Below, piece after piece: positions 1 through 41,906 of a stretch of 41,906 nt of DNA. The notes beneath the pieces are model-generated. The model saw only the letters and a program-made list of their open reading frames with translations, was not told the DNA's origin and ran no database searches. Position numbers and translations under genes: made by a program. This DNA is from a virus. The DNA lies in IMG/VR virus record IMGVR_UViG_3300043410_000788, positions 1 through 41,906 of that record, one strand, 5' to 3'. Each line of letters begins with the position of its first letter. Position 1 is the first letter of the stretch.

Positions 1-161
1 GGCTAAAGATCTTGTCAAGCCCGAAGTCACCGACCTCGTGCCTGACGAGCTTCCAACCGACGGGATCCCTGTCGCGGAAGAAATCGATGATGAACCCATC
101 ATCATTACCGAATAAGAAAAAGAAACAAGGAGAAAATTAAAATGGCTGGATTGATCGAAGA
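1..161. repeat. Terminal overlap, left copy (contig circularises)
   Basis: Bases 1-161 match 41746-41906 at 160 of 161 positions; the only difference is A at 127 against C at 41872. The repeat starts inside the Sak4-like gene and ends inside the SSB gene, so it reads as an assembly overlap of a circular or circularly permuted genome. A designed terminal repeat would more likely lie between genes. A physical T7-type direct terminal repeat cannot be excluded from sequence alone. Confidence 0.9.
2..115 (+). CDS. Sak4-like recombinase, C-terminal end only (copy of the 40955 gene)
   Basis: This is the last 37 codons of the AAA-ATPase gene that is complete at 40955-41860, cut by the contig start. 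The reading frame runs to a TAA at 113-115. It contains the acidic C-terminal tail and none of the catalytic motifs. It is not a separate or truncated gene; joining the contig ends restores it. Confidence 0.9.
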   Translation, partial: AKDLVKPEVTDLVPDELPTDGIPVAEEIDDEPIIITE

Positions 162-624
162 ATTCAACATTGACCTGTCCAACGTCGAGGCACCGGAGTA
201 CGGCAAGCCTGCTGACGACATCTACGAGTGGACCCTCGGTGATGTCTTCCTTCAGGAAGGATCTAAGAACTACCCCGACAAGAAGTGGATCGTCTTCAAG
301 TACCTGCTTGGCGACACCGGACGCGACTTCAGCGAGCTCTTCGCTTTGCCTGCTGACGCTGCCAACCCCACGTCGGCAGAGATCCAGCGTCTCGGTTTCT
401 ACAAGCAGCGTCTCGTGTCGCTGGGCGTAGACCCCAACGACGTAAACACTGTCGGAGCGGACGACCTCATCGGTGCCACTGGTACCTTCGAGCTTCGCAC
501 CACCAAGGCAAACAACGGCAAGGAATACCAGAACATTCGTAGCTTCAAGGCAAACCTCGGTAAGCCAGCTGCGAAGACGGCCGCTGCCAAGCCTGCGACT
601 GCGGTATCTAACCCCTTCGCATAG
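142..624 (+). CDS. ssb: Single-stranded DNA-binding protein (phage SSB-like)
   Basis: A 160-aa protein that probably coats single-stranded DNA during replication and recombination. It is predicted beta-rich through about residue 135. A low-complexity Ala/Lys/Thr/Pro linker follows and it ends in NPFA. The start is fixed by AAGGAG followed by an AT-rich spacer and ATG. It lies 27 nt after the Sak4-like recombinase, and Sak4-SSB pairs are a known phage recombination arrangement. The assignment rests on size, composition and context; no diagnostic OB-fold residue pattern was proven by eye. The ribosome site differs by one base between the two copies of the terminal overlap. Confidence 0.7.
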   Translation: MAGLIEEFNIDLSNVEAPEYGKPADDIYEWTLGDVFLQEGSKNYPDKKWIVFKYLLGDTGRDFSELFALPADAANPTSAEIQRLGFYKQRLVSLGVDPNDVNTVGADDLIGATGTFELRTTKANNGKEYQNIRSFKANLGKPAAKTAAAKPATAVSNPFA

Positions 625-630
625 TAAGCT

Positions 631-667
631 GGATGCCCCGACATCTTAGAGCCGTGTCGGGGCATCC
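631..667 (+). other. Intergenic GC hairpin without a U tract
   Basis: GGATGCCCCGACA (631-643) and TGTCGGGGCATCC (655-667) form a perfect 13-bp stem with an 11-nt loop. It starts just after the SSB stop and ends before the primase ribosome site. No T run follows, so it may be an actinobacterial-type U-less terminator, an attenuator or an mRNA-stabilising 3' end. Confidence 0.6.
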
Positions 668-688
668 ACCCCTCAGTTAGGACAAACA

Positions 689-1237
689 ATGAGCGACATC
701 GCAACCGACGAATTAGGCGACTTCTTCGACTATATCTGGAACGACACTGAAGGCTACGTATACCTTCCAGTACAGCCCGCACCCTACGGCCCGAAAGACT
801 GGCAAGGCTTCATGTTTCAGTGGCCTAAGCAGCGAGCTGGCGTGATCCGCCACGTGCTCCGTCATGCTGCTACCGAAGCCAATGTCTTCTACAGCCCCGC
901 CATCTTCAAGGCAGCCAGCCCAAAGAAGGATGCAGTGCTTGGATCGTGGGTGCTCTGGGTAGACTTCGACGGTAACGCTCCCGCCGAGTGGGACGGCGAA
1001 ACTATCCCCAAGCCAACTCTTCGTGTACAGTCGTCATTGCCCGGTCACGAACACGTGTACTGGCGTTTGGACGAATTCGTAACCGACATACCCATGCTGG
1101 AAGACCGTAACCGATCCATCGCTTATCTACTCAGTGCGGACACATCGGGCTGGGACGCTGACCAGATCTTGCGCCCTATCCACACGATCAATCGGAAGCG
1201 CAACCTTCCTGTCGCAATTAAGGAATGGGAACTGTGA
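689..1237 (+). CDS. Archaeo-eukaryotic-type primase domain (prim-pol/RepB-like), separate subunit
   Basis: A 182-aa protein likely to make primers. WVDFDG (about residues 90-95) fits the DxD metal-binding motif of archaeo-eukaryotic-type primases. SSLPGHEHVYW (about 112-122) resembles their S-x-H region, and DQILRPIHTINRK lies near the end. Only the catalytic domain is present; the helicase is encoded by the next gene, which starts within its last codons. Many phages carry the two as one fused primase-helicase, so this looks like a split version. AGGA lies seven bases before ATG. The family call is by motif and neighbourhood. Confidence 0.65.
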   Translation: MSDIATDELGDFFDYIWNDTEGYVYLPVQPAPYGPKDWQGFMFQWPKQRAGVIRHVLRHAATEANVFYSPAIFKAASPKKDAVLGSWVLWVDFDGNAPAEWDGETIPKPTLRVQSSLPGHEHVYWRLDEFVTDIPMLEDRNRSIAYLLSADTSGWDADQILRPIHTINRKRNLPVAIKEWEL

Positions 1238-2493
1238 AGTCTTACTCGCTCAGCTCCTTCGGACACATAACTTCTGCCAAAGAACTCGTATCAAGCAAGA
1301 TCCTCGATGAGGTGCTGCCTTCCATTGACGACGTAAAGACGCTCGCCAAATGGACACCAGAGATGCTCGACCTGTTCAACATGGACAAGAAGATGGCTCT
1401 CGCTACCGATGACCAAGGCACCAAGATCTTCGACCGCTCATCCGGCATGGCTCGCATGGCATACTACGGTGCCGAGCAAGGCTGGACTGACGCACAGATC
1501 ATGGCAGTGCTCATTGACGTGGACAACCGCTGGGGCAAATACACCAACCGCCGCGATCGTGAGACGCGCTACCTAATCCCGCTCGTGAACCGCGCTCGAC
1601 AGAAGCATGGCTACTCCGGCTCGCTCACTGACCTTGCCATGTCGTCACTGCTCCAGCAGCAGAAACCTGTCGATGGCTCCGAAGCATCCAAGATGGTCTG
1701 GGGTTTTGACGAGTTCGTCAATGCCGAATTCAAAATCAACTGGATGCTTGAAGACCTCTTCGCCATTGGCGGCTTTGGTCTGCTCGTAGCTCACCCCGGC
1801 GTAGGTAAGACAACTCTCGCCATCCAGATGGGGGCACAACTCGCTCTAGGACACGAGACATTCCTCAAGTGGAACAATTTGGGTGGTGCCAAAAAGGTTT
1901 TGCTGCTCAGTTTGGAGATGGGTAAGCCTCCGCTGAACCACTTCCTCTCACTGATTAGCAACAGCTACAACGACAAGAAGATGCTGAACCGTAACTTCCT
2001 AGTCGCTCCATTCGGTACTCCGATCCCTCTCGATCAGCCCGAAGGCCAGCAGTTCCTCAGCAACCTGATGGACGAGTACATGCCTGATGTTGTGATCATT
2101 GACTCGTTGCAGAAGATTAGCTCGAAGGAGCTGACGGATGAGCAGGCAGTGAAGAGCTTGATCCATTACCTGTCAGGTGTGCGAGCCAAATACAACACCT
2201 CGCTGCTGGTTATCCACCACAACCGTAAGAAGCCGAACGACGCACAGAAGAAGTCAGTGGAGCTGTCGGATGTGTACGGCTCGACGTATATTGCTACTGA
2301 CGCTGACTTTGTTATGAACCTGCATGCTACCTCTGAGAATGTGGTGGCTGTTACGATGGTGAAGAACCGTCTAGGTCCGACACCGGAACCTTTCGAGATA
2401 CATCGAGACGAGAACCTAACATTCAGTATGGACTTCCAGAAGCTCCACCAGCAATTCATTAAGGACGACAGTGACTTCTTTGATATTGGATAG
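1234..2493 (+). CDS. RepA/DnaB-like hexameric replicative helicase
   Basis: A 419-aa RecA-fold ATPase, probably the replicative helicase working with the primase encoded just upstream. Walker A is HPGVGKTT (about residues 187-194) and Walker B is VVIIDS (about 290). A histidine-rich VIHHNRKK segment (about 326-333) is typical of the RepA/AAA_25 group. The N-terminal 150 residues carry a primase-C-like helical region that may dock the primase. GTG at 1234 is preferred because AAGGA lies nine bases upstream and GTGA overlaps the primase stop. ATG at 1225 is the alternative, but the same AAGGA abuts it. Confidence 0.75.
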   Translation: MKSYSLSSFGHITSAKELVSSKILDEVLPSIDDVKTLAKWTPEMLDLFNMDKKMALATDDQGTKIFDRSSGMARMAYYGAEQGWTDAQIMAVLIDVDNRWGKYTNRRDRETRYLIPLVNRARQKHGYSGSLTDLAMSSLLQQQKPVDGSEASKMVWGFDEFVNAEFKINWMLEDLFAIGGFGLLVAHPGVGKTTLAIQMGAQLALGHETFLKWNNLGGAKKVLLLSLEMGKPPLNHFLSLISNSYNDKKMLNRNFLVAPFGTPIPLDQPEGQQFLSNLMDEYMPDVVIIDSLQKISSKELTDEQAVKSLIHYLSGVRAKYNTSLLVIHHNRKKPNDAQKKSVELSDVYGSTYIATDADFVMNLHATSENVVAVTMVKNRLGPTPEPFEIHRDENLTFSMDFQKLHQQFIKDDSDFFDIG

Positions 2494-4234
2494 CTATGAA
2501 GAACCCGCAGGGCGTGAGATTTTACGTCGTCTATACGACTCCCCCGGTACAGCGATTGCAGTGGACACTGAAACAACCGGATTCAACTGTGTCGGTGGAG
2601 AAGATCGTTGTATTGGTGTCTCCATCGCCGCCTTGCTAGATGATGGCCCAGTGGCTCACTATTACGGGATCGACCACAGTGTTGGTACCAACGTGACACC
2701 AAATACACTGGCTCAGCTTAAGCACGTGCTGGAGCAAGAAGGTCGCCCGCTGATCTTCGCCAACGTACAGTTTGACGTGCTCGCGCTGGAAACTATCGAC
2801 ATCTACACGGCGGACAACCCATTCTGGGACATCCTGACTGTTGCCAATATGGTGGATGAGAATAATCCGATCCAGAAATCGCTGGCACAGCTATCTCTAC
2901 GGTACCTTCAGGAGCAGGGCAAAATTGACACTCCTCAGATTACCAAGGAGAAGAAATCTGGCTGGCTCAACACGACACCGGAAGACATGTTCGAGTATGC
3001 TGTCGCGGATGCCGTGACTACGTGGCGTATCTGGGATCAACTGATGCAACATCCCGAGTGGACAGTAATCCCTGAAGAAGTATGGGATCAGAAGCAGAAG
3101 CTTATTCGTGTGCTCATGCACATGCGCCGCCGGGGTATTCGCATCGATCAAGATTTAGCTCTAACTATGGTACGAATTGGCGAGGCTCGCATTGAAGAGA
3201 TCAAGGCAGAACTTTTATGTAATCCCGCTTCTAATAAGGATATGTACCATTTGCTTATAGAAAAACTTGGTCTACCTGTGCTCAAGGTATCGAAGAAGAC
3301 AGGCAAGCCAAGCTTCGACAAGTTCGCCATGGAGGAGTACGAGGAGCTGTTGGAGCGTATGGACTCACCAGTAGCCAAGCTCATCAAAGAGTTCCGGGGC
3401 TGGCAGAAAGCCATCAGCGCGTCATATAAGCCCTATCTGGACCTTGTTGATGCCGATGGTCGCCTACGCTGCTCCTATAAGACACACGGCACTGTATCGG
3501 GCCGCCTGAGCTGCGCTGAGCCTAATCTTCAGCAGATCCCCAAGGCATCTGACAAGCCGTGGAATGGCAAGGTCAAAGAGTGCTTCATTGCCAAGCCCGG
3601 CTACACCCTTGTCGAGTTCGACTATTCACAGCTAGAGCTGCGCCTCGGCACGGCATACGCCAACGAAGAGTCCCTCAAGAAGGTATTCCGGGAAGGCCGT
3701 GACATCTTCGATGAGATGAGCGGACAACTGAACATGACACGCCAAGATACGAAAACTCTCGTGTACTCGATGCAATACGGCGCAGGGGAGAAGCGCATCA
3801 TGGCAGCGTTCGGTGTCGAACAACCAGAAGCCAAGCGTCTACGCGAGAACTACTTCAACACGTACCCACGATTCAAAGCCCTGTCAGATATTGCATCCGA
3901 ACGAGCAGCACAGCTCGGTCGCGTCAAGATCTGGTCAGGAAGGTACCGTCACTTCCAATATCCCAGCGAGTCCTACAAGGCCCTCAACTCGATCATTCAA
4001 GGCGGGGCTGCCGACATTGTAGAGCGTATTATGGTTAGGGCGTTCGACACGATCGACAACCCAGAATGTCGCCTGTTATTGCAGGTACACGACTCTCTCA
4101 TGTGGGAAATCCAAACCGACAAGGTGGACTACTACATGGAGAAGATCCAAACCCTCATGGAGGATGTGGAACCGAAAGACTTCGACGTGCGCTTTGCTGT
4201 CGATGCGAAAATACTAGGAGGTAAAGATGAGTGA
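2471..4234 (+). CDS. polA: Family A DNA polymerase with 3'-5' exonuclease
   Basis: A 587-aa replicative polymerase. Residues 29-36 (VDTETTG) are exonuclease motif I with D32 and E34. Motif A is VEFDYSQLE with D384. Motif B runs R424-x3-K428-x7-Y436-G437 and motif C is VHDS with H540-D541. Tyr432 is four residues after K428, as in T7 polymerase, so low discrimination against dideoxynucleotides is expected. There is no 5'-nuclease domain. The GTG start has AAGGA five bases upstream, and the first 23 nt overlap the helicase end. A possible processivity clamp is encoded at 34011. Confidence 0.93.
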   Translation: MTSLILDSYEEPAGREILRRLYDSPGTAIAVDTETTGFNCVGGEDRCIGVSIAALLDDGPVAHYYGIDHSVGTNVTPNTLAQLKHVLEQEGRPLIFANVQFDVLALETIDIYTADNPFWDILTVANMVDENNPIQKSLAQLSLRYLQEQGKIDTPQITKEKKSGWLNTTPEDMFEYAVADAVTTWRIWDQLMQHPEWTVIPEEVWDQKQKLIRVLMHMRRRGIRIDQDLALTMVRIGEARIEEIKAELLCNPASNKDMYHLLIEKLGLPVLKVSKKTGKPSFDKFAMEEYEELLERMDSPVAKLIKEFRGWQKAISASYKPYLDLVDADGRLRCSYKTHGTVSGRLSCAEPNLQQIPKASDKPWNGKVKECFIAKPGYTLVEFDYSQLELRLGTAYANEESLKKVFREGRDIFDEMSGQLNMTRQDTKTLVYSMQYGAGEKRIMAAFGVEQPEAKRLRENYFNTYPRFKALSDIASERAAQLGRVKIWSGRYRHFQYPSESYKALNSIIQGGAADIVERIMVRAFDTIDNPECRLLLQVHDSLMWEIQTDKVDYYMEKIQTLMEDVEPKDFDVRFAVDAKILGGKDE

Positions 4235-4403
4235 TGAATTCTACGAATGGCTGAAACAAGGAATCGAAGCTGGCTGGGTCAGCGATGTCGTATGCGACAC
4301 GCACGAAGGCTTGCCTCAGACGGACGCTGAACAGGATGAGTGGGAAGAGGGCGGCGATCCTTGCATCCACGGCATCCGTGTATGGATTGACGGAGGTAAG
4401 TAA
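4227..4403 (+). CDS. Small acidic protein of unknown function (58 aa)
   Basis: The product is strongly acidic, with two Cys (residues 23 and 46) and a WIDGGK end. It overlaps the polymerase stop by eight bases, has AGGAGG upstream and shares TAATG with the next gene. This tight coupling and a good ribosome site support a real gene. I do not recognise a fold. Confidence 0.75.
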   Translation: MSDEFYEWLKQGIEAGWVSDVVCDTHEGLPQTDAEQDEWEEGGDPCIHGIRVWIDGGK

Positions 4404-4582
4404 TGCCACACTACGTTTACAAGTGCGATGACTGTAGCGTCTACCACTCGACAAGCCACAGCATCTCAGAGGATCCAAAAGTGCCATGTCCTAAGTGCAA
4501 GAAGCAAATGCACCGAGTACCACAGGCTACGCCAGCATCATTCAAGGGCGAAGGCTTCTATACGACGGATAAGTTCAACTGA
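4403..4582 (+). CDS. FmdB-like zinc-ribbon protein (59 aa)
   Basis: The N-terminal HYVYKCDDC and the later CPKCK give two CxxC knuckles about 20 residues apart (C8, C11, C29, C32), the layout of FmdB-type small zinc ribbons. It is expected to bind one zinc; its partner and role are unknown. It starts in the TAATG of the preceding gene and its stop overlaps the ATG of the resolvase gene by one base. Confidence 0.75.
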   Translation: MPHYVYKCDDCSVYHSTSHSISEDPKVPCPKCKKQMHRVPQATPASFKGEGFYTTDKFN

Positions 4583-5001
4583 TGATCCTCGTAGTAGACC
4601 CCGGCGACACCACAGGCATGGCTCTCTTCAGTGAGACGGGCGAGCTAGCCGAGCGTGGTCAATATGACTTTGAAAAGGTCATGGAGTTCATTAGCGTACA
4701 TCGAGACATCTCCCAAATTATTGTGGAAGACTACCGACTACGCGCAGGCAAGCAAGCACAGCAGACAGGCAGTCGCTTCCAAGCAGTGCAGGTGATCGGT
4801 GCCCTCAAGTACTACGCCTACATTCGCGGCGCGGAGTTTACCCTTGTCGATGTGCAGGCCAAGACGCTCGGAGCTATGTACTCTGGCGAGAAGCCGCCGA
4901 GCAATCACAAGCTCAGCCACCAAGTAGACGCATCCAACATTGGAATCTACTGGTTCGTGAAGGAAAACATTATAGAGCCTCCAGCATTGAAAGATCTATA
5001 A
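4582..5001 (+). CDS. ruvC: RuvC-like Holliday-junction resolvase
   Basis: A 139-aa RNase H-fold nuclease. VDPGDTTG (residues 5-12) supplies the first catalytic Asp (D6), VEDYRL (about 49-54) a central acidic residue, and SHQVDASNIG near the C-terminus the last His/Asp pair. It probably resolves branched intermediates before packaging. It is the last gene of the rightward arm, 41 bp before the convergent terminator. Confidence 0.82.
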   Translation: MILVVDPGDTTGMALFSETGELAERGQYDFEKVMEFISVHRDISQIIVEDYRLRAGKQAQQTGSRFQAVQVIGALKYYAYIRGAEFTLVDVQAKTLGAMYSGEKPPSNHKLSHQVDASNIGIYWFVKENIIEPPALKDL

Positions 5002-5041
5002 AACCCTATATACTGTTTACGTCGGTCGTCCTAACTGGCGT

Positions 5042-5077
5042 GGCCCCTGCGTAGTCGGTTCCGCAGGGGCCTTCTTC
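5042..5077. terminator. Bidirectional terminator between convergent arms
   Basis: GGCCCCTGCG (5042-5051) and CGCAGGGGCC (5062-5071) form a perfect 10-bp stem with a 10-nt loop, followed on the plus strand by TTCTTCTATTT. It lies between the stop of the resolvase gene and that of the leftward membrane-protein gene, where both transcription arms meet. Confidence 0.85.
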
Positions 5078-5409
5078 TATTTGCCGTTAGCTACGCGACG
5101 TAATTTGCCAGCTTGCCCGGTGAGGCGGGCCTCGTGCTGAGCGAGCTCGTCAAAGATGATAGCTACATCATCAGCATGCTTGCTGATCTTGCTGTCGAAT
5201 TCCTTCTGCTCAGACGAGATCGTGTCGAGCTTGGCAAACACTAGCTTGAACTTAGCGTCGAGATCGTCACGCAAATGTTGAGGATGCGAGTTCGTTATCT
5301 CTTTCTTAGTCTCCTGAATTTTGCGGTTGAGAAACCAACCGACAAGTAGCAATATCAGCGGACTAATAAGCCACTGTAGGATCCCAAGAAGAACAGATTC
5401 GACAGTCAT
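5077..5409 (-). CDS. Membrane-anchored coiled-coil protein (DUF2746-like)
   Basis: This 110-aa protein has one hydrophobic helix (about residues 5-26) and then a charged, heptad-like region (about 28-100). A single anchor with a long coiled coil is the plan of the DUF2746-type proteins common in actinobacteriophages, often near lysis or tail genes. It could be an accessory lysis protein or a minor virion component. It is the last gene of the leftward arm. No clear ribosome site is visible, so the start is moderately certain. Confidence 0.65.
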   Translation of the reverse strand: MTVESVLLGILQWLISPLILLLVGWFLNRKIQETKKEITNSHPQHLRDDLDAKFKLVFAKLDTISSEQKEFDSKISKHADDVAIIFDELAQHEARLTGQAGKLRRVANGK

Positions 5410-5421
5410 AATATCTACAGT

Positions 5422-8400
5422 CTAGTAAGGGTTACGCTGATCTTTTGCGGCAGCGTTACGTTTTTCTAGTTCGGCGTAGTTGATGTAGTTAGGCTTCGAG
5501 AAGTTCTGCAAACCAAGACCAGTCAGCCAGTTACTTGCCGTCATAAACTGGTCGAATGGTGTCTTATTCTTAGCCGCTACAGCGTACTGAGCATCGAGTC
5601 CCTGACCGCTAGCTCCTGACACAATACTTCCAGTGACTGACGTACCTGTGATGTTGGAGATGTAGTTGATTCCGGGGAGGTTGGAGTCTACGTAGTCTGA
5701 GAAGTCCTTGATCTTCGCTCCAGTACCCCATTGCGTACCACCGAGAAGCTCCGCAGGAATACGGAGGAACGGCGAGATCATGCTTGCCGTACCGCGTACA
5801 GGGCCTTGACCAACAAACTGGTTGAGCAAGTCGATGTAGGGGACACCGGGAGCCATTCCGATATAGTTTCCGTTGATCTCAGCGACAGGGCCTGTCATCT
5901 GATCTGTGAGGAAGCTGGGGAACAGCTGGTCCTGTGGGAATGGATCTGCCAACGAGTAGGGATCTACGCCCATAGCTGTCGCAAGTCCGAACGATGCCTT
6001 GGGGAAGACCATGAAACGGCCCGGCTGGGTAGCGATGCCTTCAACAACACGAGGCATGATCAGACGGAACCATGTGTAGAACGGGATAACCGCACGAAGT
6101 TTGGCTTCTCCCGGTGCAAGCATGGTGCTGTCGGGGTGGTGTTTACGTACACGTTGAGCTGCGTACTCGACAAGATCGTTCCAGTTCTTGAAACGCTTAC
6201 CGTTGGCTTCCTTCATAAGGATCTGGTTGAAGTGGTGCAAACGGTTGTAGTGCGTCTGGTATTCAGCCACACCACCAGCGATCTTCTCTACCTTGGTGCC
6301 ACGGAATAGGAGCCTATCGCTCCAACGCTTAGCTAGTCCGCCACCGCCCATCTCGTCAAGCACGTCCTGAGACTGCTTGTACTCGACCATGAGGCCCTTC
6401 TTCTGGGCAGCCTCGTAGACAGCATCAGTGGTGATGTCTCCCCACTTGGATCCGAATAGTACGTCACCAGTCTTAGGCATCTCAGCCATGCCGATGTGCT
6501 TAGCCGTTTCCAACCAATCGACACCCTCATAAGCACGGTGGGTCATCAATACCTTGAAAGCGGCATTTCCAGCCTTCTGATAGTGCTTCAAGCCCTCGGC
6601 AACATACTGGATCATCTCGGAGCTGAGGAAGTTACGTACGTGGTGGCCCGGACGGAGAACGGTAACACCAAACTTCCAGTTAGCCAGCAAGGGCATGTAA
6701 CTGTTACGCAAGAACTGGATCGTTTTAGGTGAGGTAGCAACCTTCTCGATCTGGCGGATCTCATCCAAGTAAGTTTTTTCAATAAACGAACCCTTCGGCA
6801 AATGCCCAATGAAAGGGTTGTCCATGACGTTAGCTGCTTCGGGGATCTGTACAAAGCCCGCCTTGGGAGTCTCTGACCAGATACCACTCATGGAACGGAA
6901 CAGATCAGCTGATACCTTGTCGGAAGCCAGCTGAGCTCCCGCGTGGTACATCTGGCTGAGCAACTGAATAGGATCTTCAGCGTTAGCAAAGACAACCTTC
7001 CATTGCTGGATGGCTGCCTCCACCTCAGAACGTGCCATACCGGCACGGGTCCAGTCACGAGCAGCCTTCAGATCGAACGGGAAATCGATCTTATCCTTAC
7101 GCATGTAAGCTTCCATGTCCTGAATGGTGCCACCACTACGGATGAAAATACTTTCAAGTGCTGCGTTATCTGCGCTTGATCCGAAGACTTGGTGCACGAG
7201 AGGCTTCAATGCTTCACGAGCTGCGGCAGTAGCCGGGTTATCGACACCATTAGCCAAGTCGCGGAACGCTTGAGTAATGAGGCGTGTCTCGGTACCGGGA
7301 ATGAAGCCACGGAATTCACGGGCGACATTAGTAAGCCCGATGTTGTACTCCTGAAGTCCGCGCATGAGCTGGATGGTGGACTGCTGGTAGCGATCCACGA
7401 CACGCTCAGCTCCGTGTCGAATGTCAAAGAATTCACGCATCGGGTTGAGTACGCGAGCCATGTTATGTTCGGCGGCAAGATCGTGAACTGCGGTAGCGCG
7501 AGCAAGCGGATCTACAACATTTCCAAACGCATCGAAACCATCTTCAACAGCTTTTGTGCCGTTGATAAGTTGATCTGCGTATTTGATGTCGTACTGGAAA
7601 CGATCGTAGGTGATCTTCTTCAGTTTTTCTCGTAGGATCTGGTCATTTACCTGTGAAGTAACATCGAAGTTTTGCGACGCACGAGCCGTGTCCTCAATCT
7701 TTACAGCATCCTTAGCTCCCGCAACAAGATCAGCACGTGCCGCATTATCTACGGTAATAGTTGCTGCCTGCTGAGCTGTTGGCATTGTACGGCCCAAAGC
7801 TCCAGTTTCTGAGGTAGTAGCCGGGATGTTAGCCGCTGCGCGGATGCTATCGCCCATAGCCGATGAGTCTTTAGCGAAAGCAGTGAGGCGTTCAAAGTCA
7901 GCCATCGACAGGTCTTTACCTTCAGCAAGGTGACGGGCCGCCACCATAGCTTGATTATCTGCTGCGACACGCGAGATCTCGGGTGCTGCTTCACGGATAA
8001 CCGCGATCATTTCATCCCCAAAACGTACCGGGTCGATCTTGCCGTAGAACATGCCCGGATGACGTGGGTTAGGTTCAAAGAACATCGAGTAAGGCTCGGT
8101 ACCCTTGGTTGGCTTAGCAATGTAGTGGCGGTAAGTACCGGTTTTCTCATTGAGAATGTTCTTAGCTCCGGGAACATCTGCTTTCAAGAAAGCAAGGAGT
8201 TGCTCATCCGTCGTCTCGGGGCGCAAGTGAAGCTCAGTGACAGCCTTCATAATGTTCGTGATCGGGATGCCCGTCTCTTCATTCATCAAAGCGATCTTGA
8301 TAGCTTCACGAGCAATACCCGCCTTGCCATCAATGATCGTTGTCGTTGCTGCCTTGTCGAGAACGGTGTACATCTGTACAACATCCATACGGAATTTGTC

Positions 8401-10551
8401 TTCGCCAATGCCCATCCAGAACGCAGTACCCTTGCCGTCCAGAACATTGGTAGCAAGACGCAACTCGTTAAGACCGTTGTCTGCGATCTCGACAGCACGG
8501 GCGTAGCCAGCAATAACCTTGTTTAGGTCTGCCTTGGACCCACTTTCTCGAAGAGCGTCATTGATCGCCTTAATAGCCTCCCGCTGACGACGCATAGCGT
8601 GGTCCCACATGGTATATTGATCCATGGAGTTAAGCTCCCACGGACGCTTACCGATCTCTTTACCGTTGCCTACCTTCTTAAGCCATACTCCATTAGGAAG
8701 CTCGCGGTAGCCCTTCATGTTAAGGAACTCATCCTTGAGGAACTTAGGCAACCATTCTAGAACGCTGTTGAGCTGGGCTTCAGTGACACCGACAAGGTAG
8801 CCAGCAGTACGCATATCTTCGCCTGCTTGAATCGCTGCCTTGATCTCCTCGCCCTTGGGCGTGGCAACCTCAGAAGTAGCTTGTAGGCGACGTACGTTGG
8901 TGCCCGGAATATCAATGCCGTAGTGCTGGAATACCGCGTCAGTGAAGCGTCCAGCGTTTCCGCCGAGGAAACCGCCAGACTTACGGTTCATGGCGGCTTC
9001 AAGCTCGGCAGTCTTCTGTCCCTTGAGAACATCACCAAGGTGAGCTACAGCACTTTGCAAGCCATTCTCATTCATCTTCAACAACTGGGTAGTAGCCTTG
9101 ACACCGAAGAGTTTCTCGAACTCGGCCTTGCCCTTCTTAGTCTTGAGCATCTTGGCAATGTAGGCAGTATAGGTAGTAGCCTCTGCTGGGGTACCCGCTG
9201 CCTTCATAGCTGCCTTCCAAGGCTGCATCAACATGTCACGCATACGTACACGTTCAGGTCCCTGCTTCATGGCAAGGAACTTAGTGATGTCTTCAGACTT
9301 AAGAGACATAGCAGGCATGCCACCGATAGCTGGAATCTCAATACGGCGAACCGGATCAGCCTTCATAGCCTTCTGCTCAGCCTTCAGCCATTCACGGAAG
9401 TCAGTAGCGACAGGAGTTGCCGGAACTGCCTTAGTTGCTGCATTGATCTCTTCAAGCTTCTTAGTTACGTTACCAAAAGCATCCGCCTGAGAAGCCATCT
9501 GATCTGCGACAGAAGTGGGGATAGCTTCAGTAGCCTTAGCAATCGCCGCGCTAGCTTTAGGGGCAACTTCTTTAGCTGTAGTAGGTACGGCGGTATCCAG
9601 CAAACGGTTAGCATCAGCCTCAGCGTTTGCAATACCCTCTTCCTTCTTAGCCTGCCGAGCCTGACGATCACGCCACTGCTTACCGATCTTAAGTTCAGCC
9701 TCGGTAGCTGGGATACCGTCGATCTTGGCAAGAGTTTCAGTGAACTTAGCTTTCGCCTCATCAGCCCCCTTAAGAATAGGAGCCATTAGGGCAGTGGGTT
9801 TTACATCCTTCAAAATTTGGGATGCCGCAGGACGGCCCGATTCCAAAATAGCTTTAGCTGCTTCAGCTGTAGCTGTCGGAGTAAAACGCGAGGCTTCCTG
9901 CCTAGCTTTTTCGACAGCTGCCGCCGTCTCTTCCCGAAGTTTAGCTAATTCCTCAGCGCGGATAACTGCATTAGCTCGGTTAGTGGCGCGGGCCGTAGAT
10001 CCAATAGCTTTGCCGAGGTTACTTCCAGCTAGCAAAGCATCGGCTCCGGTAGCGATCCCCTTAACAGCTTTCAGGCCAACCTGACCTGCTTTAGCGATCT
10101 GAGCACCCGGAATATAGGTAAGCGGGTCCAATCCTACGTCAAGACCAAAACCACCAATACCAGCAACCCAAGGGTTCACATTCTCTTCAGTATCTACATA
10201 GTTAGGGTCGAACGTAGTACCAAAAGCATCAGTACCTTTTTCAATAAGCTCTGCACCTGTCGGCTGATCAGCGCGGTTAGTTGAGAGGAAGCCTCGTAGA
10301 GGGGACGTAGCTACGTTGCCGATAGCCCCTAAAACGTCAAAGTTTGCACCAGTTTTTTTAGCTTGGTCTGCCTTGATCATTTCATTGAAGATCTGGTTAG
10401 GTACGTTTTCGACAGCTCGCATAGGGCGTGACAGAATGTCAATAAACCAGCTCAGGGGATCTTGCTGAGAAGGCTTAGCCTTAGCTTGTACCATGGGCTG
10501 ACGGGCCTGTGCCTCAGCCAAGTAGTCGGTGAAAGATTTGCGATTAGCCAT
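5422..10551 (-). CDS. Giant internal virion (ejection) protein, about 1709 aa
   Basis: The largest gene of the phage. Near the N-terminus GFGLDVGLDPLTYIPG (about residues 125-140) matches a segment seen in large internal virion proteins of podoviruses and in large polyvalent phage proteins. Residues about 190-420 are Ala/Lys/Glu-rich and probably coiled coil. The C-terminal third is mixed, with LRPGHHVRNFLSSE about 380 residues from the end. I see no lysozyme or polymerase motif. By size and position after the tail genes it probably enters the cell or lines the ejection channel. The reading frame extends to a GTG at 10575, but that lies in a terminator stem; ATG at 10551 with a TACTAT six bases upstream is preferred. 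Confidence 0.7.
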   Translation of the reverse strand: MANRKSFTDYLAEAQARQPMVQAKAKPSQQDPLSWFIDILSRPMRAVENVPNQIFNEMIKADQAKKTGANFDVLGAIGNVATSPLRGFLSTNRADQPTGAELIEKGTDAFGTTFDPNYVDTEENVNPWVAGIGGFGLDVGLDPLTYIPGAQIAKAGQVGLKAVKGIATGADALLAGSNLGKAIGSTARATNRANAVIRAEELAKLREETAAAVEKARQEASRFTPTATAEAAKAILESGRPAASQILKDVKPTALMAPILKGADEAKAKFTETLAKIDGIPATEAELKIGKQWRDRQARQAKKEEGIANAEADANRLLDTAVPTTAKEVAPKASAAIAKATEAIPTSVADQMASQADAFGNVTKKLEEINAATKAVPATPVATDFREWLKAEQKAMKADPVRRIEIPAIGGMPAMSLKSEDITKFLAMKQGPERVRMRDMLMQPWKAAMKAAGTPAEATTYTAYIAKMLKTKKGKAEFEKLFGVKATTQLLKMNENGLQSAVAHLGDVLKGQKTAELEAAMNRKSGGFLGGNAGRFTDAVFQHYGIDIPGTNVRRLQATSEVATPKGEEIKAAIQAGEDMRTAGYLVGVTEAQLNSVLEWLPKFLKDEFLNMKGYRELPNGVWLKKVGNGKEIGKRPWELNSMDQYTMWDHAMRRQREAIKAINDALRESGSKADLNKVIAGYARAVEIADNGLNELRLATNVLDGKGTAFWMGIGEDKFRMDVVQMYTVLDKAATTTIIDGKAGIAREAIKIALMNEETGIPITNIMKAVTELHLRPETTDEQLLAFLKADVPGAKNILNEKTGTYRHYIAKPTKGTEPYSMFFEPNPRHPGMFYGKIDPVRFGDEMIAVIREAAPEISRVAADNQAMVAARHLAEGKDLSMADFERLTAFAKDSSAMGDSIRAAANIPATTSETGALGRTMPTAQQAATITVDNAARADLVAGAKDAVKIEDTARASQNFDVTSQVNDQILREKLKKITYDRFQYDIKYADQLINGTKAVEDGFDAFGNVVDPLARATAVHDLAAEHNMARVLNPMREFFDIRHGAERVVDRYQQSTIQLMRGLQEYNIGLTNVAREFRGFIPGTETRLITQAFRDLANGVDNPATAAAREALKPLVHQVFGSSADNAALESIFIRSGGTIQDMEAYMRKDKIDFPFDLKAARDWTRAGMARSEVEAAIQQWKVVFANAEDPIQLLSQMYHAGAQLASDKVSADLFRSMSGIWSETPKAGFVQIPEAANVMDNPFIGHLPKGSFIEKTYLDEIRQIEKVATSPKTIQFLRNSYMPLLANWKFGVTVLRPGHHVRNFLSSEMIQYVAEGLKHYQKAGNAAFKVLMTHRAYEGVDWLETAKHIGMAEMPKTGDVLFGSKWGDITTDAVYEAAQKKGLMVEYKQSQDVLDEMGGGGLAKRWSDRLLFRGTKVEKIAGGVAEYQTHYNRLHHFNQILMKEANGKRFKNWNDLVEYAAQRVRKHHPDSTMLAPGEAKLRAVIPFYTWFRLIMPRVVEGIATQPGRFMVFPKASFGLATAMGVDPYSLADPFPQDQLFPSFLTDQMTGPVAEINGNYIGMAPGVPYIDLLNQFVGQGPVRGTASMISPFLRIPAELLGGTQWGTGAKIKDFSDYVDSNLPGINYISNITGTSVTGSIVSGASGQGLDAQYAVAAKNKTPFDQFMTASNWLTGLGLQNFSKPNYINYAELEKRNAAAKDQRNPY

Positions 10552-10557
10552 ATAAAC

Positions 10558-10563
10558 ATAGTA
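10558..10563 (-). promoter_or_regulatory. Candidate leaderless promoter -10 (TACTAT)
   Basis: On the minus strand TACTAT is followed by exactly six bases and then the ATG at 10551. No Shine-Dalgarno site is present. The hexamer overlaps the edge of the terminator that ends the previous transcript. The geometry puts the start point on the A of ATG. Confidence 0.5.
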
Positions 10564-10595
10564 CAGGCTAGGCACCGAACAATGCCTAGCCTGTA
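10562..10595 (-). terminator. Hairpin terminator upstream of the giant virion gene
   Basis: A perfect 13-bp stem (TACAGGCTAGGCA at 10562-10574 and its complement at 10583-10595) with an 8-nt loop. It lies between the 305-aa virion gene and the 1709-aa gene. There is no strong U tract, only an AT-rich ACTATGTTTATAT tail on the minus strand. Confidence 0.6.
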
Positions 10596-10611
10596 GTTAT
10601 GCAAACAAAGT

Positions 10612-11529
10612 TTACTGCGGGTACTTCAGTGCCAGTTCACGGTCAGCGCGAGCTGCGTTGTCAGCAGCGATCTTAGCTCGCTGATCCAAGTCAGCCCACT
10701 TGTAATCCCAGTACTGAGCATCCTTAGCACTCTGAGCCTGAGCACGAGCCTGAGCAGCTGCATTAGCAGCCGCCGCAGCTGCCGCAGCCTGCTGCTGAGC
10801 CGCAATGTTTTCCTGCGTCATACGGTCAAAGTCAGCCAATGCTCCACGCTGCTCGCCACGAACAGCTCCGACAATGGACTGGTTGCCTGCGATAGCCGCA
10901 TTACGCTGAGCCTCATTCAAAGCCTGCGATGCGGTACCGAGGTTAGTGTAACGACCTGCTGAAGCAAGCTGAGCCCCGAAGCTTTCAGACGGAGCAATAC
11001 CGGTAAGGCCAAGAGCTTTCAACTGCTCAGTCTGAGCAGCTCGCATAGCATCATAACCTGCGTTAGTAGCTGCTGTAGCCCCACCATAAATGTTGCCAAG
11101 CGTAGCAGCTGAGGCTCCATAGTTGGTGTTGATGCCTGCTTCGTTACCAGCGATCTGAGCAGCGTAAGCGTTGTAGAGAGCTTCGAGACGTGCACGGTCC
11201 TTAGCTGACTGGGCACGGTACGCAGCTGTCGGGTCTACATAACCTCCACCATCTCCGCTAGTATCCTCAGTTTTAGGGGCCGCAGCTGGCTTTGTCCACG
11301 CAGACCCACTGAAAATGTTAGCTGGGTTGTATGAATTCTTAATAGCTGCGCTAAAGGGGGCTAGTGGGGTTGTCGCAGCACTCTTAGCGGTAGGCATGCC
11401 GCTTTTAGGCGTAGCCCATTGAGGGTTGTTTGACCCAGAATACTTAGGGGCACGAGCAGCTCCACCAGCTCGACTAACCAAAGTATCAAAATAGGACTTA
11501 CCCTCGCTACCTGAAGTCTTTACTGCCAT
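10612..11529 (-). CDS. Ala/Gln-rich virion-associated protein (305 aa)
   Basis: Residues 1-85 are Ser/Pro/Ala-rich and probably disordered. Residues about 95-300 are Ala-rich helix with a run of Ala near 245-255. Tyr/Asn/Gly motifs around 110-150 (NYGASAATLGNIYGG) look structural. Position among tail and internal virion genes suggests an internal core or ejection protein, possibly a partner of the giant protein. AGGAG lies seven bases before ATG. No family recognised. Confidence 0.65.
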   Translation of the reverse strand: MAVKTSGSEGKSYFDTLVSRAGGAARAPKYSGSNNPQWATPKSGMPTAKSAATTPLAPFSAAIKNSYNPANIFSGSAWTKPAAAPKTEDTSGDGGGYVDPTAAYRAQSAKDRARLEALYNAYAAQIAGNEAGINTNYGASAATLGNIYGGATAATNAGYDAMRAAQTEQLKALGLTGIAPSESFGAQLASAGRYTNLGTASQALNEAQRNAAIAGNQSIVGAVRGEQRGALADFDRMTQENIAAQQQAAAAAAAANAAAQARAQAQSAKDAQYWDYKWADLDQRAKIAADNAARADRELALKYPQ

Positions 11530-11531
11530 GA

Positions 11532-12068
11532 TTAGGCTCCTGCCGTACGACGGTTGTTATTAATGATGTTCGTCAAAGCAGCCTGCTTAGCCTGCTCCAA
11601 AGCAGCTGATCGGGCAGCCTCCTGCTGACGCTGGAAAGTAAGGAAATCATTAGTCTGGTTTTCAATATCCTGCGTACGCCCAAGAGTAATGTTGCTCTTC
11701 TGCTGGTTGTACCCGACACCAAGGCGGTTACGTGCCTGATCAAACTCTGTCGAGCGTGATGCTCCACGAGCCGAGAAGTCATTGAGCTGGTTCCAGAAAT
11801 CGCTACCAGCCTTAGTGGTAAGACCTTGTGCACGTTGCTGACCATAGTCCCAAGTACCAGCTGTGTCAGCCTGCCCCGGATCCTGCGAACTAGGAACCCA
11901 TCCAAGATTGCGGAGGTTCTCCATGAAAGTCTGGTCATAGCGGGTACGGGCAGTTGCCTGTTCTTGCTTTTTGAGGTTTTCAGCGGCCTTCTGGTCAGCA
12001 AGAAGCTTTTTGTACGCGACAGAGTTCAGCGCGTCTTGCGCTGCTTTCTGGTCAGCTGTCAAAGCCAT
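11532..12068 (-). CDS. Helical virion-associated protein (178 aa)
   Basis: The N-terminal 50 residues are Lys/Gln/Ala-rich helix, the middle has YDQTFMENLRNLGWVPS and a Gly/Gln stretch, and the C-terminus is again coiled coil (FQRQQEAARSAALEQ). It resembles the 305-aa neighbour in composition and may be an internal virion protein. Its ATG overlaps the stop of the preceding 51-aa gene as TAATG; it ends two bases before the next gene. Confidence 0.62.
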   Translation of the reverse strand: MALTADQKAAQDALNSVAYKKLLADQKAAENLKKQEQATARTRYDQTFMENLRNLGWVPSSQDPGQADTAGTWDYGQQRAQGLTTKAGSDFWNQLNDFSARGASRSTEFDQARNRLGVGYNQQKSNITLGRTQDIENQTNDFLTFQRQQEAARSAALEQAKQAALTNIINNNRRTAGA

Positions 12069-12223
12069 TACTTACCTCCGAGGCGTTTAGCCAATGCTTT
12101 CTTACGTGCTCCTACTTTATCAGGTAGGTTGGCACCTTTGGGTGTTTCTGCCGCCCAACGCTTAGCCATCGCTGGGTCCTTAGCGAACATCCAGCGACGC
12201 TGAGCATCAGATTTAAAAGGCAT
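12068..12223 (-). CDS. Small basic protein with SDAQRRWMFA motif (51 aa)
   Basis: The product begins MPFKSDAQRRWMFAKDP and continues with Lys/Arg-rich helix. This Ser-x-AQRRWM...P..AKRW pattern is common in tiny phage proteins of unknown function encoded among structural genes. Both ends are one-base TAATG junctions. The frame and the motif make the call secure although the role is unknown. Confidence 0.78.
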   Translation of the reverse strand: MPFKSDAQRRWMFAKDPAMAKRWAAETPKGANLPDKVGARKKALAKRLGGK

Positions 12224-12552
12224 TACTTCTTCAGCTTCTTAGCGATAGCGGTTTTACGTGCTTTACCGAAACGATCAGATGCATTGGTCTGGGTAAGCAT
12301 TGCTTGTGAAGCAGCCTTATTGTGGGTACTGTTCCAAGCTTTGATAGCCTCTGACTTGGACGGGGCGTTGCGTTCTTTGTTACTTGTTGCGTAATCGTTG
12401 ATGTTCAAAGCTTCATCCATCCTAGCTTTGAGACGCTTAGCACCTTCTCCAGATGTCTTACCGTTGAAAGCGGAAAGTTGGGCTGCACTACGTCCATACT
12501 GAGCAGCGGCTTCTTTTACATTTCTAAGAAGGTGATCTTTCGTGTAGTCCAT
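12223..12552 (-). CDS. Small basic helical protein, unknown (109 aa)
   Basis: A Lys/Ala/Asn-rich protein without Cys, with predicted helices throughout and a KARKTAIAKKLKK tail like that of the neighbouring 51-aa protein. It is joined to both neighbours by TAATG overlaps. It is probably virion-associated by location. No family recognised. Confidence 0.65.
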   Translation of the reverse strand: MDYTKDHLLRNVKEAAAQYGRSAAQLSAFNGKTSGEGAKRLKARMDEALNINDYATSNKERNAPSKSEAIKAWNSTHNKAASQAMLTQTNASDRFGKARKTAIAKKLKK

Positions 12553-12755
12553 TAGTCTTCTGCTCCTTGATCGGCAATCATGCCCTTCATAGCACTCAAA
12601 CGAGCACTTGCTTTACCCTGCTGAACCACAGGAAGTTTTGCGCCACATTCGCAGCAGTACTTGTCTTCCGACTCACATTCTGCTCCGCACTTAGGGCAAG
12701 TGCAGTAGTCTTCAGACTCTGAGTCTTCCTGCTCAATGACAATCTTGAGGCCCAT
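12552..12755 (-). CDS. Zinc-ribbon protein (67 aa)
   Basis: CTCPKCGAEC and CCECGAK place CxxCG knuckles at about residues 20-23 and 35-38, with extra Cys at 18, 27 and 34. This is a rubredoxin-like or zinc-ribbon fold of about 25 residues between an acidic N-terminus and a short helical tail. Such ribbons are common in small phage proteins; the target is unknown. It is coupled to both neighbours by TAATG. Confidence 0.75.
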   Translation of the reverse strand: MGLKIVIEQEDSESEDYCTCPKCGAECESEDKYCCECGAKLPVVQQGKASARLSAMKGMIADQGAED

Positions 12756-13054
12756 TACTTCATACCTCCCGCTGCGCGGCGAAGAAGTGCCTGCTTACGG
12801 GCAGCTGCCTGAGCATCACGCTGTACATAACCAGCCTTATTAGCAGTTTTGCCAATGTTAGGCATAGGGCGACCACTGCCGTAATGCTTATTACCTGCGG
12901 CGTATCGCTGCACAGTGTCTGAAAGCTTTGCCTGCTTATCCTTGAGACTAGCCGGAAGCGGAGTAGCGATCGGCTGACGTACCGGCATGGTAGAGATATT
13001 TCCCAGCTTATTGGGAAGACCGGGCTTAGGAAGAGGAGATGGTTTCATTGCCAT
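12755..13054 (-). CDS. Basic Pro-rich small protein, unknown (99 aa)
   Basis: The N-terminus is Pro/Leu-rich (PLPKPGLP), the C-terminus basic and Ala-rich. No known domain. It heads the chain of five tiny overlapping genes at 11532-13054. The first ATG has AAGGAG 13 bases upstream, rather far. TAATAT lies exactly six bases before it, so either leadered or leaderless translation is possible. Confidence 0.62.
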   Translation of the reverse strand: MAMKPSPLPKPGLPNKLGNISTMPVRQPIATPLPASLKDKQAKLSDTVQRYAAGNKHYGSGRPMPNIGKTANKAGYVQRDAQAAARKQALLRRAAGGMK

Positions 13055-13070
13055 AAGAATATATTACTCC

Positions 13071-14615
13071 TTAGCTCACAGATTTCGACACATGCGCGTG
13101 AGAACGCACGTATGTCATAAGCGAGAATAGGCGGACGGGGGAAGTATCCGGGGTCCCATCCGAAACGAATGTGACACGGAAATTGATCTGTCGGAAACGA
13201 AGGCCTTTCAGGAACTTCACAAACTTACGAATTGTAGAAGCTCCCGCAGTGCTTTGCGTAGTAGTTACCGCAATGCTTGGAGTGCTGGGCTGATCCCACG
13301 AATATGAAGCCAGAGAAGTCCACGTGCTGCTAGCTAGCGACGACCACGGAATTGCTTGGTTGAACGTGATCGGCGTGGCAGTACCTACGACAGTCCCCTT
13401 GAAAGATGCGTCAGTTCCCCACCAGAACAAACGCTTGTAGGTTGCTCCTGACTGATAATTGAAATTCTTGGTCTGAACGACACAGTTGAACGTCTCTGAC
13501 TCACCAGCTGTGAAAGTATCCGTGATTTGAAGCGTCTTAGCCACCCGTCCGGAGCCATTAGCTATCAGTTTCGAGCTAAAACAGATAGCTGATTCATATT
13601 GGTCGTTCGACACAACGGACAGAATCTGCCCAATCGAGGTATAAGTATCAGTAGTCCATACAGTCCAAGTACGGGTACGCAGGCTGTAAACATACAGCTT
13701 GTCGAAGTAGCTAAAAATGATGCGACGGTTGAACAATGACACGGCTCGTGCCTGCGTTTCGTCAATACCTGTGCGAGTACCGGAAATCAGCGGTGTTTTG
13801 ACGTTGATTTGAGTGGCTCGATTATTGATGAACTCGAAGGCCATGTCGTCATACATGAAGTAAATGTAGTTTTCGTACACGACAAGAGTTTTCTTATTTG
13901 TCAGACCAATGTTGGGGACAACTTGAGAAACAACAAACCCTGCTGTGTCCGACAGGTAACTGTACGAGTAAATCGAGTTGCTTCGGAAAACCAAGATTGA
14001 GCTGTAATAATTGACAATCTTCTTGATCGACTGCCCATCCCCAGTACCGATGGCTGTGGCGTTAGGTGTGGTGGGCCAGAAAGGGCTAAAACCTAGCGGA
14101 TTGGAGTAGTAAAGGTACTCGGGAGCTGCCGTATTACCGGAGATGAAAATACGCTCCTTGTAAACAAGAGCTGTCGAACCTTTAGGCATTGCCGACACAG
14201 CAGTAAAGCTGCCGGAAGGCCCCGTCCAATAACCGCCGGGATTGGTCGATCCAGCAGGAGCGATAAGCCAAGCTTGGTTGTTGTACTCCACCATCGCAGC
14301 TGCGGCAACAGTGTTAGTGATGAGATGCCACGAACCGTCGTAGTAGTACGTAGAGCTATTACCATCGCTAGCAATCAGGAAGGGGACATCGCCAGCTGCG
14401 TAAAAATACCCCAAAATATCTGGCGATCCACCAGCTGAATTCAAAGGAATATCCACACTCTTGTACACGAAAGGTGGACGAGACTTCAAAGACCCGTCAA
14501 GATCAAGCTCAAAATTTTCGCATACAGCAAGCTCATTATCTGCGATGGCGGAAGGGTCGCTGAAAGAGTTGAGCCCACCAGTAAAGGGGCCAATTTGAAT
14601 GGCTTCACCGGGCAC
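13071..14615 (-). CDS. Tail nozzle/stabilisation protein (T7 gp12 / P22 gp10-like)
   Basis: A 514-aa, beta-rich protein without Cys-rich or transmembrane parts. Its N-terminus, QIGPFTGGLNSFSDP, then IADNELAVCENFELD and KSRPPF, is characteristic of podovirus tail tube or stabilisation proteins with beta-propeller folds. It follows the adaptor-type gene, as in T7 gp11-gp12. It should form the distal short tail. The GTG start has AGGAG upstream. Confidence 0.78.
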   Translation of the reverse strand: MPGEAIQIGPFTGGLNSFSDPSAIADNELAVCENFELDLDGSLKSRPPFVYKSVDIPLNSAGGSPDILGYFYAAGDVPFLIASDGNSSTYYYDGSWHLITNTVAAAAMVEYNNQAWLIAPAGSTNPGGYWTGPSGSFTAVSAMPKGSTALVYKERIFISGNTAAPEYLYYSNPLGFSPFWPTTPNATAIGTGDGQSIKKIVNYYSSILVFRSNSIYSYSYLSDTAGFVVSQVVPNIGLTNKKTLVVYENYIYFMYDDMAFEFINNRATQINVKTPLISGTRTGIDETQARAVSLFNRRIIFSYFDKLYVYSLRTRTWTVWTTDTYTSIGQILSVVSNDQYESAICFSSKLIANGSGRVAKTLQITDTFTAGESETFNCVVQTKNFNYQSGATYKRLFWWGTDASFKGTVVGTATPITFNQAIPWSSLASSTWTSLASYSWDQPSTPSIAVTTTQSTAGASTIRKFVKFLKGLRFRQINFRVTFVSDGTPDTSPVRLFSLMTYVRSHAHVSKSVS

Positions 14616-14624
14616 TAGATACTC

Positions 14625-15269
14625 CTACCAGTCGTAAGTTGTAATGACGGAGTACGTCATGTTTTGAGCTGTGCGGTCTTCCTCCGACATGTTGTTCAGG
14701 CTGTCCTCAAACTGCTGAGCTTTTACCTGTGAATTAGCCATGTCCTCATCAAGCTCGTAAGCCTGCTGAAGAACGTAGCGAACAACGTCCTGATAGTACT
14801 TGTCGGGAACTACGAGAGTATCGACAGTACTCGTGACTCGCGCTGGACGCTGCGTGTAGTACAAATCAATGTTCTCTACCGTGCTGGGGGTAGGCCAGAA
14901 AGTAAAAGTACCTGCCCACTCATACCAAATCTGCGGATCGCCATTTACCACGTTGAGCGGGTCAGCTGAGAAGATGTGCTCCTCTGCTTCAGGGAAACTC
15001 ATGTTAGGTACACGATAGCCCTTGTAGTGGATCGACTCGACTTGGTAGATGTTATCGGATGGAAAAGTGTAAGCAGCCTGCCCTACGACAGAAGAACTCG
15101 TTGATTTGGCTTTGAGCACTTTGTTCTTGGCAACAATTACGTCCTGCGCGTCATTGATCCAGCGAATAATGTCGTTGGGGTCTACCTGTACACCAGCTTC
15201 GTCACCGAACTGTCGCTGTACAGCGGTAATAACCTCACTTACGAGGCGAGTGGGGGCTGAGTAGCTCAT
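14625..15269 (-). CDS. Head-tail adaptor (T7 gp11-like, tail tubular A type)
   Basis: A 214-aa protein. DPNDIIRWINDAQDVIVAKN (about residues 30-49) is the amphipathic helix near the N-terminus of podovirus adaptors. The sheet region with YTFP and WYEW motifs and a helical C-terminus fit the same family. It should form the ring between portal and nozzle. ATG at 15269 overlaps the preceding stop as ATGA; an earlier in-frame start would overlap more and has no ribosome site. Confidence 0.75.
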   Translation of the reverse strand: MSYSAPTRLVSEVITAVQRQFGDEAGVQVDPNDIIRWINDAQDVIVAKNKVLKAKSTSSSVVGQAAYTFPSDNIYQVESIHYKGYRVPNMSFPEAEEHIFSADPLNVVNGDPQIWYEWAGTFTFWPTPSTVENIDLYYTQRPARVTSTVDTLVVPDKYYQDVVRYVLQQAYELDEDMANSQVKAQQFEDSLNNMSEEDRTAQNMTYSVITTYDW

Positions 15270-15724
15270 GAGCGGTAAGTCCTTCCATTGTGCTTCCAAG
15301 TATTCTTGTTAGTAGCTGCGGCATACTCAATGAGTTCCAGAGCTTCACCAAGTTCCTCTTCTTGCTTTTTGTGATTGAGCAATTCCTGTGCGAGGCGATT
15401 GGCTTCAATACGAGCGAATACGTCGTCTGGGCGGTGCTTGGTCAAGTCGCCTTCAAAAATCCACGCCAATACCTCGGCAGGGTTTTCCATCTCAGCGTCC
15501 GACAGGTAGCGGATAATGTGAGGAGCCATATTAGCTGGAGCGTCGAGAATTGCCCACGGCTTTGTGTCGGTTTCGTCCCGATCCTGCTTGGGGATGTACA
15601 CCAGTGACAGGGTTGGCTTGTAGTCGTTTAGGACCTCAGCAAGGTGGGCATGCTTGCTGTTGATGAACTCTCCTAGGTCCGAGTTCCAGACCGTAGTGTT
15701 TTGGTGAAGAGATGTACCTAGCAT
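15266..15724 (-). CDS. Structural-module protein of unknown function (152 aa)
   Basis: An acidic, mainly helical protein ending KHNGRTYRS. No motif recognised. Translational coupling to the adaptor (ATGA) suggests a head-tail connection role. No Shine-Dalgarno site precedes ATG, while TACACT lies seven bases upstream, so the transcript may be leaderless. Confidence 0.65.
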   Translation of the reverse strand: MLGTSLHQNTTVWNSDLGEFINSKHAHLAEVLNDYKPTLSLVYIPKQDRDETDTKPWAILDAPANMAPHIIRYLSDAEMENPAEVLAWIFEGDLTKHRPDDVFARIEANRLAQELLNHKKQEEELGEALELIEYAAATNKNTWKHNGRTYRS

Positions 15725-15731
15725 ACCTACG

Positions 15732-15737
15732 AGTGTA
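15732..15737 (-). promoter_or_regulatory. Candidate leaderless promoter -10 (TACACT)
   Basis: TACACT on the minus strand is followed by seven bases and the ATG at 15724. No standard ribosome site is present. The spacing is one base longer than at the four other candidates. Confidence 0.35.
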
Positions 15738-15744
15738 TCGTAGC

Positions 15745-16125
15745 CTAGAACTCTTGTCGCTTTCCGTCACGCATTATATAGAACTTCACGCGAGGAAGCA
15801 GAGCTTTCATTTCCGCAAGATTGCTAGCGTTATTGTCAGTGTAGGAGGCTAAGTGTAGCCTTCCGATGATTCCGGCCTTTTGCTTAGCTACGTCAGATCC
15901 CGACACATAGTAGATTTTGCGGCATCCCGGCATGTTCTCATTTACCCATTTCTGAGTGGCTGCTTTGTCTGCCGTGCTTTTAATGGAACGGGCTGTGATG
16001 ATAACGAACGTGTCCTCGGGCTTGTAAATTACCGGAGCGTCAGCGTAAATGCTAGCGAGGCTTTTGAAGCCTGCTTGCTTGTAATTTACGCGAGCGAGCG
16101 TATCGTCAAGATCGTATCCATCCAT
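15745..16125 (-). CDS. HAD-superfamily phosphatase (126 aa)
   Basis: YDLDDTLA (residues 4-11) is the HAD nucleophile motif DxDxT with D5 and D7. FVIITARS (about 41-48) is motif II, a Lys lies near 82, and LASYTDNNASN (about 91-101) is the acidic motif IV region. Size fits a minimal 5'-nucleotidase or polynucleotide-phosphatase-like HAD enzyme. The substrate cannot be read from sequence. A 7-bp inverted repeat with a TAAGAT hexamer lies directly before the ATG and no ribosome site is seen. Confidence 0.75.
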   Translation of the reverse strand: MDGYDLDDTLARVNYKQAGFKSLASIYADAPVIYKPEDTFVIITARSIKSTADKAATQKWVNENMPGCRKIYYVSGSDVAKQKAGIIGRLHLASYTDNNASNLAEMKALLPRVKFYIMRDGKRQEF

Positions 16126-16142
16126 GGTTCTATCTTAGAACC
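16126..16142 (-). promoter_or_regulatory. Candidate leaderless promoter (TAAGAT, 16132-16137) inside an inverted repeat
   Basis: Minus-strand GGTTCTA-AGA-TAGAACC is a 7-bp inverted repeat ending at the ATG of the HAD gene. TAAGAT lies in its centre, exactly six bases before that ATG. It could be both a -10 element and an operator, or an mRNA hairpin if transcription starts upstream. Confidence 0.45.
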
Positions 16143-17338
16143 TCGTACCCGGTGAAGCGGTTGTCTTTCGACACAATCCACGTGCTCATGCCGGGGGCTG
16201 CGTCTGTGCCGGAGAAATCAGCGAATTCAGGGCTTCCTCCATCCATTGCGGGGTTTTGGACGAAGAGCAGTTGCCCGAAGTTACGGATGACCTCATGGTG
16301 GAAGTGGTTTCCCACAAGAACCGTAGCATCGCCCACAGGATGATGAGCCGCTGCCATGTTTTTATACCAGTTGTACGCTTTGACATCAGGACTTCCGCCT
16401 GTTCCCTTTCCGTATACGCTGCCGTGCGTAAGTGCATAAATGTGGCCCTGAATATCCATCGTCAATGCGGGCTGGTCATAGGCGATGTTGAACGCGACAT
16501 GGCTGAGTTTCTCGTCGCGCTCAGCTGCCATTGCTGCGGCTTCTGCTACGAGTTGGTCGAAGTTGTCGTGGCGATTGTTTCGCTTGCCGTTGTAGCGGTT
16601 CTCACCGTGATTCCCCGGTACCGCCATGACACGGAACTTTGGGAACTGCGTAGCTACGCGGTCAAGGAAGTTAAGCAGGATGCCTGTCGTGGTTCTGATC
16701 TGGGCTCGCATGTCCATATCGATCTGCCACATCTGGTTTGGATAGATCGAGCAGCCTTCTACGAGGTCGCCTCCGAGCAAAAGTACGCCATCGCCTACAA
16801 ACTTCCGATCAGCGGCAATACGCTCCTCTGCAAGAGTAAAGAAATGATCGAGACGCTCTATAAGAGCCTCAGTGCCGCCCCCAGCGTCTTTACCCGTCTG
16901 GGTATCGTTTATATTGAACACCATCGTGTTCTCCCCGGAAACGGGCTTCTGTGACCTCGAATTTCGCTTGAGGCTGTTCAAAACTTCAATTCCGTCCACA
17001 GTAGGTGTGGATAAGTCAGGTTCGACTACAAAACGGTAACGCCATACAGCCTGCGTCGTTGCTAGCTTCTGATCTTCGCTTTCACGAGTCCATGCCGCCG
17101 GATCATATTTCATCTCAGCAATACGAACACGGTATCCGACAGGGACTTCAATACCCATCTTGGCGATTGCAGCGGCAAAGTCTGGCTCGCCTTCAAGCGT
17201 CGGCAAAATGTCAGTTGTGACATATCGCACATCGTTAGCATCAAACTTGATGCCGGGCTCCCAGCCTTTAGGGTGAGCTACTCGCGTACGGGTAGCCAAC
17301 GTAGGCTGATTTACTTCGAGGAATTCAGATAGGCCCAC
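16130..17338 (-). CDS. Calcineurin-like metallophosphoesterase
   Basis: The fold's metal motifs appear in order: FNINDTQTG, LLLGGDLVEG (GD), VPGNHGEN (GNH), LTHGS and a final GNHFHH. These are the usual Asp, Asn and His ligands of a two-metal phosphoesterase; the first motif has ND where DxH is usual. It may act on nucleotides, DNA ends or a surface polymer. It lies between fibre and adaptor genes and next to a HAD phosphatase. The start is uncertain: GTG at 17338 has AAGGAA upstream and little overlap. The frame extends to a TTG at 17398, deep in the preceding gene. Confidence 0.78.
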   Translation of the reverse strand: MGLSEFLEVNQPTLATRTRVAHPKGWEPGIKFDANDVRYVTTDILPTLEGEPDFAAAIAKMGIEVPVGYRVRIAEMKYDPAAWTRESEDQKLATTQAVWRYRFVVEPDLSTPTVDGIEVLNSLKRNSRSQKPVSGENTMVFNINDTQTGKDAGGGTEALIERLDHFFTLAEERIAADRKFVGDGVLLLGGDLVEGCSIYPNQMWQIDMDMRAQIRTTTGILLNFLDRVATQFPKFRVMAVPGNHGENRYNGKRNNRHDNFDQLVAEAAAMAAERDEKLSHVAFNIAYDQPALTMDIQGHIYALTHGSVYGKGTGGSPDVKAYNWYKNMAAAHHPVGDATVLVGNHFHHEVIRNFGQLLFVQNPAMDGGSPEFADFSGTDAAPGMSTWIVSKDNRFTGYEVLR

Positions 17339-17564
17339 AGGTCGTACACTTTCCTTGTTGATGCTTGCGGATGCTTTCACGTCCAACAGGGGAGCCAAAC
17401 TTCTTAAGCCCCTCAGCTAATGCGGAGGCACTCCAGCCCGGATCGAGCAAAGCTTTACGAACAGAGTTCTGCTCTTCTTCACTAAGCTTGCTTAGCCACT
17501 CACCGAAAAAACAGCGGTTGCGGTGAACAGGCGCGTTTGAAAGAAAATCGGTTAGATCGGTCAT
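17325..17564 (-). CDS. Small HTH-like DNA-binding protein (79 aa)
   Basis: The helical segment from about residue 36 to 68 (LLDPGWSASALAEGLKK then VGRESIRKHQQGKC) matches the plan of small actinophage helix-turn-helix proteins. It ends with a CxxC pair (KCTTCG). It may be regulatory or a packaging accessory. No Shine-Dalgarno site precedes ATG, but TAAGCT lies exactly six bases before it. Confidence 0.6.
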   Translation of the reverse strand: MTDLTDFLSNAPVHRNRCFFGEWLSKLSEEEQNSVRKALLDPGWSASALAEGLKKFGSPVGRESIRKHQQGKCTTCGPI

Positions 17565-17570
17565 GCGATT

Positions 17571-17576
17571 AGCTTA
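17571..17576 (-). promoter_or_regulatory. Candidate leaderless promoter -10 (TAAGCT)
   Basis: TAAGCTAATCGCATG on the minus strand places TAAGCT six bases before the ATG at 17564. It overlaps the stop of the preceding gene. It is 13 of 15 bases identical to the element before the gene at 26974. Confidence 0.5.
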
Positions 17577-17843
17577 CATGGAATCGAAGAATATTTTCTT
17601 CAAATCTTCCAAACTCATCAAATTCGTTCCACCAGTGGCATTAGCTAGAAAGTATGCGTACTCGGCATCTACCTGACTTGAGAAGCCTGTCTCGTCTTTA
17701 TAAAAGGCGGTCTTGTAGTCATCGATCGTAAGACCCGCATCTAGCCCAGACGCATTTTTGAAATACGTGTACTCGTAGTCCTGCTGCGATAGCGTCTGAT
17801 CTGACAGCCCCGACTGGGTGCGGTAGTAGTCAATTTCCTGCAT
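17574..17843 (-). CDS. Short repeat protein sharing the fibre N-terminal motif (89 aa)
   Basis: The product is almost wholly built of about four copies of a 20-25-residue unit: aromatic-rich YxYF, then SGL/TGF, a short spacer and DDY. The N-terminus of the next fibre gene upstream (YQYPFFQTGSGL then LDDY) carries one copy of the same unit. It may be an adaptor joining fibre to tail, or a chaperone mimicking the anchor. AGGAG lies close before ATG. Confidence 0.65.
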   Translation of the reverse strand: MQEIDYYRTQSGLSDQTLSQQDYEYTYFKNASGLDAGLTIDDYKTAFYKDETGFSSQVDAEYAYFLANATGGTNLMSLEDLKKIFFDSM

Positions 17844-17851
17844 GATCTCTC

Positions 17852-19915
17852 CTAAGCGTAAAGCTCAATAATTACGGCTCCGACAGCTCCGGCCCCACCA
17901 GCTGCGGAAGTTGTTGCTGAAAGTCCGCCAGTACCGCCGCCTCCATAAACTAGACCAGTTGCCTGAGCTGATCCGGGCTGGTTTACAGATCCACCTAACT
18001 GGCTAGCTCCTCCGTAACCGCTAACAATAGATACACCAGCAGCTACACGACCATTACCGCCGCTACCTCCCGGTACAGTAAAGTCGCCAGTTCCAGTTAC
18101 GCCGCCAGCTCCACCAGTAGCGAAAGCTGTTCCAGTTCCACCGGCAGCCATTCCAGATCCGCCAGAACCGCCCTTAGCAATTACAGCAGTTCCGAAAGAG
18201 GAGTCTCCACCAGCTGAGCCAGCGTTGTTACCAGCCGACCCACCAGATCCTCCAGTGCCTACAGTTACTGTTACGGAAGATGTGAGTCCTGCAATGTCGG
18301 TAATAAATTTTTCTGCGTAGCCTCCGCCGCCACCACCAGCACCATTAGATGCGCTAGATGCGGCTCCGGTGGATCCTCCACCACCGCCACCAGCTCCGAC
18401 AGCCCTAACTTTGATGGCACGAAGCCATGAGTAGGATGCTTTAGAGAAGGTAGCCGTACCAGCTGTTGTGTAGTACAAAGTCTGGTTCAATCGGTATCCC
18501 GTATCGACAGTAGAGGCCCCTGTCGTTACCTGAGATCCCGCAATAGCGAGTGTGGATTGAGCTTTATTTTTCCAAAGTCCTGACGACGATTCATATTGAA
18601 TCAAGTCGCCGTTAGTTTTTGAGGTGATTAGAACATCGTGTAGCTCATCAAGCTCATACCCATTCTGTACTTTGACGAAAATAACGCCCTGCGTTGCATG
18701 AGAACGAACACAGTACCCGATCTGAACCAAATGAGCTGGAGACGTAGGAATTGTAGTAGTCATTCCACCGGCTGTAGATGAGCTAAGCCACACAATAGCT
18801 CCCTCAGTCATGGCTGAAGTGTCTAAGTCGTGGACCATACCAAAAGTAGTGCAAAAAGCCTTTGCCCCGCCCGAGGCATCCTCAGTCATTACGCCGAACG
18901 TGTTTGATGAAGTAGCTTCTGAGTTAGCTTGAGCGTAACGAACAGTCTGATTAGACCCATCTGAGCCAACTGTATAAACAACTTTTCCATTAGTAAGGCC
19001 AGTGTTATCAGCATGCTTTACAAGAGTTACTTGTTCCTGCCCCAGCTGAAGCGTTACGTTACCGCCCTTCAGTCCAAGATCGAGGGTTCCGTCAGTATCG
19101 TTCCAACGAAGACGCGCAGCCGCTCCAGTAGTCGTTGTGGGAGTCGTGTCAAAATCTACATAATCGATATTCGACAAAGCGCTTGTCCACGCAGTCGCAT
19201 AGTCAGTGCTTGATGTTTTGTTTAGGATCTGGCTTGTTAGTCCGCCTGCGGGAACTCCGGGACCTGCGGGGCCGGTCGCGCCGGTGGCTCCTGTAGCTCC
19301 AGTAGCTCCAGTAGGTCCAACATCTCCTTGGATACCTTGAGGGCCTTGTGGTCCTTGAGGCCCAGTAGCTCCAGTAGCACCGGTCGCACCTGTCGCGCCA
19401 GTGTCTCCACGTGGGATCGTAAAGTTGAGGACATAGTTAGGTGCCGTTCCAGTGATCGTGATAACGACAGAGCTACCGGCTGCGCCCGTAGTAACAGTGC
19501 CGAGGGTAAAAGTAGGGGTTACTCCGGCAGGGCCTGTGTCTCCAGTATCGCCTTTATCTCCCTTAGCTCCGGTAGCTCCAGTAGCTCCAGTGGCTCCGGT
19601 AGCCCCAGTCTCTCCTTGAGGGCCAGTAGGTCCGGTAGGTCCCATTGGACCTGTATCACCTTGAGGTCCTTGAGGACCGGCAGAAATCGTGTTCCAGTCA
19701 GTTCCGTCGTAAACCTTCATGGTTCCGTCGTCTGGGTTGTACCAGCCATCGCCGGTATCTGGAGTTGTCGGCTGCGTTGTCTGAACAAAAATGTTGGTGG
19801 ATCCGCCACCACCTGCATGCCAGCCGTTCTTGTAAACCTCAAGCATGTAGTCGTCAAGAGCTAGACCGGAGGGCAGGCCACTTCCAGTCTGGAAGAACGG
19901 ATACTGATATTCCAC
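17852..19915 (-). CDS. Collagen-like tail fibre with glycine-rich tip
   Basis: The 687-aa fibre begins with a short anchor motif (residues 1-35). Two collagen-like Gly-x-y blocks (about 83-132 and 170-225, rich in GATGAT and GPQGPQ) flank a small beta domain. A beta-rich shaft domain follows and the last 180 residues hold long Gly runs. The collagen blocks should trimerise; the Gly-rich C-terminus resembles phage adhesin tips and is the probable receptor-binding end. The GTG start has GGAG five bases upstream. The collagen blocks create strong direct repeats in DNA. Confidence 0.85.
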   Translation of the reverse strand: MEYQYPFFQTGSGLPSGLALDDYMLEVYKNGWHAGGGGSTNIFVQTTQPTTPDTGDGWYNPDDGTMKVYDGTDWNTISAGPQGPQGDTGPMGPTGPTGPQGETGATGATGATGATGAKGDKGDTGDTGPAGVTPTFTLGTVTTGAAGSSVVITITGTAPNYVLNFTIPRGDTGATGATGATGATGPQGPQGPQGIQGDVGPTGATGATGATGATGPAGPGVPAGGLTSQILNKTSSTDYATAWTSALSNIDYVDFDTTPTTTTGAAARLRWNDTDGTLDLGLKGGNVTLQLGQEQVTLVKHADNTGLTNGKVVYTVGSDGSNQTVRYAQANSEATSSNTFGVMTEDASGGAKAFCTTFGMVHDLDTSAMTEGAIVWLSSSTAGGMTTTIPTSPAHLVQIGYCVRSHATQGVIFVKVQNGYELDELHDVLITSKTNGDLIQYESSSGLWKNKAQSTLAIAGSQVTTGASTVDTGYRLNQTLYYTTAGTATFSKASYSWLRAIKVRAVGAGGGGGGSTGAASSASNGAGGGGGGYAEKFITDIAGLTSSVTVTVGTGGSGGSAGNNAGSAGGDSSFGTAVIAKGGSGGSGMAAGGTGTAFATGGAGGVTGTGDFTVPGGSGGNGRVAAGVSIVSGYGGASQLGGSVNQPGSAQATGLVYGGGGTGGLSATTSAAGGAGAVGAVIIELYA

Positions 19916-19924
19916 AAAAACTCC

Positions 19925-19970
19925 AAAGTAAAAGGCCCTACCCGATTGTATCGGATAGGGCCCTTACTTT
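19925..19970 (-). terminator. Long hairpin after the major capsid gene
   Basis: On the minus strand a stem of about 21 bp with one bulge closes a 3-nt loop and ends CCTTTTACTTT. It begins seven bases past the capsid gene stop and ends nine bases before the fibre start. It probably terminates or attenuates the abundant capsid transcript before the fibre gene. Confidence 0.72.
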
Positions 19971-19976
19971 GTGTGA

Positions 19977-21188
19977 CTAGGACTCGATGATGTCCGAGAT
20001 CAGACCGTGCGTGTTACGACGGTCAGTACCGAGCTCGTGGTACTCGACGAGGCGAGCGTAGTAAGCGTCGTAGTCGCCGGAGCTGTCACGAACCTGCTTC
20101 CACATCGAACCATCGCGGTCAAGCCAGTGAGCTTCCTGATCGCGGTAGAACGTGAGAGCCTCTTCGTTTACGAAGTACTGCTTGCCCAGAGGAGCATCGA
20201 CATCAGCAACGACAGGGATTTCTCCGTTGTCGGTGGTGAAGGCGAGGCCGGTGAAGCCACCCTTGAAGTCCTGCTGGTTTACCGTGCTACGAGTCTGCGA
20301 AAGCAGGTTGAAGTAGCTGCGGCGAACACCGAGGCTCTGGAAGATGACCGTGGTCTTGCCACCGCGAGTGCGGATACGGTCAGCCATCTGAATCATCAGG
20401 CCCTCCGAAAGTGCACGTGCGGTACCGCCGTTGGACGAAACCTCTGCGGTCCACTCGGGCTCAGCCGAAGGATCGATGTTGTAGAGGGTTCCGCTCGATG
20501 CGATGATCGACTCAAGACCGGTGATCTCGCGGAAGCTCGATCCGGTACGGGTGATGATCTGACCGGCGGTGACGTTGAACGTCGCGCCCGACAGGGTGAC
20601 GGTGTTGGCACCCGAGGTCAGGTCTACTGCGGTAACGGTACGACCCGATACTGCTACAGTCGGACCCGAAACGGTTACAACATCGACAACTGCGCCGATC
20701 TGGAACAGACGAGCGTCAGTGACAGCTACGGTGTTTACACCCGAAGCGGTCGTCTTGACGGTACCGATAGCACCGTTGCCCGAACCGTAGATCTGACGGT
20801 TGAGGTCCTTCTTGAAGTCGTTCTTCAAGCCCTCGATCTCGTTGTCAAGAGCCTTAGCAAAGGCCTTGGGGTCAGTGCTGGACATGGCGATTGCCTGACC
20901 AGTCAGCTGGATTCCACCGTACTGGTGCTTCAGGCCGATACGAGCGGCTGCGTGTCCCTGCTGACCAGCAGTGGGGAGTGCTTCCATCTCGTTACGGGCA
21001 CCGAGGCCAGCGTTACGACGGGTGTGGACGGGGAAGGTTACGTACTTGCCGCCAGTCTCGTTGGAGACACCGCTCGAAGAGCGCGTGATGCGCTTAAGGG
21101 TGGTGACTTCGTTGTTGAGCTGCTCGCGGATACGGCCCTCGTAAACCTCTTTGAGGAGAGGCGTAATGGTAGACAGTGTAGCTGCCAT
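19977..21188 (-). CDS. Major capsid protein (HK97 fold)
   Basis: A 403-aa protein directly after the scaffold gene. Its N-terminal helix, the GGKYVTFPVHTRRN strand region, the central GAxxLKHQYG segment and a C-terminal domain with ESII and QSLGVRRSYFNLL elements fit phage major capsid proteins. A beta-rich insertion at about 140-210 may be a surface domain. No protease gene is seen, so processing is not suggested. AAAGGAA precedes ATG. Family assigned from context and composition. Confidence 0.82.
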   Translation of the reverse strand: MAATLSTITPLLKEVYEGRIREQLNNEVTTLKRITRSSSGVSNETGGKYVTFPVHTRRNAGLGARNEMEALPTAGQQGHAAARIGLKHQYGGIQLTGQAIAMSSTDPKAFAKALDNEIEGLKNDFKKDLNRQIYGSGNGAIGTVKTTASGVNTVAVTDARLFQIGAVVDVVTVSGPTVAVSGRTVTAVDLTSGANTVTLSGATFNVTAGQIITRTGSSFREITGLESIIASSGTLYNIDPSAEPEWTAEVSSNGGTARALSEGLMIQMADRIRTRGGKTTVIFQSLGVRRSYFNLLSQTRSTVNQQDFKGGFTGLAFTTDNGEIPVVADVDAPLGKQYFVNEEALTFYRDQEAHWLDRDGSMWKQVRDSSGDYDAYYARLVEYHELGTDRRNTHGLISDIIES

Positions 21189-21218
21189 GATTGCGTTTTC
21201 CTTTGTTAGGAGTGGTGA

Positions 21219-22046
21219 CTAAGCCTTGTTGCCTTGCGACAGGAACGCAGCGATAAGGTCTTGTGTCTCATTGCGAGACATTTCTCCTACCGATTTCTGC
21301 GACTGTCCCTGCGGCGTTCCACCCGAAGTTGGGAGGAGGCGTGGGGCTGAATCACCGGGACGGGGGGTTGTTAGGATTCGTTCACGGAGAGCGTCAAACT
21401 GTTCCGCTGCTTGAGCAAGAGGAACAACCTTGTCGCTTTGTGAACTTAGAAAAGCTGCCGTACGCAGGATTTCCTGCATGTCATCCTGTGAATAACCTTT
21501 GCTATTTACAAGATCCTGAATCTCGGCATTGAGCTCTGATTCAGCCTGCTGCTGCAACTCCATTTCCTGCTGCTGTTCGAGGAACTGACGAATCTGTTCC
21601 TGACCTTTAGCAAGCTCCTCATAACGAGGGTCAATAGCTTCGGAGGAAGTTTCCTCTGAATCTACTTCGTCAGCAATCTCTTGAGCTTCCTGCTGGGTGG
21701 GCATGCGCCCATTTTCCTTAAGGAAGTTACCAAGAGCCTCGTACATGGCTTCCGGGTTCTCGTCCAACTGCTGAACGATTGACCGGTAGTTCTGGATCTC
21801 TTCGGGAGTTCCAAGTTCCTTGTACGGTGCATACTCAGAATTGATGGTTTCAAAACGCTTATTTACGCCCTGATCCCACTTGCTGAGTTCTGGCTGAATG
21901 AGTTGAAAGGCAGCATCGCCCAGCTTATCTTTGATGGGTTCCCATGCGGGGTTAAAGCCGCCTGTCGTATCCGGCCCTGTAGTCTCGGGTGCTTCAGTTC
22001 CTCCGTCGAGGACTTCTGCGGACTCTGTACCTTCTTCAATTCCCAT
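21219..22046 (-). CDS. Scaffolding protein
   Basis: A 275-aa acidic, Glu/Gln-rich protein with a disordered N-terminus, a long coiled coil (about 130-185, with a run of Gln) and a Ser/Pro-rich tail. It lies between portal and capsid genes, the standard position of scaffold. AAGGAG precedes ATG. Confidence 0.8.
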   Translation of the reverse strand: MGIEEGTESAEVLDGGTEAPETTGPDTTGGFNPAWEPIKDKLGDAAFQLIQPELSKWDQGVNKRFETINSEYAPYKELGTPEEIQNYRSIVQQLDENPEAMYEALGNFLKENGRMPTQQEAQEIADEVDSEETSSEAIDPRYEELAKGQEQIRQFLEQQQEMELQQQAESELNAEIQDLVNSKGYSQDDMQEILRTAAFLSSQSDKVVPLAQAAEQFDALRERILTTPRPGDSAPRLLPTSGGTPQGQSQKSVGEMSRNETQDLIAAFLSQGNKA

Positions 22047-22116
22047 GTTATTTATCTCCTTGCCGTACCTACTATGTAGGCCCTAGCTAGATATTTTGTC
22101 TGTCGTCAGTTCCTGA

Positions 22117-22323
22117 CTACAGTCCTACGACGGAAATGCCGTGGGTTTTGCAGACGTAAATCAGGTCGTCTTTCGTGGCTCCATCAAGGAAAGCCGACGG
22201 GTACGACGCAGTTACGTCAGATCCTGCGATGGCGGTACGAAGTGCCGAAATGGTCGGCTTCGTGTCTGCCTTCTTGTTAGAAAGAACGGGAGTAGTGTCC
22301 GCGTTCACATCAAAGTTTGCCAT
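22117..22323 (-). CDS. Small protein with HeH/SAP-like C-terminus (68 aa)
   Basis: Residues about 28-68 end with ATKDDLIYVCKTHGISV, resembling the second helix pair of HeH/LEM or SAP-type DNA-binding motifs. The N-terminus is probably disordered. It lies between portal and scaffold and may be a minor head protein. Two short hairpins lie in the 70-bp gap after it. Confidence 0.55.
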   Translation of the reverse strand: MANFDVNADTTPVLSNKKADTKPTISALRTAIAGSDVTASYPSAFLDGATKDDLIYVCKTHGISVVGL

Positions 22324-22325
22324 GT

Positions 22326-24458
22326 TTATGCTCCGGGAGTGTTAGGGGCTGGAACTTGTCCATTACCACTCATCGTAGCACTGGTATCAGCGTTTTGGCC
22401 TGCTTGTTCCGGGGGTACTTGCTGGCCCTGATCCATGCTTGCCATAGCTGCCTGCAACATATCCTGCTGTTGCTTCATCTGAAGGTAAGCTTCGTGCTCA
22501 GCTACGTGCAGATCAAACTGCTGACGAAGGATCTCCGGCAGAGCTTCATACTCTTGCGACATACGGAAGGTGTTGTGAACTTCGATGTGCTTTTCGTGAA
22601 TATCGAAATCGTCTACCTTGATGACCGGGCCCATCTGCGGTGCGGGCTGCGGATTCATTGGGTCTTGCGGCATCATCTGAGCCTGCATCTGGAACTGCTG
22701 TTCTTGCATCTGAAGTTCCATCGGGTTGAGCATCTTCATCTTGATGTTCTCACGCTGAGCCTTACGCTCAGCTACCTGAAGGATGTCGAGAATCTTCTGA
22801 GCACCTCCGACCTCCATGAGGCGAAGTGCGAGAGGCTGGTCGATAAGACCCAGACCGAACATGTCCATGACGCGAGCATCCTGAGCTGCTTTCGACACGC
22901 CGACGGAGGAGCCGGGCTGGATACGAATGTCCGTACCGTTCTTTACATCGGCTCCCGACAGGAGAAGAGTGTCAAACGAGCCATCCGCACCAATCGTCTT
23001 GATCTTGCGACGCAGGTCTACGAACTGCACAAAGTTCTCGATGGTCTGCTGAGCGATACGGCTGTAGCCGTCCTCGATGTTCTGGTACTGCGGGGTACGG
23101 AATGAGTTGTCTGCTTCCTGAAGGAACGAGATAGCCGTACCTGCGGTAACACCTGTCGGAGCCTTACCACGTGAAACATCGTGCTGACCGCCAATGTCTT
23201 CAATGTCAGTGAGAACGCGATCTTGCTGCTCTACATAGTACTGAGGGAGCGGGCTGAGCTGGATTGGCTGAGGAGCCGCAAAACCAGCCTTGTACTCGAT
23301 GACAAGACCCGGCTCGTTAGTGATCTTGCTAGGAACAATCGACCCCTTCTGGGCGAGCAACTGTGGCTTAGCCATGCGGTTGCCCGCCTCCGCAATCTGC
23401 GAACGCAACGTGTTGTATTCGCGCTGAAGCGGATTCAAGTCTACAAGTGGCGAGTCACCGTAGAAGGTGCTCGTCGGAATGTGCTCGAACTTAGTGAAGG
23501 GGTACTGTCCGTGGTTGTAGGGTAGCCCATCTCTAGTAATCGACACGATAAAGTCGTTGATAGAGATAATTACTCCACCATTCGGCAATAACTTGTGCGC
23601 TCCCGGCTTCAACCACGTTTCATAAACAATCACCGAATCCGGTGCGTTAGAGTTAATGTTTCCGAGGTTAAGGTAGCCTTCCTCGATAATCTGGTTTGCG
23701 CTTGAAGCGTTGGGCTGAATGTCCTTACCGTTGAGGACATCGCCAAAGTACTGCTTGCACCACGACAAGGGCTTTGTGTAAGCGTTGATGATGAATGGCT
23801 GGTCGTCAATGTCCTGCTCGCGCAGGTCAGGAACGAAAAGGTGGAACGGGGTAACTGCGCCGTAGCGGATGTTTCCCTGCTGGCCTGAAACCTTATCTAC
23901 AGCGTCCTGATCCCACCACGTCTTGATGAAACCAGTACCGGTAACGACAGTCCACCACATTGCACGTGAGTAGTGGTAGCGAAGCTTCTGCGAGTCCGCA
24001 ATCGAGCTCCATGCCTGCTCAGCTGCGTAGGCTGCGCGGACATCCTCATCCTCAGCTGTCGAAGGAACAGCTACCGCATTGGGGATTGCCGACAGGAACT
24101 GTGAGAGTTCTGAGCGCACAAATGCCCGGGTGCGGTTGATCACCTTACGCTGTGAGTAGTACGGCTTCTTCGGCATAACAAGCTTGCCCTGAAGGTCCGC
24201 TGGGTAGCTACCGCCGGTCTGCTCTACCCACTGCTGCCCGTAGAAGAACGCCATGTTGGTGTACCACTGAAGCTGACGCTGGGTACGAACCTGCTTGGCC
24301 TTAGCCCATTCTTGCTGAACCCACGAAGCAAGCTTCTGTGCGTCCTTAGACGCAAGGAACTGCTGGAGGTCGAATCCGTCGTTTACCGGAAGCTTAGTCG
24401 GACTCGAAGAACTCTGCGTCGAGTCCAAGCTCGGTGAGGAAGGATTGCTCATACTCAT
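22326..24458 (-). CDS. Portal protein
   Basis: A 710-aa podovirus-type portal protein. The N-terminal third contains WYTNMAFFYGQQW and a helix-rich wing region; RLRYHYSRAMWWTVVTGTGF-like sequence (about 140-160) is typical of portals. The C-terminus is Met/Gln-rich, like the barrel helices of P22-type portals. It would form the packaging vertex ring. Its ATG has AGGA upstream and lies inside the end of an overlapping membrane-protein gene. Confidence 0.85.
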   Translation of the reverse strand: MSMSNPSSPSLDSTQSSSSPTKLPVNDGFDLQQFLASKDAQKLASWVQQEWAKAKQVRTQRQLQWYTNMAFFYGQQWVEQTGGSYPADLQGKLVMPKKPYYSQRKVINRTRAFVRSELSQFLSAIPNAVAVPSTAEDEDVRAAYAAEQAWSSIADSQKLRYHYSRAMWWTVVTGTGFIKTWWDQDAVDKVSGQQGNIRYGAVTPFHLFVPDLREQDIDDQPFIINAYTKPLSWCKQYFGDVLNGKDIQPNASSANQIIEEGYLNLGNINSNAPDSVIVYETWLKPGAHKLLPNGGVIISINDFIVSITRDGLPYNHGQYPFTKFEHIPTSTFYGDSPLVDLNPLQREYNTLRSQIAEAGNRMAKPQLLAQKGSIVPSKITNEPGLVIEYKAGFAAPQPIQLSPLPQYYVEQQDRVLTDIEDIGGQHDVSRGKAPTGVTAGTAISFLQEADNSFRTPQYQNIEDGYSRIAQQTIENFVQFVDLRRKIKTIGADGSFDTLLLSGADVKNGTDIRIQPGSSVGVSKAAQDARVMDMFGLGLIDQPLALRLMEVGGAQKILDILQVAERKAQRENIKMKMLNPMELQMQEQQFQMQAQMMPQDPMNPQPAPQMGPVIKVDDFDIHEKHIEVHNTFRMSQEYEALPEILRQQFDLHVAEHEAYLQMKQQQDMLQAAMASMDQGQQVPPEQAGQNADTSATMSGNGQVPAPNTPGA

Positions 24459-24807
24459 TTACGGGATCCTCTACTAGGCCGGGGTTACGTTCTGCGATAC
24501 GGGAAATTTCCCCGTCATCTGATGGGTCAAAGGTATTGAACCCATCATACCCCGAAGCGGGGTTTACTGCCGTAATTGCTTGATAGCTCATTACATCAGC
24601 TGCTGCTATTAGTTGAGCTAGACGCTCCTCCCGAGCCCCTGCTTGGCTTAGCAGGTTTTGGTACGTCGTTAAGATCGCCAGTTGGCTTTCGTAGTTCGAT
24701 TCCTGCTGCTTTTGCAAGCTTTTTAGCAACTTCGTCACCAGAAAGGTCATCAACACCAGCACTACGACCAGCAAGGATGTGGGTAATAGCCATGAGAGAT
24801 TCAACAA
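24394..24807 (-). CDS. Overlapping membrane-anchored protein (137 aa)
   Basis: The N-terminus has one strong hydrophobic segment (about residues 6-27), then coiled coil (about 29-70) and an acidic C-terminus. The TTG start at 24807 has AAGAAGGA five bases upstream. The gene overlaps the preceding gene by 212 nt in another frame and the portal gene by 65 nt, and is the only candidate for the 137 bp between them. A role as an accessory lysis or injection protein is guesswork. A shorter form could start at ATG 24591. Confidence 0.55.
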   Translation of the reverse strand: MLNLSWLLPTSLLVVVLVLMTFLVTKLLKSLQKQQESNYESQLAILTTYQNLLSQAGAREERLAQLIAAADVMSYQAITAVNPASGYDGFNTFDPSDDGEISRIAERNPGLVEDPVNEYEQSFLTELGLDAEFFESD

Positions 24808-25093
24808 GTTGTCCTTCTTTCTTCAGGCCATCTGCGTAGCCTTTCTCGTACTGCTCTTTGTCGTGGAGTGCCTGTGCAGCATTGTCCTTGGTTTCGAGGA
24901 TGCCAGCGATCTCTGCCATCTCTCGGAGGGTTTCTACCGACAGGTAGACACGTCCCTTGTTCTCTACCGAGATGTTGATGCCGGTGTCGAGGAAAGGTCC
25001 GTTCGGGGACCGGGTGATCCAATCCACTGCGGGGAGCAGTGTGGGCGCATCGGTCATTGACCAACGCTTTGCGTCTTCGCCTTCAAAAGCCAT
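24596..25093 (-). CDS. Conserved-style packaging-module protein, unknown (165 aa)
   Basis: Mixed N-terminal domain (about residues 1-75), a helical middle and a Ser/Gly-rich disordered tail ending in Ser-Asn runs. The chosen ATG at 25093 has GGAGG five bases upstream, straddling the terminase stop; upstream in-frame ATGs lack this. It lies between terminase and portal and may be a head-completion or terminase-accessory protein. Its last 70 codons overlap the membrane-protein gene. Confidence 0.65.
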   Translation of the reverse strand: MAFEGEDAKRWSMTDAPTLLPAVDWITRSPNGPFLDTGINISVENKGRVYLSVETLREMAEIAGILETKDNAAQALHDKEQYEKGYADGLKKEGQLVESLMAITHILAGRSAGVDDLSGDEVAKKLAKAAGIELRKPTGDLNDVPKPAKPSRGSGGASSSTNSSS

Positions 25094-25094
25094 G

Positions 25095-26660
25095 TCAGCC
25101 TCCGTAATAGTCGCCATACGATTCATTGGTTTCCCAAGGAATCGTGGAGCTGTCGTCGTCTACAAAATGGACATTGGGGTCGTTAGCCATTTTCGCTAAC
25201 AAGTCCATATATGGAATTGTAGTGGGTGTTTTCTCATTTCGGGTAAGCTCACGCCCATTGTTAGGGCGCAAGTCGGGCATAAGCGTCATAAAATAGCGGG
25301 CAGAGTCAGCGGCGTGGTCATCCTTCTTGTGGATTTCTTCCTGCTTATTTGAGTCATACGCCTGCTTGTCTGACGAGTATGTAGCCCAGCGAAGCTTTTT
25401 AAGCTCGCGGATTAGGTTATGGCAGTTGCGAGTGATCCGCCATGTAGGAGTTCCGTTTGGGCGGATACGCATGTACTCTTGCATCTTCTCGATACCGATG
25501 GATACAGCGCGAGGAACGCCCTCGACAGCAATGTAAACACCCTGCTCGGCGTAGGCCTGAAGCACCGAGGTACCGGTGATGCCAGAGGTCTGCTTGAGGG
25601 CCGGGTCGCCTGTGCGGATATCAGGCTGCTTGCCCCACGCACTCTCACGCTCGTGAATAACAGCCGCATGCTCAGCCACTGTCATGTTCGGCGCGTAGTG
25701 CTCAGCAAATGTCACAATCTCGCCGTTAGGAGCTACGGCATGCCAGAGGATAGCTGTCGGGTTGTTCCAGCCATGATCAATGGACATGTACCACTCCCAC
25801 TCTTTCGGAGGAAGGTATTGATCGACAAGATACTTCTCTGTCTCCATATTGAACGTAGGAAAAACCAGACCAGAGCGGGCAACAAAGTTACCACTCTCAC
25901 GAATGTCTCGCTCTTCCTTATTCATGCCCATCATGTAGAAGTTCATGTCATCTTCTTCAGCTTCGATGTACGGGTTCTGCTCAGCCGACAGCTGGAACGT
26001 AGCAACCTCGCCATCGGGGTTAGCTAGAGCAGGTTCCCACAGCAGGTCATAGGTCCAGCCCATACCCTTTGTCGGAGTAGCTGCGATAACCCACCAACCG
26101 TTGTAGTCGATCAAACGCATCATTGACTCGTTGAAGATGTGCTGTGGCGGCTCCTCGTCAAAGAAGATGAGGTGACGAGGCACACCACCAAGCTTCATGA
26201 GGTCCATACCCCACGTTACGAAATCGAGCGTCGATCCGTTGGAGAAGGTGAAGATGAGGTTTTTGGAGTCCCAACTCTTATCGAAAGATCCATCAACAAG
26301 CATGGAAGTCGTCGCCCATCTTTTAATCTTAGGTAGCACAATCTGTTCCACACCTTTAGCGATATCAACGACGACAAATCGTATTTGAATTGCCCCTTTA
26401 CCCCATGATTCGGGACGAGGTATATACGGATGAGTATTAGTTGCCCACCATATCGCTTCAACAACTTCAGCGTCTGATTTTCCTCCACGGTTTCCTCCCG
26501 ACAGGAATCGTCCACGCTTAGCTGTTTGGTGAAAGCGTTTTTGTTCAGGGTAGTCTTTTTGCCCATACGCGAGAATGTTTGGTTTACGTACGGACGAGTC
26601 AAGTTCGTCTAGGGCAAGATCGAAAAGATCTTTAAGCGACGGTTCAGGTTTTTTAGCCAT
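25095..26660 (-). CDS. terL: Terminase large subunit
   Basis: The 521-aa packaging motor and headful or end-cutting nuclease. The ATPase domain has SGGNRGGKS (54-62, Walker A) and LIFFDEE (164-170, Walker B and catalytic Glu), with ATPTKG (194-199) as coupling motif. The nuclease domain has D295 in SIDHGW, D352 in GDPA and DDHAADSARY (447-456) as acidic metal ligands. It starts in a one-base TAATG overlap with the preceding gene. Confidence 0.95.
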   Translation of the reverse strand: MAKKPEPSLKDLFDLALDELDSSVRKPNILAYGQKDYPEQKRFHQTAKRGRFLSGGNRGGKSDAEVVEAIWWATNTHPYIPRPESWGKGAIQIRFVVVDIAKGVEQIVLPKIKRWATTSMLVDGSFDKSWDSKNLIFTFSNGSTLDFVTWGMDLMKLGGVPRHLIFFDEEPPQHIFNESMMRLIDYNGWWVIAATPTKGMGWTYDLLWEPALANPDGEVATFQLSAEQNPYIEAEEDDMNFYMMGMNKEERDIRESGNFVARSGLVFPTFNMETEKYLVDQYLPPKEWEWYMSIDHGWNNPTAILWHAVAPNGEIVTFAEHYAPNMTVAEHAAVIHERESAWGKQPDIRTGDPALKQTSGITGTSVLQAYAEQGVYIAVEGVPRAVSIGIEKMQEYMRIRPNGTPTWRITRNCHNLIRELKKLRWATYSSDKQAYDSNKQEEIHKKDDHAADSARYFMTLMPDLRPNNGRELTRNEKTPTTIPYMDLLAKMANDPNVHFVDDDSSTIPWETNESYGDYYGG

Positions 26661-26974
26661 TATGGTTTAATCGTTGCTCCGAGTCGAGCCAGTGCCGATT
26701 CAACTTGCGTACGCCACGTGGCAATAGCCGCACTTGTCTGTATCTCATACCCGGCAAGCAGGGCGACAGAATCGCTTCCATCGTGCGTGTGATCTCCGGG
26801 AGATGCCTGTCCGGGATTTCCGCCTAGGGTGTGGTGGATTGATTCGTTACGGACATCCGTGTCGGCGTTTGTGTGAAAACGCTCTACAGCATCTGCCGAC
26901 GGCTCTCCAGCCGCTTCTGCGTTTGTGGAACTTTCGCCAGCTCCGTATTGCTTGACTTTGTTCTGCATCTCCAT
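26660..26974 (-). CDS. Small protein with HHTLG...GDHTHDGSDS motif (104 aa)
   Basis: The N-terminal half is polar and disordered. The middle carries a His/Gly/Asp-rich stretch ending DHTHDGSDS, a pattern seen in virion and fibre-associated phage proteins. A C-terminal helix follows. Position before the large terminase might suggest a packaging accessory, but no HTH is present. No ribosome site is found; TAAGCT lies exactly six bases before ATG. Confidence 0.65.
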   Translation of the reverse strand: MEMQNKVKQYGAGESSTNAEAAGEPSADAVERFHTNADTDVRNESIHHTLGGNPGQASPGDHTHDGSDSVALLAGYEIQTSAAIATWRTQVESALARLGATIKP

Positions 26975-26980
26975 GCGGAT

Positions 26981-26986
26981 AGCTTA
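26981..26986 (-). promoter_or_regulatory. Candidate leaderless promoter -10 (TAAGCT) of the packaging operon
   Basis: Minus-strand TAAGCTATCCGCATG places TAAGCT six bases before the ATG at 26974. It follows 11 bases after the terminator that closes the lysis cassette, so it would restart transcription into terminase, portal and capsid genes. The -35 region is weak. Confidence 0.55.
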
Positions 26987-26997
26987 CCAAAAATAAA

Positions 26998-27046
26998 CCC
27001 CCCGGCACTCTTTCGAGCTTGTTCCGGGGGGCTAAATTTTTGTTTT
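26998..27046. terminator. Bidirectional terminator after the lysis cassette
   Basis: CCCCCCGG (26998-27005) pairs with CCGGGGGG (27024-27031) around an 18-nt loop. T runs follow on both strands (plus: ATTTTTGTTTTTT; minus: TTTATTTTT). It lies after the 26-aa peptide gene and before the terminase operon. Confidence 0.82.
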
Positions 27047-27127
27047 TTACTGGCAGCTATCGCACTGGAAAGCATCCATGGGATCTACGGGTACGCAGAA
27101 GCCGCCTACTGAATCAACTGAATCCAT
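27047..27127 (-). CDS. Tiny CxxC peptide downstream of holin (26 aa)
   Basis: MDSVDSVGGFCVPVDPMDAF is followed by QCDSCQ and stop. Three Cys include a terminal CxxC. AAGGAA lies six bases before ATG and the gene starts three bases after the holin stop, ending at a terminator. The spacing supports translation. Function unknown; a lysis-timing or metal-binding role is only a guess. Confidence 0.6.
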   Translation of the reverse strand: MDSVDSVGGFCVPVDPMDAFQCDSCQ

Positions 27128-27129
27128 TG

Positions 27130-27333
27130 TTATTCCTTAGTAATTCCAAAAGCGGGGTCGTTTGGGTTGAGGTAACGAATTGCGACAGGGATCACTGCGA
27201 TCCAAACCGCGTTAGCGATACCGTACCAGTCCTGTGCGGTGAACTCAAATGGGAGTTTTCCGACAGCAAAGATAGCAGTAAGGACGGTGGCGAGGAGTGC
27301 TCGCGCGTATGAGAAGAGAAGTGCTTTGTTCAT
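27130..27333 (-). CDS. Holin (two transmembrane helices)
   Basis: A 67-aa protein with two hydrophobic helices (about residues 8-25 and 37-54) and a polar tail IRYLNPNDPAFG typical of small actinophage holins. It would open the cytoplasmic membrane so the endolysin encoded just upstream can reach the wall. AAGGAG precedes ATG, overlapping the end of the endolysin gene region. Confidence 0.8.
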   Translation of the reverse strand: MNKALLFSYARALLATVLTAIFAVGKLPFEFTAQDWYGIANAVWIAVIPVAIRYLNPNDPAFGITKE

Positions 27334-27349
27334 TCTTGTATTTTACTCC

Positions 27350-28015
27350 TTAGCGAAGCTTGCAGCCAGCACGTTGCATAGCCGTGTATGTCTGAGGTCC
27401 GGGAACTCCGTCAATAGCTCCCTTGTACAGCCAGTGAGCAGCCAACCATTTCTGGCAAGCAGTCCATGTGAGTTTACCGGGAGCTCCGTCAATGGCCCCA
27501 GAATAACCCCAGTACTGCTTCAAATACCCTTGAAGCCCCTTCCATGTGCGCTTCTGTACAAGGCTGGGTTCTGGCGTGGGTGCGGGAACACCAATGAAAT
27601 GTGCGTGCCACGTCTCACTAGGAATGTCATAAACAAATCCATGTGCCTTCATAATGGCAGCGATTTGCCCATTTTCCCGACCGGGGGTAGTGTCTGCGGC
27701 TAGTCCGAGGCCGTGGACTGAATTTCCCGGCTTAGCAGCCAAGGGACCACCTCTTTGATAGATCCCCCACGCATACCACTGGTTGAAACTGCGAGTAGAA
27801 GTCTTTGCCTCATCGCGGACATACTGGTCGGCTGGGATGCCGAGGGGGCGGTAAGCCTCCTGAGCTGTCAGCTTGATGCCGTGACGGTCTGCCTCAGCGA
27901 CAGCAGCAATGAAAGCGTGGGCAGCGTCTGGGCGCAGGTATTTGCCCGGAGAGATCGGGTACATTGCAGATGTTGGGATCTGCCCGTTTTTGTATTTTCC
28001 CCAGCTGTCAGCCAT
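27350..28015 (-). CDS. Endolysin: M15-type peptidase plus wall-binding repeats
   Basis: A 221-aa lysin. The N-terminal domain (about 1-142) carries SVHGLGLAAD with H101 and D108, and ETWHAHF with E134 and H137, the zinc and catalytic residues of M15 D,D-/L,D-peptidases. The C-terminal part (about 156-219) has two peptidoglycan-binding-like repeats with GAIDGAPG and GAIDGVPG. It should cut peptide cross-links. There is no signal peptide, consistent with holin release. Confidence 0.87.
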   Translation of the reverse strand: MADSWGKYKNGQIPTSAMYPISPGKYLRPDAAHAFIAAVAEADRHGIKLTAQEAYRPLGIPADQYVRDEAKTSTRSFNQWYAWGIYQRGGPLAAKPGNSVHGLGLAADTTPGRENGQIAAIMKAHGFVYDIPSETWHAHFIGVPAPTPEPSLVQKRTWKGLQGYLKQYWGYSGAIDGAPGKLTWTACQKWLAAHWLYKGAIDGVPGPQTYTAMQRAGCKLR

Positions 28016-28022
28016 GGTTCTC

Positions 28023-28862
28023 CTAGATAGTTATGTCGGCCCATGAAGTGCCGTTGTATACGCGAGCAGTTGTTACATCTACCCACGCAGTTCCGTTGTA
28101 CACCTTGAACGTAGTTGCAGGTACCCAGCTTGTTCCGTTGTAAATACGCCCACCAGCAGCTACATAAAAAGTAGTTGCATTAGTAGTTGCCGCACTATTT
28201 CCTACATCATTTACGGCATAGGTACGGAACTGGTAGTAGGTTGCGGGAGCGAGGTTACTGTACGTGTACGCCAGTGAGGTCATGGTTTGCGTGTTGCCCC
28301 ACGCACCCCACGTAGTTCCGTCGCTGCTTGTGCGGTACTGAACTTTGTACGAAGAGATCGTGGCGTACCCATCAAATCCGGTGCCACTGGCTGCGGTCGT
28401 CGTCAAAGCAATCGAGCGAGCTGTCTGAGTAGCTGCCAAGGAAGCTGGAGCTTTGGGAACAAACGCATAGGTGATTGACCCGGCAAGCGACTGCCCCGAG
28501 TAAGCAACATCGCCAGTTCCAGAACCGAAGTAAATGTTTCGTCCAGCGTACGATGTGTCACGACCGTAGTACATCGTGCCACCACCCGTCTTGCCTAGAC
28601 GGAATTCAAACGTGCTACCAGAGTCACTGAATAGGTAGTTTCCACTTGTAGTGACGCTTCGGTACACGACGTACTGGTACATGCCGGTGCCGCCGGTCTG
28701 GTAGCCAGCGGTAACGTCGTAAATCTTGATCGGCTGGCTTGTCGTAGAGTCCAGCGTGTTGTTACCTGTCGGCATGGCAATGCCATCAGTGTGGACGTAG
28801 TTAGCGTCCGAAAAAAACGCTGTATTGGCGTTGGATGTCGCAATAGTTAATGTTGCGGTCAT
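28023..28862 (-). CDS. Tail fibre/receptor-binding protein with FN3 domain
   Basis: A 279-aa beta-rich protein. The N-terminal half (1-135) is a Gly/Tyr/Thr-rich sandwich. Residues about 137-232 fit a fibronectin III domain (PASLAATQT, YKVQYRTS, LAPATYYQFRTYAVN). The C-terminus has three copies of a YNGT-x-W motif (about 240-279). It probably displays on the tail and binds cell-surface glycans. Confidence 0.75.
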   Translation of the reverse strand: MTATLTIATSNANTAFFSDANYVHTDGIAMPTGNNTLDSTTSQPIKIYDVTAGYQTGGTGMYQYVVYRSVTTSGNYLFSDSGSTFEFRLGKTGGGTMYYGRDTSYAGRNIYFGSGTGDVAYSGQSLAGSITYAFVPKAPASLAATQTARSIALTTTAASGTGFDGYATISSYKVQYRTSSDGTTWGAWGNTQTMTSLAYTYSNLAPATYYQFRTYAVNDVGNSAATTNATTFYVAAGGRIYNGTSWVPATTFKVYNGTAWVDVTTARVYNGTSWADITI

Positions 28863-28865
28863 TTA

Positions 28866-29330
28866 CTATGCCCAGACGCGAATGTCGCCAGTAACCATCC
28901 CAGTTGTCGGGTCAGTGCTCTGGTAGAAAATTGTGCGGGTGGTTCCCGACCGGACAACATTCGACACATCGATGGTTGCGTCAGCGACAAGTACCCAGCC
29001 AGATGAGTAGACGTAAGTCTTGTGCGTGTCCGTCTCGTGAATTAGTTGTCCCGTGTACGGAGCCGACGGGCGAGTGCTTGACGTTACAATTTTTGCCCCA
29101 GCAGCGACATCTTCCCAAGACGAGGTAGCTGACTTGTAAATGTGCGTGGTCTGCGTGTCAGTCTGGTAAATGATTTGACCATCAAACGGTGTGGACGGGC
29201 GGGTACCCGAAGTAACAACCTTCGCGCCGATAGCCGCGTCAATCTTGTCAGAGTTAGTGTTGAGAACTGAAATATCGACAAGATCAGATCCGGCAGGCTT
29301 CGTAAGGCCCAAGCGAGTAGTAGTAGCCAA
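28866..29330 (-). CDS. Small tail fibre protein with tandem repeat (154 aa)
   Basis: The N-terminus, RLGLTKPAGSDLVDISVLN, is a common phage fibre start. Two copies of a 40-45-residue unit follow (AKVVTSGTRPS and AKIVTSSTRPS, each with Q(I/L)I-x-TDT), then a beta end IRVWA. It lies just upstream of the FN3 fibre gene. The TTG start has AGGAG five bases upstream. Confidence 0.72.
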   Translation of the reverse strand: MATTTRLGLTKPAGSDLVDISVLNTNSDKIDAAIGAKVVTSGTRPSTPFDGQIIYQTDTQTTHIYKSATSSWEDVAAGAKIVTSSTRPSAPYTGQLIHETDTHKTYVYSSGWVLVADATIDVSNVVRSGTTRTIFYQSTDPTTGMVTGDIRVWA

Positions 29331-29338
29331 AATAACTC

Positions 29339-30043
29339 CTAAGAATTCAAAGCCTCAAGGGTACCGGCTGCGAGGCTAACTTCACTCATTATAGCCTTGC
29401 GAACGTCAGCATCGGGGACATGTTTGATAATTGCCTCCAAAAGCGTCATCACAACGACACGGGCATCCTCTACGGATTGGGCGTTCGGGTTCCATCGTCC
29501 CGAGATTTCGAGAACCTTGTCGATAGCGCGATCCTCACCAGCAGCAGCTTTACCCGCCAACGCGGTAAGGGCCGGTGCAATGGCCTCTTGAAGTACGCTC
29601 TCTGCCGCATCATTCGTCGCCTTCCTAAATGCCGGGTGTCGAAGCCACGCCTGATAACGCGCCATCGGCACACCAAGCTCTTTCAGCTTCACACCAATGC
29701 TCCGCCGATCAGTGAAATCTGCCAGCTTCAATAGGACGCTCTGCTGCTCCAAGGATAGCCCGGCGGATTCATCCCACTCAATACCTCGATACGACAAAGC
29801 CTTCTTAAACTCGTCCGTGAGAATAATCCCGCTGTACGTTCTCACATCAATCCGGTCATGCGTGTTATGCAAGTCCGTCACGGATGGCAGTTTGCCCGTC
29901 TGTCGGTAAAACGTGTACGCGGCAGCGACAGCATTACGGAACTGGCTGTCCGTGTATCCGACAGGGGTGTCTACGGGCTGGAAACCTTTCTTAGCGTCCC
30001 GCACCATAATCCCGCCGGTCTTTTCCACAAAATTATTTGCCAC
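29339..30043 (-). CDS. terS: Probable terminase small subunit (phBC6A51-type HTH)
   Basis: A 234-aa protein. Residues about 100-140 form a helix-turn-helix-like region (DRRSIGVKLKELGVPMARYQ then WLRHPAFR). A helical C-terminal half with DKVLEISGRWNPN resembles small terminases with phBC6A51-type HTH. It would recognise phage DNA for packaging. The gene is 2.7 kb from the large subunit, with fibres and lysis genes between. The GTG start overlaps the preceding small membrane gene by 11 nt; ATG at residue 13 is an alternative. Confidence 0.62.
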   Translation of the reverse strand: MANNFVEKTGGIMVRDAKKGFQPVDTPVGYTDSQFRNAVAAAYTFYRQTGKLPSVTDLHNTHDRIDVRTYSGIILTDEFKKALSYRGIEWDESAGLSLEQQSVLLKLADFTDRRSIGVKLKELGVPMARYQAWLRHPAFRKATNDAAESVLQEAIAPALTALAGKAAAGEDRAIDKVLEISGRWNPNAQSVEDARVVVMTLLEAIIKHVPDADVRKAIMSEVSLAAGTLEALNS

Positions 30044-30146
30044 GAGAAATCAACCACCCAATCACCAGAAAAATGCCGATACCAATAAAAAACGCGCCAA
30101 ACGTGAAAGGCGAAAGGCCCATCATAATGTCGTAATCGTTAAACAT
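30033..30146 (-). CDS. Single-span membrane peptide (37 aa)
   Basis: MFNDYDIMMGLSPF leads into a strong hydrophobic helix (about residues 12-33) and ends SRGK. It overlaps the HTH gene stop by eight bases and the next gene start by 11 bases, filling the junction. GGAG lies upstream, at a long spacing. Possible roles are in lysis or superinfection exclusion; none is shown. Confidence 0.55.
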   Translation of the reverse strand: MFNDYDIMMGLSPFTFGAFFIGIGIFLVIGWLISRGK

Positions 30147-30660
30147 TAGCCACCCACTTCTCCTGCAAATCACGCAAGGTTCCCACGTACGGGTATCCGG
30201 CCTGCGTCAAAGCATCAACAATGCTCACCGGCATCATCGCCTGCCCGCCGCGCATGTAACGCATCAACGTCGCTGGGGGAATCTTCAACGCCTTCGCAAA
30301 CCCCTGCGCGGATCCCACAGTATCCCGCACCATCACAGCGACAGGGCTCAAACTAGGCGTACCCGGCTTCGGCACGTAATCAAAAATCCGTGGATCAATA
30401 TTTTTACGTTCACAGGAAACCCACATTGTGTACGCCGCCGACAGGTAAGGCGTGTCGTACTCGTCAAGCAACTCCACAGCAGGATCAATGTCCACAGCAA
30501 GGCAAGCCGCGTAAATCGCATCCGTCATCCGGTCGCTAAGGTCAGGGTACATGCCCTGCTCAATTGCCACCAACGTCTGCTTCGCAAACCCATACTTGTC
30601 ACAAAACTTCCGCTGGGACAATCCCGCCTTATTACGCAAATGCACAAAAGGGTTAATCAT
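30139..30660 (-). CDS. Two-HTH DNA-binding regulator (173 aa)
   Basis: Residues about 8-40 (AGLSQRKFCDKYGFAKQTLVAIEQG) form an XRE-type helix-turn-helix. A second HTH-like segment lies at about 115-145 (SAQGFAKALKIPPATLMRYMRGG). Two recognition units suggest binding to direct or inverted repeats. Encoded at the start of the leftward arm, it is the best candidate regulator of the nearby divergent promoters. GGAGG precedes ATG. It is not a typical CI repressor. Confidence 0.72.
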   Translation of the reverse strand: MINPFVHLRNKAGLSQRKFCDKYGFAKQTLVAIEQGMYPDLSDRMTDAIYAACLAVDIDPAVELLDEYDTPYLSAAYTMWVSCERKNIDPRIFDYVPKPGTPSLSPVAVMVRDTVGSAQGFAKALKIPPATLMRYMRGGQAMMPVSIVDALTQAGYPYVGTLRDLQEKWVANV

Positions 30661-30874
30661 TAGGCACCTCCAAGTGCTTCTTCAAAATGTTGAACTGGTG
30701 CGCCAGCTCGCCAGCCCACTGCTCATGCGCAAGGCTACGCGGAATATGTACCTCACCGGCAACACTGCCAACCATAATCCGCACCCACGGGTCAGGCGTA
30801 AGCCCAACCGTCACCCGCCCAGCTGTCGGAAACGCAGCAAACGCCGCATTAAGCAGCTCCTCCTCCGGATCCAT
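30653..30874 (-). CDS. Small unknown protein (73 aa)
   Basis: Acidic N-terminus, a short beta section and a helical C-terminus (QWAGELAHQFNILKKHLEV). No domain recognised. It overlaps the HTH gene by eight bases and lies four bases after the preceding gene, so it belongs to the leading leftward operon. Confidence 0.6.
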   Translation of the reverse strand: MDPEEELLNAAFAAFPTAGRVTVGLTPDPWVRIMVGSVAGEVHIPRSLAHEQWAGELAHQFNILKKHLEVPND

Positions 30875-30878
30875 TAGC

Positions 30879-31226
30879 TTACTTACGAACCTTGCTCAAA
30901 AGTTCGATCAGCTCATCAAGGCGAACCTCAAGCACCTGCAAAGGCGCAGGGCCCACCCAGCCGATCTGCTTAATGTGCACCATCGGCAAACCAGTCATCC
31001 CCGCGATCACATCCACACGGTAATTCTCAGACTGCGCCGATCGAGGATACTCAGGCGAATCAGGTACATCCACGATCTGATCATTCACAAAAGCCTTCTT
31101 CGACTTCTCAGCCTTCTGCACAGGGGCCTTCTTGTACCGCTCATCCTTAAGCGGCTCAACCTTGTACTTGTCGTTGATCGGCTCCGTGACTTCCTGCTTA
31201 CTTACGGTAGGTTTCTTCTCGGTCAT
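30879..31226 (-). CDS. First leftward gene: Lys/Glu-rich protein, unknown (115 aa)
   Basis: The N-terminal 75 residues are charged and low complexity (Lys, Glu, Pro); the C-terminal 40 look folded, with VIAGMTGLPMVHIKQIGWVG. No family recognised. Of two adjacent ATGs the second is preferred because AAGGAG is then four bases away. It sits directly behind the leftward promoter. Confidence 0.62.
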   Translation of the reverse strand: MTEKKPTVSKQEVTEPINDKYKVEPLKDERYKKAPVQKAEKSKKAFVNDQIVDVPDSPEYPRSAQSENYRVDVIAGMTGLPMVHIKQIGWVGPAPLQVLEVRLDELIELLSKVRK

Positions 31227-31256
31227 CATTCTCCTTATTAGCGGACCATTGGGGTT

Positions 31257-31287
31257 AGCTTACCATGGGTGTGGCAGATCCTGTCAA
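31257..31287 (-). promoter_or_regulatory. Candidate leftward promoter
   Basis: Minus strand: TTGACA (31282-31287) and GGTAAGCT with TAAGCT at 31257-31262, separated by 19 bases. Transcription would begin near 31250 and enter the 115-aa gene with a leader of about 25 nt that contains AAGGAG. The spacing is longer than optimal. Confidence 0.5.
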
Positions 31288-31289
31288 AA

Positions 31290-31306
31290 TTACCGGTAAC
31301 AAGTGG
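31290..31306. promoter_or_regulatory. Palindrome and conserved box between divergent promoters
   Basis: TTACCGGTAA (31290-31299) is a perfect palindrome that overlaps CGGTAACAAGTGG (31294-31306). The latter differs by one base from the boxes at 32180 and 32906. A phage regulator, perhaps the two-HTH protein, may bind here. Confidence 0.45.
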
Positions 31307-31341
31307 GGGGGTTATTGGTATCCGGCACAACATCATTTTGG

Positions 31342-31370
31342 TAAGCTTATGACACGGGCAACGGTTGCCC
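31342..31370 (+). promoter_or_regulatory. Candidate rightward promoter -10 and operator
   Basis: TAAGCT (31342-31347) in GGTAAGCTTATG lies 48 bases after the CGGTAACAAGTGG box. GGGCAAC-G-GTTGCCC (31356-31370) is a perfect 15-bp palindrome just past the expected start site. It could be an operator or a 5' mRNA hairpin for the gene at 31400. Confidence 0.5.
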
Positions 31371-31399
31371 GGGCACCACCTAGTAGTTAGGGCTACGAA

Positions 31400-31804
31400 A
31401 TGAACACCAACACCAACGCTTACCTTGAAGGTATCGACGCAAAGCTCGAAGAGCATGACAAGCTCATCGGGCACCTAGACAACGCGCTTGTCGTTGTCGA
31501 AGAGTACGTCGCGGCTATCGAAGAGGGGCTTATCGGCGGCACCCCCCGCGCCCGTGAAGCACTTATCGATTTAGACATGGCAGGGCTTGCCAGCGTCATG
31601 AAAGCCGTCACCATTTCGGGCACGTACGTGTTCACCGCCACGGTTGAGCTCAATGACCGCGTTCCCGTGTGGGAGCTTGGCGAAAAGTCACAGTCTGAGC
31701 TCGAAGAGCTGTATGGCGAAGATATCCGCAATAACGGCTTCGAGGCTGACGACTTCGAGACTGAAGTCACTGACATCTCAATCGAAGTGAACCCATTCAA
31801 CTAA
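31400..31804 (+). CDS. First rightward gene: acidic protein, unknown (134 aa)
   Basis: The N-terminus is a coiled-coil-like helix (about residues 8-45); the rest is acidic with strand-like segments (SGTYVFTATVELN) and ends EVNPFN. Its charge could suit a DNA-mimic or early host-takeover protein, but no family is recognised. AGGG precedes ATG. Confidence 0.65.
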   Translation: MNTNTNAYLEGIDAKLEEHDKLIGHLDNALVVVEEYVAAIEEGLIGGTPRAREALIDLDMAGLASVMKAVTISGTYVFTATVELNDRVPVWELGEKSQSELEELYGEDIRNNGFEADDFETEVTDISIEVNPFN

Positions 31805-31811
31805 CCGACCC

Positions 31812-31833
31812 GGGGGCAGGGCAACCTGCCCCC
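31812..31833 (+). other. Intergenic hairpin with GCAA loop
   Basis: GGGGGCAGG and CCTGCCCCC form a perfect 9-bp stem around a GCAA (GNRA-type) tetraloop, eight bases after the stop of the 134-aa gene. TCTC follows, without a T run. It may be a terminator or a stable RNA 3' end. Confidence 0.6.
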
Positions 31834-31856
31834 TCTCACAGAGAGACTTACGGATC

Positions 31857-32111
31857 ATGACTGACTACCCTATCCACACCGCTACCAAGCTTCGTGCGTA
31901 CCCTGAGTGGCGCGGCATTGGCGGCGACAACGCTTTGCTTATCGCTGATGGCTTCGACCATTGGGTACTCGCTGAGTACACAGACAACGCGCACCAGCTC
32001 TTCCCGCTATTGCGCGAAAGCTTCCGTACCCGCGGCGGCGCGGTACGCCGGGCTAACCAGCTACTCGCTGAAGAGGAATCCTACTCAGGTATCGAACACG
32101 AACGCTTTTAG
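31857..32111 (+). CDS. Small unknown protein (84 aa)
   Basis: A compact mixed protein with Trp/Tyr-rich N-terminus and a helical C-terminus (GGAVRRANQLLAEEES). No domain recognised. It lies between a U-less hairpin and an intrinsic terminator, so it ends the first rightward transcription unit. No strong ribosome site is visible. Confidence 0.6.
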   Translation: MTDYPIHTATKLRAYPEWRGIGGDNALLIADGFDHWVLAEYTDNAHQLFPLLRESFRTRGGAVRRANQLLAEEESYSGIEHERF

Positions 32112-32136
32112 GTTTCGTCCCTAACGAAGCAGCAGA

Positions 32137-32164
32137 CCCCCGGCGAAAGCCGGGGGTTTTCTGT
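32137..32164 (+). terminator. Intrinsic terminator
   Basis: CCCCCGGC-GAAA-GCCGGGGG followed by TTTTCTGTT. An 8-bp perfect stem with a GAAA tetraloop, right after the 84-aa gene. Confidence 0.88.
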
Positions 32165-32179
32165 TGCCGCAGCCGCCCC

Positions 32180-32234
32180 CGGAAACAAGTGGATCAAGTT
32201 GTTTGCTGGCTGTTGGTTGTTTATACGGTAAGCT
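32180..32234 (+). promoter_or_regulatory. Rightward promoter with conserved 28-bp upstream block (copy 1)
   Basis: Bases 32180-32207 (CGGAAACAAGTGGATCAAGT then TGTTTGCT) match 32906-32933 at 26 of 28 positions. TTGTTT (32199-32204), 17 bases, and TATACG (32222-32227) make a conventional promoter. TAAGCT at 32229-32234 is an alternative -10, 49 bases after the CGG, matching the 48-base spacing at 31294-31342. It would drive the genes at 32282 and 32581. Confidence 0.6.
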
Positions 32235-32281
32235 AATAGCAGATCCCCTAAATCGACAGGGGCACACAGAAAGTTAGGGCA

Positions 32282-32581
32282 ATGGCAACTAGTAACAATG
32301 ATGTGCGGGGCATGTACACCCGCTATTGCGCGGCACTCTCACGCGCGGGCTATGACGTGAGCGAGTACCGCCTTTACACGGGCGACGCTAGCAATTCGTG
32401 GCGATCACTGATCGGCGGGACGGGCACCCCGGGAACCGGATCCTACGGCTACCTAGGCGACACTAAGCGCGACGCTTACCGCGCCCTGTTTGTTATGGCG
32501 CAATTGTTGGAAGATATCGACTACGACAAGCAACGCGCCGAATACGCCGAAAAGGTACTAGCCGCAAAGGAAAGCAACTAA
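32282..32581 (+). CDS. Small unknown protein (99 aa)
   Basis: Tyr/Arg-rich with two helical ends and a Gly-rich middle (GGTGTPGTGSYGYLGD). No domain recognised. It is joined to the next gene by a one-base TAATG overlap and has TTAGGG before ATG. Probably an early accessory protein. Confidence 0.62.
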   Translation: MATSNNDVRGMYTRYCAALSRAGYDVSEYRLYTGDASNSWRSLIGGTGTPGTGSYGYLGDTKRDAYRALFVMAQLLEDIDYDKQRAEYAEKVLAAKESN

Positions 32582-32832
32582 TGAGCACTTACTACAACGC
32601 CAAAGAGACGCTATGCGTGGATGTAGACAACGCCCTACAGGGCTGGCGCGTACGTGTTAGCACCTACGACACCGCAAACGACTGGCGCGAACGTGCCAAC
32701 ACGTACATGATCGCGGAGAACATGCGGGAAGCCGTAACGGACGCTTTGCTAGCCGCCGGGATCCCGTGGGAAGACACAGAAGCCCTATGCGACACATGGG
32801 GCATCGAATACCCCGAAGACGACGAAGACTAG
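32581..32832 (+). CDS. Small acidic protein, unknown (83 aa)
   Basis: Contains YDTANDWRERANTYMIAENM, similar in style to its neighbour, and a very acidic C-terminus (PEDDED). No domain recognised. It ends 16 bp before an intrinsic terminator. Confidence 0.62.
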   Translation: MSTYYNAKETLCVDVDNALQGWRVRVSTYDTANDWRERANTYMIAENMREAVTDALLAAGIPWEDTEALCDTWGIEYPEDDED

Positions 32833-32847
32833 CCCCCCTAGCCAACT

Positions 32848-32876
32848 AGCTCCCGGATCCCCCCCGGGGGCTTTTT
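32848..32876 (+). terminator. Intrinsic terminator
   Basis: AGCTCCCGG (32848-32856) pairs with CCGGGGGCT (32864-32872, one G-T pair) and is followed by TTTTGG. It ends the 32282-32832 unit. Confidence 0.8.
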
Positions 32877-32905
32877 GGTGCCTAGCGGCAGGATCGGAGC
32901 CCCCT

Positions 32906-32952
32906 CGGAAACAAGTGGAGCAAGTCGTTTGCTTGCTGGCAGATCGTATACG
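32906..32952 (+). promoter_or_regulatory. Conserved promoter block (copy 2) with no coding gene behind it
   Basis: The 28-bp block is followed by TCGTTT (32925-32930), 16 bases and TATACG (32947-32952). There is no TAAGCT equivalent here. No gene begins within 300 bases, so a transcript would be non-coding or a long leader. Confidence 0.5.
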
Positions 32953-32958
32953 ATCGCT

Positions 32959-33042
32959 GGCTAGTTGATCCGTCGTTAGCTTGCCGGAAAAAGTGCCCGG
33001 CTTTTGTGTTGTGAATTGCTCAGACAGATCACCGGCTTTTTT
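32959..33042 (+). ncRNA. Candidate short RNA or leader with competing hairpins
   Basis: From the predicted start near 32959, GCCGG (32983-32987) can pair with CCGGC at 32997-33001, followed by TTTTG. It can also pair with CCGGC at 33032-33036, followed by six T. The two pairings exclude each other, as in attenuators. Stems are short (5 bp) and the call is speculative. Confidence 0.3.
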
Positions 33043-33050
33043 GTCAGTAC

Positions 33051-33085
33051 CCCCGATCCGATCCCCCCGATCCCCCGATCAGATC
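33051..33085. repeat. GATC iteron cluster
   Basis: Five GATC tetramers lie in 35 bases, three of them in C-rich CCCCGATC units and two in CGATCCGATC and CAGATCGC. Short iterons beside inverted repeats are typical of initiator-binding sites, but the C-rich units could be low-complexity drift. Confidence 0.5.
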
Positions 33086-33096
33086 GCTAGCCGCTT

Positions 33097-33160
33097 GCCG
33101 GGTGCCCCGGTGAGTGAGACGCGCCCGTTAGGGCAAGCGTCGAACGCGCGGGCACCGGGC
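33097..33160. other. Nested GC-rich fold
   Basis: GCCGGGTGCCC (33097-33107) pairs with GGGCACCGGGC (33150-33160) with one mismatch. Inside, GACGC-GCCC-GTTA-GGGC-AA-GCGTC (33118-33141) forms a 9-bp hairpin with a two-base bulge. It could be a cruciform, an origin element or a structured RNA. It is followed by ATAAAAAAAG, so it is not a terminator on the plus strand. Confidence 0.5.
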
Positions 33161-33197
33161 ATAAAAAAAGACGCTCACGCGCCTTGATCTCTCTCTT

Positions 33198-33241
33198 ATA
33201 TTGTTTGATACCGTCTCTAGGGTGACGGTATCAAACAATAT
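33198..33241. repeat. 18-bp perfect inverted repeat
   Basis: ATATTGTTTGATACCGTC (33198-33215) and its exact complement (33224-33241) flank an 8-base spacer. It opens an AT-rich tract and shares ATATTGTTT with 33334-33342. Candidate operator pair or initiator site. Confidence 0.75.
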
Positions 33242-33257
33242 TTATAAGGGCAAACGC

Positions 33258-33380
33258 ATGAAAAACAATATTGTCGAGATCCCCGCTACTGCCCTACTGC
33301 CAGGGCAAGAAAATATTTTTTACTTACTTTGGAATATTGTTTACACGTTTCGCAATATATGTGATACCTTTATCACGTGA
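33258..33380 (+). CDS. Possible 40-aa peptide in the control region
   Basis: MKNNIVEIPATALLPGQENI is followed by an aromatic-rich half (FYLLWNIVYTF) with one Cys. AAGGG lies seven to eight bases before ATG. The DNA is far more AT-rich than neighbouring genes and overlaps the next promoter and repeats, so it may be a leader peptide or chance frame. Confidence 0.4.
   Translation: MKNNIVEIPATALLPGQENIFYLLWNIVYTFRNICDTFIT
33340..33376 (+). promoter_or_regulatory. Candidate promoter with operator over the -10
   Basis: TTTACA (33340-33345), 17 bases, then TGT-GATACC (33363-33368), an extended -10. GTGATA-CCTT-TATCAC (33361-33376) is a 6-bp inverted repeat that covers it, and TCACGTGA follows directly. 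It would drive the long operon from 33450 to 39318. Confidence 0.5.
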
Positions 33381-33449
33381 TCCTTTTTAGGATCCAAGAA
33401 TTCCCGGCTAGGACGACCGGGATAACCGACAAAAAGATAGGCACCGACA

Positions 33450-33821
33450 ATGAACACTCAGGATCTCATTCACTCAGTCTCATTCGAGCTCGAAGACAAT
33501 GGCATGGATACCGACCGCTACGGCTGGGTACACAACGGCTACACTGCCACGCTCTCACGTGGCAACGTAACACTCGATGTTTTGTACCGTCAGGGCACCG
33601 CGCACACTAGTGCCCCGGATCTCGAAGACGTAGTGCGCGCCATGGTTGCTGATCGAGACGCTTTCATGAGCGCGTCAGACGCTGACGAATTCGCTAGCAT
33701 GTTTGGCTACGCTGACGGTACGGACGTTTACAACGCATGCGCTGAAAACGCCGACAAGCTAGCCGCACTTTACGGCGAGGATCTCCCCGCTGTAGTTGCC
33801 TACTTGACTGAAACGGAGTAA
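33450..33821 (+). CDS. Acidic early protein, unknown (123 aa)
   Basis: The C-terminal half (FASMFGYADGTDVYNACAENADKL) has an FGYxD...xY.AC....KL pattern that I have seen in small phage proteins without a known role. Strongly acidic overall. GATAGG lies eight bases before ATG, in the ACCGACA spacer that recurs in this operon. Confidence 0.65.
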   Translation: MNTQDLIHSVSFELEDNGMDTDRYGWVHNGYTATLSRGNVTLDVLYRQGTAHTSAPDLEDVVRAMVADRDAFMSASDADEFASMFGYADGTDVYNACAENADKLAALYGEDLPAVVAYLTETE

Positions 33822-33827
33822 CCGACA

Positions 33828-33980
33828 ATGAACATTGACAAACTAAACCGCGAACGCCGGGCACTGGCAGATCTTCACTCTCGACTGACTGATCTCTCGC
33901 CCGCTGAATACAACGCACTTATTCACGCTATTTGGAAGCTCGACCGCCAGATCAACGAAGCCACCGCCACTAACAACTAA
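33828..33980 (+). CDS. Small helical protein, unknown (50 aa)
   Basis: MNIDKLNRERRALADLHSRL begins a wholly helical, charged protein with probable coiled coil, ending EATATNN. It lies six bases after the preceding stop in an ACCGACA context. No family recognised. Confidence 0.65.
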   Translation: MNIDKLNRERRALADLHSRLTDLSPAEYNALIHAIWKLDRQINEATATNN

Positions 33981-34010
33981 CCGACAAACAAACAGATAGG
34001 AACCGACACA

Positions 34011-34613
34011 ATGAACACTGTAACCATTACCCCCGCAACACTCAGCTCGATCGCTTCACTGGCACCATTCACCGATAGCCGGGCGATACCGGCAAGTATC
34101 GGCGGGATCCGCGTAGTTGTCGATCCCGTACGGATCACCGCGTACGCTACCGATCGCTACCGGGTGATCGAAGTCTCGACTGAACACTACGACAGTAGCG
34201 CGGGCACGTTCGAAGTAACCTTGCCTACTAAGCCGCTCATTGAATTCTCGAAGTCGTCGAAGATCAAAGGACGTGAGCTTTTCAATTCGATCACGTTGTC
34301 AGTGACTGACGATACCGTGACAATGAGTAACGCTGACAATGGCAGCTCGATCACTACAGCTTTAGTTGTAGGCAACTACCCGCCGCTCACTAAGCTGTTT
34401 GATCGCCCGGCGGGTGACACTGGCATGATCGCTATCAAGCCTAGTTTTCTGGCGGATCTCACCAAGGTAGTAGATCCTCACGGTAACGCGCTCAAAGAAT
34501 TCTGGACTTTTGAATTCGCGGGCGACAACGGAGCTGTATTGCTCACGCCTACTACTGCCCTCACCACGGGCGACACTGTACGCGCCATGGTACAGCCTAA
34601 GCGCGTAGGCTAA
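34011..34613 (+). CDS. Minimal DnaN-like sliding clamp (200 aa)
   Basis: Residues 45-55 (AYATDRYRVIEV) and 120-130 (VGNYPPLTKLF) match two hallmark segments of bacterial beta clamps (the TD-R-R strand and the YP-x-x linker). KPSFLADLTKVV (about 142-153) is the start of the next domain. The length is enough for two clamp domains, not three, so a trimer would be needed for a six-domain ring. It could tether the family A polymerase. No clamp loader was seen; the host's may serve. AGGAA precedes ATG. Confidence 0.7.
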   Translation: MNTVTITPATLSSIASLAPFTDSRAIPASIGGIRVVVDPVRITAYATDRYRVIEVSTEHYDSSAGTFEVTLPTKPLIEFSKSSKIKGRELFNSITLSVTDDTVTMSNADNGSSITTALVVGNYPPLTKLFDRPAGDTGMIAIKPSFLADLTKVVDPHGNALKEFWTFEFAGDNGAVLLTPTTALTTGDTVRAMVQPKRVG

Positions 34614-34624
34614 CCCACTCACCC

Positions 34625-34650
34625 GGTGCCCGGGTAAATGCCCGGGCACC
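34625..34650 (+). other. Intergenic GC hairpin without a U tract
   Basis: GGTGCCCGGG and CCCGGGCACC form a perfect 10-bp stem with a 6-nt loop, 11 bases after the clamp gene. No T run follows. Similar to the hairpins at 631, 31812 and 39344. Confidence 0.6.
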
Positions 34651-34670
34651 CTAACCGATAGGAACCAACA

Positions 34671-34922
34671 ATGACTATTTACTACCCGCAGCAACATGCC
34701 TATGAGGGTACCCGCTACGCTATCCGCGCCGATAGCTTCGACTACGATCATCACTTTGCCGGTGTAGCTTCCAGCGAATACATTCCGGGACTAGGCAAGA
34801 TCTACGAAGTCTATCCCACGTGCCACGCTTGCCGCGCTGACTGGACTACTCACCAGCGACGTGACGAAGACTGCCCCGCAGCAGGCCCACTGTACCGTGT
34901 GTTTATCAAAGAGATCGGATAA
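34671..34922 (+). CDS. Small protein with CxxC (83 aa)
   Basis: Tyr/His-rich N-terminus, then TCHACRADW (C50, C53) and a later Cys (about 69). Possibly a partial zinc site. No family recognised. AGGAA precedes ATG. Confidence 0.6.
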   Translation: MTIYYPQQHAYEGTRYAIRADSFDYDHHFAGVASSEYIPGLGKIYEVYPTCHACRADWTTHQRRDEDCPAAGPLYRVFIKEIG

Positions 34923-34926
34923 AAAA

Positions 34927-35307
34927 ATGGAATTCCCTATTTACACCGCCAAAATTAGTAAAGACGGCTTTACTACGTTGCTGACGCATGAGACGGACGA
35001 TCCTATGATCGAGACGTGGATCGATCACAATACGCTAGTCCAAGCCGGTAGTGACGAAGTAACGGAATGGATCCGTCGAGATTGGTACTCCATGCCTAAA
35101 GCTGATCAGATCTCAGCGTTAGGCGGCACTAACGTACGCGCCGCGCTGATCCGTACGTTCGAGGGGCTCATGGATCTCTCAGACGATCTACGCCGCCAAG
35201 CAACGCAGGATAAGCTGCCGCTACTTGCCCGGTACCATGCTGGACGCGCGGAAGCTTTTGCCACTGCCCTATTCCATGTTCAAGAAACACTGAAAGAAAG
35301 CGAGTAA
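34927..35307 (+). CDS. Unknown early protein (126 aa)
   Basis: Mixed N-terminal domain (about 1-40) and a helical remainder (ALIRTFEGLMDLSDDLRRQ). No domain recognised. ATG at 34927, four bases after the previous stop, is preferred to an in-frame start far inside that gene. Confidence 0.6.
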   Translation: MEFPIYTAKISKDGFTTLLTHETDDPMIETWIDHNTLVQAGSDEVTEWIRRDWYSMPKADQISALGGTNVRAALIRTFEGLMDLSDDLRRQATQDKLPLLARYHAGRAEAFATALFHVQETLKESE

Positions 35308-35310
35308 CTA

Positions 35311-35529
35311 ATGATCAAGCACGTAAATATCGAAGCACACTGGCATGACTACCCTGAGCGTACGTTCGAAGCGTATGTCGTTGTCGGTGACGGACAGACC
35401 GTATTCGATGACGACTACCCGTTCGACGACCGGATCTTTTACTACTTCCATGATCAAGCTGAGCTGGAAGATGCTAAGACCGGCAAGCACCATGAATTCA
35501 CTGTAACCGACATTCAAGAAAGCGAGTAA
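35311..35529 (+). CDS. Small acidic protein, unknown (72 aa)
   Basis: Asp/His/Tyr-rich, with a predicted beta hairpin (FEAYVVVGDG) and a FTVTDIQESE end. No domain recognised. It lies three bases after the previous gene. Confidence 0.6.
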   Translation: MIKHVNIEAHWHDYPERTFEAYVVVGDGQTVFDDDYPFDDRIFYYFHDQAELEDAKTGKHHEFTVTDIQESE

Positions 35530-35533
35530 GACC

Positions 35534-35704
35534 ATGACAAACAACGACCGAGTATTTTGGATCAACGTCGAAGACGTGTACCGCGTTGTCGCACGTGACG
35601 AAGATCACGCGCAGCAGCTATTGAGTGAGTACCTTGAAGGTGACTGTACAGTGCCCGTAAAACATAAGTCCGGTGACTACCAGATCGAAGAGATGATCGA
35701 CTAA
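35534..35704 (+). CDS. Small acidic protein, unknown (56 aa)
   Basis: MTNNDRVFWINVEDVYRVVA starts an alpha/beta-looking protein with one Cys and an acidic end. It begins four bases after the previous stop and shares TAATG with the next gene. Confidence 0.62.
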   Translation: MTNNDRVFWINVEDVYRVVARDEDHAQQLLSEYLEGDCTVPVKHKSGDYQIEEMID

Positions 35705-35892
35705 TGGCTAAGCACCGTAAAGAAAAGCCGCGCATTACGTTCGACCGTCCCGCGTTCGATAAAAACGCTAGTGCCCTAGATATCGTTTTGTATGAGATCG
35801 AGCACGGCTGGATCGGCGTAACGATCATGCTGCTTGTCGGCGTACTACTGTTCATTACCGGCGCGATCTTTGGCGTAATCAAGGGGAACTAA
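35704..35892 (+). CDS. Single-span membrane protein (62 aa)
   Basis: A basic N-terminus (MAKHRKEKPR) and one hydrophobic helix (about residues 37-59). Early membrane proteins of this size often act in superinfection exclusion or host takeover, which is only a suggestion here. TAATG overlaps at both ends. Confidence 0.65.
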   Translation: MAKHRKEKPRITFDRPAFDKNASALDIVLYEIEHGWIGVTIMLLVGVLLFITGAIFGVIKGN

Positions 35893-36359
35893 TGACTATT
35901 CACGTAAGTAACCGCCTACGGGCTAACGTACTCGACGCTATGCGAGTGATCGGGGAACCCGTCAGTGTAAACACACTGGCGGGCACCCTAGGCAAGTCGC
36001 CGCAGGCTATTCGACAGGCACTCGACGGATCCGGCGTTATCAAAATTGACGACAGTAGACCCGTACTGTATGCGCTGCCGGATACCATGATCGGTGCCCG
36101 CCGGGTGCCTAGCAAGCATGACGAGATCGAGTACGTTGTCAGCACCAAGGCAGCGGACGCTATTGTCGAGCTTTGGAATTCGCAGCGTGAGTCGATCGGC
36201 GGATCGCTCGCCCGAATGGAAATTGTGTCGTCGATGAAGCCGGGAGCTGTTGCTGAGCAGATTGGCACTTTAGCTGGTAGTTTGGCTGCCTTAGCTTTTG
36301 AGCTGGATCAGGTGAAGTCAATGCCTGACTGGTATGAGATCTTGACCGATAAGGAGTAA
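35892..36359 (+). CDS. Winged-helix DNA-binding protein (155 aa)
   Basis: Residues about 8-50 (NVLDAMRVIGEPVSVNTLAG then LGKSPQAIRQAL) form a winged-helix DNA-binding unit with a wing through VIKIDDSRPVLYAL. The C-terminal half is helical and may dimerise. It could regulate the early operon. It starts at a TAATG junction. Confidence 0.68.
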   Translation: MTIHVSNRLRANVLDAMRVIGEPVSVNTLAGTLGKSPQAIRQALDGSGVIKIDDSRPVLYALPDTMIGARRVPSKHDEIEYVVSTKAADAIVELWNSQRESIGGSLARMEIVSSMKPGAVAEQIGTLAGSLAALAFELDQVKSMPDWYEILTDKE

Positions 36360-36363
36360 GCTA

Positions 36364-36567
36364 ATGGACGTTATGAAGCTCGAAACGACACCGATCCGGG
36401 TACCAGATCATGACTTTTGGTATCAGGATCCTGAGCCCCTTTTGGCTGAGTGGGAACGCAGCCAGTGGATCGAGAAACGCCTTTTCTGGCTAGCTACAGG
36501 GCTAGGCGTATCCGTATTCGCACTTTTCTTTTTCGCTATTGGACTAACGATTGGACTGAACCGATGA
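36364..36567 (+). CDS. Single-span membrane protein (67 aa)
   Basis: A polar N-terminus with Trp/Asp residues and one hydrophobic helix (about 42-64) ending GLNR. AAGGAG lies eight bases before ATG. Overlaps the next gene by four bases (ATGA). Second small membrane gene of this operon. Confidence 0.65.
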   Translation: MDVMKLETTPIRVPDHDFWYQDPEPLLAEWERSQWIEKRLFWLATGLGVSVFALFFFAIGLTIGLNR

Positions 36568-36776
36568 GCAGCTACCGAGATCCCGCTAACGAGTACGACG
36601 TAGAGCTTTACGCCGATATCTCGGACGCATGTAGCGGGGCTAAGTGCGGGCTGGAAGCGGACTTCCGGGACGCTTTTCTGATAGGTGATCAATACTTGGT
36701 CGCTTATGTATGGACTTGTCCTAATTGTCAGCATGAGAATTACTTTGAAGCTGACACCGACAAGTATCTCGACTGA
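36564..36776 (+). CDS. Small zinc-binding protein (70 aa)
   Basis: C23 and C28, with CPNCQHEN (C52, C55), suggest a zinc ribbon. An acidic N-terminus and FEADTDKYLD end. It starts at ATGA with the membrane-protein gene and overlaps the helicase ATG by one base. Confidence 0.65.
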   Translation: MSSYRDPANEYDVELYADISDACSGAKCGLEADFRDAFLIGDQYLVAYVWTCPNCQHENYFEADTDKYLD

Positions 36777-38689
36777 TGAGTGTTGAAGACGCACGTCAGC
36801 AGCTGATACAGCTAGAGATCGAACGTCAGCAGGTTGCTGCCCGGATCGAAGAGCTCGAAAAGCTACGCACCGAGTGGGCGGTTACTGATCGTAAAGCTCA
36901 GCAATTACGTAACGATATCGACAAGGCACGTAAAGAGCTTGAGCGTGAGGAACGACTTGAACAGAGCCGTATCCAAGCTGACAGTGTGCGCTCTGGTGCG
37001 ATCGAGCTGCGCGAAAAATTCGAAGCTATGGCGGAAGGCCGTGTCTGGTGGGAAGGGATCCTGCCGCACCAAAAGCAGGGCGTAATGTTTGGAGCTGTCG
37101 CTAAGCGATGGATCCTAGGCGACGTGCCCGGGCTAGGTAAAACGTGGCAAAGCATTGGCTGGCTGGATCTCATAGAAGCTCAGCGCGTGATCGTTGTCGT
37201 ACCGTCAGACATCTGCGATCAGTGGGCGGGTGAAGCCATGACGCTTGCCCCGCACCGTCACGTTGTCAATCTCGCTAAGAAAACGCCTAAGCGTAGGCAC
37301 CAATTACTCGACGAAGTGGTGGAGCTCGATGAAGCGATCATCATTGTGAACTACGAGATCTGGCGGCGTGATGAAGACGTACTGGTGAAGCTCATGCGTT
37401 GGCAAGCTGACACGTTGATCGTTGATGAAGCTCACGCGCTAAAGAATACGAACAGCGCGAATTTCAAGAGCATAAAGATGCTCACGTTTGTCGAGAACCA
37501 GTGCCCTCGCTGCGATTATCAGATCTCAGGTACCACTGAGCTGGCTGTTCACCCACTCGCTAAGAAAACACCTAAGCCCTGCCCACAATGCGCGTGGCAG
37601 CTCGGTGATGACACTGGGCACGTGTACGATAATCCGCTCGATGACTACTTGAAGACCCGCAGTATCAAGAACACGTTGTTTACGACAGGTACGCCGATCC
37701 TGAATAGCCCGGAAGATATTTACGCGCTGCTTCACTTGTGCGATCCGATCCTGTTCAAGTCAGTAAATCAATTCCTCAGCACCTATTGTCGAGAGAACTA
37801 CTTGTCTGGTAAGTGGGAATTCCGTCCGGGAGCTGTAGCCAACCTGAAACCCCTGATCGAAGGGCGTTTCTTGGCTCGCACCTATGACGATGCGGGCGTT
37901 ACGATCCCGCCGCAGCATGTTCATGTGATCTCGGTCGATCTCGACAAAGAAAAGTATGCGAAGCAGTATAAGGTGATCACTCAGCTCAGCAAGGCAGCTT
38001 CGATCATGCTCGATAGCGGTGCCCGCATGACGATCATGCACCTTATCTCGCTCGTTACTCGTAAACGACAGGCAAACGTCTGGGCTGGCGGGATCGAGAT
38101 GAAAGATGAAGACGGTAACGTGATCTTCTCAGTCGGTGACGAGGTACAGGAGTCAGTCAAGATGGACTACGTGATGGACAACGTGAAGCAACACCTCGCT
38201 GCCGGGCACCGTCAGGTCGTTTTCTCGCAATTCAAGACCGGCTTGGCTGAGCTCGAACGCCGCATGCGGACAGAAAATATCCGCGTTGTTCGGTTGGACG
38301 GCGACACGCCGGAAAGCCTGCGAGCTGAGATCAAAACAAATTTCTACCGTGCCAAGAATGAAACGCCTAAGTGGGACGTTCTGCTATGCAACTACAAGAC
38401 GGGCGGCGTGGGGCTAAACCTGACCGCGATCACTAAGACACATATTCTCGATGAGGAATGGAACCCCGGCAAGCGGGATCAGGCGTATGCTCGATCTGCT
38501 CGCATGGGACAGTCAGAAGAGACTGACGTGTACGTGTACCGTATTCCCGGCACCATTGACACGTGGATGTCGAATACGATTTATCGTAAGGAAAAACTGA
38601 TCGGTGAATTCACTGATGAGATGGTCGAAGAAAAGGAAGACATGATGGGCAGCCTAAAAGACGCACTTGAGAGCGGAGAGATCCTCTAA
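36776..38689 (+). CDS. SNF2-family DNA translocase/helicase
   Basis: A 637-aa superfamily 2 ATPase. An N-terminal coiled coil (about 2-80) precedes DVPGLGKTW (116-124, Walker A), DEAH (217-220) and TTGTPI (motif III region). A zinc insertion with C243, C246, C269 and C272 follows DEAH. The second RecA domain ends with EEWNPGKRDQAYARSARMGQ (motif VI). SNF2-type phage proteins may remodel protein-DNA complexes, aid replication or overcome host defence. It is coupled by TAATG to the HNH gene. Confidence 0.9.
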   Translation: MSVEDARQQLIQLEIERQQVAARIEELEKLRTEWAVTDRKAQQLRNDIDKARKELEREERLEQSRIQADSVRSGAIELREKFEAMAEGRVWWEGILPHQKQGVMFGAVAKRWILGDVPGLGKTWQSIGWLDLIEAQRVIVVVPSDICDQWAGEAMTLAPHRHVVNLAKKTPKRRHQLLDEVVELDEAIIIVNYEIWRRDEDVLVKLMRWQADTLIVDEAHALKNTNSANFKSIKMLTFVENQCPRCDYQISGTTELAVHPLAKKTPKPCPQCAWQLGDDTGHVYDNPLDDYLKTRSIKNTLFTTGTPILNSPEDIYALLHLCDPILFKSVNQFLSTYCRENYLSGKWEFRPGAVANLKPLIEGRFLARTYDDAGVTIPPQHVHVISVDLDKEKYAKQYKVITQLSKAASIMLDSGARMTIMHLISLVTRKRQANVWAGGIEMKDEDGNVIFSVGDEVQESVKMDYVMDNVKQHLAAGHRQVVFSQFKTGLAELERRMRTENIRVVRLDGDTPESLRAEIKTNFYRAKNETPKWDVLLCNYKTGGVGLNLTAITKTHILDEEWNPGKRDQAYARSARMGQSEETDVYVYRIPGTIDTWMSNTIYRKEKLIGEFTDEMVEEKEDMMGSLKDALESGEIL

Positions 38690-39318
38690 TGGAAATCAAC
38701 TCATGCTGGGCATGCATCTGCGACCTGCACGAAGAGTGTTACGATCTTGCCCCTGTCGATGACGAAAGCGGTTACAAGTGTTGCTGCTTCGATGGCAAGC
38801 ACGGCGAAGATAGCGTCACATGGGTAAAGGAGATCGGTCGCCCGGTATCCCAGCCTGACGAGATCGCTGACGTACTCTCGACCGGACGTAAGCGGGCAGC
38901 GATGCTGTATCCGATCTACGAAGGTATGGTCTGCGAATGGGCTGGACTCAAGAACGCTGGTGGCGGTGTCGTACCGATCATCGGATGTAATGGAAACAAA
39001 CTCTCACCAAAGAAAGGCGGCGACAGTGACCTCGTTCAAGGAGATGTTCACCATGGGCCCGATAAAAACACACTCGCAAACGAGCCGGGCAATGCCCATC
39101 GCATTTGCGCGTATTGCCACCACCGATGGCATGCAGCTAACGACAAGTATTACGGAAAGCGACCTACACGTGAGGATGGGAAGGTGGACGGTACTAAGCC
39201 GTTCCTACCTCTTAGCGAACATGACTGGGCACCTCACGACCCGGAAACAAAAGCAACTGATCAGGAAATTGAAGAAAATGAAATCTACTGGAGTTCTCGT
39301 AAAGATGTGGTAAGCTAA
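38689..39318 (+). CDS. HNH-type endonuclease-like protein (209 aa)
   Basis: The C-terminal half has the HNH layout: C100, VHHGPDK (H121-H122), N135, HRICAYCHHRWH (H137, C140, C143, H148) and N151. The N-terminal 40 residues have seven Cys (CWACIC, CCCF) and may bind a second metal. It may nick DNA in replication or packaging. Its stop lies in GTGGTAAGCTAA, a match to the phage -10 motif. Confidence 0.78.
   Translation: MEINSCWACICDLHEECYDLAPVDDESGYKCCCFDGKHGEDSVTWVKEIGRPVSQPDEIADVLSTGRKRAAMLYPIYEGMVCEWAGLKNAGGGVVPIIGCNGNKLSPKKGGDSDLVQGDVHHGPDKNTLANEPGNAHRICAYCHHRWHAANDKYYGKRPTREDGKVDGTKPFLPLSEHDWAPHDPETKATDQEIEENEIYWSSRKDVVS
39311..39316 (+). promoter_or_regulatory. Candidate promoter -10 (TAAGCT) for the recombination operon
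   Basis: GGTAAGCTAA overlaps the HNH gene stop and is identical over 10 bases to the element at 32227-32236. A strong hairpin and the exonuclease gene follow. No good -35 is seen. CGGAAACAA occurs 69 bases upstream within coding sequence. Confidence 0.35.
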
Positions 39319-39343
39319 ATCCATAGCGATGAAGCTACTCACT

Positions 39344-39381
39344 GCGGAGCCGGGATTGCCCCTAACCATTCCCGGCTCCGC
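39344..39381 (+). other. Strong leader hairpin without a U tract
   Basis: GCGGAGCCGGGA (39344-39355) and TCCCGGCTCCGC (39370-39381) form a perfect 12-bp stem with a 14-nt loop. It lies between the HNH gene and the exonuclease gene and is followed by CCCCCTAAAAG. Terminator, attenuator or leader structure are possible. Confidence 0.65.
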
Positions 39382-39425
39382 CCCCCTAAAAGTCAAAGAT
39401 AAAATGAAAAGAAAGAAGAACCGAA

Positions 39426-40061
39426 ATGCTACTTTGGATCGACCTAGAAACGACCGGCCTTGAGCCAACAGAAGACCACATCATCGAAGTTGCTTGGCAG
39501 CTGACTACCAACAACATCAAGGCAGTCGATGATATGTACACTCGCCTTGTCGAGGTACCCGCTAAGGCGTGGGTAGATATCGCCCAGAACCCTGACGTGT
39601 GGGACATGCACACCAACAGCGGACTGATCGCTGACTACGAAGATGCGTGGAAGCACGAACGCATCAACCGTGTCGAAGATGTCGAGGATCAGATCCTCAA
39701 GCAGATTGAAGAGCTGCACTCAGACGATATCGTCATGGTCGCTGGCTTCAGCGTTCACTTCGACCTCGGATTTATTCGTGAGCACATGCCACGTCTTGCA
39801 CGTGTACTCAGCCACCGTATCTACGATGTCACCACGCTGAAGACGTTCTTCAAGACGTTCGGTGTCAGTAGCGCGTACGAGAATATTGGTAAGCACCGCG
39901 CCTACTGGGACACGATCGAGGCTATGCACATCGCTGCGGAACTCCGCAGCCTCGTCAAGCAGCACCTCGAAGTTGAAGAGGTAACGTACCCTATCCCCGG
40001 CTTTGAGGACTTCCCCCAGATCCTTGACAGCCTGACAATCAAAGGAAACGACAATGCCTAG
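39426..40061 (+). CDS. DnaQ-type 3'-5' exonuclease / oligoribonuclease-like
   Basis: A 211-aa DEDDh nuclease. WIDLETTGLEP (residues 4-14) gives D6 and E8. HFDLGFIREH (about 111-120) holds the second Asp and HRAYWDTIEA (about 158-167) the His and last Asp. It may proofread, trim DNA ends or degrade short oligonucleotides. It overlaps the Cas4-like gene by eight bases. Confidence 0.85.
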   Translation: MLLWIDLETTGLEPTEDHIIEVAWQLTTNNIKAVDDMYTRLVEVPAKAWVDIAQNPDVWDMHTNSGLIADYEDAWKHERINRVEDVEDQILKQIEELHSDDIVMVAGFSVHFDLGFIREHMPRLARVLSHRIYDVTTLKTFFKTFGVSSAYENIGKHRAYWDTIEAMHIAAELRSLVKQHLEVEEVTYPIPGFEDFPQILDSLTIKGNDNA

Positions 40062-40962
40062 CGTTAGCCACTCCGAGGTAGACAGCTACCTTCTCTGCCG
40101 TCGCAAGCACTACTACGGCTACACCATGAGCCTTCAGCGCGTCCGTGAGTCAGCCGCCCTGTCGATGGGGGTAGCTGGTCACGCGATCCTCGAAACCTTC
40201 TACAAAGAGATCCTCGCTGCGGGAGACAGCCACGAAGCCCAGCTCAAGTTCTGGAACAAGGCACTCACCGTTACCGAGAACAAGATCATGGAGCTCCGCA
40301 AAGAAGTAGAGATCCCAACTAACCGTGCCAACATCTTTGACACGTTGCTGGAGCTGTACTTCCCTAATGAGCCATTGGTCAAGCAGGGATGGACGATCCT
40401 CGGTGTCGAGAAAGCTTTCAACCTTGAGTACGACGAAGAGAACCACCTTCAATACCCATTCGTTGTAGACATCATTGCTCGATCGCCCGAGGGCAAGACA
40501 GTCGTTATCGATCACAAGTTCGTGTACGACTTCTACACCTACGAAGCCAGCATCATGCAGCCGCAGATCCCTAAGTACGTCGGTGCCCTTCGCGCCCTTG
40601 GCTACAAGATCGACCACGGCGCATACAACATGATCCGTACACGCAAGCTCAAAGAGCCTGACTTCGCCAGCATGGTGCAGTGGCTCGACGTAAAGCCTGA
40701 GCCTGCCCGTGTACAGCAAGTCTTCATCGAGCAGATCGCTGTAGCCAATGAGATCCAAGGCATCAAGCAGCTCGATGAGGATGCACAGAGCGCACACGCC
40801 TACCGTGTCGCTAATAAGATGGTGTGCCAGTCATGCTCGTTCATCGATATTTGTCGAACCGAGCTGTCGGGTGGCAACACCAAACTAATGATCCAAACAG
40901 AATACAAAATCCGTGAACGCAAAGAGTTCCAAGTATCAGAGGAAGTAACAGAAAATGACTAA
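40054..40962 (+). CDS. Cas4/RecB-like PD-(D/E)XK nuclease with Fe-S cysteines
   Basis: A 302-aa exonuclease. SHSEVDSYLLCRRKHYY (C15 and the QhxxY-like start), PFVVDIIA (metal Asp) and TVVIDHKF (D-x-K) are the PD-(D/E)XK core. C15 with C258, C261 and C267 matches the four-cysteine Fe-S staple of Cas4 and AddB-type nucleases. It probably makes single-stranded tails for the Sak4 recombinase encoded next. No CRISPR array is present. AAGGAA precedes ATG. Confidence 0.85.
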   Translation: MPSVSHSEVDSYLLCRRKHYYGYTMSLQRVRESAALSMGVAGHAILETFYKEILAAGDSHEAQLKFWNKALTVTENKIMELRKEVEIPTNRANIFDTLLELYFPNEPLVKQGWTILGVEKAFNLEYDEENHLQYPFVVDIIARSPEGKTVVIDHKFVYDFYTYEASIMQPQIPKYVGALRALGYKIDHGAYNMIRTRKLKEPDFASMVQWLDVKPEPARVQQVFIEQIAVANEIQGIKQLDEDAQSAHAYRVANKMVCQSCSFIDICRTELSGGNTKLMIQTEYKIRERKEFQVSEEVTEND

Positions 40963-41860
40963 GCTCGACACGCTCATCAGCCGCATGGCTGACCTTGAGC
41001 ACCAGACCGTAGACAAGAACTTCATGGGCATGCTGTACGGCCCCCCCGGTGTAGGCAAGACCACACTTGCGATGGGGCTCGCACACAAGCTCGCAGGTGC
41101 CAAGGGCAAGGTACTCTACCTTGACTCCGCCGATGGCTGGGTATCGCTGGAGAACATCCCCGCCCTCATGCACAATGTCGTACGCATCCCGTTCGAGGAG
41201 TACGGCGACCTGCCAACCCTTGCTGCTGCCCTGCGTGACAAGAAGCGAGCAGACATGCTGAAGGGCGTGAACGTCATCGTCGTAGACGAGCTGTCGTCCA
41301 TCGCCAATGACGTACTCGACCGCGTACTGCGCGATCGCACCGGCACCAAAGACGACGAGATCCCTGATGTCGTAGCTGAGTGGTCTGACTACTACCCGCA
41401 GAAGGAGCTCATCCGTAAGGCTGTCATACAGCTGCACGAGGTACCCAACCTGCACGTCATTCTCGTAGCTCACGCTAAAGAGAAGATTGACCACCGCAAG
41501 GTGAAGATCACCAAGCCTGACTTCCCTGACAAACTGCTCGGTGAACTCCAGAAGCTTATGCACCTCACCGCTTACTGCACCGCTGAAACATCCATGCGAG
41601 CAGGAGAAGTTATCTACACCCGACAGGTGCAGAGCCAGCCGTCCGCACTGATCGAGGCAAAGTCTCGTATTGGCGGACTCGCATACAAGGCTGAGTACCC
41701 TGAGTTTGTAGCCGCTGTCGCTGGCTGGGTAGCTGGCGACCACATGGCTAAAGATCTTGTCAAGCCCGAAGTCACCGACCTCGTGCCTGACGAGCTTCCA
41801 ACCGACGGGATCCCTGTCGCGGAAGAAATCGATGATGAACCCATCATCATTACCGAATAA
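40955..41860 (+). CDS. Sak4-like RecA-fold recombinase (AAA_24)
   Basis: A 301-aa ATPase. GPPGVGKTT (29-37) is Walker A and VNVIVVDE (about 104-111) Walker B. VILVAHAKE (about 170-178) is the sensor-like segment of RecA-fold proteins. Sak4 proteins anneal single strands with a partner SSB. The neighbours fit: a Cas4-like nuclease before it (8-nt overlap) and SSB after it. The acidic C-terminus may control DNA binding. Confidence 0.83.
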   Translation: MTKLDTLISRMADLEHQTVDKNFMGMLYGPPGVGKTTLAMGLAHKLAGAKGKVLYLDSADGWVSLENIPALMHNVVRIPFEEYGDLPTLAAALRDKKRADMLKGVNVIVVDELSSIANDVLDRVLRDRTGTKDDEIPDVVAEWSDYYPQKELIRKAVIQLHEVPNLHVILVAHAKEKIDHRKVKITKPDFPDKLLGELQKLMHLTAYCTAETSMRAGEVIYTRQVQSQPSALIEAKSRIGGLAYKAEYPEFVAAVAGWVAGDHMAKDLVKPEVTDLVPDELPTDGIPVAEEIDDEPIIITE

Positions 41861-41906
41861 GAAAAAGAAACCAGGAGAAAATTAAAATGGCTGGATTGAT
41901 CGAAGA
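41746..41906. repeat. Terminal overlap, right copy
   Basis: Matches 1-161 except C at 41872 against A at 127. The difference is in the SSB ribosome site: CCAGGAG here and CAAGGAG at the left end. The copy spans the end of the Sak4 gene and the first codons of SSB. Confidence 0.9.
41887..41906 (+). CDS. ssb: SSB gene, first codons only (copy of the 142 gene)
   Basis: The first 20 bases of the SSB gene, cut by the contig end. It is identical to 142-161, where the gene is complete. Confidence 0.85.

Follow-up and report, generated by a model that had tools for sequence, protein, structure and literature searches.

A palindrome of conserved symmetry and changing sequence over a predicted leftward promoter in an actinophage-type genome

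Introduction

To our knowledge, the control regions of actinophages are poorly understood, and in several families conserved inverted repeats lie over promoters with a partner that is not known. The viral DNA analysed here (IMG/VR record IMGVR_UViG_3300043410_000788; the whole stretch of 41,906 nucleotides is called the window) has a long palindrome between its small early genes and a replication operon. An earlier note, made from the letters of the DNA, had placed this palindrome in a control region with operators and had proposed a replication origin, an early-to-middle switch or both. We asked what kind of element the palindrome is: a site for a protein, a structure formed by RNA or DNA, or a part of an origin.

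Genome organisation and relatives

The last 161 bases of the window (41746-41906) repeat the first 161 (1-161) with one difference (99.4% identity); it is therefore probably a complete genome, circularly permuted or terminally redundant, and it is apparently of the actinophage type. The leftward genes at 5.4-31.2 kb encode a P22-like portal, an SU10-like capsid and a terminase-like protein. The rightward genes, which run from 31.4 kb through the window end and on to 5 kb, encode a clamp-like protein, an SNF2 helicase, an RNase T-like exonuclease, a PD-(D/E)XK nuclease, a Sak4-like ATPase, primase-like and DnaB-like proteins and a family A DNA polymerase. The large ORFs that were scanned gave no integrase match, and neither Rfam families nor tRNAs were found. 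The clamp-like gene (34011-34613) encodes only 200 amino acids that weakly match one clamp domain region; L111 (see below) encodes a relative (29%).

No public phage matched the window in DNA similarity. The nearest named phage by the helicase was Microbacterium phage Shocker (47% SNF2 identity), and close relatives by the same protein (75-85%) were three IMG/VR contigs, 3300048625_000197 (L112), 3300044568_001844 (L111) and 3300043408_000022 (L113). The tract was compared in these four genomes, from which alone the region is known. Queries with the clamp, the Sak4-like ATPase, a small left-arm protein, the helix-turn-helix proteins and SNF2 added no genome with the tract; the early region of Shocker had no stem of at least 14 bp, and Jasmine and DS1 held nothing recognisably equivalent. 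A search of viral contigs with the exact 15-mer TTGTTTGATACCGTC returned 106 scattered single matches and was uninformative.

As had been proposed, the tract separates the small rightward genes, which end at 32832, from the clamp/SNF2 operon, where the clamp gene at 34011 and the SNF2 helicase gene at 36776 follow the first gene (Table 1). The ORFs 32981-33187 and 33201-33380 and a leftward ORF starting ATGCCC were considered as genes; they had no syntenic counterpart in the relatives and were regarded as non-coding.

Table 1 Coordinates of the tract features and of the GGWARCAAGTGG copies; promoters, operator-like sites and the terminator are predictions
Feature	Position	Strand	Sequence and remarks
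Terminator-like hairpin	33168..33185	-	T-run follows, to about 33163; predicted end of P_L RNA
Palindrome, left arm	33198..33215		ATATTGTTTGATACCGTC; differing counterparts in relatives
Palindrome, spacer	33216..33223		8 nt (4-5 nt in relatives); predicted leftward start 33218 inside
Palindrome, right arm	33224..33241		contains leftward -10
P_L -10	33225..33230	-	TACCGT after TGA; in right arm
P_L -35	33248..33253	-	TTGCCC; outside arm
Distal operator-like site	33263..33276		core ACAATATTGT; about 12 bp upstream of P_L -35
Proximal operator-like site	33333..33343		AATATTGTTT; overlaps P_R -35
P_R -35	33340..33345	+	TTTACA (TTGACA in L112 and L113)
P_R extended -10	33362..33370	+	TGA-TACCTT (TGCTAGACT in L112, TGGTACACT in L111); inside GTGATACCTTTATCAC
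First gene of P_R operon	33450..33821	+	123 aa, PHROG 4273
GGWARCAAGTGG, window	31295, 32181, 32907	+	
GGWARCAAGTGG, L115	3036, 4107, 4439		
GGWARCAAGTGG, L128	6502, 5643, 4817	-	
GGWARCAAGTGG, L129	7325, 6648	-	

The palindrome and its counterparts

The 18-bp perfect inverted repeat at 33198-33241 was found as described before, with arms that are fully complementary. It spans 44 bp around a dyad centre at 33219.5. A window of this composition is expected to hold about 8e-6 perfect 18-bp stems with a short spacer, and perfect stems in five mononucleotide shuffles reached 9-10 bp at most. No inverted repeat with a short spacer is longer in the window, and the counterpart of the palindrome ranks top in each relative. 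These counterparts lie at the same locus, with terminators on one side and the opening gene of the replication operon on the other, at 4721-4765 in L112 (20 bp, two mismatches), 6935-6979 in L111 (20 bp, one mismatch) and 5666-5707 in L113 (19 bp, perfect).

When the four stems were aligned from the base, at least two different pairs were found at 17 of the 18 positions, and all but 3 of the 77 pairs were Watson-Crick. Since pairing was held by compensatory change while 17 of 18 positions varied, we conclude that the palindrome is kept by selection on its symmetry. Conservation in relatives had been named as a check on the region: the inverted repeat, the site pairs described below and their arrangement were kept, whereas the sequence of the palindrome was changed.

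Pairing that is held at nearly all 18-20 positions despite sequence change also speaks for a hairpin selected as a nucleic-acid structure, which could be an RNA stem-loop (a processing site, a stabiliser, a put-like element or an insulating terminator) or a DNA cruciform. On the minus strand the folds are strong (z -6.7 to -10), and of the three imperfect pairs two become G-U there. This explanation is rather unlikely, although it has to be taken seriously: the stem has no T-run after it in either direction, terminators precede the tract for any rightward read-through and the start of the best leftward promoter falls within the loop, which would leave an RNA with one arm only; the mismatches themselves are accounted for by its -10 box (next section). 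Intrinsic terminators have a G+C-rich stem directly followed by a T-run. The palindrome has an AT-rich base and was absent from the terminator list on both strands. The put-type antitermination RNA of HK022 forms stem-loops in the nascent transcript just downstream of the early promoter; here the start of the leftward promoter is predicted inside the loop.

Predicted leftward promoter

The predicted leftward promoter, P_L, reads through the palindrome. Its -35 box is TTGCCC in the window and in L111, TTGACA in L112 and TTTCCC in L113, and its -10 box (TAnnnT) is TACCGT in the window and in L112, TATGCT in L111 and TACCCT in L113. Both boxes are exactly 17 nt apart in all four genomes, despite a one-base shift of the stem register between them, and an A and then a G are found 7 and 8 nt past the -10 in each. 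The aligned promoter scored 30, which none of 3000 simulations reached when the flanks were shuffled and the arms were shuffled yet still palindromic (maximum 22; this null ignores shared ancestry). A generic promoter scan of the window gave no matches because the hexamers of the tract match the E. coli consensus poorly. We also considered a leftward RNA that begins with a hairpin and has a -10 TATAAA at the stem base; this was dropped because it would put the start inside the stem and because TTGCCC-17-TACCGT fits all four genomes and accounts for the mismatches.

All three stem mismatches, two in L112 and one in L111, fall on T1 or T6 of the P_L -10. Each time the T is retained on the leftward strand and lost in the other arm, and for L112 alone the chance that both mismatches hit these two positions is 1 in 190. 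Mismatches confined to the T's of the -10, with the leftward strand spared, argue that the constraint acts on the DNA as a promoter. Judged from these alignments, the leftward -10 is under selection as a DNA feature and takes precedence over the symmetry, and its retention where promoter and dyad conflict shows that both are selected. The two can thus be separated by comparison: where they conflict, the -10 wins.

Since the predicted start of P_L lies near the dyad centre, the RNA would carry one arm only. It is predicted to be a non-coding RNA of about 56 nt that ends at the T-run terminator; no conserved ORF was found. A minus-strand terminator is also present in L112 (4704-4685) and L113 has a GC-rich hairpin at this position; the terminator scan was passed by the window and L112 only, L111 being without a T-run. 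If such an RNA starts at the dyad centre, it could pair with the template arm (left) and with the opposite strand of the promoter arm (right), and the symmetry could then be selected for an R-loop that primes replication or acts as a switch on itself. We regard this as very improbable; if true, pairing with both arms would explain a symmetry that is conserved without its sequence.

Predicted rightward promoter and operator-like sites

A second predicted promoter, P_R, points to the clamp/SNF2 operon and would drive it. The sequence GTGATA-CCTT-TATCAC, which had been proposed to cover a -10, is present at 33361-33376, and the extended -10 of P_R falls inside it. The window has TTTACA-19-TGATACCTT with the hexamer TACCTT after TGA, L112 has TTGACA-19-TAGACT after TGC and L113 has TTGACA-16-TATTGT; in L111 TGGTACACT is found without a clear -35. 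TGATACC, which was reported as common to the large repeat and the candidate -10, occurs six times in the window, with three of these copies in the tract; the sharing is explained by the extended -10 (TGnTAnnnT), of which it is a part in both promoters. A short hairpin is seen at 33377-33395 (GATCC-TTTTTA-GGATC), where the P_R transcript is predicted to begin, and the relatives have different short hairpins there.

The direct copy ATATTGTTT at 33334-33342 and the palindrome ACAATATTGT at 33265-33274 were both recovered, and the family of related sites to which they had been assigned is real: ATATTGT occurs five times in the 41.9 kb of the window, always within 33198-33340. Each genome has a pair of such sites. 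One, the proximal copy, either adjoins the P_R -35 or overlaps it; the other, the distal copy, is a short way upstream of the P_L -35. Their spacing is 66 bp in the window, 67 bp in L112, 58/69 bp in L111 and 66 bp in L113. The pair sequence is ATATTGT in the window and L112, ATATGTGCACA in L111 and AACTGTWTTTCAATACT in L113. The motifs are confined to the tract (ATATTGT 5/5 in the window and 3/3 in L112, ATATGTG 4/4 in L111, CAATACT 2/2 in L113), and the repeat score was higher than in all 40 shuffles for L111 and L113 and higher than in 37 of 40 for the window and L112. The pairs suggest a single regulator that would act at both promoters and whose specificity changed between the lineages. 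A control region with a family of operator-like sites, as the earlier note had it, is borne out by an arrangement that is conserved in the three relatives.

In the window, each arm of the palindrome has ATATTGTTT as its outer 9 nt, identical to the other tract sites, as if the palindrome and the ATATTGTTT sites were operators of one and the same regulator. We think this improbable, because the arms of L111 and L113 are without the operator sequence of their genome and those of L112 are only loosely alike.

The tract was correctly described as AT-rich: no other 200 bp of the window are richer in AT, and the same holds for the L112 and L113 sequence examined. Together with the clustered repeats and the short terminated RNA predicted beside them, this would fit a replication origin with the sites as iterons, the AT-rich stretch as an unwinding element, and synthesis primed by either the P_L RNA or the palindrome. 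The gene order would fit as well, with clamp and SNF2 downstream and, beyond them on the same strand, the genes for primase, helicase and polymerase. At a bidirectional origin the GC skew should change its sign or have its minimum. To the left and to the right of the tract the skew is negative, with no change of sign in between, and the cumulative curve reaches its minimum at 35.5 kb (35549), although the gene orientation confounds the skew. The repeats are only two to five and overlap the -35 boxes, the AT-richest part of L111 is not at the tract, and AT-richness is equally expected of strong promoters. The proposal of an origin was thus not supported, and we consider it quite unlikely.

Candidate binding proteins

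Two proteins, named by their positions 30139 and 35892, were considered as regulators. The recognition helix of the 30139 protein (FAKQT) is invariant in the four genomes, and the protein is disfavoured at the tract sites because its helix stays the same while the sites change. The helix of the 35892 protein varies (SPQAIRQAL, SRQAVRHAL, SHNSVRVAL, SYEAVRQAI); since it varies as the tract sites change, 35892 is weakly favoured as the candidate for the operator-like sites. The structure model of 30139 is confident and all-helical with an XRE-like N-terminal part, and comparison of its whole chain with structures gave no significant match. For 35892 a low-confidence model shows an N-terminal winged helix of the MarR/ArsR/Z-alpha type.

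An invariant motif, GGWARCAAGTGG, was observed in 2-3 copies per genome, in intergenic DNA close to the early genes and oriented like the rightward genes (Table 1). In four cases an extended -10 such as TGGTAMGCTWAT follows about 45-50 bp downstream, and a degenerate form of the motif, GGAATCAAATGGAC, is found in Microbacterium phage Shocker. The motif is possibly an activator site with 30139 as the candidate protein. The case therefore makes a prediction for the two helix-turn-helix proteins: 35892 should go with the operators, on 33263-33276 and 33333-33343, and 30139 should be found on GGWARCAAGTGG.

Model of the control region

The reading that we prefer, with about an even chance of being right, is an early transcription control region in which the palindrome is an operator at the DNA level. 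Two divergent promoters of the host type would lie back to back with about 100 bp between them, P_R leading into the clamp/SNF2 replication operon and P_L leftward through the palindrome into the terminator, which would yield the short non-coding RNA. One regulator with a lineage-specific sequence may bind the two operators beside the -35 boxes, 58-69 bp apart, and control both promoters, perhaps via looping. The palindrome would be a second site, over the -10 and the start point of P_L (about -23 to +21), and most likely an operator through which P_L is blocked or timed by a multimeric protein. Binding to DNA is preferred because the promoter constraint is at the DNA level and the start sits inside the palindrome. 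Against this model, arms of 18-20 bp with nearly full symmetry are longer than most operators need, and the main rival is therefore a structural role, as an RNA hairpin in read-through or as a cruciform.

Comparison with known systems

The lambda-type switch is a divergent pair of phage promoters with paired operators. The tract resembles it in that its predicted promoters diverge and that operator-like sites recur beside their -35 boxes at a helical spacing, but differs in that no integrase match was found among the large ORFs scanned, no repressor gene lies beside the operators and the leftward product is predicted to be a short terminated RNA. The QacR operator IR1 is a long palindrome of 36 bp over the transcription start that is bound by two dimers. 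The palindrome here likewise overlaps a predicted start; unlike IR1 it has 44 bp, and we identified no QacR/TetR-like protein.

The ESAS of cluster K mycobacteriophages is a 17-bp inverted repeat with a spacer of mostly 4-13 bp over a SigA-like promoter with 17-18 bp spacing; its consensus differs between subclusters, it has no known regulator and several copies with imperfect arms are found per genome before genes with a 13-bp SAS (PMC3203893, PMC11373665). The element described here agrees in its repeat (18 bp with an 8-nt spacer in the window, 18-20 bp with 4-5 nt in the relatives) in a sequence that differs between relatives, and in its putative promoter, which overlaps the repeat and has a spacing of 17 nt. 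It differs in geometry: the ESAS of Adephagia and TM4 have their -35 within the left arm and a dyad that precedes the start by about 16 nt, whereas here the -35 is outside the arm, the -10 in the right arm and the dyad at about -1 to -4. It is also present in a single copy, has a terminator rather than a gene downstream, and its arms are near-perfect. The palindrome thus works like an ESAS, yet by the tests made it is not one; the ESAS is the closest described element.

The 18-bp inverted repeats of Microbacterium cluster EG, with the consensus GATCAACCNNGGTTGATC, and the 17-bp repeats of cluster O mycobacteriophages are intergenic, occur in 8-31 copies and have a total length of 17-18 bp (PMC7302621, PMC6439249). 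They are, like the palindrome, short intergenic actinophage dyads without a known binding protein, but here one 44-bp element is found whose sequence is unconserved. The palindrome is ordinary in kind and unusual in its evolutionary signature, and the tract offers a compact case in which the operator and palindrome sequences changed between relatives and the arrangement did not.

Further elements near the tract

A repeated start-associated sequence (ACCGACA...GATAGG.ACCGACA..ATGAACACT) was observed before two genes of the operon, at 33429-33458 and 33988-34019. Just left of the tract, a strongly folded element is found at 33096-33161 in the window and 4620-4681 in L112 (plus-strand z -3.2 and -2.3). 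Its unpaired stretches are conserved (CCGGTGAGYGA and a GTTA loop) and its outer stem varies but stays paired, and we regard it as a candidate structured RNA.
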